A DNA stretch of 64,000 nt, taken from assembly GCA_964017195.1 (NCBI GenBank), contig OZ024898.1, forward strand, positions 13,322,557 through 13,386,556, given 5' to 3'. Made by a program: the position numbers and the translations under genes. This stretch comes from Siderastrea radians. Taxonomy: Eukaryota; Cnidaria; Anthozoa; Scleractinia; Rhizangiidae. This document shows positions 1 to 64,000 of this stretch, in pieces (within the stretch, counting starts at the first letter, position 1; each line of letters starts with the position of its first letter). Under the pieces are notes generated by a model, which saw only the letters and a program-made list of their open reading frames with translations, was not told where the DNA came from and ran no database searches.

Positions 1-44
1 CAAGAATGCACTGATTCTCGGCCGATGGACCACGCAACGAAAAT

Positions 45-701
45 GTGTACGTTTCTACACTCTATGGACTGATCCTCGGGATTCTATGCCAAAAATCGCT
101 CCATCAAGTGCCTTTCACGAAGACGAACGACTTTACTGCAGTGGTAAATGAGATCAACGCGCTTGACCTCCAAGCTGTCAGTCAGAAAAGTGAAGAGGCA
201 CTTGAAGTCAGGCAAGAAACTAACCTCGAATGGCTAAAATCCCTCACAGAGGCTTTACAGGTGCAGCCTTCCACCGCGATGAAAGAAATTTTGGTATTGC
301 GAGATAAAATAAGAAGTTTAGAAGATCCAACTCTTCATCCAGGCCTGCCAACTCCTCCAAGCACTCCGAGCCTGCCAAAAGTGAAAAGCCCGCCAAATCT
401 GCTGGACGAAAGTGGCCCGCCAAAAAGACGAAGAACGATAGAGGAAATTAAATCAGATGAAGACCTGACCCCCGCGTCTAAAAAGTAAAAAATCTGGCAG
501 ACAGCAGTTGAGTTAAAGAACGAAGTGATTAACCTGTGCGAGCGAAATGGAGAATCCCTGGTAAATGTTCTTGGAGAAAGTTCTCGTCTGCCAGGAGAGG
601 ATGGCCGTGGCATCTGAGAACTGTTTACCTCGGTATTCGATTCACTGGTCGAAGAAAAGGGCGTTAGTTGTCGTGAAACCGTTCTTATCAAACCCTTTTA
701 G
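45..701 (+). pseudogene. Decayed ORF of unknown function
   Basis: An open frame of 147 codons (45-488) continues in the same frame past a TAA at 486-488 and a TGA near 615 to a TAG at 699-701. The residues after each stop are still protein-like, amphipathic and charged, including a stretch rich in Glu, Leu and Val. I read this as one coding region that has picked up two nonsense changes. The middle is proline/serine rich and ends in a basic cluster (PPKRRR) that could be a nuclear signal. I recognise no domain. It could instead be an upstream exon of the gene that resumes at 1144, but no matching splice phase makes that convincing. Confidence 0.35.
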
Positions 702-1143
702 GCTTAGTTGACTGTATTATTTTTGATACATGCTAAACAAAGTGGTGACATTACAGTAGAATTTCACCATATGTTAAATTCTCAGGGGGTAGCACAATAG
801 AAAGCTTAATTGCAGTTTTCAAAGGTTCAGTTCCACATAATTTGAAATAAGGCATCAGAATTTTTTCTTTTTTCAAGTAACATTGTACTATAATAATAAT
901 AATAATAACAATAATAATAATATGTGCTAACTAATGGGGATCTTTATTACAAACTGTTTTAATATTATTGTACTTAGTATACCTAGTGTAGATCTCTCCA
1001 GTGGATTTAAAGACTAAGATGCAATTATGAAAAATGCTATAACATAATTTTCTCCTGGGAGAAATCATGTCTGATGATGACTGATTACACTCTTGGTAGA
1101 GTTGTCATTTGCTATTCTTATCAAATTGTTGTATGTTTTATAG
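702..1143. other. Non-coding stretch with an (AAT)n microsatellite
   Basis: AT-rich sequence with no coding signal on either strand. An AAT-type microsatellite of about 32 bases lies at 891-922. The stretch ends at a plausible splice acceptor (pyrimidine-rich, TAG at 1141-1143) before the exon that begins at 1144. Confidence 0.5.
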
Positions 1144-3412
1144 AAAGACTCAGACGAGGCCATCATGCCGTTAAAGAACAACATTGCAGCATTGCGGAAA
1201 GGTCTCTTTGATGTAACAAAGGACCTGGTTGGGTTAGAAAGACTTCCTCTCCCAATTCTTGGCTATGAAGTCAACCTTAAAGACGTGATCATTTGGATTG
1301 TTAGAGAAATGCACCTACATGGTCCACTCCCCAATCAAATTGTCTTCAATTTGAAGATTGATGGACGCCCTTTTTTTGGTACGTATCCATCACGATGTTG
1401 AACACTATTCTCAGCTTATTCAGGAATTCACATTTGGTGTGAGGTTAGATGTTTCAGCCGAAATATCAATGAACCTTACAATAGTTCTGAAAGGAGAGGT
1501 CAGTGCATCTGACTGTTGTATCATTCCATTGGACAGCAAATTACATTGTTATCTTTAAATGCCTTTCTTTCACATTGCAAATCAACTCCTCTTTTGTGTT
1601 AACTTCTTCTATTCTAAAATACTTTATAATAAGGTCTATAGCTATATATACTTTTTGAAATACAAGTCCATTCTTCTAAATAACAAAAATACAAAATAAA
1701 TTCATTACCTTATTGCAAATTTGAAATGAGGTTCGTTATTTTGCAACATACCTGTCAGTTAAAGACTAACCAAAACATCAAAGTGGATAAAGTCATTGTA
1801 GGATCTTGTTTTGCAGATTCCGCCAAAATCACAAGAAAATTATGATTCCAAGCATTTCTGTGCAAAAAAAGTTTACATAGAATGATAGGTTTTCCAAAAC
1901 CTGGTCAACCCTTTTTTAACCTTTAATTTGCAAGATGTAAAATTCCCCTATTATTATAATTTTATACTTCTGCTTTTAGGCAAAGATCAAGTAACAATTG
2001 GAATTGTCGCCCTTGATGCTGGTCATCGCTCATCTCAGAGTGCCAAATCCGTTTACCCGCTGGCCATAGCTAATTGTAAAGAAAAGAGGTCAGTTCAGTT
2101 ATAAGCATTTTTGTTTGCATGCATATATCAGATTCACTTTTTCAGTTTGACTGCCAGATTATGATAATTTGCATGAACTCATCGTGTGCTTGTTTTTATT
2201 TTATAGGGAGGATCTCAAAAACCTATTTGTAAACCTCAACAAGCAAAAAGAGGAACTAAAGAGAAATGGCATTCAAATAGATGGCAAACACTACAGTGTG
2301 CATTTCAAGGGTACCTTATCCTACTGATTGCAAAAGTGAAGGGATATGTACACGAGCTGTCAGCGATTTTAATTAACGTTAATAACGGCATGATGGTGTA
2401 TTCAAACCTTTAGGGTAGCTTAAGTGAGTGGGTCATTGATAATGCCATGAGCATCTGGAACTCCTAAGTGCTATTTTACAAATGCAACAGAACACTTAGG
2501 TGTCATGCCCGTGATTCTGTGAGTTAAGAGAGCATGGCATTATTGAACTACCTGCACACTTATACTGTAATAACTACTAATCAAGGTTTTTTCTTTGCGT
2601 GAGTGGGTTTTTGGTATTGCCATGAGGGTCTGGAACTTCTAAGTGCTATTCGACAAATGCAACAGAACACTTAGGTGACACCCCGGTGATTCTGTGAGTT
2701 AAGACAGCATGGCATTATGGAACTACCTGCAAACTTATACTGTAATAACTACTAATCAAGGATTTTTTTTTTTTTGCATGAGTGTGTTTTTGGTATTGCC
2801 ATGAGGGTCTGGAACTCCTAGGTGCTATTTGACAAATGCAACAGAACACTTAGGTGACATGCCCGTGATTCTGTGAGTTAAGACAGCATGGCATTATTAA
2901 ATCACCTGCATGTAGTTACCATTAAAATGTTTTTTTTTTGTGAATGTAAACATGTCAACAGCATTATTTGAGTCTAACTTCAAGAAAGCGTGATCTCACA
3001 ATATTTCTTATTAATCTTTATTCTGCTTTATATTTAGTAACTCTTGATTACAAAGGCTTGTTACTGCTCATGGCAAAGATTGGTGACGAAAACTTTATCC
3101 TTGGTGGACAGGGCCTTGCTGTGGAATTTTGTCTCTTCTGTACAGCATTAAGGGTAAGGGACTTTGTATTTGTCTATCAATGTTTGTTGTTGAAAAACAA
3201 GAAAATGCGTGATCAATAAACAAGATCTCAAATGCACAATTTTAGCTGTGTGCAGCAATTAAAGATGTGATGGCAAAGGCTAGATGTTAGCATGTAAGCT
3301 TGATTGTTCACTGATTTTCTTTATATTTCATCCTTAAGGCCTGTGATTGTGACTTGAGGAAACACGAGGTATGCCTGAAGCACTTCCTTGAAACGAAGGC
3401 AAACATTGGCGG
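1144..3412 (+). CDS. Five consecutive exons of an unrecognised multi-exon family
   Basis: Five exons with canonical borders and compatible phases: 1144-1378, 1980-2088, 2207-2310, 3038-3153 and 3339-3412. Donors include GTACGT, GTCAGT, GTAAGG and GTAAGT. Joined, they read without a stop and give a segment with a KIDGRP motif, a TIGIVALDAG strand and a Cys-x2-Cys-like EFCLFC motif. This pattern resembles repetitive, transposon-like proteins I associate with cnidarian genomes, but I cannot name the family. The first exon starts in phase 0, so an upstream exon or the Met at 1165 could be the start. The last exon ends mid-codon, so more exons must follow; none is found before the other insertions begin. 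The exons at 25285-27787 may belong to the same gene. Confidence 0.6.
2426..2910. repeat. Tandem foldback repeat, about 2.8 copies of a 175-179-bp unit
   Basis: Three copies begin near 2426, 2601 and 2780, and the last is incomplete. Each unit contains nested inverted repeats. The outer arms are ATAATGCCATG and CATGGCATTAT, perfect in the first copy. The inner arms are CCTAAGTG and CACTTAGG. Each unit can therefore fold into a hairpin of about 110 bases. The array sits in the intron between 2310 and 3038. It is probably a foldback/MITE-type element that expanded in tandem. Confidence 0.8.
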
Positions 3413-4141
3413 GTAAGTACATGTACAAATTATGTAAAAATGGGCCTCCACTGATGATGACAGCCCTGTGACTGAAGGGTTTACCCTGTCAAAACATCAG
3501 TTGTTACTACTGTTGTTATTATGGTAATACATCATTAGTGCAAACAATGAGAACTTAGGCCATGAAAAAAATGGCAGCATGCATTCATTAAAAGCATTAT
3601 TTTACGCCAATCATTTGTCAGTAACAAAACGAATTATATCTACATGTGTGGTCAGTATATGTCTGTGTAGTTATTTAACAGCATGACATACACTAAGATT
3701 ATGAGAAAAGCGATCATGTTGTGAAGCAAAAATTATGACAGGAAACAACAAGGGCAGTCAGCGCAAATGCACAAATACCGTTCTTTAAATTAACTTTCAC
3801 GCCTCGGGATGTTCACATGATTAGAGACCTTAAGCAAACACTGGAGGCGGCTAGGTGGAGGTCAACCGGAAGTAAAATTTCCCGCCCTCGAGCTAATTAG
3901 CATAATCACGTCGAGTGTTGCCCGCGTCCACTTGCAGTGGCGGCGGCGAGAAAGGTAGGTTTGGCCGCCTTGAGAGACGGTCACTTTATTTTCCAATTTT
4001 TAGTACCTAACAGACACGAAAAATCCTCTATATAGTCAAAAAAAATGTTTTTTGACTATCATACTTGTATTTTATTTGAAAATATTTGATATTTCTTTTG
4101 CTTTACAGCGAAAATCACGCTTCACATTAGATTCAAGAAAG
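3413..4141 (+). promoter_or_regulatory. Intron/intergenic DNA with a possible promoter for the Myb/SANT-like gene
   Basis: No coding signal is visible. From about 3850 to 3960 the sequence becomes GC- and CpG-richer than its surroundings, directly upstream of the first codon at 4142. This fits a promoter or 5' untranslated region. No TATA box or defined site can be assigned. Confidence 0.25.
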
Positions 4142-5006
4142 ATGGCAAGCGAAGCCCGCAGCGAAGGAGAGAAAAGCAAAAGAAATGGGTGAGTTTCCTG
4201 GCATTCACATTGTTCCGAGCAATGTTTACGTCCTGTAGACTTTAAATCTTTAGATTGCAAGTACTCGCTTGTACAAAATGCTACTTTGTTCTTCCGATTT
4301 GTCTCTTACACTTTGGAATATTCCCGAAAGGTGAATCGATAGACAGAGCCTGATTTTAATAAGGTTTTGTTTTCCCTCTTCTAGCTCGATTATGGAATGG
4401 ACAGAAGCTCACGATTTGATCCTAGCAAAAGAAGTCAGAGCTTCAGAGCCATGGATCTTCAAACCAAGGACTGTAGATCGAGGAAAAGTATGGATTGCCA
4501 TCACGGATCATCTGAATGACGAAACCTCTGTGAAATTTCAGGTGAAGAAGAAACAAGTACAGGAACATTTCAAACTAGTACTGGATAAATTCAAGGCGAA
4601 ACGAAAACATCAGGCGAAACTGAGTGGAGTTGACATCGAAGATAGCGAGATGGATATCCTGATGGAAGAGATATCAGAAAAATGGGAGGAGGCAGAGGCC
4701 AGTGACCTTGGTTGCACCAGCAAAGAAAAGGCTGATTCAGATCGAGCGATTGGTGAAGAAATAAGGCGGAAAGCTTGTGAAAAGCTCGGAGAAACGAGTA
4801 AACGAAATGCGGGAGAAAAGGCCGAGCCTGTAGCTAAGAAGTCGAGAAGAAGTGGGAGTGAAACTCTTGATTTTCTCAGGGAGAAGATTGCTGCTCGATC
4901 AGCTGAAGCAGAGCGTCAGGCAAAGATTCAACAAGATATGCTCGGCATGATGCAAAACCAGAATGCAGCCATACTACAGATTTTGAACAAAATGGCTGAC
5001 AAGTAA
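4142..5006 (+). CDS. Myb/SANT-like DNA-binding protein with C-terminal coiled coil
   Basis: Two exons, 4142-4188 and 4385-5006, join in phase (GG|C, donor GTGAGT, acceptor CTTCTAG) to give an intact protein of about 222 residues. The N-terminal half carries the tryptophan pattern of Myb/SANT-like domains (EWTEAHD, then KVWIAI, then a QVKKKQVQEHF helix). The middle has a basic patch (KKSRRSG) and the C-terminus is a Gln/Met-rich helix likely to form a coiled coil. Such proteins bind DNA in the nucleus. Many in invertebrates are accessory proteins of PIF/Harbinger elements or are domesticated from them. No transposase lies beside it, so it may be a host gene or a remnant. The ATG at 4142 was chosen because the first exon splices cleanly onto the long ORF. 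Confidence 0.65.
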
Positions 5007-5346
5007 CTGAACAATCCTTTGAAATACTCTTTTTTTTTGTCTCCAACACTGTTGTTTAGATTATACATGCAAACGGAGCTTTTTCCAACTTATTTTATTT
5101 TGAATGTCATTTAGGGTTGGTATGATGTTGATGTTTCTAAGTTTAATCTATGCACATGTTTAAATCGAAGGGATTCGTATTGTGTTATATTTTACTGGTT
5201 TGTCTAGTCTATACCAGAGAATTGTCGTTTAATTTTGCGGAATGTAACAGTTGGACCACGAATAATTTCAGAGTAATGTTAAAATATGTTTTATTCACTT
5301 TACAAACATGACCACCCTGTGATAAAAGTGTCAATGTATATGTTGT

Positions 5347-5514
5347 GGTTTAAATTTGTCTTTGGTTTAAAAATTTTCAAACCAGTTTGATTTTCATTTT
5401 CCTTTGTCATTTATTCATTATCATAAACATTTATTTATTATTCATAATCTGAAACAAAAAGGAGTAACAATCAAACTGGTTTAAAAAATTTTAAACCAAA
5501 GATAAATTTAAACC
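5347..5514. mobile_element. MITE-like inverted repeat
   Basis: About 168 bp flanked by inverted arms of about 46 bp (5347-5392 and 5468-5514) that match with a few differences. Both arms contain GGTTTAAATTT and TTTGGTTTAAAA motifs. The centre is AT-rich and non-coding. No clear TSD is visible. It lies in the otherwise empty stretch between the Myb/SANT-like gene and the exon at 5765. Confidence 0.65.
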
Positions 5515-5764
5515 AAAACGTAAATATCAGAGATTGTTCTGTAACAATCACAGACTCATGAGGGATTATCCTATTGTTCTTGTAAAATAGCTCACTGAAA
5601 CACCCAACTGAAATGTCAAAATGAGGCAGTGGTCATAAGATGTGAATTTGTTTTCTTGTTACACTGAGTTATCTACTGAGTTATCTAAGCATTTATTGAA
5701 TGTCTGTTTCAGTACAACTCTTATCAGATTACATCTCTTATTCATGCTGGTTTAAATAAAATAG

Positions 5765-6239
5765 TCCAGCCAGTGATAATGAAGATGAAGCCGACTATGT
5801 GACAGTAACGACGGACCCTGTTCCCACTATTACATTTAGTAAAGGTTCAACGCTTTTGATATCTCACGATGAGAGAGTTTCAGGCCCATTTCTGTTTGGA
5901 AACCTTGTACAAGATTGGAAACCGCGGTCGTTGACGGACACTGCAAAAGTCCACATGTATGCACCTGATCCAGAGGACTGTCTTCTCCTGCACTATGAAT
6001 TTACTGGTATTGTGAAGTTTGATCAAGTCGTTTGTCAGCTTAATGGGGATGAAAATATTGCTCAAGTTGACGATGATTATCAATTAGAAATAAGTGATCA
6101 TGTCTATCATCAGTGCGTCATGCGGTTGAGTCGACTTGGAAGAGCGGAGTCTTCTCCTACGGAAACCGTAGAACCAGTGTCAGTTGGCCACACATCTAGG
6201 GGTCGTTCTCTTTGTCTGCCTCAAAGATTTCGAAAGTAA
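5765..6239 (+). CDS. Terminal exon of an unknown protein
   Basis: An open frame runs from an apparent acceptor (AAATAG, AG at 5763-5764) to a stop at 6237-6239, about 157 codons with no internal Met near the start. It opens with an acidic stretch (SDNEDEAD), followed by a mixed beta/alpha-like segment containing EDCLLLHYEF and a basic C-terminus. I recognise no domain. It lies 760 bp downstream of the Myb/SANT-like gene on the same strand. It could be an alternative last exon of that gene or a separate gene whose first exon I cannot find. Confidence 0.4.
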
Positions 6240-7312
6240 CGTTTGGAAAGTCATTCTTACTTAGTTGGTAGTGGACTGTAACTGTTGATATGGTCTTTTT
6301 TCAGTCGCTCTATCGTGTTTAAAAGTGTAAAGAATTCCAACACTTTTTCCGATAATTATTTTATGTTGGAGCGTATTGATCTGAAAAATCATGCCTAGAT
6401 TTTTTCGTTAGGCTATTTACACTTGTTTAACATTAGCTAACATTCTTCGGTATGATCGTTTTGTGAAGCACGCTTGTAAATAGTGAAACTAATAGTCTAC
6501 TTGTGATATAATTTGTTTGCAAACACTGCTTAATTAGTCTCAGAAGTGCTCTAGATGGGTAAAGTGGCGCAGTAACTAATGTAGTTAAATGTCCGGTTGC
6601 TCAGTGTTTGTCTCAATCATTTCGGTAACTCGGTGAGTGTTTTGTCTTGTAGTTTTATAAAAGCAGTAAAATCAGAAAAAGTGAAACATGAAATATCATT
6701 GAATCGATTGCAGACTCACATTGACATGAAACAAGCTACAGTTGTTTCGTTTAAGGGCGTTTAACGTCCATTCCAGCTCATTTTCAGAACTTGATAGCCG
6801 AACTGGATGAATTAAAACTATTAAAGCCTATGACTACGGTTAGACTTGATCATAGCACGCTGGAGTGAATCAGTGTTTTGAGAACAACTTATACTTGCTT
6901 CAAAAGCCATTGAACGAGGTAAACGATGACTGGGGATACTTGTCATTTTACTCTCTACACGGAGGAATCCTTGAAGTTGCGGTAAGTTTTTGTACAAATA
7001 AAGCTGAATAAGAAACTATTTATGAGTACTACATGAAGCTAGTAATCTAAGCGTTGTTGATTACCTTTTAGGGATTTTATTATTATAATTCTATACGAAG
7101 TATTAAACGCAACGACATCGCTTAGAAAAAAAACCTACAAAATCGATACGAAGCGACCTACAATGTAGCTAGATTTCGCTAGCTGTACAAAAATACGACA
7201 CTCCGAGACCGCGAGGCGATTCTAAAAACAGAAAAGACGAGACTGCGAGACTCACAAAATTCGGCTATTTTTTTGCGAGACCCGCAGTTTTAGAAGGACC
7301 ATTCGCCACCCC
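6240..7312. other. Non-coding stretch before the BEL element
   Basis: No ORF of substance and no recognisable repeat family. At 7195-7290 a short motif of the type GCGAGAC/GAGACTGCGAGACTC recurs imperfectly. I looked here for a 5' LTR matching 20668-21216 and found no shared words, so BEL element A appears to have lost its 5' LTR. Confidence 0.4.
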
Positions 7313-7356
7313 TAACTGCGAATACCGGGAGGCAAAATATTCAGGAACAAATTGGA

Positions 7357-9222
7357 ATGGATTATGACAGTTTGGAATCTATGGATGCTGTTCGAGTAAG
7401 TGGAGTATCTAGACAAAGGCAGTGCACCGAAAAAGGAAAGGCTTACATCGCTCATCTTCGATGGACAGACTGTCATTCTATTGGAAAAAGAGTGCAACAG
7501 CAGATTAACGAAATTGATTCTTTGGCAACTAACGAGGAAAACGTGAATGTTGTTGAAAGGAATCTCACTTCATTTCGTGTTACCGTGGAAGAATTTAAAG
7601 GAAGCGTCGCTGCACTATTAGGTGATCTTGAGACTGATGAAGAGCTGAACATGGCTAACGACTGGTATGCTGACCGGAGCAAGCAGATAAATGATTTTAT
7701 TGAGAAAACCGTACGCTGGATTTCGTCTGCAAAAGAGACAATCGAACATAGCTTGGAAGTTAAATCGCAAACCAGTTCAAAACACAGTCGAACGTCGCAT
7801 CGTTCTGGCACGTCTTCAAGACCTTCAATAGCTACAAGTAGAGCCAAAGAAAAGGCGAAGGCCGCCGAGTTGATGGCGAAAGTTGCAGTGTTGGAACGCA
7901 GGCAAGAGTTAGAGAAGAGAATTGAGAGGCTACGTTTAGAAGAACAATTAGCGCTCGCCCAGGTCCGTGAACGCGTATACGCAGAATTTGAGAGTGGCGA
8001 CGAAGAAGACTTGAGTCCTCCGCCGAAATTGCCTTCGGAAACCTTTCGTGTTGAAGAATTTCCATTTTCTGAGCCGTCTTTTCGCACCGTGTCAAGTACC
8101 TTCATTACTCCTGGTGTAACATCGACTATCGCAGCCGATGTCAGTGATTCTGCTGTTTTTCACGATGTTCCTGGAAAACAAATGCCTTCAGAGCCAACGC
8201 AATGTCCAAAGTTAAATCCGTTCGCAGCTACAGATTACGTCCTTGACATCCAGCAGAGTACAATGCCGATGTCACATAGAAAGTCGAACCCTTTCGCGGC
8301 TGAAAATTTCCTCACTGACATCCAGCAAGGGACAATGCCTTTGCCTCGTGGAAGGTCGAAAACTTCCGCAGCTGAAGATTTCCTCGCTGACGTACAGCAA
8401 GCGATTACGCCCATGTCAGATAGAAAGTCGAATCCTTTTGTAGCTGAAGATCACATCGTCGATATCCAGCAAAGTACAAGGCCTGTGCAGCTTCCGAGTT
8501 CAAATCCCTTTGTTGCTGAACCTCGCGTCGACGACATGCATCACAGTACGAAGCAATTTTGTGACGTTCTTCAGAAACAAAACAAGTTGACTGAACTATT
8601 GGCAGATCAACAACGACAAAGTTTGCTGCCCACGTTGACATTGTCTAAATTTACTGGTGATCCATTGGAATATCCCACGTTTATTAGAAGTTTTGAATCA
8701 CAAGTGGAGGCTAAAACCAGTGCAAACGATGTCCGTTTCCAATATTTGGAGCAATACTTACAAGGAGAACCTAAGGAGCTAATCAAAGAATGTCTTTATC
8801 TGGGTAGACACAGTGGATACCTGGAAGCTAAGAGGCTGTTAAAGGACAAATATGGTGACCCTTACAAGATATCAAACGCTTACATAAAGAAGATTAATGA
8901 GTGGCCTTACATCCGGGCAGGAGATGAGCAGGCGTTAGACAGATTCTCTACCTTTCTAACCCAGTGCCGGAGTGCTATTTCAAGTCTAACCTTTTTATCC
9001 ATCCTCAACCATCCACACAACTTGCAGAGTATGGTAACAAAGCTTCCACTTCCGCTTCAAGATCAATGGCGCCGAGAAGCGAATAAGATGAGAGTTGCTA
9101 GAGGAGCAATTCCCGCCTTCGCCGATTTTGTGGACTTTGTTAATGCAGAGGCAGGAATTGTAACTGATCCAGTTTTCTTGCGAGAAGCCCTGTCGCTTGG
9201 ATGGTTCATCAGACCACCCTGA
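7357..9222 (+). pseudogene. gag: BEL/Pao Gag polyprotein of element A
   Basis: A 621-codon frame. Residues 1-210 are charged and helical. Residues 280-400 hold about five imperfect repeats of roughly 27 residues, with a shared SNPF-type core and D-I-QQ-T-P spacing. From about residue 430 comes the DUF1759-type Gag core (LTLSKFTGDP, then FIRSFESQVE, then LKDKYGDPYK) found in BEL/Pao elements. The frame breaks near 9190-9200, after which the zinc-knuckle region continues in the next frame. It is therefore a frameshifted Gag. Gag would form the virus-like particle in the cytoplasm and package element RNA. Confidence 0.85.
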
Positions 9223-9778
9223 CCGTTTTAAAAGAAACAAAGGTCCTGGCAAGTTGAAAATTTCCGGAGAACGTATACGCAACACATACCGCGTTTCTAG
9301 TCATGCAACAGGGATTACCGCTGACCAGAAGATCGACTCACACAACCCCAGCAGGCTCTGTAAGCTTTGTAGCAAGCACCATGACTTACACAGCTGCCAG
9401 GCTTATCTCAAGAAGATCTTAGCAAACAGGAAAGAGTTCCTTAAAGAGAAAGGGCTGTGTTTCGCATGTTATGACTCAGGCCACAGATCAAGCGGGTGTG
9501 CTCAGAGAAGAACTTGTAAGAAGTGCTTTCGTCATCATCCCACGGGACTTCATGATGACAATTTTCGCCTCATTCCAGCGGCTTCCGTACAGCAGATCTC
9601 GTCCCCTCCCCAGCAAGAAGATACAATGGTGAATGCTCACACCAAAATGAACGAAGCTGCCTGTAACGCTACTGGTATTGACAAGACCATGTCCGCTATA
9701 CCCATCGTTCCTGTCAGGTTGAGATTGGCGGGGAGTGAAGTCGTTACGTACGCCATGCTTGATAATTGCAGTACTGGT
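9197..9778 (+). pseudogene. Zinc knuckle and start of the aspartic protease of element A
   Basis: Continuation of Gag in a shifted frame. Two cysteine/histidine clusters are visible: CKLCSKHHDLHSC, and CFACYDSGHRSSGC followed by CKKCFRHHPTGLH. They are typical of BEL/Pao nucleocapsid regions that bind RNA. They lead into a protease-like segment ending AMLDNCSTG, with the catalytic Asp of the D-x-x-S/T type. Element B starts immediately after the last base of this segment. The downstream half of the protease lies at 17250. Confidence 0.8.
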
Positions 9779-10325
9779 TGTGACGTTATCCGTGAACAAA
9801 GACTCGGACTTATTCAAGGACTGCTTGTTTTTGCTTAATAGTAGCTTTGTTTTATTTTATTACGTGATCACCGAATATCCGGTTTTTGGCTAGCCGTACA
9901 AAGCTTTATTCATTTTTATTTCCTTTACATCAGAGGTATGCATTAGAATAGTTTTTCCCAAGCACGTTTATTCAGTTGTAAGGAGTCACTCTCACCGTAA
10001 GGAGCTATCGGAGTAATTACAACTGGAGGAGTTTTGGAGTCCTTTTAACCCGCGGAGTCAAGATCAGACGTAAGTGACGCTTGTAAATTTTGTAGTTTCT
10101 TTTTCTTTGTTTTATTTCACGGAGCAAAATTGTAGTTTTCGTTTCCTTTAACTTAGAAATCGCACATTTTCTCTTCTAGTTTTCACTGCAAGTGCTGTAA
10201 ATAGTCGGACTAGCCTGATTCTAATAAACGAGTTAAATCTTGCTGACCGCCTAGTACTTCACTGTGGTTGACCTGGCGAACTCCAGTGCCTAACGCCACG
10301 CGTCTACGACACTGGGAACGCGACA
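9779..10325 (+). repeat. Left LTR of element B
   Basis: 547 bp. By hand alignment it differs from the right LTR at about ten substitutions and three 2-bp indels, giving roughly 98% identity. An AATAAA-like signal (TAATAAACG, near 10223) lies near the 3' end, as expected for an LTR polyadenylation site. Confidence 0.95.
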
Positions 10326-10397
10326 GTGAAAAGTCTGATGACAAGTAAAAAGCACAGACTGAGGTAAGCCGTATCGTACTGTACAATAAGATCGCCG

Positions 10398-12014
10398 ATG
10401 GAGATCATGAGCGGCCAAGGAGTTCAGAAGCCAAACAAAGGAGAAGCCCCAGAACACCAGGAGATAACTGATTGCGATCCCGATAAGAGAACTAGAACTT
10501 TAAGTAGGAAAGCTTTGGAGAACGCTATCCAGGAGAGGCAACGTGAGTTACATTCTCAGTTACAAGTCGCTAAAAGATGTAATGCGATCCGCCGAACAGC
10601 TAAACGAAGCATTGGATTATCACGATGTTTTGCGTGACCTCGTTGACAAATCAGGGGAGTTCAAAATAAAATTAGAAGAATTAAGGAGTCTCTACCCGCA
10701 AGACAAAGAAAAACAAATTGGGGATCAAGAAGCCACCGTAGCTAGCGAGAGCCTAACTCTCGATCAAGCCTACTTACTTATAGACAAAATAAAGAGCAGA
10801 CAATCCAACAAATTGTTGGAGACGAGATCGCGTTTATCATCACTTGCGCCGAAGCAATGGATCGAAAGCATTGACACACACATCTACCACGAGCAGCGCA
10901 GCTAGGATGAAGGCTCTCGCCAAAGCGGCAGCAGCTCGAGAAAGCGCACAATACGAAAAACTTATCACAGAAAAGGAGCACGAACGCAAGCAACGCGAAG
11001 CAGAGATTGAGCGAAAATGCGAGGAAGAGCGCGCACAATACAAAAGACTTATCGCAGAAAAGGAGCACGAATGTAAGCAACGCGAAGCGGAGATTGAGCG
11101 AGAATGCGAGGAAGAGCACGCGCAACACGAAAAAGAACTTGAGATACTCGCGGCCAACAAAAAAGTCGCAATTGCGGATGCTAAACTTAAAGCCATTCAG
11201 GACGCTGTAGATGAAGAGGAGATCGATCAAGAGCTAGATTTAAAGGAGATCCCAAATGCTAAAAGCGAAGAGAGAACGTTTGCTTGGGTTCACTCGCCCG
11301 CACACCAGGAAATCCCCCAGAGAAAACCGACATTACGCATCGGAACACTCCACTCAAAGGAATGTCCGAAGTTCCAGGTGGGAATCCGCGCGCGACCGTG
11401 AACCAGCAGGAGACTGCAAACACCAAACACTCGTTTAGCCAGCCCTTTGTCACCTCAACCCCAATAAACTTAGCAGGAAGTCATTTATTAGAGACATTAA
11501 CGTCAGTAAACCAGCAAATAGTTGCCGGACTCGCGAGACAAAACCTGCCTAAATGCCACCCAGACATTTTCAGCGGAGACCCCACGCTTTTTCACCCATG
11601 GAAAACAGCGTTTAAAGGGATGATAAGGGATGTCGACGTGTCCCCTGTCCAGGAAATTAATTACCTGCAAAGTTTTACTAGCGGTGAGCCCCAAAAACTT
11701 GTTGACAGTTATCGTAAAAGGAAACATTACGACCCTAGCGCGCTATTGAAGAATCTTTGGGAGGAGTTAGGCGTTTTGGCAGCGCAGCGACAATTACCAA
11801 TGCATTAATGGAGCAAATGCACGCGCTCGCCGCATTTAGAGAAAGCGAAAATGACAAGCTGCAGGTATTTGCTGACCTTTGCGCCAACGTAGACAGCCAA
11901 ATATCCTGCCTGCCTGCCTGGTCTCGCGTGCCTCAATTTCCCGCATGCAACACAGCCAATTGCAGCGAGGCTACCACCGTTGCTTCACGTCAATTGGGAG
12001 AAAGAGATAGCTAA
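10398..12014 (+). pseudogene. gag: BEL/Pao Gag of element B, broken by frameshifts
   Basis: The reading frame starts at the ATG at 10398, 72 bp after the LTR. It then continues in successive frames near 10555, 10860, 11310 and 11757. The parts in order are an N-terminal segment, a very charged coiled coil (11000-11200), and the DUF1759-type core (FSGDPTLFHPW, then INYLQSFTSGEP). The core ends with a FGSAATITNA segment followed by MEQMHALAAF. At least four frame changes are needed to read it through. The coiled coil contains an 84-bp tandem duplication (28 residues each, around 10946-11114). Confidence 0.8.
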
Positions 12015-12189
12015 ATACTCGGAGAAGAATGGAGACACTTACCCTGGCTTTCACGTATTCTCTAACGTCATCCAAAAACATGCCAGGATAAAAAACAACC
12101 CAAACATTAATATGGGAGCCAAACTAGCCACATCTATGATCCCAACGCCGAGTCGCGGAGGACAGAACTGAAGGGCGCTTAAAACAAAC

Positions 12190-12960
12190 GCCGACCCCAA
12201 TGGCGCGAATGCCCCAACGAAGGAGGGAGAAAAAGAGACAAAGTTATGCCCATTCCACGGCCGAGAAGGGCACAGCCCAGAAGAGTTCAAGACTTTCGGT
12301 GCTAAGACGTTGGAGGAGAAAACTGAATGGATCCTTCAGGCCGGACTCTGCTATCGCTGTTTGTCCGAAGGTCACAGAGCCAAGGACTGTAAACAAACGA
12401 TTCAGTGCAGCATATGCAAAGACAGACGTCACACCGCTCTCCTTCATAGAGAGAGACCACAGAAACCTCAAGGTGGAGAAACAGTGGATAGGACATGCAC
12501 ATCTCTATGTGGAGCTATAAAGGGCGGCGTGTCATGCAGCAAGTTGGTACTGGTTGATGTAGTCAACAAGGAGGATCTGAATAGCATTTACCGAGTTTAC
12601 GCGATCGTTGACGAACAAAGTAACTCGTCGCTGATCAGCAGCAAGCTTGCTGATAAATTAGGAGCTGTCGGCCCGGAGGAGAAGTACTACCTAACTACAT
12701 GCGGCAGTGAAAAGGAGGCAAAGTATGGACGGCGCGTGACCGGTGTAATCTTGAAATCCTTGAGTGGAGCGAAGTCAGAACTACCTATACTCTTATTGAG
12801 TGTGATAATATCCTTCGCGATAAACGGGAGATTCCAACACCGGAGATGGCTAAGAGATTCCCTCACCTTCGGGACATCGCAAACGAAATCCCACCCCTTG
12901 ATCGAAACGCTGAAATTCACCTCCTTATCGGATGAGACACCCCGGAGTTGCTGAAAGTTA
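12190..12960 (+). pseudogene. Zinc knuckles and protease of element B
   Basis: Zinc-binding clusters GLCYRCLSEGHRAKDC and CSICKDRRHTALLH precede a retropepsin-like segment (AIVDEQSNSSLIS). The latter carries the Asp-x-x-Ser/Thr-like active-site context seen in BEL/Pao proteases. The frame shifts near 12790; the downstream part (LRDKREIPTPEMAKRFPHL, then HLLIG) is recovered in another frame. An in-frame stop interrupts HLLIG-DTPELL. It joins on to the reverse transcriptase region after 12960. Confidence 0.75.
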
Positions 12961-12997
12961 GAGAGTTCAGGAACGGACCGAAAGGAGCCCCTTCCAC

Positions 12998-15900
12998 GTG
13001 TGCGCCTGTCGTACCAGTCTCCTCGCGGTCGATTCTTGGGAGAAATCAACGGAGAAAAAACATTATGAATTTGTGCCGTGCCCCAACCGATTTAGAGTGC
13101 AAGAGAGTTTTCTGGAGAAAAAGCAAAACCTAACGAACGATGTGTTCATTACGAGTCGCGAAGATAATGAAGTGAGTCTGTCTTGCAAAGACCGAAAGTT
13201 CTTACAAATCATGGAGACTGAAATACACAAAAACGGAGAAGGTAACTGGGAGATGCCACTCCCCTTTCGCCGCAAGGATCCCAAAATGCCTAACAACTGG
13301 AGCCAAGCACTTAACCGCTTAAACAGCCTCATTCGCAGCCTAAAAAGAAAGCCACAGATGGCAAAAGATTACGTGGAGTTCATGCAGAAGATTATTGAAA
13401 AGGGGCACGCCTCTCCAGTGCCAACAAAAGAGCTAACAAAGTCTCAATCCGGCAAAGTGTGGTATCTTCCGCACTTCGGAGTTTATCACCCTAAGAAGCC
13501 AATGCAAATAAGAGTGGTGTTCGACTCATCAGCCGAACATGGTGGTGTATCGCTCAACAGAGAGCTACTATCAGGACCGGACCTCATGAACAGTCTGTTG
13601 GGAGTACTAATTTCGTTTTAGGAGGGAGACAACAGCGTCATGTGTGACATTGAGCAGATGTTTCATTCCTTTCAAGTCGATCCAATGCACAGAGATTTCT
13701 TACGTTTCCTCTGGTAAGAAGACAACACACCGGGAAAGCAGATAATCGAGTATCGAATGAACGTTCACCTCTTTGGTAACAGACCAAGCCCAGCTGTAGC
13801 TACGTTTGGCTTAAGAAAGACTGCAGCTGACGGCGAGGAGGAGTTTGGAGAGGAGGCCGCTGAATTCGTACACCGCAATTTCTATGTTGACGATGGCCTA
13901 GCATCACGGCCCACTGCCCAGCAAGCAATCGATCTTGTCACTTCGACTCAAGCGATGTTAGCGACTGCCAACCTTAGGCTTCACAAGGTAATGTCTAACA
14001 CAGTCGAGGTGATGGAGGCCTTCCCAACCGAAGATAGGGGTAAAGGAGTACGAGATCTGGATCTTCGCCACGACAGCCTGCCCGCACAGCTCTCGCTCGG
14101 AGTCTATTGGAACCTTGAGGAAGACACTTTCACCTTCAAGGTCTGCCTTCCCGATAAACCTTTCACGCGAAGAGGAGTACTATCAGTGGTCAACTCGATA
14201 TACGACCCATTAGGCCTGGCAGTACCAGTACTTTTGGAAGGGAAATTATTGCTGCAACAGCTAGTTCTTATGGGAAAGAAGAACAATACTGATACACCTC
14301 TAGGATGGGACGATCCCCTACCAGACACACTACTGTCGCAGTGGCAACGATGGAGAAACTCGTTACTGCATTTGGAGAAAGTTTCAGTCCCCCGCTGTTA
14401 CCACCCCGCTGATTTCGGCGAAATCGTCCGAAGGGAGATTCATGCGTTTTCAGACGCTAGCAAGGATGCAATAGGAGCTTCAGTATACCTGCGCCTATTT
14501 AACGAGAAGGATGAAATCTGCACAGCCTTGCTCTTCGGACAGTCTAAAGTGGCGCCCGTTCAGACTACGAGCATTCCTCGCCTGGAGTTGTGTGCCGCTG
14601 TCTTAGCTTCGCAAGCGGTTGCCAAGATCACAAAGGAGATAGATATGGAGATCCATGCAATCACCTTTTACACGGACTCGAAAGTCGTTCTCGGGTACAT
14701 CCAAAATGAGAGCCGGGGATTCTATGTTTACGTCGCTAACCGCGTCCAAATAATCCAGAGGATTTCTAGCCCCAGCCAGTGGAGGTACGTTGATACGAGC
14801 AAGAACCTTGCGGACCTAAGCACAGGTTGCTTGAACGCGCAAAATCTCGCAGGATCAGACTGGCTGACCGGACCGAGTTTCCTGAATACCCCACCGAGTA
14901 TGGCAGAGGAAGAACAGGAGAAGTTCCCGCTAAATGAAAATGACCCCGACGTGCACAAGGAAACAGTAAACCTGAAAATGCAAACAGACAGACGCCATGG
15001 CATTGGAGCGGAAAGGTTCCTACGCTTCTCGAGTCTTTATTCCCTACAACGTGCAATCGCAAATCTCGTTGTAGTTATCAAGGAGTTTAAACGGAGGAAG
15101 ACTAAAAACCAAGAGAAAAAGGAGTCAAAATCATGCAACGCCAAGAACACTCTCTTGCCGCGGCAAATTACAGCAAAGGAACTGCAGGAGGCCATGACAG
15201 TTATAATTCAAGCTGTACAGAGAGAAAGCTTTTCAGAGGAATTGAAGTTGAACCGGAGGCTACTGGAGAACAATGAGGAGATCAAGGGGAGGAAACGCGC
15301 CCGCAAGAGTTCCTCGCTATACCGCTTAGATCCCTTTTTTGATAGTAACAGCATTCTACGCGTCGGCGGCCGTCTACGACACGCGACCTTGGAGTACGGA
15401 GAAAAGCATCCTGTACTGTTACCAAAAAAACACCACATCGCTGACTTGGTAACATGTCACTACCATAGACAAGTCCACCATCAAGGTCGCCAGATTACAC
15501 ACGGTGCTATCCGCCAATCCGGATATTGGTTAATCGGAGGCCATAAAACTGTAGCAAAGGAACTGAGCAGGTGCGTGACTTGCAAAAAGCTGAGGGGACC
15601 AGTCCTAGAACAGCGCATGGCCGATTTACCAGCTGACAAGACAGAGGTCGCTCCGCCCTTTACAAACGTTGGTTTCGACGTTTTTGGCCCCTGGACGGTG
15701 CATACGCGGAAGACACGCAGAGGCACTACCAATTCTAAATGTTGGGAACTGGTATTCACATGCCTAACTAGTAGAGCGGTTCACATTGAAGTATTAGAGT
15801 CCATGGATACAAGTTCCTTTATCTGTGCTCTAAGGAGATTCTTTGCACTTCGCGGTCCTGCTTCCCTTCTCAGGTGCGACCGGGGAACCAATTTCATTGG

Positions 15901-16603
15901 AGGAAAATCGGAGCTGGAGGACGCCCTGAAAGAGATGGACCAGTGCAAGGTGGAGATTTACGTTAAAGATCAGGGGTGCGAGTGGATATTCAACCCACAT
16001 TGTGCCTCGCACTTTGGGGGCGCTTGGGAGCACCAAATAGGAACCATTTGACGCGTGCTGGACGCAATGTTTGCAGAGCTTGGCAGTGCACAACTTACCC
16101 ATGAAGTTCTCGTAACGCTCATGGCAGAGGTGTCTGCGATAGTCAACCCTCGCCCCATATCCACAATACCAATGGATACAGATGAGCCACAACCACTATC
16201 ACCCTCTATGCTCTTGATCCTGAAGACACGCCCACTCGGTCCACCACCTGGCCTCTTTGTTCCACCCGATGTTTACGCCCAATGCCGCTGGAGACGTGTC
16301 CAGTACCTCGCGGATCAATCCTGGATAAGATGGAGGTGCGAGTACTTACAGAACATACAGACCAGAACCAAGTGGGAGGAGCCAAAGAGAAATCTACACG
16401 CAGGAGACGTAGTTCTCGTTAAAGAAGAGGGAGCCTACAGAAACGACTGGCCCATGGGTAGAGTAACGGAAGCCATCAGGAGCGATGATGGTCAAGTCAG
16501 GAAATCCCAAGTGGAGATGTTCAGAGAAGGCAAGAAGAAAACATTCTTGCGACCAATTAAGGAGCTGATCCTACTCGTGCCTACAGCACCTGAGAGCAAG
16601 TGA
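12998..16603 (+). pseudogene. pol: BEL/Pao Pol of element B: RT, RNase H, integrase, C-terminal tail
   Basis: One reading frame runs from 12998 to 16603, interrupted by TAG at 13619-13621, TAA at 13715-13717 and TGA at 16049-16051. Domains in order: RT fingers (RVVFDSSAEHGG) and the RT catalytic motif YVDD near 13883; an RNase H segment (HAFSDASKDA, then FYTDSK); an integrase zinc-binding H-H-C-C region (HRQVHHQGR, then CVTCKKLRG); and the integrase core with the first Asp in NVGFDVFGPW, the second in RCDRGTNF and the Glu in GGAWEHQ. A DUF5641-like tail ends at PESK. The catalytic residues survive, so the three nonsense codons are the main damage. Confidence 0.92.
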
Positions 16604-16691
16604 GTCGCGTCCCTAGACGCAAACGTAACCCACTGACCAGAGTCGGAGATACAGTTACAGGAGCAAGGATTGAGCATCCTTGGGCAAGGAG

Positions 16692-17244
16692 TGTGACGTT
16701 ATCCGTGAACAAAGACTCTTGGACTTATTCAAGGACTGCTTGTTTTTGCTTAATAGTAGCTTTGTTTTATTTTATTACGTGATCACCGAATATCCGGTTT
16801 TTGGCTAGCCGTACAAAGCTTTATTCATTTTTATTTCCTTTACAAGTCAGAGAGGTATGCATTAGAATAGTTTTTCCCAAGCACGTTTATTCAGTTGTAA
16901 GGAGTCACTCTCACTGTAAGGAGCTATCAGAGTAATTACAACTGTAGGAGTTTTGGAGTCCTTTTAACCCGCGGAGTCAAGATCAGACGTAAGTCACGCT
17001 TGTAAATTTTGTAGTTTCTTTTTCTTTGTCTTATTTCACGGAGCAAAATTGTAGTTCTTGTTTCCTTTAACTTAGAAATCGCACATTTTCTCTTCTAGTT
17101 TTCACCCCAAGTGCTGTAAATAGTCGGACTAGCCTGATTCTAATAAACGAGTTAAATCTTGCTGACCGCCTAGTACTTCACTGTGGTTGACCTGGCGAAC
17201 TCCAGTGCCTAACACCACGCGTCTACGACACTGGGAACGCGACA
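16692..17244 (+). repeat. Right LTR of element B
   Basis: 553 bp, paired with the left LTR. It is followed at once by the TSD CTGGT and the resumed coding sequence of element A. Confidence 0.95.
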
Positions 17245-17249
17245 CTGGT

Positions 17250-20200
17250 TCCTTTGTTCTTAAAGAGCTTACAGCTAGCTTAGGTGTAAAGGGCATTGAT
17301 ATGCAGTTGATGGTAAAGACCGTCAATGGTACGAAGTTACATGACACTGAAGTTTTAAATGACTTAATCGTTACGAACTTGAATAGTGACAATACCTTGC
17401 AACTGCCGAATATATTCACCAAAGAAGATCTGTCTACGTGTGAAGATATGCCTACGCCTGAACTTGCCTATCGTTGGGAACACCTCAAGCGCATAGCGAC
17501 AGACCTACCACCACAGTTGCCTGACGCCAAGATCGCTCTGCTGATTGGTTCAAACTGTCTGAAAGCCCTTGAACCATTAGATATATTAGCTAGTCAAGAT
17601 GGCGGTCCCTTTGCTATTAAGATGTTCGCTGGATGGGCTATAGTAGGCCCCCTTTACATGCCCAACAAAGAGCTGCCAACGATGAGTTGCAATAGAGTGG
17701 CTGCTAAGGAAGTTGGTTCTGGTAGACACCTTGATCATCACTTCATGGTAGAGAATAAAGTCAGAGAAGTTGTCACTCCACAAGCGCTGAACAAGATGTT
17801 CTAGTTAGATTTCAGCGAGAGAACTGAATAGAAGAGGCTAGAGTACTCACAAGATGACAAGAAGTTTCTCAAGATAGTTAACCAGGGTATTCGCCACACA
17901 GAGGATAATCACTACGAGATTCCTCTTCCTTTCTGGCGCGATGATCCTCACTTTCCTGGAAACAAAGAGCAAGTCCTTCAAAGAGCATATTGGTTGAAGA
18001 AAAGGCTTATCAGAAGTGAGACGTTTTACAAGGACTAGGTTAATTTCATGAACACGATCATCGCCAAGGGATTTTCTAGGAAAGTCCCGTCAGATCTTCT
18101 TTCTGCAAAGACAGGCCGAGTTTGGTACATACCCCACCATGGCGTTTACCATGCGAAAAAAACCGAACAAGATCCGGGTTGTATTCGACTGTAGCGCCAG
18201 ATTTAGAGGCACATTGCTGAACGACCAACTGTTTCAAGGACCTGACCTGACAAATAGACTAGTGGGAGTACTAACAAGATTTCGCCAAGAACCAGTCGCT
18301 TTCATGGGTGATATCGATGCAATGTTTCACCAAGTCCGGGTTCCAGAGGGCCAGCGTGACTTCCTTCGTTTCTTATGGTGGCCCGAAGGAGATTAGACGC
18401 GAAATCTTGAAGAGTACCAGATGAACGTCCACCTGTTTGGTGCGGTGTCCTCACCAAGTTGCTCGAACTTTGCATTACGAAAGACAGCCGATGACACTGA
18501 GATTGTTGGAGCAGAAACCGACCCCTGATGTGCTGAGGAAGAACTTTTATGTTGACGACTGTCTTCGTTCTGAAGAACTGAAGAGTCTGCTATCCAACGA
18601 ATAAGTGGTGTTTGTGATGCTTGTGCCCATGGAGGTTTTAATCTGGCAAAGTTCGTTAGTAACGGTAGAACCGTGTTGGAAAGTGTCCCAGAGGAAGCAC
18701 GTGCTCAAGGAGTTAAATCATTAGAGTTGGGCGATTGCTTCCTTCCTGTTGAGAGAGAGCTCTTGGTGTACAATGGGCTGTCGAATCGGACACATTTGGT
18801 TTTAGGATTATTGTGAAAGACCAGCCATTGACACAACGAGGAATACTGTCTACAATTTCTTCCGTATACGATCCCTTGGTGCATGTGCATGGCCTTGACC
18901 TCCTAATGACCTGGACGATATATCGGTCAGTGATCCTGAAGTCAAGAAGGTCCAAGTGCACAGTATAGACCTCAACGAGGGTACAGACCTTCTGACAAGA
19001 CTTGCACGTTTTTCGGATTGGTACCGAATGAAACGATCCATACCATGGATACTTCGTCTTAAGACAAACTCAAGTAAGAAGTCGTTGTCACCAAAGGTTG
19101 TCGCAAATAGAGAAGGGCATACAGCAGGCTTAAGAGACAATCCCTTGAAAGTGGAAGAACTGGAAAAAGCTGAAAGGTCATTCTAAAGCTGGTGCAAAGC
19201 AACGCATTTCCTACAGAAATTAAAACTTGAAGCAGATTCAACGTGAAGATTGCAAGAACGACCGCAATTTTGCAAAGGCTAGAAAGTCTGCAATTAAGAA
19301 AACCAGTTCCTTATATCACCTCGATCCATTTCTCGACCAGGATGGTTTAATTCGTGTCGGAGATCGACTAAGTAAATCTCAAGAGTTAGCAGAAGATTTT
19401 AAGCATCCAGTGATCCTCCCGAGGAAGAGTTTTGTCTTTAACCTCATAGTTAGAGACGCTCACAAGAGAGTTGCTCACGCTAGCAGAGGTATCACTCTAA
19501 ACGAACTAAGAAGTCAATATTGGATTGTCAATGCAAATTCCGTTGTGAGACATCTCATCTCCAAGTGCGTGGTCTGTCGTCGTCTTAGTGGACGAGCAGG
19601 TGAACAGAAAATAGCCGACCTTCCTGAAGAGCGAATAACGCCTGCCCCTCCGTTTACGTATTGCGGCATTGACTACTTTGGTCCCTTCCTCATCAAACAA
19701 GGAAGAAAAGAGGTAAAACGCTATGGGGTACTACTTACCTGTTTGGCCAGCCGAGCAGTGCACATTGAAACAGCAGACTCGCTGGAAACAGATTCCTTCA
19801 TGAACGCTCTTCGGCGATTCGTAAATAGAAGAGGACCAGTTCATGAAATCAGATCAGATCAGGGGACCAAGAACAAGCTAAAGAAAGCCTTAGAAGAAAT
19901 GGACCAAAGCGCAATCCAAAGGAGTCTTTGCAGAGACTTCAAAGCCGATTGGATAATCCAATGGAAGCAGAATCCTCCAGCGGCGTCCCATATGGGTGGC
20001 GTCTGGGAGCGCAAAATACGGTCCATTCGATCAATTCTATCTGCATTGATGCGAGATTTTGGCCACACCCTCGATGATGAGTCGTTTAGTACCCGCTAAC
20101 AGAGGTTGAATGCATTATTAACAGCTGACCGCTAACCATACCGTCGAGCGATCCCGAAGATTTGGATCCTCTTACACCAAACCACATTTTAACTTCCAAA

Positions 20201-20554
20201 TCAAGAGTCATAATGCCGCCACCTGGAAATTTTCAGAGAACTGACGTTTATCTTCGAAAAAGGTGGAAGCGCGTCCAATACCTCTCTAATGTGTTCTGGA
20301 CTAGGTGGAGGAAAGAATACGCGCAAAGTTTGCAACAGAGTGAAATGCAATCTTTCTAGAAGAAATTTAGAAAAAGGAGATCTAGTACTAATCATCAACA
20401 AGCGAGTGGCAAGGAACGTCTGGAGCTTAGGTTGAGTTATCGAGGTGTACCCAGGTGGAGATGGTCAAGTTCGGTCCGCCAAGGTTGCCACCAGTATGAA
20501 GAAGCTAGATCGTCCGATCGACAAACTCGTGTTAGTCTTAGAGAATGAAGAGTA
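17250..20554 (+). pseudogene. pol: BEL/Pao Pol of element A (protease remainder, RT, integrase), decayed
   Basis: The protease continues as SFVLKELTAS to a stop at 17804. Reverse transcriptase is then readable in pieces across frames: [22 protein letters not shown] and, at 18139-18396, [10 protein letters not shown] with [10 protein letters not shown]. The segment around the YVDD-equivalent (YVDDC near 18550) is heavily damaged. A clean integrase frame runs at 19227-20099: zinc-binding HKRVAHASRG and CVVCRRLSG, core Asp in YCGIDYFGPF, second Asp in IRSDQGTKN, Glu in GGVWERK. The DUF5641-like tail is split at 20162-20554. At least six stops or frame changes show it is long inactive. Confidence 0.88.
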
Positions 20555-20667
20555 AGACCAGGGACATCCCCACCACAGGAGTCACAAAACATGAACTTTG
20601 TTTTTTTAACCGTTTTTAAGTGTTAAGAACATTGAACTTAAGAGTTAAAACTCTTAGGGGAGCCAGA

Positions 20668-21216
20668 TGTTGCTCCCACATTTGACTTTGTCTCATTGAT
20701 GTTATTTTGCATGTCATTTCTTTGTTTTCGTTACTTCATTGTTTTCGTTCTCCTGCGTGTTTTCGTGGCATTTATATTCTGCTAGGTTTTTTTATGCATA
20801 ATTTCGCTTTGTTTCGTTTTGTTATTTGTGTAAGTTTCACCGTTAGCTTGGCCATTCGTCTTTAAGGTTTAGTATCGTTCACTACATCCGATCGCATCTC
20901 AAGGATTATAATTTCTCATCATTTGTTCCTGTAGCCATACAACGTTTATAAGTGTCTTTTCTTGTTGTCTTTATAGTATCGTTTGTTTTCTTGTCGCTTT
21001 CTTTTTATTTTATCGTAATTTGTTATTTTTGTGTTTGTTTTTTTTAGCAACCATAATAAACTTGTGAACATACGGTACGCGTCTGGAAATATCCCGCGTG
21101 CATACATATCCTGCTGTAGCTAAAGACGTGCTCTTTTCAACATTTAAATACAAATATCTCAACGCAGAATTTTTAACTTTTCTTAAATTCGCGACATATT
21201 GTACTCGACAGCGACA
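20668..21216 (+). repeat. Candidate 3' LTR of element A
   Basis: After the end of pol comes a purine-rich AGGGGAGCCAGA (a possible polypurine tract). The sequence then starts TGTTGCTCC and ends CAGCGACA, similar to the GCGACA end of element B's LTR. AATAAACT near 21055 could be a polyadenylation signal. No partner is seen upstream of 7357, so the limits are inferred. Confidence 0.4.
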
Positions 21217-22210
21217 GTGTGTCATTTAGACTTATGTATTAAAAAATGGGGCTAACTGTGCTTGTTTAGGAGAAAACGATAATTTCTCTGAACAGCTCAG
21301 CTTTCATAGAAAACCTATCAAGTTTCAAAATTGCGTGTGTTCGTGCGCATGCTAATCAGGCAAAAAATGATGTGCACAAAGTATGCGTAATGCATTTGAA
21401 TGGAATCACCTTAAGGCATTTAACAACTGACTGCTCAATGTGTGGTTCCAGAAAATATCCATACCGCCCCCACGGATGGTCAATGGAAATTCCTAGGGGG
21501 TGGGGGGGCTAAGAGGTAGAAATTTCCGAGGGGTATGGGGGTGCTAACGCGAATAATTTTCCAGGGTTCTCCACAAACGACGCGAAGTGTGCTAGACAAA
21601 CGTACCTGAATTTTTTATTTGTAGCGCCATAAAATTTGAAACAGATGCCCTTTCCAAAAAGAAATTCAAGATGTTGGTCTCAAACGTCTTTTTCTTTGCT
21701 GAGAGATCGCGGTCATCCTTCGGAGGAAGCATAATTCACTTCATTTTCGCACGCTCTGCACGCGAGATAAATCAAGATGGCCGCCCGTAGCAAATTGGTA
21801 CCCAGATCCCTAGGTCTCATCTCTACCGGAAGAAAACATAATTCTACACCGGAAGTTTATATTTTCTTTATTAACTTTAACTGTCAATCCTCAGCAGATC
21901 TGTAAAATTTAAACGTGCAAAATTATACACAAAGCGAGCACTAAAAAGATTTAAAAACTCATGAACATTTTCATCGAGAAACCTTTTTCTTAGAAATTAG
22001 TACTTTTCTTGTATCTCTGAGTTTATATTGTTGGGCAATTACAACACCCACTGAGATTGATGAGTCCTTTTACGACCTGAACAAAACGTACAAAACAACT
22101 TAATGACCTTAATGCGAAAATTATTGATAAAAGAGCCGAAGTATTTAAGGTAAACAGGGTAGTTAACGTATTGCTTGCGAAATACATTCGAAACCTAGAG
22201 GATTCACCGC

Positions 22211-22420
22211 TTAGCTTATGGATTCATCGCTATCGCTCTCGGAAGGCTGGCTTTCAACTTTCAAAAAATTTTTTCGAGCTTCCGTCGCTTTCCTAAGGGC
22301 ATCCTGGGCCCTTCTGAGTTCTGCCATCTGAGCATCTAAGTCTTTCTCAATCTTATCTACTCTGGCGGAGGCTAGTTTTCGTTCAGACTTGTTTGTGCTG
22401 TCCAGAAATTCCTCCCTGGC
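22211..22420 (-). pseudogene. C-terminal tail of an unknown minus-strand gene
   Basis: On the minus strand a frame runs from 22420 to a TAA at 22211-22213, about 69 codons, with no Met near its start. It reads as a charged coiled coil (VDKIEKDLDAQMAELRRAQD) ending in an acidic serine tail (SESDSDESIS). Its upstream part should lie to the right. There the sequence instead becomes the plus-strand SAP gene, so a deletion has probably joined the two. I cannot name the family. Confidence 0.5.
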
Positions 22421-23930
22421 TCAAGGACCAAACATCGTATTGTCCTGTTCAGTGTGAAAAGTTAACCTACTTGGAAAAGGTATGGTGTGTAAAAAGCAAC
22501 TTTAACGGGACGTATGTTGAAGATTACAACACGTTAACCTCTTCCAAAACAGCCTTTAAAGACAACTACAATACCACTGTGTTTAGACAAGATGAGTGCT
22601 GGCGAGGAGCAACACCTCTGGAGCGTTTCGACCGACAACCGCTACCAGATTTTAAATTATGGGAAGCCGTAGGTGAACTTCACTACATGGGTTACGAGGA
22701 ACGGAGGGACTTATCTTCAGGACCGTGGGATGAAAGCCCTGGAATTTTTTTACCCGAAAAGGTCCTCAACATGTGTTTTAGAGTGTTACCGACCCCATCA
22801 CAAGAAGACATGAAATCTGTCGCTTTTCTTGCTTGGGTTTCTCTTGAAGAGGCATCAACTTACTTCAGCACCATGCACAAGAAACTTCAAGACCAGAGGG
22901 AGGAGGACCTGCAACGAGAGACCTGGAAGCTGCATCCTTTGTATCAAGAGAGTAGAGAGTCACTTTTGAAAATGTGCAGTGAGTCTGGGCTACTTACTAC
23001 TGGCAAGAAACATGAGCTTGTGCGCCGCATTGTAGGAAACGAAACACGTGAAAAGGATCTAGTTAAATTGGACGAAGCTGAACTCTACGATGGAGATATT
23101 GAATCGATACCGAGTTCTAGTGCTGGATTAATGAGGTTGTCCGTTGCTCAGCTGAGGCTTATTTTAAGGACTCACCGTGTTTTAGAGGTCGGAACCAAGG
23201 AAGAACTAGTCACAAGAGTAGGGCTTCTTAAGGCAGGTCACTCAGACGCCGCCTTCTCAAGAGAGCGCTTGTGCATATTACACATCATAGAAGTGGCTCA
23301 ACAAATAAGTAAAGCCCAGTATGAACTTAATATGAGAGCTGTTCGTCGTAGGAGGAAGTTTGGACATGGGCAAGAAAATACTCTTACCACAAGAACGTCA
23401 TGCCTAAAGGATGTTTTGTCGCAAAAAACACCATCCATTAATGTAGACAGTGGGCAGAAGCGAAACGTACAAAGTGCTCTCGAGTCCTTAAGAGTTATTG
23501 TTGCTGAGAAAGAAGAATCATCACGGCTGAGAATTGATGTACTGGAACAAAGAATTAGCAAAATAAATGACGGAGGTCAAAGCAAGACGGTGAAGAAATC
23601 TAAAGCCAAAAAGGAAAAGGTATTAAAAAGTGAGAATGCCAAAAAGGTATGGAACGTCCACAGAGAAGAAAAAGACCACCAGTAAAACTAAGAGATCAAC
23701 CAGAAGAATTGAAAGGCAGGGAGGCTTTCGTTGTCGGTCAAAGGTTAGAGGTTTTGTGGAGTGAGAAAGATTTAGAGGGTACAAATTGGAAACCAGGCTG
23801 GTACAGGGGAGAAGTTCAACGTTTTGACGAGGAGAATGATGTTGTATACATATGGTACTTTAAGGATCGTGCGGTTTATGGCCTGGATGCTACTGGAGCC
23901 CTTGTTGATGGGGTCATTCATTCAGCTTGA
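22393..23930 (+). pseudogene. SAP-domain protein with a C-terminal Tudor/chromo-barrel-like domain, frameshifted
   Basis: The frame 22393-23685 encodes about 430 residues, and a second frame 23649-23930 adds about 90. Around residue 195 is a SAP-type motif (LLKMCSESGLLTTGKKHELV, then RRIVG), which usually binds DNA. A second SAP-like helix pair follows (LSVAQLRLILRTH, then TKEELVTRVG). After a basic linker the frame shifts inside an A-rich run near 23640. The new frame holds a small barrel-like domain (FVVGQRLEVLWSE, then GWYRGEVQRF, then VYIWYFKD) of the Tudor/chromo-barrel kind. No start codon is seen at the 5' end, where the gene seems truncated at a deletion junction. The frameshift lies in a homopolymer and could be an assembly error. 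Confidence 0.55.
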
Positions 23931-25055
23931 GATAATAGAGAATTTAAGCATGCCGTGATGTTGATTTGAAAAACTGACATTTCAACATAGTTGAATTTCT
24001 TTTTGTATAAGACGGTCTGTACTCTCCAAGATAACGTTCAGAAGTCGCTTTTTCTACAAGATTTTTAGGAGGAATGGTATGCATTTGTCACTGTTAACTT
24101 AACTTGGATTTTATTCGTAGATTTTTATAATGCTACCAACGATATCTTTTGTAAAGCATGGCTGCTTTATTAACGTGTATATTTTCTTCTTGTGAAATAT
24201 GATAGCCAACGGCTATTCGAATGAAGGGTGTATCTCTTTGAAAAAAGTTATAGCATGTAGGTCATACTTTCGACGTTTCGCGCCATCGATTTTAAGAGCA
24301 TAAAAATATACATATCTGTATTAGAACGAAATAAATTGTTTTCACCTCATTTGCGTTTATTCCAATATCAAATGGCTTTCCGTGTACACTACATGACGTA
24401 GTAGAACGTTGAAGACTTTAAGTGACATTATATATGAAGTGCCACAAGATACCGCTGACTGAATAATGAAGGCGCATGTGTTAACGTGCGGTGTCGAACG
24501 ATCGAACACTCTACGATGTTTTCGACTTCATGGAAAGATTTAAACATTCTGCATTCAGCCATTTTGCCTTGTAAACTGCAGTACAATACAAGAAAGCAAA
24601 GAAAGAAAGCAAATTTATTTGTGGGAATGTTGTTATGGCTAAGTTGAAACTGAAAAAGGAAGTTGCCTGCCCGAAGTAATGTTGTTCGATTGGAAACCAC
24701 ATCAGAGGTTTTCCAAGGGTTTTTGACAGGTAAACCACCTTGAAACAACTTTGATATTGCCTTAGGACTTAGTTAAAGCGAGTATTTCCTTTATCTTTTC
24801 TCATTTGTGCGATTTTGTACGAATTTTGCGATTTGTGATGAATTATATGACAAGTTGCGATTTGACGTCAATTATGCGAAATCGCAACATAGCATAATAT
24901 CAGAGGCCCTGTAATAAGCGAACAATGCTAAAAAATTGTTAAGGCTTGTAAAAAAAAAGTGAAAAAAAAAACTGGAAAATCCTGGGGGGTGGGGGGGTCC
25001 ACCACAGACCCTCTGGAATGGAAATTCCAGGGGGGTGGGGGGGTTAAAACTGAAC
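23931..25055. other. Non-coding part of the inverted-repeat-bounded segment
   Basis: AT-rich, with no supported ORF. A motif around GCGATTTTG/GCGATTTG recurs imperfectly at 24810-24890. G-rich blocks at 24980-25045 precede the right inverted repeat and could form quadruplexes. Confidence 0.4.
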
Positions 25056-25284
25056 GACCATCCGTGGGGGGGATATGGATATTTTCTGGAAACACACAAT
25101 ATAGTCAAGAAAGGGTGGTGGCTTATAACAATACAGGTTACTGTAACTGAATGTGGTGATAGTAATAAGTACGATGGAGTGAACTACCGGTATCTTGTAT
25201 GCTTGTCCCTTTTTTGACATAAATTTACAGTGTTATGTACATACTTCATATCGACTTCAGTGAAACACTTTAAATATATTACAG

Positions 25285-27787
25285 GTATGCTCTCAGTGGA
25301 AAGAGATTACTCTCATCATCAGAGACACCCACTTTAATGAAAGCGATGAACATCTCGTTGACATTTTTGATGTGAAGGTAATTTTATTATGACCTTAAAT
25401 AAAGATAAGTTTAAGTTAGCTGTTTTGTTGCATGATTATTTGAGGAGTCATTTCCATTTCTTTTACTGTCTTAATTCCTCTTCTATTGCATTTCTGGTGT
25501 TAGTATTTTTACTAATTCTCCCAAAAATTTGTGCAACAAAATATCTTAGTAGATTTTTCGTATCTACTGGTGTTCCCCTTTCTTAATGTTCCATTTTTGC
25601 CATATTGTTTATTGTTTGTTTGTAGTAAATATGGCATTTGTTAAACATCTGGATAGAAACTTAAGGTAACAGATCAGCTAAGCGTTAAAACAAACCTTTT
25701 ATAACAAAATACATTACATGTCGTTAATATTCTTTTAACCAAGCATCAATCATAGCAATACAGAACTTGATCAAGTATTAAGTACTTAAAATCACTGTTC
25801 TAACAAGTGGTTATCAATTATCATTATCTTTAGTGCAAAGAATGGGGTTTCCTCCTGCTGGAGATGTTTGGCAACTCGCTTGGCACTAGTGACTATGGCC
25901 ACTTGACAGTAGAGCGCGTACCAATGCTCTTTAGAACCCATCATTCACTGCACCACTTATCTAATCAGGGCTTTGAAGCTGCCCACAAGTTGCAACGACA
26001 ACTTTACGCGAGAGCGACTTCGCATGATTCTTCTGGCAACACATCCTCCTGTAAGTTGAATATTTAATTAATGCTGACATAGAATACAGTTGCAGGGGAG
26101 TCATTAAAATGCCGAAAAGATATATATTTCACCCTTTTTTCACGTAATATATTTAAAAGGTCGCATTTTCAAAGGCTCTGAAATTACAGACAATTATTTT
26201 GCTGTGAATTTGGCCACCACCTGTAGTCAGTTAGCCATGCCCAAGGGTTACTGCTCAAACAAAATTAATGTTTTAAGCTATCATTATTTTGTTATTGTGG
26301 TGACAGGATTATTTAACAAATAGACACATAGACACATAGGACAGACGCATAGATTGTGTCATAATTGTTTCATTTTGTTTCTTTATTATGTAAAAAAATA
26401 AGTTCCATGTTGCTGTGCGTCTGTTCAGTAATAGAGCACAGATGATGTCAACATGTGGTAAGAACATTGGTGACACACTCTCGTGTGCCACTTTCGCCTC
26501 GTGTGCCACTTTTTTGTTCTTACCACATGTTGACATAATGTCCTCCGTTACTGAACAGACGCACAGCAACATGGAATCTATCTGTACTATTTGTACGATA
26601 AAGAAACGAAATGAAACAGTGATGACGTAATCTATGCGTCTGTCCTCTAATTAAGGTCATAAGTAAGACCCAATCAAAATACGTGCATAATTGAGCTTAT
26701 TATATTAAAATTCTTACATTTCAATGGACCAGATTCTCGCTCATCTTTATACCGAGATGTTTCTTGACTTGAGGTTATCACTCAGAGAAGCACGTCGCTG
26801 CATTTTGTCGGGTAAGCTAATTTATTTCAAATCTTAATTTTACCAGCAAGTTGATGTATGAATAACTTATAACGGGATTAAAAGCATTAATTTTGATGTC
26901 TGCTGTCTATGCCAAAAGTTGATTGGTTTTGTTAATAGAAAATGCAGGTGGAGGTTACTACAGGGACCATTAGTGTCCATATCAGATTTCATGTTGCAGC
27001 CAAAACTGTTGAGACACTTGCATGAATTTCACTGTGGGTTTCACTAGTGATACAGATTTTGCACCCCCTCTCTTCTCTCACCCTTCCATTCAGTGTTGTT
27101 TACAGTCAGTTTTTCCTCTACAAGTATTTATCAAGAAAAATGTGTGTTTATTGGGGAGGGACAGGGGTGCACCATTTTCAAGTACTGTTACTTATGTGGC
27201 AACATGAAAGAAAAGTATGGCAAAAAATTCAGTTTCTCTTGACAGGGTTTTTAAGTTTTCACAGTTCCCAAATTTCACATCATAAAAATATTGATGTCAC
27301 CTGAGACTGGAAAAGGGTATTTAATAAACAACTTAACTTTAAGTTTTTAACTGACTTCTAATAAGATTGCTTATTTCTCCTTTTTTGCACAGGCAAACCT
27401 TTCTACTTCAGGGGGTGTGGATGGCGTCCCAAGAACATGACCTGGACTGATGCAGACAAAGCCTGGATCAACAGAATGAACCAACTACTGGATGACCTGT
27501 TCGGCCAGACTTTTGTGAATATGAGTACACTAAATCCAAGCATTGTGTTCTGGTGCCAGACCAGGTCCCCAAGGTTTTGTATGACCATGTTAAATGGGAG
27601 AAGGCTTGTACAGTGGTTGTCAAAGAAGCAGACAAGGGTGTAAGTGATGGCAAAAGTGCAGACACAGAAAACCCTGACGTTGAGAAAAACAGCAAAGAAA
27701 GAGATGTTATTTCTGTCCCAGTCAGTTTTTCAGATGATACACGTAAAAACAACATAAAACAAACAGGAGTTAATTCTCTCCAAGTTG
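25285..27787 (+). pseudogene. Exons of a multi-exon gene that ends in an Ulp1-like domain (upstream half)
   Basis: Exons at 25285-25377, 25834-26050, 26725-26811 and 27393-27787 have compatible phases. The third lacks a normal acceptor: the sequence reads TTTCAA where TTTCAG is expected. The last carries a 1-2-nt frameshift near 27495-27510, after which the frame KVLYDHVKWEKAC continues. Readable segments include ITLIIRDTHFN, a helical EAAHKLQRQLYARA and GKPFYFRGCGWRPKNM. The reading frame runs up to the LINE insertion and resumes beyond it at 37997 in the same frame (LQV, then GFSDV). The upstream exons at 1144-3412 may be part of the same gene. Confidence 0.65.
26338..26646. repeat. Long palindromic MITE-like element inside an intron
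   Basis: About 309 bp that fold back over nearly their whole length. The outer arms are AGGACAGACGCATAGATT and its complement. The middle arms are CATGTTGCTGTGCGTCTGTT and its complement. The inner arms flank a short loop (GTGGTAAGAAC / GTTCTTACCAC). It lies between the exons at 25834-26050 and 26725-26811. It has no coding capacity. Confidence 0.75.
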
Positions 27788-28143
27788 AGACACATTACTT
27801 ACAATACTATTACAAGCTTACTACGTAAGTTATTTACAACAATACTAACATACACTGATGTGACACTTACAAGCCAGACTGGTTATTTACATCACCTACA
27901 AATATCTATTTACATGATTACAACTTGCTACCGAGGGAAAGCTAAGTCCTATTTAAAACATTTAATCTGTATACTTTTTCCATTTACGTTTGTGACTGGA
28001 CTCCTTGTTATTTAATTTCCCTATTTGTGACTCTAATCGATAAACGTATTCAACCTTATTTGTAAAGATTCTGTAAGATGGATGGCCATGTTTCATGCGA
28101 CATTCATAGATGTGTTGCTTTGCTAAGATTATGAGATGATTGA

Positions 28144-30705
28144 TTAGTAGAAAGTCTTCCTTCCCTTGCCATATTCCAAAAAGTATATTAGTGCTTGAAA
28201 GTTCCTCCAGATCTTTTTTTTTTTACACCAACTAATGAAGTCCAGCCAGAAACTCTTTGCATAGGGACATGTAATAAATAAATGTTCAAGGGATTCGCTC
28301 TCTTGTTCACAGAATGTGCATAATGGTGAAGTTGTCAAACCTATTTTGTTAAGAAATGAGTTCGTGGATAAGTATCTGTTTAAGATTTTATACTGGAATT
28401 CCCGAGATTTTGTATCCATAAGAACCTTAAATGGCAATTCATATATTTCATGCCATTCCAAGCATGTACTTGAGAATTGATCCTTTTACTTCGCTTGTGC
28501 AGTTGGAGCGGTCTCATACTTTGATCGTATTTCCTTGTAAATATTTTTAGAAATAGCTTTATCGATTCGCACATGCTCGTTCTTTAAACGTAGTTTGATA
28601 TGATCATTTAAAACAAAAGCTTTCTCACTTTTGGGCCCAAAAAATATCAAAGAATTTCGCCAATGCGTCGGTAGGGCGTCATAAATTTGCATCAAATGAA
28701 ACACTTCCATAGGTGTGAAATTTGATTCACTCAGGTTTTGCTTGACAATTACTTCATTCTTGTCATTTACAAGATCTTCAAGCGTGACTATTCCTTTCTT
28801 AAATAAGCTGTAATGAAACACGGATTTTCCATCAATTAAAATGTGTTTGTTGTTCCATAATATTGTACTCGCTCTTGCAATGTTTTGAATGTTTGCTTCC
28901 ATTGCCGCGGAGTGTTCAGCGAAGATTTGCAAACACTGTTCATAAAATCTAGGCAGTTTGATAGGAAGTTTCTTAATGTCAAATCCACAACCTAGGACTA
29001 ATTTACCACCAACTTGTTTTAAATAATGCGAGAGGATTAATTTCCAGCTACTTTGCTGCGCCTCAACAAATTCTTTGCAGCACATGATTCGCTGTGTCTT
29101 AATGATTGATTCCAAATGTGGTGCCCTTAAGCCACCGTTTTCCACATCACATATCAAGGCTGAGCGTTTAACTTTACCCTTTCCCTTCCAAATAAAATTA
29201 AATAAAATTTTATTTGCTTCCTTGATGATGTCTTTGTGTACGTACACCAAGCCAGCCCTATACATGAAGATCGGAACAACAAATGTTTTTATGATTTGTA
29301 TTCGACCAAGCACTGTTAGGTTTCTCCAATTCCAAAACTGCAGCTTTTCTCTGATAGATTTCAAAATTTCATCAAAATTCAGTGTTTTCCAAAGGGCTTG
29401 ATTGTACGTAAAATGAACACCTAAAATCCTAATAGCCCGTTTAATAGTGATATTTCTGTCGGCGGAGACTGTTAGCATCGGCGACATTTGTTTGTTGTTT
29501 CCCAATAACATTACCTCTGTTTTTTGGTCATTGATTTTTAGCCCAGAGCATAAGGTGAAACTATCCACAGTTTCTAACAAGGCATTAAGAGAGGTATAAT
29601 TTCTCAGAAAAACTGTCAAGTCATCAGCAAAAATCTCTAAATTAATCTCCTCGTTATCCACTAGTATACCTTGAATCTCTTTGTTAAGACGAATGTTAAT
29701 AGCTAAGATTTCTAAACAGATGATGAATAAATATGGAGATAATGGATCACCTAGTCTGACACCTTTAAGAACTTTGAATGGGGCAGTTGTGAAACCATTG
29801 TTCATTACTGTACTGAGAATGTTTTTATAAAAAGTTTGTATCCAGCGAATCAAAGACGGGCCAAAGTTGAAAATAGAAAGCGCCTTGACAATGAAGATAC
29901 GATTAACGGAATCGAAAGCTTTTTGGAAATCTATACCTACTAATAATCCCTGGATTTTATTCCTTTCTGTATATTCTAAGATGTCATCTATTGTTCTCAC
30001 GGCATCAAGGATCGTTCTGCCCTTAACATAAGCGTTTTGATTGAAATGTATTATTTTAGGCAATACCTTCTGAAGTCTTGTGGCGATTGCCTTTGAGCCA
30101 ATTTTAGTGTCAACGTTAATCAACGAAATAGGTCTCCAATTACTTATGTGTCGTTTGTCTTTCCCTTTCTTTTCTATTAACTTAACGACGGCCTGTTTTT
30201 GAGTATTTGAAAGTTCACCAAAGTCATATGAATAATTAAGACAATCAACAAGTAAATTTCCTAAGGGATTCCAAAATGTTCTATAAAATTCAACGGTGAG
30301 ACCATCGTTACCGGGCGATTTGTTATTTTTGAACGACTGAAGGCAATCAAAGCACTCTCTAACCGACAGCTTTCCTTCACAAACACTTTTCATTTCATCA
30401 GTGAGTTTAAGAATTTCTGGTCTTTGCAAGAATGGATGATTTTCATCTACCACCTCTTCATTTGCCGCATACAAATCCGAGTAAAAATTTTCAATTTCCT
30501 TCATAATTTTCTTTGGATTTGTGGTGAGGGTGCCTTCATTAGTAAGCATCTTTCGCATACAACTCTTGTTCCCCCTGTAAGATTCAAGCCCTAAAAAATA
30601 CTTGTTGCTTTTCTCACCTTGTTCATACCAATTTGCTCTCGAACGAATTATTGCTCCTTTGGCAATGTAATCAAAATGCGAGTCATATTTCATTTTTAAG
30701 CATTC
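28144..30705 (-). pseudogene. LINE ORF2: reverse transcriptase and C-terminal zinc knuckle
   Basis: On the minus strand the frame enters from the Harbinger junction (ECLKMKYDSHFDY) and runs to a TAA at 28486-28488. It then continues in the same frame to 28144. Reverse transcriptase blocks in order: RSRANWYEQGEKSNKYFL, NNKSPGNDGLTVEF, NWRPISLINVD, GIDFQKAFDSVNR, GVRLGDPLSPYLF and the catalytic IFADD at about 29620-29631. The C-terminal Cys-x2-Cys...His...Cys motif (CTFCEQESESLEHLF, then C) lies beyond the in-frame stop. The order and motifs match L1/Tx1-like LINEs. The apparent N-terminus in the same open frame (30706-31077) is antisense Harbinger sequence, not LINE protein. Confidence 0.93.
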
Positions 30706-30919
30706 TAAAGCCCCATTTACACGGCAGAAAAAGTTTGGTACGGCTCGGATAAAAATGGTACGCGTACCAAAAAAAATAGCACTGATACCTCGTTTACACG
30801 TCTTTTTTTCTACCGTGCTGAGCGGTGTGAAATTATGTTTTGGTGCGGGTAAAAGGCTCAACATCTTGTCCAGCGTACACAAGTCTTTCCTAGTGCGCAT
30901 GCGGCTAAGTCTGTAAAAC

Positions 30920-32190
30920 ATGGCTGACGAAAAGTATTTGGAGTTTCTCCTTTCAAGAAGATCGCCCGTCTTCTCGCAGAAAATTCGGAAAACATCTTTT
31001 TTCTGTTCTTCTCTCCAAAAGAATAGAAGAAGGAGAAGATTCAAGTTGTTCATTTTGGCATCATTGCTTGATTGCAATTCTATTGAGCGACGTTGCTGGG
31101 TGCTGCCACGCAGTGATCGCTGGTTTCAGATTGTAGAAACAGCATTCACCGACAAGGAGTGGTATGACAATTTCCGTGTTTCTAAAGCAACATTCCAATT
31201 TATTGTCTCAGAGATTGAAGCCGAAATTGTTCGTAAGAATACTGCAATGCGTAAAGCCGTCTCCCCAAGAAAGAGGACAGCAATAACCCTCTATTACATG
31301 AGTTCCACTGCGGAATACAGAACAATAGCTAACTTGTTTGGTGTCTCAAAGTCGTTTGTTTGTCTTTGTATAAAAGACGTTTGTAAAGCTATAACAAAAA
31401 AACTAGGAAAAGGTTTCCTTACAGTACCAAAGGGGGACAATCTGAGTGAAGTCATGAGGATTTACAAAGAGAAATGGGGATTTCCTGCATGTGCAGGTGC
31501 TATCGATGGTACCCATATTCCCATACAAGCTCCTCTGGAAAATCGTACTGATTATATAAACAGGAAATCCTATCATAGTATAGTGATGCAGGCTCTGGTG
31601 GACTCAAAGTACCTATTTCGAGATGTCGTCATTGGTTGGCCAGGCAGCGTTCACGATGCCAGAGTGCTGTCTAACTCAAAACTTTATGATCGTGGATGCA
31701 AAGGCATCTTTTTGATCCTAACATCAAAGAAACAGTACTCGGTGTTGATATTGCTCCTTTAATTCTTGGCGACCCAGCCTACCCTCTCTTGGACTGGCTA
31801 ATGAAAGGTTATCCAGAAAACCAAAACACACCTAGCTGGCAAAGACACTTCAACTATCGTCTCAGCAGAGCTCGTATGACTGCTGAGGATACCTTTGGTA
31901 GATGGAAAGGACGTTTCCAACGTGTTCTTAAGCGTGTTGATATGTCTGTTGAATCCACATGCTACGTTGTGGCTGCTTCGTGCATACTCCATAACATCTG
32001 CGAATTAAGGAAGGATGCCTTTTTAGAAGAATGGCTTGAGGATATACAGAATGCTGTTGAGCAGCCTGAAGACATCCCATTAGGAATTCACGAAAGACAG
32101 ACTGAGAGAGATGCCGCCAACATTCGAGATGCTCTTGCACTATATTTCAGGACACCAGAAGGTCGGCACATTGGAAGTGGCTGTGAATAG
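30920..32190 (+). pseudogene. Harbinger transposase (DDE nuclease), one frameshift
   Basis: The ATG at 30920 opens a frame to 31762, and the protein continues in another frame from about 31700 to 32190, so one 1-nt lesion near 31700 separates the halves. The N-terminal part is basic and helical with a helix-turn-helix-like segment (TIANLFGVSKSFVCLCI). The catalytic core shows the first Asp in GAIDGTHIPI, the second in LGDPAYPLLDW and the Glu in AEDTFGRWKGRF, the standard HARBI1-type DDE order. The enzyme would act in the nucleus to cut and paste the element, with the Myb-like partner. All three catalytic residues are present; only the frameshift disables it. Confidence 0.92.
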
Positions 32191-33029
32191 ACTAATTTGT
32201 TTTCCCATGGCTGCCAAGAATCTGCACTCATAAAATTATGACAATGTCACTTTTAAGAAAGAGTATATGTGTACATAAGACTTTCATATCAAATGTAAAA
32301 AGAAAAAATTACAAGTTGAGAGTTTGTGTTAAATTTTATATTTTGTCATCTACTTGAAATGGCATTAATAGTAAATGTTACTGGAAAATGATCGGAATGA
32401 AAGCAATTACGTTGAAGGGAAACCACAAGGTCAAGTATGTTACCACAAGCAGAGGTGTTGGTCGCAGCAGACTGAAGTTGGTGTTAAGTTGTGAAGGAAG
32501 AAATATTTTGGTTTTATATACTGCAAAAAGGATTGTATTTGAAATTACATTGCAAAATGCTGTTGGGTTGCACCATGACATGTAAAGTAGATTATAATTA
32601 AGTTAACCAATAGAAGTCAGGATGAAAACACTATTGTCGACGTAAATGTACAACAGCAACTTTATTCTTAAGTGTTATCATTAAAAAATAAACAATATAA
32701 TAAATTTGTTTTAGCAACATGCAAGCTTTGAAAAAAATGTCTTTGCAGTTCAAAATACCTGTTTTAACTATTCACTTCTAATTTGGCTAAAAAAAAATTT
32801 GTACATAAAACTGATTACAAGAAACTCATACCAGCTATGTACCAGCTTAAACAACAACTTTTTACAGTTCAAATTTAGAGGTTGATACTACTGATTTACC
32901 GGTATATTTTGGTTGAGCAGAAAAATTTAAATTGTGAACGAAATTCACATCCACATCATTCCAGTTTTGAAAACCAAGGTTTTTCAGTTTATATCAATAA
33001 CATGCCAGCATTAAAATTCTAATAAAAAA

Positions 33030-33990
33030 CATGCCAGCTTTGATAGTTCATGTCAAGATGCCAGCAACTAAGGTTGTATAGTTCATATCAACAACATACC
33101 AGCAACTAAGGTTTCACAGTTCATAACAACAACATACCAGCACCTATGGTGCTATATTTCATAATCACATGTCAGCTTTGACAAGTAAAGTTTTACAGTT
33201 CATAACAACAACATGCCAGCAACTAGGGTGTTACAGTTCATAACAGTTTGGTACATGCCAGCTTTGACAACTGAGTTTGTCAGTAAATATTAAAACATGG
33301 TTCAGTTTATATAAGAAAATGCCACCTTTAACAAATAAGGTTTGGCCCTTCATACAACAACATGCCACCTTTGACAAGTGAGGTTTACCCCTTCATACAA
33401 CAACATGCCACCATTGACAAGTGAGGTTTATCCCTTCATGCAACAACATGCCACCATTGACAAGTGAGGTTTATCCCTTCATACAACAACATGCCACCAT
33501 TGACAAGTGAGGTTTATCTGTTTGTATCAACAACATGCCTGCAACTAATAAGGTGTTACAGTTTACATAACAACATGCCAACATTGAAGGGTTGATCGCA
33601 ACAACATGCAAGCATTTAAGGCTAGTTCACACTTATGAGATAAGCACAAGCATTGGCACAAGCATAACCACAAGGATATTCAAACTTGTGATAAGCACAA
33701 GCACAAGTCAACATCAGCAAGCGCAGTGCTCATTCCATGCCTGTTTCAAAAGGCAGAATAAGCATGACACAAGAGAAATAAGCATAAGCACAAGCACAAG
33801 CAAAAGAAACATTTTGCCCTTTCCTTGTGCTTATGCTTGTGCTCATTTTACCTTGGTACACTCTCACATTTCCTGGTGCAAGATTATGGTTTCGATTGAG
33901 TTTGCGAATGCCCTTGTCTTTCATGTGTGAACCAGCCTAAGAGTTCATATCAACAACATGCCAGCACTTACAAAAACATTCTTATCAACA
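33030..33990. repeat. Degenerate minisatellite inside the Harbinger element
   Basis: Repeats of about 46-56 bp built on a core like CAACAACATGCCAGCA followed by TTGACAAGTGAGGTTTA or ACTAAGGTGTTACAGTTCATA. More than ten copies are recognisable. The best-preserved run is at 33330-33540. A MITE (33620-33937) splits the array. Confidence 0.7.
33620..33937. mobile_element. Harbinger-type MITE in the minisatellite
   Basis: 318 bp with inverted ends GGCTAGTTCACAC and, on the other side, the complement of GGCTGGTTCACAC. The 3-bp TSD TAA lies at 33617-33619 and 33938-33940. The interior is rich in AAGCACAAGC and its complement GCTTGTGCTT. It is non-coding. Confidence 0.75.
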
Positions 33991-34152
33991 ACATGCCCTT
34001 AAACATTACAATTCAAAATAACTGCTTTCGCTTCCACTGTTGCTTCCTTGATAGAAATCCATCCTTTGGGGTGGATATGGATTTCTGTTGCTGCTTAAAA
34101 TATTGAGCAACAACAGTTCATGTTGTCGTTCCTCTCTTCGGCGTACATTATC

Positions 34153-35902
34153 CAGGGCTCAAAGTTAACGACCAGCTGGTCACACATGCGACTAGATTTT
34201 TTATTGTGCGCCTAAAAAATCATGTGTGATCGCACTTGCGCGCCTAAAAAGCCTGCGTTCAGTGCGACTGAATCGCTACTCGACTCTGCTTTCTAACCTG
34301 ATCGTCCTTATGTACTCCGACTGGTTAGACACGAAACGGAAGCTTGAAATAATAAATTCAAAGGTAGATATAACACAATCAGGCTTCAAATAATAAAGTT
34401 TCACCATTTCCCTTGCATCAGTGTGTGTTTTATTGGTCGTTTCCCCGTGGTTTCTCCGATCTCGGAGGTCCATTTCTTCTCGACGTTTCCATTCCATCCC
34501 AGACTCTTTCGACTCTTTTCGGTTTTGTAAAGACTCCGCTGAGACGTGTGAGTGAAGGCTACCTTGAAAACACGTGCTTCTTGCGCAATCGAGTTTGCGT
34601 TGCCGATGTGAAAGGTCAATCCAGAGTCAAGAATGGCTAAACAACCTGCGTTAAGAGACTTTCTTCTTCAAGGTAAGAACAATTTTTAAAACAATGAATT
34701 ATATCCCAGTTAGTAAATAAAAGTCAATGCGCAGTCAACAATGTAATTTATTCTCTTACGAAATGCTCATTTGCATAACTATAATTTATTATTAAACAGC
34801 CGGCCGCCGCCTTCTTCTTCAGCCTCGAACTCCAAAACTTCATCAGCCTTGAACTCCAATGATACTTTAGTCCAAGATAAAGAAGACGAGTCAGCGAGAA
34901 AAAAAGAAAAGTGTACAAGTTTCAGAGAGCATGGCTAAAGCATTTCGATGGCTTGAATGGGATTTAGGAAAAGAATTGATGCGCTGCAGATACTGTAAAG
35001 CCTTCCCAATGTATGGATCTTCATCCTTAGTCAATGGATGCGACAATTCTAAACACGAGACACGGTAGTTGTACAGCAACTCTAGGTAACATTACGTACA
35101 GTGCGATAACGTTCCGTAAAATTCTTTTACAACTCTTTTTTCTATTCTACTAGGTGTACTAGCTGCAGTAAAAAATGCATTCAGTGACCTTGTTGAAGAT
35201 GGCCTTCCAAATTGGATACATAAGTTAGTTTCTCTTGCTTCAGATGGAGCCTCTGTTAACCTTGGAATTCGCAGTGGTGTCATTGAACTTATTTGACCCA
35301 ACTCCAGCAGTTGTCAAGTGGTTCAACAATGGTCAGAGATCAAGGCGTCCTAACTGTGCTTACAGAATGTGGTCAGATGAATTAATTTCAGTTGCTGATT
35401 CATGGCAATCACCGGATTTCGACTGATTGAGTTAATGTTGTATTAATCAAATGATGTGGACCTACTTTCAAGTCTGTATCAGCTTTAAACTAAAATGAAA
35501 TGAAAGTTGTGAGCAGTAAACTGACAGTGTATATTTTCTTAGTTATTCATGTAAATTTCAAAGGAAATGAATGTGGAATTTTTCTGTTATCTTGAATGTA
35601 CCATAAAGTGTTATACTTCTTGAGATTGAGAAGTACGGTTGATTTAAAAAACGTAACATTATTAGTGTTATCTTCAACAAATAGTAAGAGCCTGAAAGGA
35701 ACAAACACAGGATTGAAATAAAAGATAACATGAATACTTAACCAACGTCTGAAGCTTTCTGATTTTTTTTTTTGGTGCCACCAGTATTTTAACTGTGCTC
35801 CTAACATTTTTAGCTGTGCGCCTAAAATTTTGGCAGTGCGCCTAGAAATTTACACCTGGTAGCACAAGTGCTCCCAAAGCCAAAAATAAACTTTGAGCCC
35901 TG
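34153..35902 (+). mobile_element. hAT-like element with 5-bp TSD, internally deleted
   Basis: 1750 bp with inverted ends CAGGGCTCAAAGTT on both sides, and GTGCGCCTAAAAA-type repeats just inside each end. The TSD TTATC lies at 34148-34152 and 35903-35907. It inserted within the coding sequence of the Harbinger Myb-like gene. It holds only fragments of a hAT transposase. hAT elements usually make 8-bp duplications; the 5-bp one here fits the 5-bp subgroup. Confidence 0.82.
34633..35297 (+). pseudogene. Fragments of a hAT transposase
   Basis: A first exon starts at ATG 34633 (MAKQPALRDFLLQ) and ends at a GTAAG donor. A second block near 34800-35060 encodes a serine-rich linker and then a BED/TTF-type zinc segment (AFRWLEWDLGKELMRCRYC). 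A third block near 35150-35297 encodes KNAFSDLVEDGLPNWI and VSLASDGASVNLG, the conserved Asp-containing context of hAT transposases. The blocks need frame changes and most of the catalytic domain is missing. It is a non-functional, internally deleted copy. Confidence 0.7.
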
Positions 35903-37458
35903 TTATCCAATTCTTTCATTCGTATTTCATGCTCCAGCATTTCTTTGTGTCTTATTTGTTCCAACTTCACCAGCATTTCCATCTCCTGTTCTGCAGCATC
36001 TTTAAAGCTGTCGCTTAACATAGAAATTGATTGCTCAAGCTTGGTCTTCCTTCCTTTTCCTTTCTTGGCAACCTTGCTTTTCTTAATATCAGGTTTCACT
36101 TCCTCCACTTCCAGCTCCAGTTTGCGTTTAGCAATCTGACTACATCCCTCACCAACTTCTTCATTTGTATTGCTGCTTAACTCCTCATCATGAACTCTCA
36201 CGTCATCACCAGTTTCAACAGTGGTATCATTCTCATCGTCATCTGTTCCACTTTCCAAATCTTAAAAAAGGGAAAGAAATAATTACTCTAAAATAGTAAA
36301 CAGGAGAAAAACAACAAACCAAATTTTTAATGGTTTCTCAGTTGCATCTGTTATAACTTTCCATGATTACATGATATGATACAGTGCTTCTGCTTTTGTC
36401 ACTATCACACTACTAAGGGAATCACCCAAATTTGTACTGACTAGTAACTGGGTGCCAAAGAAAAGAAAATGACTTTTAAGCTTTGGTTTCTAGGTCTTAC
36501 ATAGAACATGTAAATTTGATAGACGTACAGGCCCCTACCACCCCACAAATAATAAAAAATACCAGACCTGCATTTTCATGAGGTAAACTTGAATCAATTA
36601 GACATGCAGGTGAAGATGTATCCCTGTGACCACATATTTGATCCATTTCATCAAAAAACTTCCATTTTTTCCGACGTTCAGTGCCACTTTTTTTTTGTTT
36701 GTCAAGGTGCTCTTTATATTGCTGTTTAAGCTTTTTCCATTTGTTAATAATGCTATCTAAATTGTACTCTATCCCTATAATAAAAAAGCAGTATGTAAAC
36801 AGATAAAACAACCAAAATGTAAATACTATTGTTTCCAGCGCGATACAAGTGGTATTCTTCAATACTACTTCGAGGAAATCGCTAATCTCGAGCTCAATTG
36901 ACGTTGAAAACATTTCGCATAGTTTCAGCTTACCTCTGTTTTGAAGCTGCACTTGAACACTTTTGTACGCGGCTCTTTTCTCCTTTGGTGATTTCGCATT
37001 GTCGAGACTAAAAATAATTGTCTCCTCTTGCATTATTTGAATTAACTCCTTTACATCTTGGTCTTTCTATGATTGTCCCCGCGATTTCCTTGGAGACTTT
37101 CCCCTATTTGCCGCCATTTTGAGTTGAAGGCAAGCAGTAGCTCTGCACATGCTCCCACAAATAGTGCTGACCAAAGGCACGAAGGCTCATCAGAAAAAAG
37201 TTGGTTCGGCACGGTTAATCGTTTACACTACACATATTATTCGAGCCGGGTTAGATTTTCAGGAACGCGTACCAATTTTATCCGTGCTCGGACTACCTCG
37301 CGACTAGGTCCGAGCACGGGTAAAATTTTGGTTCGGCACGGGTGAGGCAAAGTCGTTTACACGACAAAATTTATCCGTGCCGAACTATTTTTTTCGGTAC
37401 GCGTACCATTTTTACCCGAGCCGTGCCAAAAATTTTCTGTCGTGTAAATGGGGCTTAA

Positions 37459-37980
37459 ATTCTCAAAGTTGGACGTAGATGAGTCAATTGAGAGTGCTTC
37501 CTCAGCTTGCTTTAGTGATGTCTCGATTTCCACCAAGTCTTGCCTTTTCTTTGGAGCTTTTCCTTTACTATATTTTATAGTAAATTGCCGCACTCGATAT
37601 TTAATCAGATCCCATAAAACTCTTTTATCGGTCACTTCATTAAATTTCTCTAGCCATTCTGGTATTTTTGCATTAATTGCGGAAACATAGTTTTCATCCT
37701 CAGTTAGACTGCAGTTAAATTTCCAATATGACGGGCCACGTATCTGTTCGTCCAGACTATTGAAGGAGATAACTATTGCCGAATGATCAGTCCTTATAGC
37801 TGTTTTAATACTAGTCTCCTCTACCTCATCTTGACAAAAATCGCTGACAAGCCAAAAATCCAATCTCCTCTGGATAAGGGGCTTCTTTTGTCTCCAGGTG
37901 AAAAGCTTGATTTCCGGGTTTCGGATTCTCCATATATCAATTAAGTCATAATTTAAGCAGATGTCATCCAAAATTTCGAA
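37459..37980 (-). pseudogene. LINE endonuclease C-terminus and linker
   Basis: Minus-strand frame upstream of the Harbinger insertion. It contains the end of an APE-type endonuclease: DIWRIRNPEIKLFTWRQ, RRLDFWLVSD and the SDH-like block RTDHSAIVISF. A charged linker follows that leads into the reverse transcriptase at 30705. The start of the endonuclease is absent because the LINE is 5'-truncated at 37980. The same open frame runs on to 38064 on the minus strand, but that part is antisense to the Ulp1-like gene. Confidence 0.88.
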
Positions 37981-37996
37981 AATTCTCTCCAAGTTG

Positions 37997-39089
37997 GTTT
38001 TTCGGATGTGAATGGAATTAACAGTCTTACTCGCTCTGAAATAGCAGCGCTGAAGCTTCCTCAAGTAGCCTTCATTCCAGAAAAAGATGTTTTGATTACT
38101 TCAGCCACAGAAATGGACATGTACACTAGTGACCCTAAGCTTGCTCGCCAGCGCCCCTCTGAAACCACAGTACAGCACACATTGCAAGTGCTAGCAAGTA
38201 GAGCAAGTGACAGCAGTACTGCAGTTGACAGTGGTGATGAAGATGAAAATGAAGTCGCGGTAACAATTGGTAAATTGGGTATTTACACAAGAACATCAGT
38301 CCGGGTGTTTGAAAAAATGTGTATGCTCTCATCGGAATCAGCAAAAGTGAACGCAGAAAAAAGGTGGCTTTCACAACCTAGTGCACAAGATGTCAGCAAG
38401 GTCAAAGAAATCTTGTTAAATGAGAGGCCCAGTGATGAGGTTCTGAGACATGGCCAGTTTGTCATAGATAGTTCAGGTTTTAGTATGCTGGCCTGTGAAC
38501 GCTATGTTAATGGTTTCACAATTGATGTAGTTTCGTTTAAACTACTTGAAAACAGTAAGCCTACAGGTGTCATCTACTTCCCTTCTTTCAGCCAGACATG
38601 GGCAAAGCAAGGTGCAGAGTACTTCAAACACAAAGTTGCTCCCTCTATGTCCCAATGCCCAGTAGAAGATGTAACATGCATACTAACTCCAGTACATATT
38701 GAAAGTCCTGAACACTGGGGGGACTGCTTTGTTTTGATCTATCAACTGTTACTGTCTACTTTGATGATGATCCGACGATTGACCCTCCAAGAGATACCCC
38801 GATGGTTGTCCGCAACATGTTGAGGGGCTTTAAGGCTCTGACAGACAGTTCCATTTATGAAGAGGAACGTTGGAACAACCGGAGTATAACTCTTCCCTTG
38901 CCACGGATCAATATGCCAGTCCAGACTACAAGTGGCATCGGTGCTGGCAGCTGTGGTGTTGGGGTGATTCTCACTGTAAGAGACATGGTAAGATGCGAAA
39001 ACTGCCTTCCCTCATTTGATTGGTCATTTGACCAAATGACCCATTTAAGAAAGGACCTGATGGCTCTTATTCTTCAATGGAGAAGTTAG
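37997..39089 (+). pseudogene. Ulp1/SENP-like cysteine protease domain (downstream half of the split gene)
   Basis: The frame resumes after the LINE TSD and continues to 38741, then shifts by a lesion in a run of six G (38717-38722) and continues in another frame to a stop at 39089. The first 140 residues are a linker with an acidic segment (SGDEDENEV). The rest resembles the C48 family that cleaves ubiquitin-like modifiers: His in LTPVHIESPEHWG, Asp in STVTVYFDDDP, and Gln/Cys in QTTSGIGAGSCGVGV. The triad appears complete if the frameshift is bridged. AATAAA at 39527-39532 could be its polyadenylation signal. The G-run lesion might be a sequencing error, but the LINE insertion is real damage. 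Confidence 0.7.
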
Positions 39090-40338
39090 TAGGTAAGTGT
39101 GATGTGAACAACATTGCTGTGAAGGCCCTTCATAGTGTGTGCCACCGGAGGGATGATTCTTTAGAATTCTGTAGTTTACTCCGTGTCCAAACTAAGAAAT
39201 ATAAAATGTAGCTGCATTTTGGTGGTGTAATAGTCTGTTGGTGGACTAAGTCCTGCATTTATGCATAAAAGTGCTTGAAAATCACATGCAGCAGAATTTC
39301 AGAGTTCTGAGTGGTTGAAGTTGTTGTGATTGACTATTCCAAACTCAGTTGAAAACCGCTCTGTGCAATTATGTGGACAACAAGTGAAAATAACAGAAGG
39401 AATCCCTGAGAACTCAAAGCGAAAATGTGCAACTGGTGCTGAGAATGTGATACGCTGCAACTCCCCCCCCCCCCCGCCCGGCCTCCAAGTCATAATTAGA
39501 CTTCGTTTTTCTGTTAACTGGTTGTAAATAAAGCAGAATATATAATTGTGCTTATTGGATTACAAGATTTATTTTTCAATCACAGCTCTCAGCAACAGAA
39601 CCAAAGCAAAAAATACTTCCAGGTGTAAACTCAAGTTCATTTACATTTAGTTCGTATCTTTCCTTTTCCTTTAGCAAAGCTCTTAAAAGGATGACACACT
39701 GTATCCTACGTCAAGACAAGAATTACAAGAAACCTTTGAAGCATAATGCCAATCAGTTGTTTTACAGTAAGCATCTGGTAACATGAACAGTTCATGACCC
39801 ATTCAGATGAAAGTTTTCTACTTAACAGAATTAATGGAACCAGACAATTGAAGTCACGCGCATATTTTGGTGCATACTTTTTAAAAATGCATTTTTAGAC
39901 TAATGAAATCAAAATTTAACCTCCCTCACATTGCCTTTACCGTACAGATCAAAATGTGTTGTGGAAACTTCAAATCTGTTTCCGGGAGGTACAAGCATTC
40001 CATGGCCTCATATATCCCTTGGAAAGGGTAATTGAGAACAATTTTGTCTAGGGGGGGGGGTGTTGAAGTTTCCATTTCATTTGTACATTACAAGTGTACA
40101 AAGTTGTAGTTTTACTTTTCAATACTTTTCCGATAATATATTGATTTATATTTCCGGTTTGAATTCTGACCTCAGGTCATCATATTTTGAACACTAAGCA
40201 GATTTTGTGCACCTATCAATGTCAAGCCCCTGGGTGAAGGGGGGAGGGGGTGGGTCCCATTGAAGATTGAAACAGATAGCTGTCACCTGGTAGGGATTTC
40301 GACATTGCTTGATGCGTCAATTATCCACCGAAGGCGAA
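39090..40338. other. Non-coding stretch with homopolymer runs
   Basis: 3' untranslated and intergenic sequence after the Ulp1-like gene. A C-run of about 13 lies near 39464 and a G-run of about 10 near 40051. No ORF is supported. AATAAA at 39527 lies about 440 bases after the Ulp1-like stop codon. Confidence 0.4.
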
Positions 40339-40388
40339 GTGAATACTGTAGAATAATCCTCGAGATGACATTATTCCACAGTATTCAC
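40339..40388. repeat. Short perfect-arm hairpin
   Basis: Arms 40339-40357 (GTGAATACTGTAGAATAAT) and 40370-40388 are inverted with one mismatch around a 12-base loop. It is probably part of a small MITE. Confidence 0.55.
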
Positions 40389-40418
40389 TGAGCCCGAGGA
40401 GAATCATTGTTATAGTAC

Positions 40419-40613
40419 AATTGCTCAAGTGGTTATCAGAGTAAATGGATTTTCTTTTTTGTTTTCTTCAGAGGCATCAAAAATCGTGTGGTGGCCATTT
40501 TGAAAATTAGTACTTCAGTATTATAATCACCTCGCATGGGGTGATTATAGCAAGATATGACATAATCCTCGACCAATCAGTGGGCATGCTCCTCTATAAT
40601 CACCTGAGCAATT
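40419..40613. mobile_element. Small MITE
   Basis: 195 bp with inverted ends AATTGCTCAAGTGGTTAT and ATAATCACCTGAGCAATT (two or three mismatches). Internal GTGATTAT/ATAATCAC repeats are also present. It has no coding sequence. Confidence 0.5.
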
Positions 40614-40631
40614 AATATAAATATATATATG

Positions 40632-40958
40632 TTAGAATTCACATTTTTCAATGGACATTCGTAAAACCATCTTTCCATGCTGAGTCAAGCTGTACAAGTC
40701 TGGCCACCAGATCAATTCAATTTCTCTGGTGGCTCCTCCTTCTCCATATCCAACAGTTAAGGTGTATTTCGAAGATGGCCGCTTTCTTTTTTGCCCCACG
40801 TTCACTCGTGCTTTGGCCCTGGCAATTTCTTCTTCGGCCGAAAGTGAGGCACCTTCTTCCTCGCAGACCGTGTTTCCAGAAAATAAAACTTCTGTGTCCA
40901 ATATTGTCACAGAAGTTTCCCCCAGGGTATCAATGAATTGGTCAAGGTCAAAGACTTT
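40632..40958 (-). CDS. Exon-like ORF of unknown function
   Basis: On the minus strand an open frame runs from a possible acceptor (TTTATAAAG) at about 40959 to a stop at 40632. It starts VFDLDQFIDTLGE and continues through an acidic-then-basic linker (ARVNVGQKRKRPSS). It ends with a beta-like segment GYGEGGATREIELIWW. The GG-x-TRE signature loosely recalls the region at 46592-46630 of the HECT gene, but the match is too short to prove kinship. It has no neighbours that help, and could be a last exon or a fragment. Confidence 0.35.
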   Translation of the reverse strand, partial: KVFDLDQFIDTLGETSVTILDTEVLFSGNTVCEEEGASLSAEEEIARAKARVNVGQKRKRPSSKYTLTVGYGEGGATREIELIWWPDLYSLTQHGKMVLRMSIEKCEF

Positions 40959-41086
40959 ATAAAATTATGATATCCTCCGTGTGTGACTTGTGTACTGAGG
41001 CTGTGCCTTATGGCACACTTCTCTTACTGCATTCACTCGAAAGTTTCCTTTCCCAATAAGGTACTCAAAGTACATTAATGGTACTT

Positions 41087-41822
41087 GACTAGCTTAGTGA
41101 TGACCGGAAGCAGAACTTCAAGCGAGTCACATACCAAAGTGGTTGGAAAAGGATCTAGCGCGCATGACTTTTTGGCCGACTTCTGAATCAGATCGTAGAT
41201 TTCTTGTTCACTCGGTTTCCGGAAAGAGCGCAGTTTTGCGTTTTTATTCACCACAGGTTTATTGGGAGGTATGAGATCGCGTTCAGACTGACTGATAGGT
41301 TTTGCTTCGATTTCACTACGGATGCTCTCAACTTTTCTAACAAAATATCTGCCGATATCATTAGCTACTACGGTTTTATCTAGTTGTTCAGCAAACAGTT
41401 CATCCTTTTTCATACCCAGAAGCTTATTCGCAGCGCTAAACAATTTTCTTTGATCAGCACCGTTTTCATCCATAAACTCAGAGTAGAAGTCCCGTCTAGC
41501 CTTATTCATCAGGTAGGTCGCATGGTTTCTCTTTGACTTGAAGTCAAGCAGATCATCTGTGGCCTTGGTCTTTCTCCATTTGCACTCTGCTTTCTTACGC
41601 TCTCGTTTGGCACTGTCGATAGTTTCATTGTACCAGGGTACGACAGGTCTTGTTACTCTTTTGCGTGTTTTAAGAGGCGCGTGTCGATCAAGTAGTGCTG
41701 ATAAGGTGGTAATGTATTCACGCGCATGCGCGTCCAAGTCTTCAGCAGTATGAAGCTGATTGTTATCGCACAGTGAGCTGGCTTGAATATCACTGTGGAA
41801 GCTGTCTAGGTCTAATGATTTA
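41087..41822 (-). pseudogene. Fragment of a CR1/L2-like LINE ORF2
   Basis: The minus-strand frame encodes the linker between endonuclease and reverse transcriptase in CR1/L2-type LINEs: LSALLDRHAPLKTRKRV, RPVVPWYNETI and KRERKKAECKWRKTK. It then reaches the beginning of the reverse transcriptase (KKSCALDPFPTTLV). It stops at about 41087, just before the catalytic part, so the element is broken on that side. Its upstream end near 41822 abuts a different repeat tail on the opposite strand. Confidence 0.75.
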
Positions 41823-41935
41823 TAAGTACATTATTGTTGTAATACTATGATAACTATTTATGTAAAGCGCATTAGATCATATATGCATGGATTTTTGCGC
41901 TATAGAAATAATAATAAAGTTAAAGTTAAGTTACT
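41823..41935 (+). repeat. LINE/SINE-type 3' tail
   Basis: Contains TGTAAAGCGCATTAGAT and TTTTTGCGCTATAGAAAT followed by AATAATAAAG repeats. This is the usual look of the 3' end of CR1/L2-type LINEs and the SINEs that borrow it. It points in the opposite direction to the LINE fragment beside it. Confidence 0.5.
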
Positions 41936-43490
41936 TGGTGACTTTCGATTCTTACCCATCTCCCTGTATTGAGGAAAAATTAATGGGGAGATTGTAGAAC
42001 TACATTGTATAATTCTTGCACATATGTTTCATATGTTTGTATTTTACAGTCACGCACTTATGTGAGTTGGCTGGTACACTCAACTGGAAAAACTTTGACG
42101 GGTAAGAAGGATAAATCATTGATGATGCGACCCAATGGTGCATTGGGAAGCGTGAAAACTTGCCTCTATTCTTAGACACGTGCACATTATAATAACATAG
42201 CATACCTTAATTTACTTTTTTAATTAGCTTGGAAGGAAAATATTTTGATTATCAAAAAAACTCAGTAACAAACTTGTCCCTGCCATCTTCCCAGAGTTCC
42301 ATTATGTCGCGTCGTAAATCATTTACATGTATACTTTTCACCAGAACGGGTGTATATAACTAGCCATAGACAGACATAGATGAACTGAGCCACGCGCACT
42401 GCCTTTACATTCAGTGACCAAAGTTAGTTGCTTAATTTCAAGCAATTTATTTGATTGTTCTGAAAACCGCTAAATACCAACGACAATTGTTTTATGTCAC
42501 GTCACCTTTGATCGTGATGACAAAATAGCACAATAAAAAAATTTGAGTTTAAGTTTGAGTTTAAGTGTTTTTTTTTCGCACCAAGGTTAAGCTATAAGGA
42601 AAATAAATCACCTGGTAATTGCAGGTGGAAGGTAGCATTCACTCGTTCAATAAGGCCGTCTAGCCAATCTGGTAACCCTCTTCGTCGGCTTCATCTAAAT
42701 TCTCCCTTGGTTTGGGTAGAAGTGTCGCGTTCCCTTCAGCATCCTTAAAAACTGGGTTGTCTAATGCATTGACACCTCGGTGCTTATTTAAAGAGTAGAG
42801 ACTTTTAAACGCCTTTTTGGAGCATGGGCACTCCGTGCACAAGGTCGGCATTTTTGGCGAATGAATCCAAAATTTTCATCACACCTTTGGGAATGCAGTG
42901 AGTCTGCGCAATTTGTCTTTCAATAACAGACGATCTATTGTTTGTTTGCCGGCACGCCATACGTCTCCCAGGAGATGCAGGGGAAGGCTATTGTACTTCT
43001 GATTCTCATTGAGTAACACGGGGCACGCGCGTGCGGAAGAATTTTTTTTATAATATGCGTGAGTAGTAAGTAACTGAAATATCTCAAGCGTTATGTACTT
43101 CATTACAGCTTTGGAAATATAATTTGAAATGATAACTGGAAACGCCGTATTGTTGGTCTCAATGCACGTGGAAAAAATCTTTTGTTTCACATTTGCATTC
43201 ATTTCCGAAATAAGTGTTGAGGATGCCTTTCAAAGGAAGTCACACACACACGTAGCCCTCTCCCTCCCCCCAATACACACACACAAAAGGAAAAAATTCC
43301 AGTCGACAAGACATATAGGATAATTTGTAAAGTGCAAATTGTTTGCCTTAGGTAGGCAGAATTGACGCCAAGTAAGGAAAGTGACTATATTTTATGTAAT
43401 ATATATCTGGCTTCGACCACCACGCGCACAGTGCACGCCATTTGTAACATGACCACAGAGGCCAATAGAGGCCCTGTGGTGTGTCCTACT
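41936..43490. other. Stretch without a supported gene
   Basis: Two short minus-strand frames exist (42660-42851, starting MPTLCTECPCSKKAF, and 42879-43202). Neither has splice sites, a complete zinc finger or a recognisable domain. A (CA)n-type microsatellite is split around 43243-43285. I make no gene call here. Confidence 0.4.
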
Positions 43491-43789
43491 ATAACCACAC
43501 GTTATGTCGGAGAAAGGGGAGTTTGGCTCGAACGAAAAAAGAAACAAAGGCGAGAATAGAAAAAAAGGCGTGGAGAGGAACGAGTGAAAAGAAGGAGAAG
43601 TGAACAAAAGACTGGAGTACCCGAAGTGAACCGCGAGTCCGAAACAGTCGTTCCGAATCACCCAAAACAAGAAGTCCATGAAGTACCTCACGAAGCCTGG
43701 CAAAATGATCGTAAACAAGACCAAGTACCACAAAACTTTTCTTTCAAAAGAGAAGGCGAATAAGTGAGTGGCGCCATAAAAAAAAGAAA

Positions 43790-44133
43790 GTGGACCCTAT
43801 CGCCGAAGTTCCTCTGGTAGCCATTTCTAAAGAGAAGAACACCAGTGAGGAACTGGCAAATATGATGAGGGGAAGGAAAATGGTAGCGCTTGCAAAATTC
43901 AAAAGACCAAACATTTCCGCGCAAAATCGATCAAAGAGGTTTTCCGAACGTGATTCCATCGTCACCACCGTGACTGAAAAAAGAAAGGAATTTAGCCCAA
44001 AGCAAAGGAACATCCATAAACGCGTGGTACGAGAAATTGAACGGTCCTTGCTCGTGAAAACCCGTAGCGAACCAATAGGTTCTGGAACATTTGGAAATTG
44101 TTTTCTTGTAGAGTATCGTGGAATTACAGCAGC
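43790..44133 (+). pseudogene. Protein kinase, N-terminal part up to the ATP-binding loop
   Basis: The open frame begins after a stop at 43712 without a convincing start; Met codons occur near 43862. It gives a basic N-terminal region followed by the glycine-rich loop of a protein kinase, IGSGTFGNCFLVEYRG. It stops at the insertion point of the 9.3-kb element. The remainder, beginning with the beta-3 lysine motif VKEM, lies at 53436. The last six bases (AGCAGC) are the TSD. No introns are visible in either half, so this may be a retrocopy or a single-exon gene. Confidence 0.75.
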
Positions 44134-44489
44134 TACGGTGGTTTCAAAGGGACATACATTTCTCCCACTTTTTGGGGGGCTTGCGACTTACTTGCGACTT
44201 ACTTGCGACTTAGCTGCGACTTACTTGCTACTTACTTGCGACTTACTTGCTACTTACTTGCGACTTACTTGCTACTTACTTGCGACTTAGCTGCGACTTA
44301 CTTGCTACTTACTTGCTACTTACTTGCGACTTACTTGCGACTTACTTGCGACTTACTTGCGACTTACTTGCTACTTACTTGCGACTTACTTGCGGGTTAA
44401 TGAACACCACGTGACAACGGAAGGCCTGGTTGCCTTGTCATAAAAATGGCTTCTCTAGACGAAGAACCGTATCAGGAGGTGGACCAGGT
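44134..44489 (+). repeat. Left long terminal inverted repeat
   Basis: Outer 40 bp, then the satellite (44180-44394), then about 95 bp (from TTAATGAACACC to GACCAGGT) that include the first coding exon of the HECT gene. The mirror copy is 53052-53429. Confidence 0.88.
44180..44394 (+). repeat. Left subterminal 11-bp satellite
   Basis: About 19-20 copies of TTGCGACTTAC with variants TTGCTACTTAC and TAGCTGCGACT. Because 11 is not divisible by 3, every frame reads as a repeating 11-residue peptide. The open frames across it are artefacts of the repeat. Confidence 0.95.
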
Positions 44490-47400
44490 ATTTTGTTCAT
44501 ATTTCCGTTGCAAATAGCAAACTTTCAAACTATTAGCTGAAAATTACATTTATTCTCTTCAGATTTTCCAGTTTTTAAAAGGCAAAAGGAACGTGGAAGC
44601 AAGTGTTTGCCAAACGTTTAAGGACGAAATGGTAAGCGATCGCAACTTGTTTATTCAAGTTTGCTCGGTGAATTTCGTGGTTGGGAATGTGGCGTACTGT
44701 CGTAATTAGCATTTTTCCTTGTTTTTTTAATATCTGTTCGTTTAATGTCGTTTCATTTCGTTTGATTTTGTATCGCAAAATGTTATATATTATAATCTTT
44801 TGTGGGACTAAAAGTGTATATAAACATACCAAAAGTTGCGCATGTATTGTCACGGCTCCAAGACTTCCAACCAAAGGCAAATTCGGCCTTTTATTTCCAA
44901 AATCACTCTCCCGGTGTTTCATATTAGGAGTCTTAAAATAATTTCGCTCTTATCAGTGCTTTTCTACGTGAGCAAAACAAACATTGCAGATAGCAGTGAT
45001 TGTCGACTAATTTGCATATCCCTCAGTGGTAGCATTCAGACAATTAAATAGGGTTTGCAGTGTTAAACATTTGATTTTATTCCTCCCAGCCATTCAAAAT
45101 TCTTTGATGATGCATTATAGTACTAAAGTGGATCACAAATGGTCACAAGAATGCCAGATACATAACCTGTCTGGGGTCTGTTTAAGATCGGTGCGTGCGT
45201 GACGCTCTCCCCCCCCTCCTCCCCCGGGGGGGAGCGGTTGATGGAATGAACCACCCGCTCGAAACATCAGCTTTCCAAATTCGCTACTGCAGTTAATTTT
45301 ACTTTGCCAGCTCATAGTTGATAATAAGTTAGTGTTTCACTTGCCAACCAATGCAGCATAACTGATAGGGGTCAATTCTATCATCCCTTCCCCAGGGCAT
45401 ACCCTGGCTTCGCAAAGACTCAGACACAAAGACTCAGACAGACTCAGACAGACTCAGACTGAGACTAATACTCTTGTGCTGCTCACTGGGTCCCCATAAA
45501 CTGAATGAATAAAAAAAAAAACATGGGCAACGGAAAAAAATCTATCCGAACAATATAAAAACGCGCTCTGCTGACTAACTTTTCCACCCCAACCCATTTG
45601 ACCATGTAATTGGTCCACATTGTTGGGGATTTATTAGTTTATTTTCAAAAAGTGAAATGCCTGAGGGTTTCCCTGTGGGCACAGATCAGGCTTCAGGAAT
45701 TGACTCATAAACTGACTACAAGGAATATTCTTACTAAGTGAATCAGCCATATTTAGATCGTCATATGAAAGAAAAAAAGTTAAGGAAATAAACGCATAAA
45801 AGCATAATGTATCATACTATGGAATAGAACCCCGGTCTCCAGCTGCTTACAAGGCAGATGTGATGACCACTACACCACAGATGAACCGTTCGTCACACAG
45901 ATCCTTATCCTTGTACTGTTGTTGAGAAAGGCTTCCAACTATCGTGTATAGCGATCCCTTACTTCCACAGATAAGGTGCTTCTCCATGTTTGTTCTGTTA
46001 AAGGTCTGCTCAAAACTTAACTCACAACTATTTTTGGGAAGTCTTGTGATCACAACAGTGACACCCTGAAGCTAGGACAGCATAGATGGCAGTTACTAAA
46101 TACTGCCCTGATGCAAAAAGCATCGTGCGAATTTGTTGAAATTCACATTATTTATTTATGGCAACAACATGAAACATTTGGGATACTTTAAAGAACGCTA
46201 TACTTGTGCGTTAAATTCGCACCCGAACGATCGCATCAATAAATTAAACTTCATGCTGTGTTCTTTTTGACTGCAGATGGATTTTACAGCTGTGAGAATG
46301 GCCACTGATAAGGACTTCCAAGCTCTTGGTCTGCAGCGAAGAGGTGACATACTTGCTCTACGATCATTCGCTTTAAGTGGCACAGATAAAGAAAAGGAAG
46401 GGCATAAAAGAAAACTCCTAGAGCTTTCAAAACAAGTCGGTTCCAAATCAACAAGAAGTAAGACAGCCACTAGCGACCCTACGAAGAAGTTCCAGTCATC
46501 AGAGGAAGACGACCCTCTACCAGTACGATGTAGTAAGAAAGTCCAAGTTGGCTGGCAACACTTTAACAATCAAGAAAACCGTTATGTTGGTGTCCGCATG
46601 GTGAAAGGAGGAGGCACCAGAGAGCTATCGATTCCACTAAATGCATCAACGAGAGAGGTTTTAGACCTAATGAAAGATGTGTTTTTTCCGGATGGGATAT
46701 CCACATTTGGTAGCACCAATGAAATGACATTAAAGTTAGGAAACTTTAAATGCGAGGAAGTGAACGAGGACTTCACTTTGGCAAAATACATTGCCAAGTA
46801 CAAATTAACGAAAGTTAGACTGTATATCTTAACGAGGCTCAGCGAAAGGCAAGAAAAGAAAAACGAAGTACACTATGTCAGCGACGACGACGACAGTGAT
46901 TTGTTAACACCTGCTTTTGGCGGGCAGGGCACATCTCCAGGTGACCACTCAGATTTGCTTGGCTCTTCGGAAGAGAGAAAATCTCTGAGGGAAAGTCAAG
47001 ACAAAGAGTATCTCGATTCTTTGGCAAACGACAAGGCAAAGGAAAGTAAGAAGCGAGAGGAGCTCCTCCAATGTCAAGAAGTAACTGCAAGACAAGAAAG
47101 TCTGCGTGCAGCTAGAGCTATGAGGGTGCCCGATGAGCCCGAAATGAGTGAGCCACTCGTTCAAGTGTCTGTGAGACACGTGACACTTGGTGTTCAAACG
47201 CGTAAATTTGCAAAGGATGATGAAGTAGGAACTGTGTATGACTGAGTTGGTTCCCTCAGCTTGACGCCTGAGCATTTTACTCTTTCTACGCCTGATGAGG
47301 CGAAGCTGAACCCTTCCTTGCCCATTGAAACTGTTGACCGCGTGATGATTTCGATGTCTACATGCGAGGGAAGTCCAGCTTTTCCAGATGAGATTGTTTG

Positions 47401-50090
47401 TTTTCAAGGTTTTGGTGCATCGTCTGAAAACAGTTTAAATTCCACCGTCCAATCTGAAGACACCATGTGGCCACTCTCCAGTGTTCCAGAGACGCCACCC
47501 CCTATTTTGATGGAAGAAGATCAAGTGTAAGTAGCACTTATTTGTGTGTGTCTTGGTCCACCTTTAGATCGTTACAGCATTGTCTGTTTCATAGCCCTAT
47601 GTCTTTTTTGGTTTGTTTTATAATCGTCTTTGCAAGGCATGATGGGGGCAGCAAGGCAGCTTTTGGTTTAGTAACAGTTTTTAAATCCTCATTTTTGTTC
47701 CATTTAGTGAAACGGAAGTAACCCTCGTTTCCGACAGTCACGAAAAACGCAAGCAACATGCACTGAACCAATTCCATCTGGATGCAAGGGACAGTCACGT
47801 GTTTAAGTGGTGATGGTGTCCTTGAAAGTACGATTGAAGGGGAAAACGATCAGAGGCATTTTATTAAAACCATCTTAATATAACTAGACAATACTGTCGA
47901 GTTACACGGTTGTAGCAGCAAACAGGACCGCCATTTCGAGCGATTATAAGTGTTCAGAGTAGGAGTTTCGGTTTATTACACTGTATATGAATCGGGATCG
48001 TTTTGGCAACGTTGGTGAAGGTCTTAGTGCCGTAAGTGTAAACGGAGAGCAAAAATGCATGGAAATGACCTAAATCAAAGTGGTTACAAAATGAAACTGC
48101 GTCTCTGAACGTTTTATAGGAGCAAACTCCAAACAAGCACATGATTATTTTTTAATTCCATATAAACCGTGGGTTTCAAATTTTATTTAATTTCAGGGAG
48201 GGAGTTAACGAAGACGAAACTCCAGAAAATGCTACTTTAACATCATCTGACTCGGGTATTTCCAGTGACTCACCCGGAAGGAGATTCAGACAGATTGTAA
48301 ACACCAGTCATAGTCCATCCACTGCGGAGGCTGAAAGCCAGGTAACTTCATTTGTACTCTTCTCCATGAACCTCCAGATAAAGGGACGAAAAGAAACAAG
48401 AACACCTTTCCCGTGTTAGTTTTTCATATATTATGGTTTGGAGCGATTTTACCACCCCTGACTATAAGTTCACAATGTACTTTCATCAACCATGTCTTAC
48501 GTGAGTGAAGATTACGGTGTTTGTTTATTGCCAACTTACCAATTACACGTGACACAGTATTAAGCCAGGAGAAAAAGAACTTCGTGTGCAAATTGATGCC
48601 TCTTTTTCTCATTTACACCCCTCAGTTAAGTGTCTGAAGAATAAATGCGATCGTTCATTTCGTGCAGGAGACTACGTTTGTGTTTGACCCGTTGCTTGTC
48701 GCACACGATACAATATCCCACACACTTACCTGCTACCCAACCACGAGTTTCTTTGTTGCCTTGAAACACTGAACAACGGTTACAAATAGAGCGGTTTCAT
48801 TTTAGGCAAAAATATTTTGTCGTGGAAAAGCAAGAATATCACATGTATTCATCCGGAACAATAGTGTAAACTTTCCACCATTGAGCGATTTTCCACTCAT
48901 TGCCGCATTCTTTCAGTGACAAAAGAGGGTTGAGTTTGCTTCGAATTTATCAAAAGTTAATAAAAGCCTAAATCCAGAAAATATACATAATAATTTTTCG
49001 TTTGTCGCAGGTTTTAAACGAGAAAAGAGAATACTGTTTACAGAAGTTGATTGAACATGGCGTGCGAAATGTGTGGATACATCGCGAGACGGTCATGCAG
49101 GACCTTTTGAACATTTACGAGTCCACGAGTGATATTGCAGAGAGCCAGGCTACCTTTTCTTTTTACGGGGAGGAGGGGATGGATTTCGACGGCATAAAGA
49201 GAGAAGCGTATTCCATCTTCTGGAAACAACTTCTGGATGAATATTTTGAAGGTACTACCACATTTGTGCCCCGCATTGGACCAGGCATCGAGGAGCCCAT
49301 GCTGAGGGCAGTGGGTCGTATAATCAGCCATCAGTACGTTCTCACCCGCGTATTTCCAATTCAAATAAATAAGGCGTTTATGGTCGCTATGCTTTGCGGC
49401 CGCCAAGCCCTAACCGATGAAGATCTCATCGAGTCCTTCTTGGCATATATATCAGAAAACGAGTCCGTGGAGATGAGAGAAATCATCGAAGAAACCAAAC
49501 AAGGAAAACTTACTGAGAAATCTTACGATTTCTTATTAGACTTTTTCAGCGACTACCAAGTGACAAAGCGACCATCGGTGACCAACCTACAAGCTACATT
49601 GGTGCAAGTGGCGAAAAACGAGTTGCTTTCGAAACCTGCAATGGCAATGGACATAATCAAAGAAGGACTTGTTGACGGAAACTACAAAGAACTGTGGCAA
49701 TGTAGTAAAGAAGACGTCTTAAAGCTTTATGACACGATGCGACTGACACCTTCACGAGTTATATCTATGCTTGTCGAGGACCCATCGGTTCATACGCACA
49801 AATCACGGCTCCAAGTCTTCTCGTATCTCAAAAGGTACATCAGGGGTCTCGGACGCGAAGAGCTCGGGCGATTCCTTCGTTATGTCACCGGCAGTCCCAT
49901 TCCGGTTGTGGAGAAGATACAAGTAGTGTTTCACGTCCACGAATTAGGTTCCTTGCCACACCCTCTGGCACACACCTGTTCCGCCGTATTAGATTTGCCT
50001 TCTTGCGGCTATGGAAGCTTCAATGACTTCAGGAGCCAAATGAACTCGCTCCTTCTCAACGAATTGTCCTGGAAGTTTACTTCATTGTGA
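44446..50090 (+). CDS. SAM-like/HECT-domain E3 ubiquitin ligase-like protein, transposon cargo
   Basis: Five exons, 44446-44487, 44563-44631, 46277-47526, 48197-48341 and 49011-50090, join in phase with canonical borders to about 861 codons. One in-frame TGA lies at 47243-47245. The N-terminus spans exons 1-3 and resembles a SAM-like helical domain (FLKGKRNVEASVCQTF, then DFQALGLQRRGDILALR). A segment with a GGGTREL motif and an ubiquitin-fold look follows, then a Lys/Glu-rich coiled coil and a serine/acid-rich linker. The last exon is HECT-like: FYGEEGMDFDGIKREA, FLRYVTGSPIPV and the catalytic-cysteine motif AHTCSAVLDLP (Cys codon 49977-49979). HECT enzymes take ubiquitin from an E2 as a thioester and pass it to substrates. 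It resembles the G2E3-like proteins annotated in invertebrates and fish. Exon 1 lies in the terminal repeat. Confidence 0.8.
45418..45466 (+). repeat. Short tandem repeat (CAGACT-rich)
   Basis: About 49 bp of GACTCAGACA-type units in the second intron of the HECT gene. Confidence 0.7.
45814..45886 (-). tRNA. Degenerate tRNA-Thr-like sequence (tRNA pseudogene or SINE head)
   Basis: On the minus strand: an A-box-like TGGTGTAGTGG, an anticodon arm CTGC-CTTGTAA-GCAG giving anticodon TGT (threonine), and a B-box-like GGTTCTATTCC. The acceptor and T stems do not pair well, so it is unlikely to be a working tRNA. It sits in the second intron of the HECT gene. Confidence 0.5.
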
Positions 50091-50697
50091 GCTGAAACTG
50101 GTTAAAGATGTCTTTAAACACTAAACAGGATGAAATCTGTCAGACAGTTTTTGTGGTGACTTTGTTATCGGTAGACAGAGGCTTCTTCATTTTGGAAGGA
50201 ACGTGCCTGTTTTGTACTGTTTTGTTGGATTACAACTAGATAGTATTAGTTGATGTTATGAAATGTTAGAAATCAGTACTATAAAATGTGACACGATATG
50301 TGTAAACGTCTACGGTTAAGCTTGTGAAAACTTATTCGCTGAATTTTCTAAATTAGTTTATTTTGAAACGCATGCAGTTAAAAGACTACACTTCCACCAT
50401 AGTAGTGGGTCTTCAGGGGTAAAAGCGTTTTTTGAAATTTGAAATGTTGAATTTACATAAAGGAAAGTGTAACGGGTGTTACTTGCTATACACACGTACA
50501 TTAGTTTAGGTTTGTGGACACACCTTCAGGAGTCCTTTGCAGAGGCATTGATGCTGTGGTGACTACTAACCACTTACGTTACAGTTGACTGAGATAAAGC
50601 TAGACTCCTCTACTGAGGCAGGCATTGCGACGTTTGTCAACCTGCCCCGTGAAAACGTTTATTTGCAAGTTGTGTAAGACAGTGTTGGTCCTCAAGA

Positions 50698-50703
50698 AAT
50701 AAA
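50698..50703 (+). promoter_or_regulatory. Possible polyadenylation signal of the HECT gene
   Basis: AATAAA about 610 bases after the stop codon at 50090, in otherwise empty 3' sequence. Confidence 0.4.
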
Positions 50704-51733
50704 GTTCTACAGATTTTTTGTATATGAATGACTTGCTTGATCCATGTATATTTTGTAATAAATCTTCACTGCCATAATATTAATAGTCACTCATTGCCGA
50801 GCTATGGATATGTTACGGGGGAAAAATTTTGCCCGGGTAATGAGTTGTAAATATACTAAAAAGGAAGGATAAACATCGCTGAAGGGGAGGAGAGTGGGAA
50901 ATTTTCGCAAAAAGTTCCCGCTAGCAAAGCTTCGCGAAAAGATGGAGTGAAATTGGAAAGCATGACTTAAATAGGTTAGCTACGATCCCCAAGGGCTCAC
51001 AATGTGCTAAATAGCCATAATAGGGTGATGGGAATGCTTATCCATAGCGCGGCATGAGTTCATGACTATTCCAGCAGTGAAGATAGTGGTTCGGTTCAAC
51101 TTTATCCTTGGTGCAAATTTGATTTTAATTTGTTCTTTTCTGTTATTGTATGATAATAAATACAAAACAAAGGAAAATGAAAAATGAATCAAGGATAAAA
51201 TTGAACTCAGTGCAACTTTTCCTTGGGTGGGGTGGCTGAGATGAGATGAATAATGGACCGATAGCGGCTGCCTGAGGCGCCTCCAAGTGCTGACGTCCGA
51301 TCTTATTCCCTTATTCTAATTGTAATTGTCCCTGAAAAGCCCCTATGGGAAGTGGTCAATAAAGTGTAAAGTGAAGTAACTACAACATATGTAATCAATA
51401 CATCTTACTTCTGAAACCGCCATTTACTGCAGTTACCTGGCGCTCGATCACGAAACAGCATAGACTGACAGAAAAGAACCGTATAAAATACAAGTAAAGA
51501 TGAACTAGATGAAATAAACAAACATATTTGAAAAGAGAATGTACACGCGGTTGAAACTCGAAGTTTAGAAGTCAAAACGCTATAAATAGAAATGAAGTCG
51601 TCTAGGAATCGACGTTTCTGTAACAAAATATAACATTACTCAGTGTAACACGAACTTATTTTGAATGTATTTTTTACCAAGAACAGATCAAATTCGAAGC
51701 AGATCTAGAGTTCATGTTCAGTAGGTATCTGAG
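50704..51733. other. Non-coding spacer between the two genes of the element
   Basis: No ORF is supported. A small imperfect inverted repeat (GTTCAACTTTATCCTTG / CAAGGATAAAATTGAAC) lies at 51093-51206. Sequence like an SINE/LINE tail (GGTCAATAAAGTGTAAAG) lies near 51354. Confidence 0.4.
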
Positions 51734-52990
51734 TTATAGATCATCTATGAAATCTAACAGATCGAAGTATAGTTGAAGAGCTTCCTCGGCAGTTGTGGCT
51801 AGTTCCAGTCCTTCATCCTCCATGATAATTTCGGCGAGTTCTCTAAAGTATGGGGAACATCCTTTCGCTTGTGGTCGCTCTGCACACATATCCTCTGCAA
51901 TTTCAATCTCATCCACGTCAACTGGAGTCACATAATCTTGAGCGTCGACAGACTCTGGTATAAAGTACATAACATCTGGCTTTCCAGCTGGGGACTCCAC
52001 GTTGCTAGATGGTCGAATTCTGTGAATATTCCACTCCTTTGCAGCTCTGTGTAGTTCGCTTTGTATGACATCCATGAAACAAAACTTCAGGCACTCGCAG
52101 TGTATGATGTTATCATCACAGTACAAACCAGAATCTCTCAGGTCTTTAAAAAACTCGATCCACCAGTCTGCGCAGCCCTGTCTCAGACGTCCCCACCATG
52201 CCTCTATCCTTTGGTTCGATGTAGATTTTCCGAACATAAAACTTTTATCACCCGAAAAATCGTCATTCATCGACCGGCGGAAGAAACGCTGAATGGCTGC
52301 CAAGTTTCCATTCTCGGTTCCCCGGTCTCCCCGTACAATGCGCGCCGTACCTCCCAACTGACGCACGTAGTCTAGAAAGTACTGAGCAATTATACGTGGG
52401 TCGTTGTTTGATGATGCTACTTCTAGCCAGACAATTCTTCGACTGAAACCATCAATTGCACCATGAATGCAGAATCCATATGGCTTCAGTTTATCGTACC
52501 CGTCAATATGCCATAAATAATTAGGCCCTTTACATCGGTACAATGTTCTTCGTAACCTATGTCGTGATCTATATTCCACTCCTTCGGGATCAAAGATCCT
52601 CAAAACATGACGAACGACTTCCCGCGTAGTAACAAGACCATACTGATTGATAAGTCTCTGATGCATCGCCCTATATCCAAGAAGGCTTCCACTACCTCTC
52701 AGTTCTTCCTCGACTGCTTGTACAACCTCATTAAGATCACTCGGATGGCGACGTCTTGTACATCCCAACTGCCTTAGTATTCTCTTCAAATGCCTTAGCG
52801 AGATGCGTATTCCGTGCACACTTACAAGAAATAATGCAATTTCCGATGCTGTAAGTCCAAGGTTAAAATAGTTTTCTATTATCTCCTCGCGAGTAAGTGC
52901 ATTGTTCCTTATTGCAGCAGAGTAATTTGGGAGTACTGCTGTTGAGGCAGTACAAATAACAACTAAAACGAAGATAGTAATAAACTTCAT
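51734..52990 (-). CDS. IS3EU-like DDE transposase (integrase core domain)
   Basis: A single intact frame of 418 codons on the minus strand. After a helix-turn-helix-like N-terminal region (LTREEIIENYFNLGLTASE, then RHLKRILRQLG) comes an integrase-type core. The first Asp is at residue 163 (LWHIDGYDKLKPYG), the second at about 222 (VRGDRGTENG) and the Glu at about 263 (SNQRIEAWWGR). This order and spacing fit IS3/retroviral-integrase-like transposases and a common cnidarian integrase-core family. The first 25 residues (MKFITIFVLVVICTAS) look like a signal peptide but are more likely intron sequence read through. The true N-terminus may be spliced from an exon in the right terminal repeat. The enzyme would recognise the element ends and produce the 6-bp duplication. 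Confidence 0.85.
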   Translation of the reverse strand: MKFITIFVLVVICTASTAVLPNYSAAIRNNALTREEIIENYFNLGLTASEIALFLVSVHGIRISLRHLKRILRQLGCTRRRHPSDLNEVVQAVEEELRGSGSLLGYRAMHQRLINQYGLVTTREVVRHVLRIFDPEGVEYRSRHRLRRTLYRCKGPNYLWHIDGYDKLKPYGFCIHGAIDGFSRRIVWLEVASSNNDPRIIAQYFLDYVRQLGGTARIVRGDRGTENGNLAAIQRFFRRSMNDDFSGDKSFMFGKSTSNQRIEAWWGRLRQGCADWWIEFFKDLRDSGLYCDDNIIHCECLKFCFMDVIQSELHRAAKEWNIHRIRPSSNVESPAGKPDVMYFIPESVDAQDYVTPVDVDEIEIAEDMCAERPQAKGCSPYFRELAEIIMEDEGLELATTAEEALQLYFDLLDFIDDL

Positions 52991-53051
52991 AGCTACAGAT
53001 CATAGGACAGTACAATATCCGGCGAAAGTTAACTTTGAAGAAGCCGTAGTC

Positions 53052-53429
53052 ACCTGGTCCACCTCCCGATGCGATTCTTCGTCTGGAGAAGCCGTTTTTA
53101 TGACGAGGCGACCAGGCCTTCCGTTGCCACGTGGTGTTCATTAAGTCGCAACTAAGGCGCAGCTAAGTCGCCGCTAAGTCGCAAGTAAGTCGCAAGTAAG
53201 TAGCAAGTAAGTCGCAAGTAAGTCGCAAGTAAGTCGCAAGTAAGTCGCAAGTAAGTCGCAAGTAAGTGGCAAGTAAGTCGCAAGTAAGTAGCAAGTAAGT
53301 CGCAAGTAAGTAGCAAGTAAGTCGCAAGTAAGTCGCAAGTAAGTCGCAAGTAAGTCGCAAGTAAGTCGCAAGTAAGTCGCAAGCCCTCAAAAAAGTGGGA
53401 GAAATGTATGTCCCTTTGAAACCACCGTA
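53052..53429 (-). repeat. Right long terminal inverted repeat
   Basis: Reverse-complement counterpart of 44134-44489. It contains the satellite (53150-53383) and, at 53054-53095 on the minus strand, a copy of the 42-bp first coding exon. That copy has ACG instead of ATG and an intact-looking GT donor. Confidence 0.88.
53150..53383 (-). repeat. Right subterminal 11-bp satellite
   Basis: About 21 copies of the same 11-bp unit in inverted orientation (AAGTAAGTCGC on the plus strand). Confidence 0.95.
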
Positions 53430-53435
53430 AGCAGC

Positions 53436-54079
53436 TGTCAAAGAAATGAATAGGCGAAACGATACACCAAAAGAAAGTGAGCGATGTAAGAAGGAGGTGC
53501 TCCATGAGGCAAACGTGCTACACAACCTTGGCGATCATGAAAACCTTCCATTTCTTTTGGGTATGTACCCTCAAAGAACCTTACTCGCTAGTTCTTCAGT
53601 TTCATGGTGCGGGGCAGGAGAGCCTGACTTTGTACAAGGCAATTAAGGAGAAATTCTTCGACAAGGTGGGAACTGTAAAGATCTTTGTGGACATTTGCAA
53701 AGCAGTAAACTATATCCATGGAAAAGGCTACTTACTTACACAGTGATTTAAAATCAAATAATGTTGTGCTTAAACGGAAAAAGGAGGGTTTTCATCCTAT
53801 GATTATTGACTTTGGCAAAAGCAAGCCAATAGAGAAGTCGGAGGCCCACAAACACTACACTGCGGCCGATTACATCGCGCCAGAAGTCAGGAATGGACGT
53901 TTTGAAACTACGGCGAGCGACCTATACTCCGTGGGCAAAATGCTTGAAAGGGCCATTCACGGGAGAAGCTTTCGAAATTTATTCAACACATTATCATGCA
54001 AGCGACACAGTCTTCCCACTGGTGCAGGCCTTCTGTACGTCAACTGATTATTCGACTAAACGGTGTAATTAAAGATTAA
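53436..54079 (+). pseudogene. Protein kinase, catalytic part after the insertion
   Basis: Continues the kinase from its beta-3 lysine (VKEMNRRND). The alpha-C Glu region is EVLHEANVLHNLG. A frame change near 53562 leads to YSLVLQFHG. A 4-bp CTTA duplication near 53733 shifts the frame before the catalytic loop, which reads LHSDLKSNN (His-Ser-Asp rather than His-Arg-Asp). The DFG motif is IIDFGKSKP and the APE motif is YIAPEVRNG. A third shift near 53990 precedes the C-terminal WCRPSVRQLIIRL segment, ending at a TAA at 54077-54079. It is a dead copy independent of the transposon. The specific kinase family is not recognised. Confidence 0.82.
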
Positions 54080-54599
54080 GAGTGGATATAAACTGAACTT
54101 GCAGAATAGTCGGAGACTTTTTAAAAAAAGGCTTGCAGCCTTTCTGATGTTTAGTTAAATTTTGTGAAGTCTGCAGTGTGCATTTGTCGCACAGCGCTGC
54201 TTGCACCAGTATTTTTGTAAATTATGTAAAAGAAAAATCATTTCAAATCGTTCGTTTATATTTAGCAGTCACGTGAAATATTTCACACTTGTTGGCCAAT
54301 TTACTTAAGTAGCAGTTTCACGACTGCTGTGAGAACGGATAAATCCCGCAGATAAATCGTTTTTAATTCTGCAGCAAGAGTTGGGGATCAAATTAAATTA
54401 AAGTAATTAAAATTTGGCAAAATCTGTCAAGTGATGACTTGTGACTGATATGAAACACTCATTTAAGAAAGCTTCTGGGGCACCATGTTTCGTGAGCTAT
54501 CAGCACTTCCATTGTTTTATATGGTGCAATCGGTCAGTTTAGTTGACCGATTATCAAGTATCTAGGGCTTGCGGGTTCTCATGGTAAAAAAAATCACAG
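54080..54599. other. Non-coding stretch
   Basis: AT-rich sequence with no coding or repeat signal that I can name. Confidence 0.4.
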
Positions 54600-55090
54600 T
54601 TATCAGCGTGTAGTGTGGGCATTTCTACAACCTCGACATTGGTTTGAGACCCTTCTTAACCACCCAACTGGAGATCTTGATGGTGAGTGGAGAATAAATT
54701 TCCAGGTGCAAAAAAGAACCTTCCAGGCAATCTGCAACAAGATTGGTCCTGAAATTGCAAAGGAGGACACTCAAACCCTAACCCAAAACCATAGCCATTG
54801 CGCTTTGGCACTTCACGACTGGTGACACCTTATGCAACTGTGGGCTGCAGTGGTTGTGGAAAGTTGACTGCGATAGCGTGGAACCTCGAATGGAGGTGTC
54901 ACACGGGTTCATGTTGCTCTTGTGGATGCTGCCGTTACTGTAGTGGAACTCCCTCAAGTGAAACTCAACGGTGTGAGCTTGCTTAACAACTTCAAGTTTT
55001 CTGACGACGAAGTCACAGCCTAGGGGGCACTTGACGTCAGAGAAGGAAAGAAAATCAGCAAATCAGAAATTCAAGCTAAATAACACTACT
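54600..55090 (+). pseudogene. Remnant of a second PIF/Harbinger transposase
   Basis: The first frame (54613-54825) reads PRHWFETLLNHPTGD, then WRINFQVQKRTFQAIC and IGPEIAKED. This is the N-terminal region of Harbinger-type nucleases, where WxxxFR/Q-SKxTF is typical. The following segments are readable only across frames (LCNCG-like, then LNNFKFSDDEVTA). The catalytic core is absent. No terminal repeats could be paired around it. Confidence 0.5.
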
Positions 55091-55544
55091 GAGAATATCG
55101 GTTGCAGCATGGAGAAGACTATTTGTTTATTTGATTGTCACTCATTTATGAAAGAGACGAAAAGTAGTATGTGATCGCCTGCAGGACGAAGTCTAACAGC
55201 TACCAGACAAAACATTGTGTTCTACGCACTTTCACTTCGTACGACGTTAAAAAGTATTTTTATACTGACAAATGTGTTACAGGATGTAGGTTTTCGGGTG
55301 GGGATTAGCATATGCTAGTTACATACTTTGAGCACACAGCAATTTCTCCATGAATGGTGGTAAACGCAAATCAGACCTTTTGAAAAGGTGATAACATAGA
55401 GTCTTTCTTTCTGTTTTTCCTCTTTTGGGTTAACGACGTTTTGGAAAGTTGCCAATTTGACTGTCAGTTCTCGTCTGGCGACTTCATTGTTGTGTCGCAG
55501 GAAACTTCAAAAAAGGTAGACCTTGATACAGAAATTATAGAGAA

Positions 55545-56070
55545 AGATCCCCTCTGTTCTGTTCTTCTGCCCAACTGAGGGTTGCATCAAGGTGTATGAG
55601 CCACATGCAAGTCTTGAGAAACATATCTCCTTTGGAAAGTGCAAGATCTTGCCTGAAAGAGACCCTTCTAGACAAAGGAAAAAAGGCCTACCACACTCTC
55701 CTTCAGGAAGATATCTGTACTGCATAAGCACTAGGAGCATGTGCGGTTGAGTCAACGGGTGGTGTCATATTACCTGAGGGTTGGGCGTTAAACACTAACT
55801 GCAAAGAAGTCAACACGGTTTACTGAAGCTCAAAAGAAGTACCTGGAGGAGAAGTTTAATCTCGGTCAGGAAACGGCACAAGCAAGACCCAGAGAAAGTG
55901 GCAAGAGACATACATGCAGTTTGCTAAGCAAGCAGATGGCTCATGGTCGTTCTCCAGTGACGAGTTCCTGACTGCACAGCAGATACAATCATTCCTTTCA
56001 AGAATGGCATACAAGTTGCATCACGCGGTGGGGATTAGTGACAGACATTAGAGCTGCGCAAGAAGGGCAA
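55545..56070 (+). pseudogene. Decayed C2H2-type gene fragment
   Basis: A C2H2-like motif (FFCPTEGCIKVYEPHASLE, then KHISFGKC) is followed, after stops and a frame change, by RFTEAQKKYLEEKFNLGQ. Next come DPEKVARDI and FSSDEFLTAQQIQSF. The order resembles a repetitive invertebrate family with a zinc finger and a Phe/Tyr-rich C-terminal module. Several stops and frame changes make it non-functional. No intact start or splice sites were found. Confidence 0.45.
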
Positions 56071-56263
56071 GAGTTCTGTGATACCCGCCAGATTGTACTT
56101 GATGAAGTACAGGTACAGCACCGCATTACTTCAGTGAAATGCGAACTCTGAAATTTAAACCTAGCGCAACAGTTACGTTTTTCGCTGCCGTTTTTTCCGG
56201 TGGCTTCCGATGACTGCTGAGCGTGTAGCGCTCACGTGGCCCAAATGCAAGGAGTGATTTAAT

Positions 56264-58359
56264 ATGGTGGACGGGTCGGTCGATGGTTCCTTGGCGTCCT
56301 TGGTGTCCTTGGCATGTTTGCCGATCGAAACACAGTATGAAGACAGTTTATACGAGGACGTGTCAGTAGAGCTTCCAGACTCGGAAGAAACCCAAATCAT
56401 GGACAATGAAGAAGACCAGGTTAGGCTATTTTCAATCTCGAATGCAGATTGTTTATTCGGGTTTTTCATGCACGTGGGCGGATTTTGTAAACGTGAGATG
56501 TCATCATAATATAGTAAGCGATATTTTCTGTTACTTCCTTTCCAGAGAGAAGTTTCATTGTCCCTTGAAATCAAATCTGGAAAGGTTTGTGGGCCAGAAA
56601 GTACGCCTTTTATACTACCCAAACGGTGGACTCTTAAAACCATCCAGAACTGCGTCGAACATTACATAAATAGAAAGAGTGAAGGAAGAGAACTGCGCCG
56701 GGTAAAACAGTTGTATTACAAACGAGCGAGAAGTAAAAATATCGTTTGACTTGATAGCGAGAGTGATGTTTCGTCGCTGATAGATGAATACCCTTTGCGG
56801 CACCCCACTGGAAAGAAGAAAAATGGGAGATGTATCATGTACTTGCTGCTGATTTGGAAGACATAAACGGTAAGCGACTAAGTTGTTTGAAAATACATTC
56901 CACACCAGTTTACGTTTGAGGCATGTTTATGTAAAGAGAGAGGTAAATTGCATCCCTATTGATAATTCTCTTATTGCATGGAATATTGAAACCCGGGGTA
57001 ATATTAGTGTGCCACATTAAAACTATGTGGAAGATCCCAACCAGTGCTCGAAATTAGAAAAAAATCCAGAGCACTGCCCAACTGATACGTGACATAATCA
57101 TGTACCGAACCGTTTAGAAATATATAATTATCTGTAAGAATTCTGTGCAGTGGCCCTTTTCAGGCGTCTTTGACGTGGAAAGGTTAAAAATTACAGTGAA
57201 GATCACCTTTCAATTGCATTTACTAATAACAACTTTTGGGGGGGGGCGGGAAGGGGTTGTAGTGATGTAAACTGTTTTGATATCTCATAAGCCTTCCATG
57301 TTTCAGTTGGGTGAGCTGCCTATTAAAGTGATTATTTTTTTCTTCAGATACTTCTCGTCTAGTTCCAAAAAAGTACGACATTTTTGTCCATCAGATAGAG
57401 GAGGGGACAGGTAAAATCTCAAACACTTGCGAAGTTATTCACAATGTAGAAAGAAGTGCAAAGCTGTCTAGGATAACAGAGTCTCTGGTGAAAATTGGTA
57501 ACGACGATGTTGTCTATGTTCCAAGGAAAGCAATCTATTGGTTGAGAAAGGGTAACAAACAACCTGTTTTGCTGAAAACAGAAGAAGATTTGGAAACATA
57601 CAAGAAGGAATATGGGACAGGATCTATTAGGATAGCTTGCACAGTGGTTAATGTCAGTAATTCCTCTCCAGGTATGTGTACGACTTGAATTTTTCAATAC
57701 ATGACAGGTTTTGTGTAAAGAGAAATCAGTCACTGAGAAACAATGAAGTAAGTATTGGGCTGGGACAAGCCAGCCAAATATTTCCACCTCTATAGAGGTG
57801 TCTGTCTTAATGTCAATTTTGAGAGAGTTTACTGTACACACATCAGGGTCAACAATGTTATTTCATTCAGGCTTAGTCAAAGCAAAGAATTGTCAAAAAC
57901 AAGAATGTTATTTTAGACTATTAAAATGCTACTTAAGTAAAAAATATTATTTTATGTTAGTTGACAGCAGTAATGCAAACAAGAGAAGAAGAAAACTGGA
58001 TATGCAACGTGGGGAGAATACACAGGAGCAAAATGAATTGTGGAACGAAATACATGTAAACTTGGTGCGAGATCTGGAGAGCAAGGGCTTACTTTGGAGA
58101 TACGGAGTAAAGCAAGTTAAACTTTGGACTGACATGATCATGGATGGTAAATGTTCTGGAGTGGGGGAGGAACCACAGTAGGAGGAACACCTTGAGCAGG
58201 TCATCATTCCCCCCAAAAGCAGAAAAAGAAGTGCATCCTCCAGCACTACTACCTCCTCCAGCACCACTAGCCCTGAAGGTGGAAAATCTGACAGAAGCAT
58301 TATTGAACTGATGATGTTGCAACACCAGCAAAGCATGGAAGCTGAAAGTAGGCGAGCAA
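56264..58359 (+). pseudogene. Multi-exon gene of unknown function upstream of the KDZ core
   Basis: Exons 56264-56419, 56546-56869, 57348-57671 and 57961-58359 have canonical borders and matching phases, provided one A-run frameshift near 56815 is allowed. In-frame stops lie at 56747-56749 (TGA) and 58179-58181 (TAG). Readable parts are an acidic N-terminus (VSVELPDSEETQ), a helical PKRWTLKTIQNCVEHYINRK, a beta-rich third exon (DDVVYVPRKAIYWLRKG) and a Ser/Thr-rich C-terminal part. No domain is recognised. It lies directly in front of the KDZ transposase on the same strand and probably belongs to that element. Confidence 0.55.
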
Positions 58360-58438
58360 GTAAGTACTGCATCCCTGAAATGTCCCATTTTTTTACCAAA
58401 TTGGGAATTACCAAAAGTTTCCTGTGACTGTGTTACAG

Positions 58439-61438
58439 GATCTTTGGTCTATAAGGCTGGACAGTGTTGATTTTGTTTCTCCTGTTTTGCTTTGCGCTCT
58501 TACTGTAAAGTTTGGAATAACGCTCGTTCTATCCATTGCTCGTGTTCTTCCTTCTCTTCAAGTGCTACCAGCTGATGTACGTCGGCAGGTTCTTAAGCTG
58601 CTCTGTCCACATCTGAATGAAGACGAAAGTGAGACTCTGTTCACGTGTGTTGCCCGTTTGCCTAACTTGCCTGACTCTATTTTTTTCGATGACTCAGATG
58701 AGTTTTACGTGTTCTCGCCACCATGTGGTCAATGTGCGCGCTGTCACTCGCATCTGGTGGGGTACAACAGTCCCGTGAAAGTGGATTACTACCATCTCCA
58801 TGGTTCCAGCAAGGGTATAAAGATTTCATTAAAATGCGGTGGATGTGGCATCTTTTACGGTTACACAAAATAAGGCAATCCGGCTAGTGGGTGGAATTTG
58901 TACGATATACCCAAAACCGCTGTCGAAGCTCCTGATGTCTGCTTCGTGCAGCGGTCCCTTTTGAATTGGCATATATCTTAAGCGTAAGTTGAGGAGCAAC
59001 TACAGGACACAGGGCCATTTTTGAAGGCATTTAAATTTGGTGGCTCGTTTGGCTCAGCTCAGTGAGGAGTAAACGAGCCAAACGATCAGGCTCGTTTGAA
59101 GATGTGTGTAAGTGGCCCAGCCAGCAGTTGCCATTCTTGGGTTTCATTTAGTGGGTTGTTGGTGGCATTCAATGAGGTTCATGACCTGAGGACCGGTAAG
59201 TAAAAGTGAACACCATCCTGGTTTTTGTGTTGTCATTAGTGTGACTACCAGCTTGATTTTTAACTTGAAATAGTAACTAGAATTAACTGTAAAAAAAAAT
59301 CTGAAAAATTCGTCATAGTTCACAGTCTGTCACTAGCTTCTTATACTTGTCATTACGGTTTGTAAATCAATACCGTGCAAAATGACACATACATGTAGAT
59401 TAACTGCTACAAAACTCTACAAGTTTTACAAGAATAGCAATTTTGTTTTTTTCACTGCCTGTCACCAAAGGTACTCTCTGACAGGTAGTGATGAACTTAC
59501 ACTTAAGAATGATGACTAGGACTGATACTAGTTTAGCTTAGGATTGTCGATATGTGAAATATGTTACACTGTCAGTTCGTCAAGTGTCAATGAAGTATTT
59601 CTAGTTTCAAAATGGGAGTAAGGGACTTCTTTCCTTCGAGGAATGAGTAATTATCATAATTATTTTTTTATCCTGCCAATATTGATATTTTGTCATTTTT
59701 TTGATGGTTTTTTCTTCTTTTAAATTTTAAAGTGGTCTGCTTTGTCTGGGGTCTATGACTATTGCTGACCGTCCTCATGGCACTATACTGCATTTAGTCT
59801 TTATTTGTTTCATGCCATTAAATCTGAAAAATGATGTCGGGGCTTTAAGGGTTAACCTCAGCAGTAATATAGTATTGCTTGTAAATTGTTGATGAAAGTC
59901 ATGCTTTAGATAACAGTTCAAGATACATGTACATGTACAGCTGTAGAAGTTAGTGCCATAAACTTGCTACAAATGGAACTTTAGCTAAGCTCAAGTCAAG
60001 TCTTTCTGAAGTTTTTGTATTTTTTTGCCTGAATTAAGTTTGACAGAAGAGGGTGGGGTTATGTATGAGTACGCCTTGCACGAGTTTTTGCATTACTTAC
60101 TACATTGCATTTACAGTTCCATAATTACCAGTACCCTTTTAAGTTCTAACAATCAGAAATTGTGTGTCAATATTTAAACAGGAAACACAGAGCTTATAGG
60201 AAAGGAGCATGATGCACTTAATAACGTGCTTAATGCCTGTATTGAACCTGAACCTACAAAGTGCAACAAAGATACAGGAGCAAAACACAGACTTTAGAAG
60301 TGGTCAAGAGGACATTTGTTTATTGTTAGAGGAGGTGAGATCATCGACACGTGGAATACACTTTTCAGGTAAGTCTGGTTTGTTAATCAGAGTAGTTTTT
60401 GGGCTGCACTACCCTTGACTTCATTGCAACGACTTTAAGCATGCTATTATTGGTCACCATAAAGATGTTGACTACATTTATTTTTCCATTACGTGACTAC
60501 AAGTTGCTCGTACATCTATAGTCACTCATTTGGCAAATACCATTTTGTGTATGGATTGCATAAACTATATAAACAACTTCAAATTTTTCTTTTTTTCTTT
60601 AGATCAGAAAGCTCTTCCCAAGTCTTTATCATTGTATTGCCATGGCTCTTTGTTATTCTAAAGAGTTTGAATCCAGCCAATTGGTCAAAGGTCTTTGTGG
60701 CGTATGACAATATGTGCCATTTAGATGGTCTGTAAGCCGCAAGGAATTGCTTCCCTGGCCATCTCCATGGGACAAGGCATGGATTTCTGTAAAGAAGATT
60801 ATAGACAGTCTTCACTTGAAGAAACATAAAGACAAGGCATTAAAGGAACGGTACAATCGCAGCTGTTTGAAAGATGAACACCCAAATGGAAACACAATGG
60901 CTGCAGAAGAGACATTTTTGTGGCTGTCCCGTTTTAAAAAAGCTTGTGTGCAATGCCTAGGACACGTCACTAATGTTTTATCTCCATCAGATGGTTAAGC
61001 ATCGCAACCAGTCTGTTCAAATATATCGGGCATGGTATATGGGGCAAATATATCGGGCATGGTACATGGTCAGGACATCTGACTACACTGCACAAATTAT
61101 TTATGCAGCATTCTTCAAAGTGGCGACCTTCAGAAATTTAAGTGTCAAAAAACACTTGACTGCAGCGGGTGAGTTAAAAGCTCCACATTGAGCATCGAGG
61201 GAATGAAAAATATGAAATGGCAAAGAAAATTGACACTGAAATTGTAAACAAAGAGATGGTTCGCGTTACCGATGGTGCCGGCCACAAATGCTTGTCAAGG
61301 GATGAAACAGTGGTTGAATGAGAACTGGAGCTACAATAAGCTGGACTAAACAATTCAGATCTATCCTCCTCAAGTTCTACCAGGTCTGTCCACGACCCAG
61401 ATGAACCGTCATCACTGTCTGATTACTATAATCAGTAG
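58439..61438 (+). pseudogene. KDZ-superfamily transposase (Kyakuja/Dileera/Zisupton type), decayed
   Basis: Exons at 58439-59195, 60182-60368 and from 60603 join in phase (G|GA and AG|A). The first holds a cysteine cluster of the kind that accompanies KDZ transposases (CGQCARCHSHLVGY, then LKCGGCGIFYGY) and SCHSWVSFSGLLVAF. The second ends WSRGHLFIVRGGEIID. The third has VFVAYDNMCHLDG, and after a frameshift KAWISVKKIIDSLHLKKH and EETFLWLSRFKK, the conserved Asp and Glu contexts. The C-terminus ends DEPSSLSDYYNQ at 61438. Stops at 58871-58873, further in exon 1 and in exon 2 make it inactive. No terminal repeats were identified. Confidence 0.75.
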
Positions 61439-62940
61439 CACAGTGTTAACAAGAGCTAGCTCCTTTGCTGACGATAATATTGTTCTGATGACAATGTTAT
61501 CATGATGGAGAAGAAAAATGATTTCAAAACTTGACTGTTTCCTAATTGAAGTTGGGTTTGTTCAACGTTAATGTTTTTTAAGTTGAAATTATTGTTGCAG
61601 GTCTGGGCTGTAAATGAATTGGCAGGCTTAAAAAACCTTATTTTGGCTGTTCCCAGAGTGAAATAATAATGTTGATGTTCGTTTTTTTCAGTGGTGGGCG
61701 TTTATAACATTTACCAACTTTCGAAGAGCAGTTCTCAATGTTGGATATTTAGTACATTTACTAATGCTGGCAATGCTGCTTTCTTTGTTTTTAGTGTTGG
61801 ACTTTCACTTCGTTCACCAACATGGGCAATGCTGTCTTTAATGTTGGTCTGTTATTTAATTCTCCAAACTTGGTTAATTAAAAATGTGCTTTTAACCTTA
61901 GAATTCTATGAAATAATTTTCCAATGTTGGAAAGTGTATCTCTTTTCCCAAGGGATTTGCAAAGTCACTAGATAGCAATGCACACGTATTAACAATACGT
62001 CGTACATCTAAAAGAAATAATTATTTATCGTCTAAAAATGTTTATCCATCAAGAATCTTGTAAGGTTTTTCTTAAAAATTGTGCATGGCATTGGCCTTCT
62101 TAAAAATACTGGGAGAGACATCCAGTCATTTGTAAAACGGAAGTAGGACACTCTCTGGTGGGGCTATCGACAGAGCTTTCGCGTTAATAGTTACTCGTTT
62201 CAGTGGAATGAATTAATGATAAAAACGATCACTTCAATTTGTTTCTTTGTTCCAAACTGTTTTCTTGATCGAGCGCTGTGTATAAATAACACCCCATTGA
62301 TTGTTGATCAATCACTTGTAAAAACATAGTGCCTGAAAAAGGATCACCTCGTGTTTCTTACACGGCTGGCTCTAAGTTGAAAGTCATGCTGTTTGCAGAA
62401 GAGATGGATCTAACCTCACCCTGTATGTGGTTTTCAAGAGAAATGATCCTGCCAAAGAATGTTAACTCTCCTAACAGTGTGTTGGTAAGATGCCAGGAAT
62501 AAGGCTGGATAGACGAACCCCTTGTTAAAGACTGGCTAGACTCTGTTTGGTCTAAAGTTGGAAGATTGATGAAGCGAAAGTTTCTCCTTGTGTGGGATTC
62601 ATTTAGAGGCTACCTGACGCAGCCTGTAAAGAACTCACTAACCTGTCTCAACACTGTGCCTCTCCATTTCCCTGGAGGAATGACTAGTATGCTGTAACCA
62701 TTCTGAGAAAGAATCACAGTATTCGATAGCTTGCCATGAATAAATTATAATTAACACACGTTGTCTGAAGTAACTTATCCTTTGATTTGCACTGTAAGAA
62801 AATATTTTTTTTATTCAAAACATTTAACTATTTTTGATATTGCCATTCTTCGTTTGCATAATTGTCATTTCTCCTACCCTCTCATTCTTTTCTTGCTCGT
62901 TCTCAGTTCGTCTCTTTTATTATGAGGTAAGGTCACTAAG
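61439..62940. other. Non-coding stretch
   Basis: No supported gene. At 61700-61930 a CAATGTTGG/CCAACATTG-like motif recurs in both orientations, making the long frame there look repeat-derived. Confidence 0.4.
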
Positions 62941-62957
62941 CCACCTTGGTGGTTGTC

Positions 62958-63100
62958 ACGAAAACTAAGACCCGCAAACTAAGACCTTTTTTTTTCTTGA
63001 TTTGTCAGTTTTCCGGTAAGGTAAATACCTTTTTATCTCGGACTGCCACTTTTCTGGTGGGGTCTTAGTTTTCGTAATTAGCTTCTGTAATTACGAAAAC
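62958..63100. repeat. Nested hairpins (inverted repeats)
   Basis: Arms ACGAAAACTAAGACCC (62958-62973) and GGGTCTTAGTTTTCGT (63060-63075) are perfect complements. A second perfect hairpin, GTTTTCGTAATTA / TAATTACGAAAAC (63068-63080 and 63088-63100), overlaps it. It is probably a MITE remnant. Confidence 0.7.
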
Positions 63101-63624
63101 TTAAAACCCTCATCTTCAGGCAATTAAATTTAGCGTTAGGTGTAATTATTATATGTAGGGGTAAACAATCACCTTTCTGTGATTTGCTTCTATTCTACTC
63201 CGACGAAAACAACAAATTGCTGCCCACTCAGTGGATGCAAGACTGAAAACAAACATACCAATTTCTTTGAGAAGTGTACGGGATGGGTAAAAATTATGCC
63301 AGCATTTGTTTCCCATCTTTTCAGTGCAGATTCGTAGAACAGAGTACTGTTAGTTACTTAGTTAAGTGCAGTACACAACGTATTAGAAACTCGCCAAATG
63401 TTCTGACTTGTTTTTTTATAGCACAAGTCCCTAGAGAATGTTGAGAAGTTTTATAACTGGTTTTGTTTTCGGATCTATCTGAGTAGGTTTTAATTATTTT
63501 TGTCATAAATCACGTTAAATTTGAGTGGTCACTTTAATTTGCACATTGTGGCTGATACAAAATGTTTCTTGCCATTAGTTGCTTCAACTTTTAGCTGCCG
63601 AAAAGTGCATATTTTGTCCGGTAA

Positions 63625-63709
63625 GTACAAAATGCAGACTGCAGACTAGGTACAAAATGCAGACTGGGTACAAATTGCAGACTGCAGACTGAGTACAAAA
63701 TGCAGACTA
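63625..63709. repeat. Short tandem repeat
   Basis: Four imperfect copies of GTACAAAATGCAGACT with an extra GCAGACT in two of them. Confidence 0.75.
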
Positions 63710-64000
63710 AGACCAAAACGGTATAATAAACTATAAATGATAATTTCAATCATAGAAAGAAAAAGTTCGGTCAGTTGACTAGCCACCGATCAGATGCAAG
63801 AGGAAACCTTAAGAAAGTAAATAAATGGTCAATCACGAAACCACAGTTCGCTTTTCCTTGCTAAAAATTCATCCTATCATCTTTTCTTTTAATTTTTGTA
63901 TCCAGTAACATTTTTATTCTGTTGTTATTTTCTTCGAACATGCAGTGGAATTGAAGTGGTTCACTACTAGGATGGCAGGTATTGTGGGGCACACACAGAT
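63710..64000. other. End of the window, nothing recognised
   Basis: No coding or repeat signal is supported in this last part. Confidence 0.4.

Follow-up and report, generated by a model that had tools for sequence, protein, structure and literature searches.

The 64,000-bp stretch of Siderastrea radians DNA analysed here (the window; C12:13322557-13386556 of the 805-Mb assembly searched) contains a 9.3-kb IS3EU element that was inserted into a kinase-like frame and that carries two convergent genes, one encoding an integrase-type DDE transposase and the other a protein with a HECT domain. The two-gene architecture is virtually certain, and the explanation as a whole, a two-gene IS3EU cut-and-paste transposon with a HECT partner, is likely.

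The 9,296-bp unit (44134-53429) ends in TACGG..CCGTA, which fits TAYGG..CCRTA, the IS3EU terminal motif as written in the accessible text of PMC12730594. The outer 40 bp of both ends are identical inverted repeats with one occurrence each in the window, and the 6-bp target-site duplication (TSD) AGCAGC lies on both sides (44128-44133 and 53430-53435), confirming the boundaries and TSD given in the preliminary description. The long terminal inverted repeats (TIRs) measure 356 bp on the left (44134-44489, + strand) and 378 bp on the right (53052-53429, - strand), both above the 30 bp that marks IS3EU, and showed about 88% identity in a self-comparison. They are composed mostly of 11-bp tandem units CTTGCGACTTA, with 19.5 copies in the left subterminal array (44180-44394, +) and 22 copies in the right one (53142-53383, -).

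Rejoining the flanks with a single TSD copy gave an open kinase-like frame over the junction (...GSGTFGNCFLVEYRGITAAVKEMN...), its 5' part at 43715-44133 (+) and its continuation, in more than one frame, at 53436-54047 (+), both outside the element. The rejoined frame meets a stop about 70 codons past the junction and the kinase match resumes downstream in another frame, indicating that the kinase-like gene is spliced or had already decayed there. It was cut beside VKEMN, a motif whose lysine is presumably the ATP-binding one. Elsewhere in the window, a BEL/Pao-type LTR retrotransposon occupies 9779-17247, with Pao peptidase and rve domains between direct repeats (9779-10328 and 16692-17247) of 97% identity, and an 879-codon frame with a reverse transcriptase domain lies at 28489-31125 (-).

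The transposase is encoded by a 421-codon open frame (51734-52990, -) that matched Pfam rva_4 (E = 1.1e-33) and, below the cut-off of that family, rve (1.8e-4). Among 59 chosen sequences, E263 of the DDE residues is invariant, and D163 and D222 are each present in at least 90%. The structural model predicts an integrase/MuA-type fold, with Mu, Tn7-like and retroviral integrase complexes as best PDB matches, and these features together identify the integrase-type DDE transposase of IS3EU.

The transposase frame opens with a signal-peptide-like segment (MKFITIFVLVVICTASTA; 52937-52990, -). The N-terminus was analysed on the best 120 of 1397 transposase relatives from the protein search, corresponding to 86 sequences at 90% redundancy, of which 75 extend far enough upstream and 11 start later. 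Within this set from the best 120 of 1397, a strongly hydrophobic N-terminal decamer was found in 70/75 relatives versus 53/3750 control segments. Among the 73 with a readable cut, the -1 residue was A/G/S/C/T in 68 (0.24 in the rest of the proteins), the -3 residue was A/G/S/C/T/V/I/L in 69 (0.46), the hydrophobic stretch had 16-25 residues in 54, and cysteine stood at -1 in six. Median identity to the window transposase was 17% for the N-terminal segment and 60% for the remainder (59 rows with complete N-terminus). The hydrophobic stretch followed by small residues at -3 and -1 suggests a signal-peptide-like start. It is unlikely that the segment is instead the translated T-rich end of an intron and never becomes protein: the preferences at -1 and -3 and the length of the stretch speak against this, and the cysteine at -1 suits signal peptidase and misfits an AG acceptor in that phase. 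The DNA at this place in the window is T-rich with AG sites, as an intron end would be, and in the related loci L056 and L058 no in-frame Met precedes the hydrophobic stretch. These two loci, together with L055 and L057, whose transposases lack a signal-peptide-like start, raise the intron reading and lower that of a two-component system with an ER signal, which is weighed below. A literature search for IS3EU with a signal peptide returned nothing on transposases, judging by titles. In relative P0113, repeats of NLRSQLT form the start of the transposase frame and may stem from translation into a subterminal tandem array of that element.

The second gene comprises five exons (44446-50090, +) with GT/AG at all four introns and is convergent with the transposase gene, so that the two genes and the splicing claimed earlier were correct. 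Exon 1 (44446-44487), from the ATG to the donor and compared with relative P0001, lies within the left TIR. It is followed by exon 2 (44563-44631), which encodes a weak SAM-like region, and by exon 3 (46277-47526), to which the end of the SAM-like region, a UBL-like region, a long helix and a UBX-like region were assigned from P0001. Exon 4 (48197-48341) leads to exon 5 (49011-50090), which encodes the HECT domain, with the fold taken from P0001 and the active-site Cys codon at 49977-49979. The five-exon model aligned end to end with an 846-aa protein of Desmophyllum pertusum at 76% identity. The closest named relatives came from Desmophyllum, Montipora and Stylophora, all stony corals, and a more distant HECT relative from the fish Cyprinodon. 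An in-frame stop (47243-47245, +) inside the UBX-like region of exon 3 was present in the window copy alone, one of seven copies readable over the whole exon, and the HECT protein of this copy is probably defective.

The HECT domain of the window gene matched Pfam above the cut-off (E = 6.2e-8; 33.1 versus 23.9 bits), has the HECT fold and retains the active-site Cys of the C-lobe. The motif reads HTC in the window, and the Cys motif was also found in 9/9 other listed loci and in C10. The fold and the active-site Cys are shared with the HECT ligases HUWE1, UBR5 and NEDD4 in the PDB; the VIA rows of the structure comparison refer to the HECT part only. Judging from sequence and model, intact copies quite probably encode an active HECT E3 ubiquitin ligase. 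The HECT half of the earlier designation as a SAM/HECT-like gene therefore stands, and the SAM half is weak: P0001 had no SAM match in Pfam, and two of five weak PDB matches were named SAM proteins (best E = 0.092). Between it and the HECT domain sit the UBL-like and UBX-like regions. The former, which had no significant PDB match, is called UBL-like from the structural model alone. The latter missed the Pfam UBX cut-off of 21 bits (best 19.7 bits, in relative P0004), but FAF1 was matched by profile (2.2e-10), and we therefore call it UBX-like without assigning UBX membership; of four cut-out pieces, two matched UBX (best E = 2.3e-4). The helix plus UBX region of FAF1 in the PDB is what this part of the product resembles. 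The TFPR loop of FAF1 contacts p97. In the alignment TFPR lies opposite a gap in the UBX-like region, which, with the score below the Pfam cut-off, makes p97 binding doubtful, and recruitment of p97 through UBX was dropped as the leading mechanism because these residues are missing. No solved protein with the domain order of the element was present among the PDB matches listed.

The TIR homology spans the first exon of the HECT gene and ends at its splice donor GT. The right TIR contains a mirror of exon 1 (53054-53093, -) at 90% identity, in which ACG replaces the start codon. This mirror was found at 90% in all six full-length copies of the element, and at 90 and 87.5% in two copies without the left end. 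TIR-only MITEs (short two-ended copies) exist alongside the full element, and in 8/10 of those read the match of one arm ends at query base 354-357, i.e., at the donor, while in L016 and L025 it extends to 371 and 405. The arrangement suggests that the TIR may be a duplicated promoter and leader exon serving both genes.

Eight transposase copies with at least 99% identity were found in the assembly, all open, and HECT exon 5 was convergent in 8/8. Six are full-length with both ends (9.3-10.2 kb), and two lack the left end. An exact 6-bp TSD was found in 3/6 full-length copies (C9 had none, and C6 and C14 no exact one) and in 7/10 MITEs read (none in L019 and L023). The check proposed in the preliminary description, a search for many copies with both genes and 6-bp TSDs, thus came out in its favour, and the contrary case, copies of the element without HECT, was not encountered among the close copies. 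The little difference among these copies indicates that the family amplified recently, and it is recently active. Variable codons were few: 2 synonymous and 12 nonsynonymous, including the stop, in exon 3 (7 copies), 4 and 2 in exon 5 (8 copies), and 2 and 16 in the transposase (8 copies), against a neutral expectation of about 25% synonymous, so that variation at these few sites in 7-8 copies showed no clear purifying selection.

Genome-wide, the HECT exon 5 search gave 114 matches at 105 places (113 of 190 candidates scored) and the transposase search 102 matches at 98 places; as 99 of 1075 transposase candidates were scored, the pairing count is partial. Within 12 kb, 38 pairings were found, 36 of them convergent and two being cross-pairings of neighbouring elements on C14. 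The convergent pairs account for 36/98 transposase and 36/105 HECT places, with 0.32 expected, and HECT faces the transposase in 36/36 same-element pairs. Two of these pairs are 8.4 and 9.5 kb apart. By identity to the window transposase, pairs were found for 8/8 transposases at 90% or above, 23/35 at 50-90%, 0/13 at 45-50% and 5/42 below 45%, reaching down to 42%. This partial count left 62/98 transposase and 69/105 HECT places unpaired at distances up to 12 kb. The 127 matches obtained with a second HECT query (L052) do not enter the pair count. The claim that the HECT gene belongs to an IS3EU-like element and is mobilised together with it is thereby supported. The opposite case of HECT exons without the element was not borne out by this partial count with its 36 convergent pairs, and the one partnerless HECT place that was opened did contain a transposase. 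Because the same pair recurs in many distant relatives, HECT looks like a standing partner and no chance passenger, and because its presence extends to transposase families with 40-60% identity to that of the window, "cargo" is too weak a word. That a single element captured a host HECT gene once has a negligible probability and is refuted by HECT in 8/8 close copies and by the other 28 convergent pairs. A transposase scan of viral contigs and genome contigs yielded no locus, nor did a TIR-pattern scan. At C12:34.00-34.21 Mb, six places match the left TIR at 79-83% and perhaps represent a related family with common ends; between one of them and a convergent transposase-HECT pair (34.048-34.051 Mb) the distance is 3.5 kb.

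Five places counted as unpaired (L054-L058) were opened. At L054, opposite a transposase that is broken into several pieces, there is a HECT frame of 816 aa; a TACGGTGGCTTCAAAGGGACAT end adjoins on the left, and the right side runs to the edge of the stretch. L055 and L057 are two copies of one family with a 662-aa convergent gene (L055:4000-5985; L057:3292-5278, in two overlapping pieces), which had six PDB matches, all HECT ligases (best E = 0.2), no Pfam HECT match and an hhalign probability of 7, and is only doubtfully HECT-like. L056 and L058, the latter decayed, are two copies of another family, in which the convergent second gene (L056:2-2256; L058:6937-8789) encodes a UBL-like module followed by a protein kinase in place of HECT; at L056 the module matched P0001 with E = 3e-13 and the kinase matched Pfam with 2.6e-49. 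The kinase interrupted by the window element is not a close relative of this gene, since the L056 kinase matched the window flanks with a best E of 6.9. A kinase behind the common UBL-like module indicates that the second-gene slot is kept and the effector can change. IS3EU elements of this genome thus often consist of two genes, with a modifier that can be exchanged. A search for terminal motifs in L053-L058 confirmed both ends at none of these loci, and only the left end at L054 was seen.

Transposase and HECT distances over ten loci correlated at r = 0.887, reached by 0 of 20,000 permutations; an eleventh locus, C10, was left out because its HECT is frame-broken. After collapsing to six families, r was -0.03 (rounded identities), reached by 330 of 720 permutations. 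Strict deep co-divergence was therefore rejected, the high value being due to near-identical family members. Of the co-divergence anticipated in the preliminary description, what holds is that the pair is kept together within families; a between-family correlation is absent. The HECT protein of C4 is closest to that of C3b (43%) and its transposase to that of C3a (61%), which fits second-gene exchange, or saturation.

Each gene is directed inward from a long TIR of its own, and transposase and HECT are copied together. In the proposed mechanism, the duplicated TIR promoter would drive both genes so that the products are made together. The UBL-like module would bind a partner that stays constant, which the C-terminal enzyme would modify, with ubiquitin here and with phosphate in the L056/L058 family. 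The target of the modifier is, tentatively, a host factor by which the element is held in check. This is favoured over self-regulation because a kinase can stand in the place of HECT; with L056 and L058, a target within the element would require other chemistry for the same task. Self-regulation, in which the transposase or the strand-transfer complex of the element itself would be the target of the E3 for turnover, disassembly or copy-number control, is nevertheless a possible, if somewhat doubtful, reading. The bacterial unfoldase ClpX acts on the Mu transpososome in a comparable way, the transposase model has Mu, Tn7-like and retroviral integrase complexes as best matches, and the partner faces the transposase in every same-element pair; the missing residues opposite FAF1 TFPR count against it.

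Very unlikely is a neutral hitchhiker, a HECT gene that is passed between IS3EU families and is of no use to them, even though the between-family distances of the two proteins disagree, the few-site polymorphism appears neutral, and the window copy moved despite a broken HECT, unless HECT broke later. The many HECT frames that are open, keep the Cys and lie next to transposases with 40-60% identity to that of the window, the equal orientation in all 36 pairs and the building of HECT exon 1 into both TIRs argue against this reading. A more elaborate reading, by which animal IS3EU is a two-component system of a transposase with a cleavable ER signal peptide and a UBL-docked modifier, HECT and kinase being swapped, that frees the transposase from the secretory route or disarms a host check, is rather improbable; if true, transposition would depend on ubiquitin or phosphate added by an enzyme that the transposon encodes. 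An E3 as standing partner of the transposase, with a kinase in one family, would mean that transposons exploit host post-translational control as viruses do, and would offer a testable answer to the role of second genes in eukaryotic transposons. The element group would also readily explain where at least some of the HECT-like places in the genome come from.

Maize MuDR likewise has two convergent genes with promoters in long TIRs and a second gene of debated role, and differs in its Mutator transposase, its 9-bp TSD and in MURB being no enzyme of known class. The IS3EU/GingerRoot superfamily (Repbase; PMC10045372) shares TA..TA termini, a 6-bp TSD and an integrase-like DDE transposase with the present element; "hect" and "ubiquitin" do not occur in the main text of that paper, and its accessible passages name no convergent HECT or kinase gene. 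Among the papers searched and listed, none described IS3EU paired with HECT. Styx of Zymoseptoria (PMC10853768) is likewise IS3EU-related with several ORFs and recent amplification, and differs in its extra ORFs (GATA, CCHC and DUF3577) and in the absence of "ubiquitin" from its accessible text. In the parts available of PMC12730594, the TET+ IS3EU elements of rust fungi share TAYGG..CCRTA, a 6-bp TSD and TIRs over 30 bp; they differ in being fungal, in carrying TET/JBP and an alpha-kinase for HECT, in lacking a common UBL-like module, and "hect" is absent there. Multi-gene IS3EU elements are thus already known in fungi (PMC12730594, PMC10853768), and the rust-fungus alpha-kinase, a modifier enzyme opposite the transposase, is comparable with HECT here, as is the second-gene exchange reported for the fungal TET genes of IS3EU (PMC12730594).
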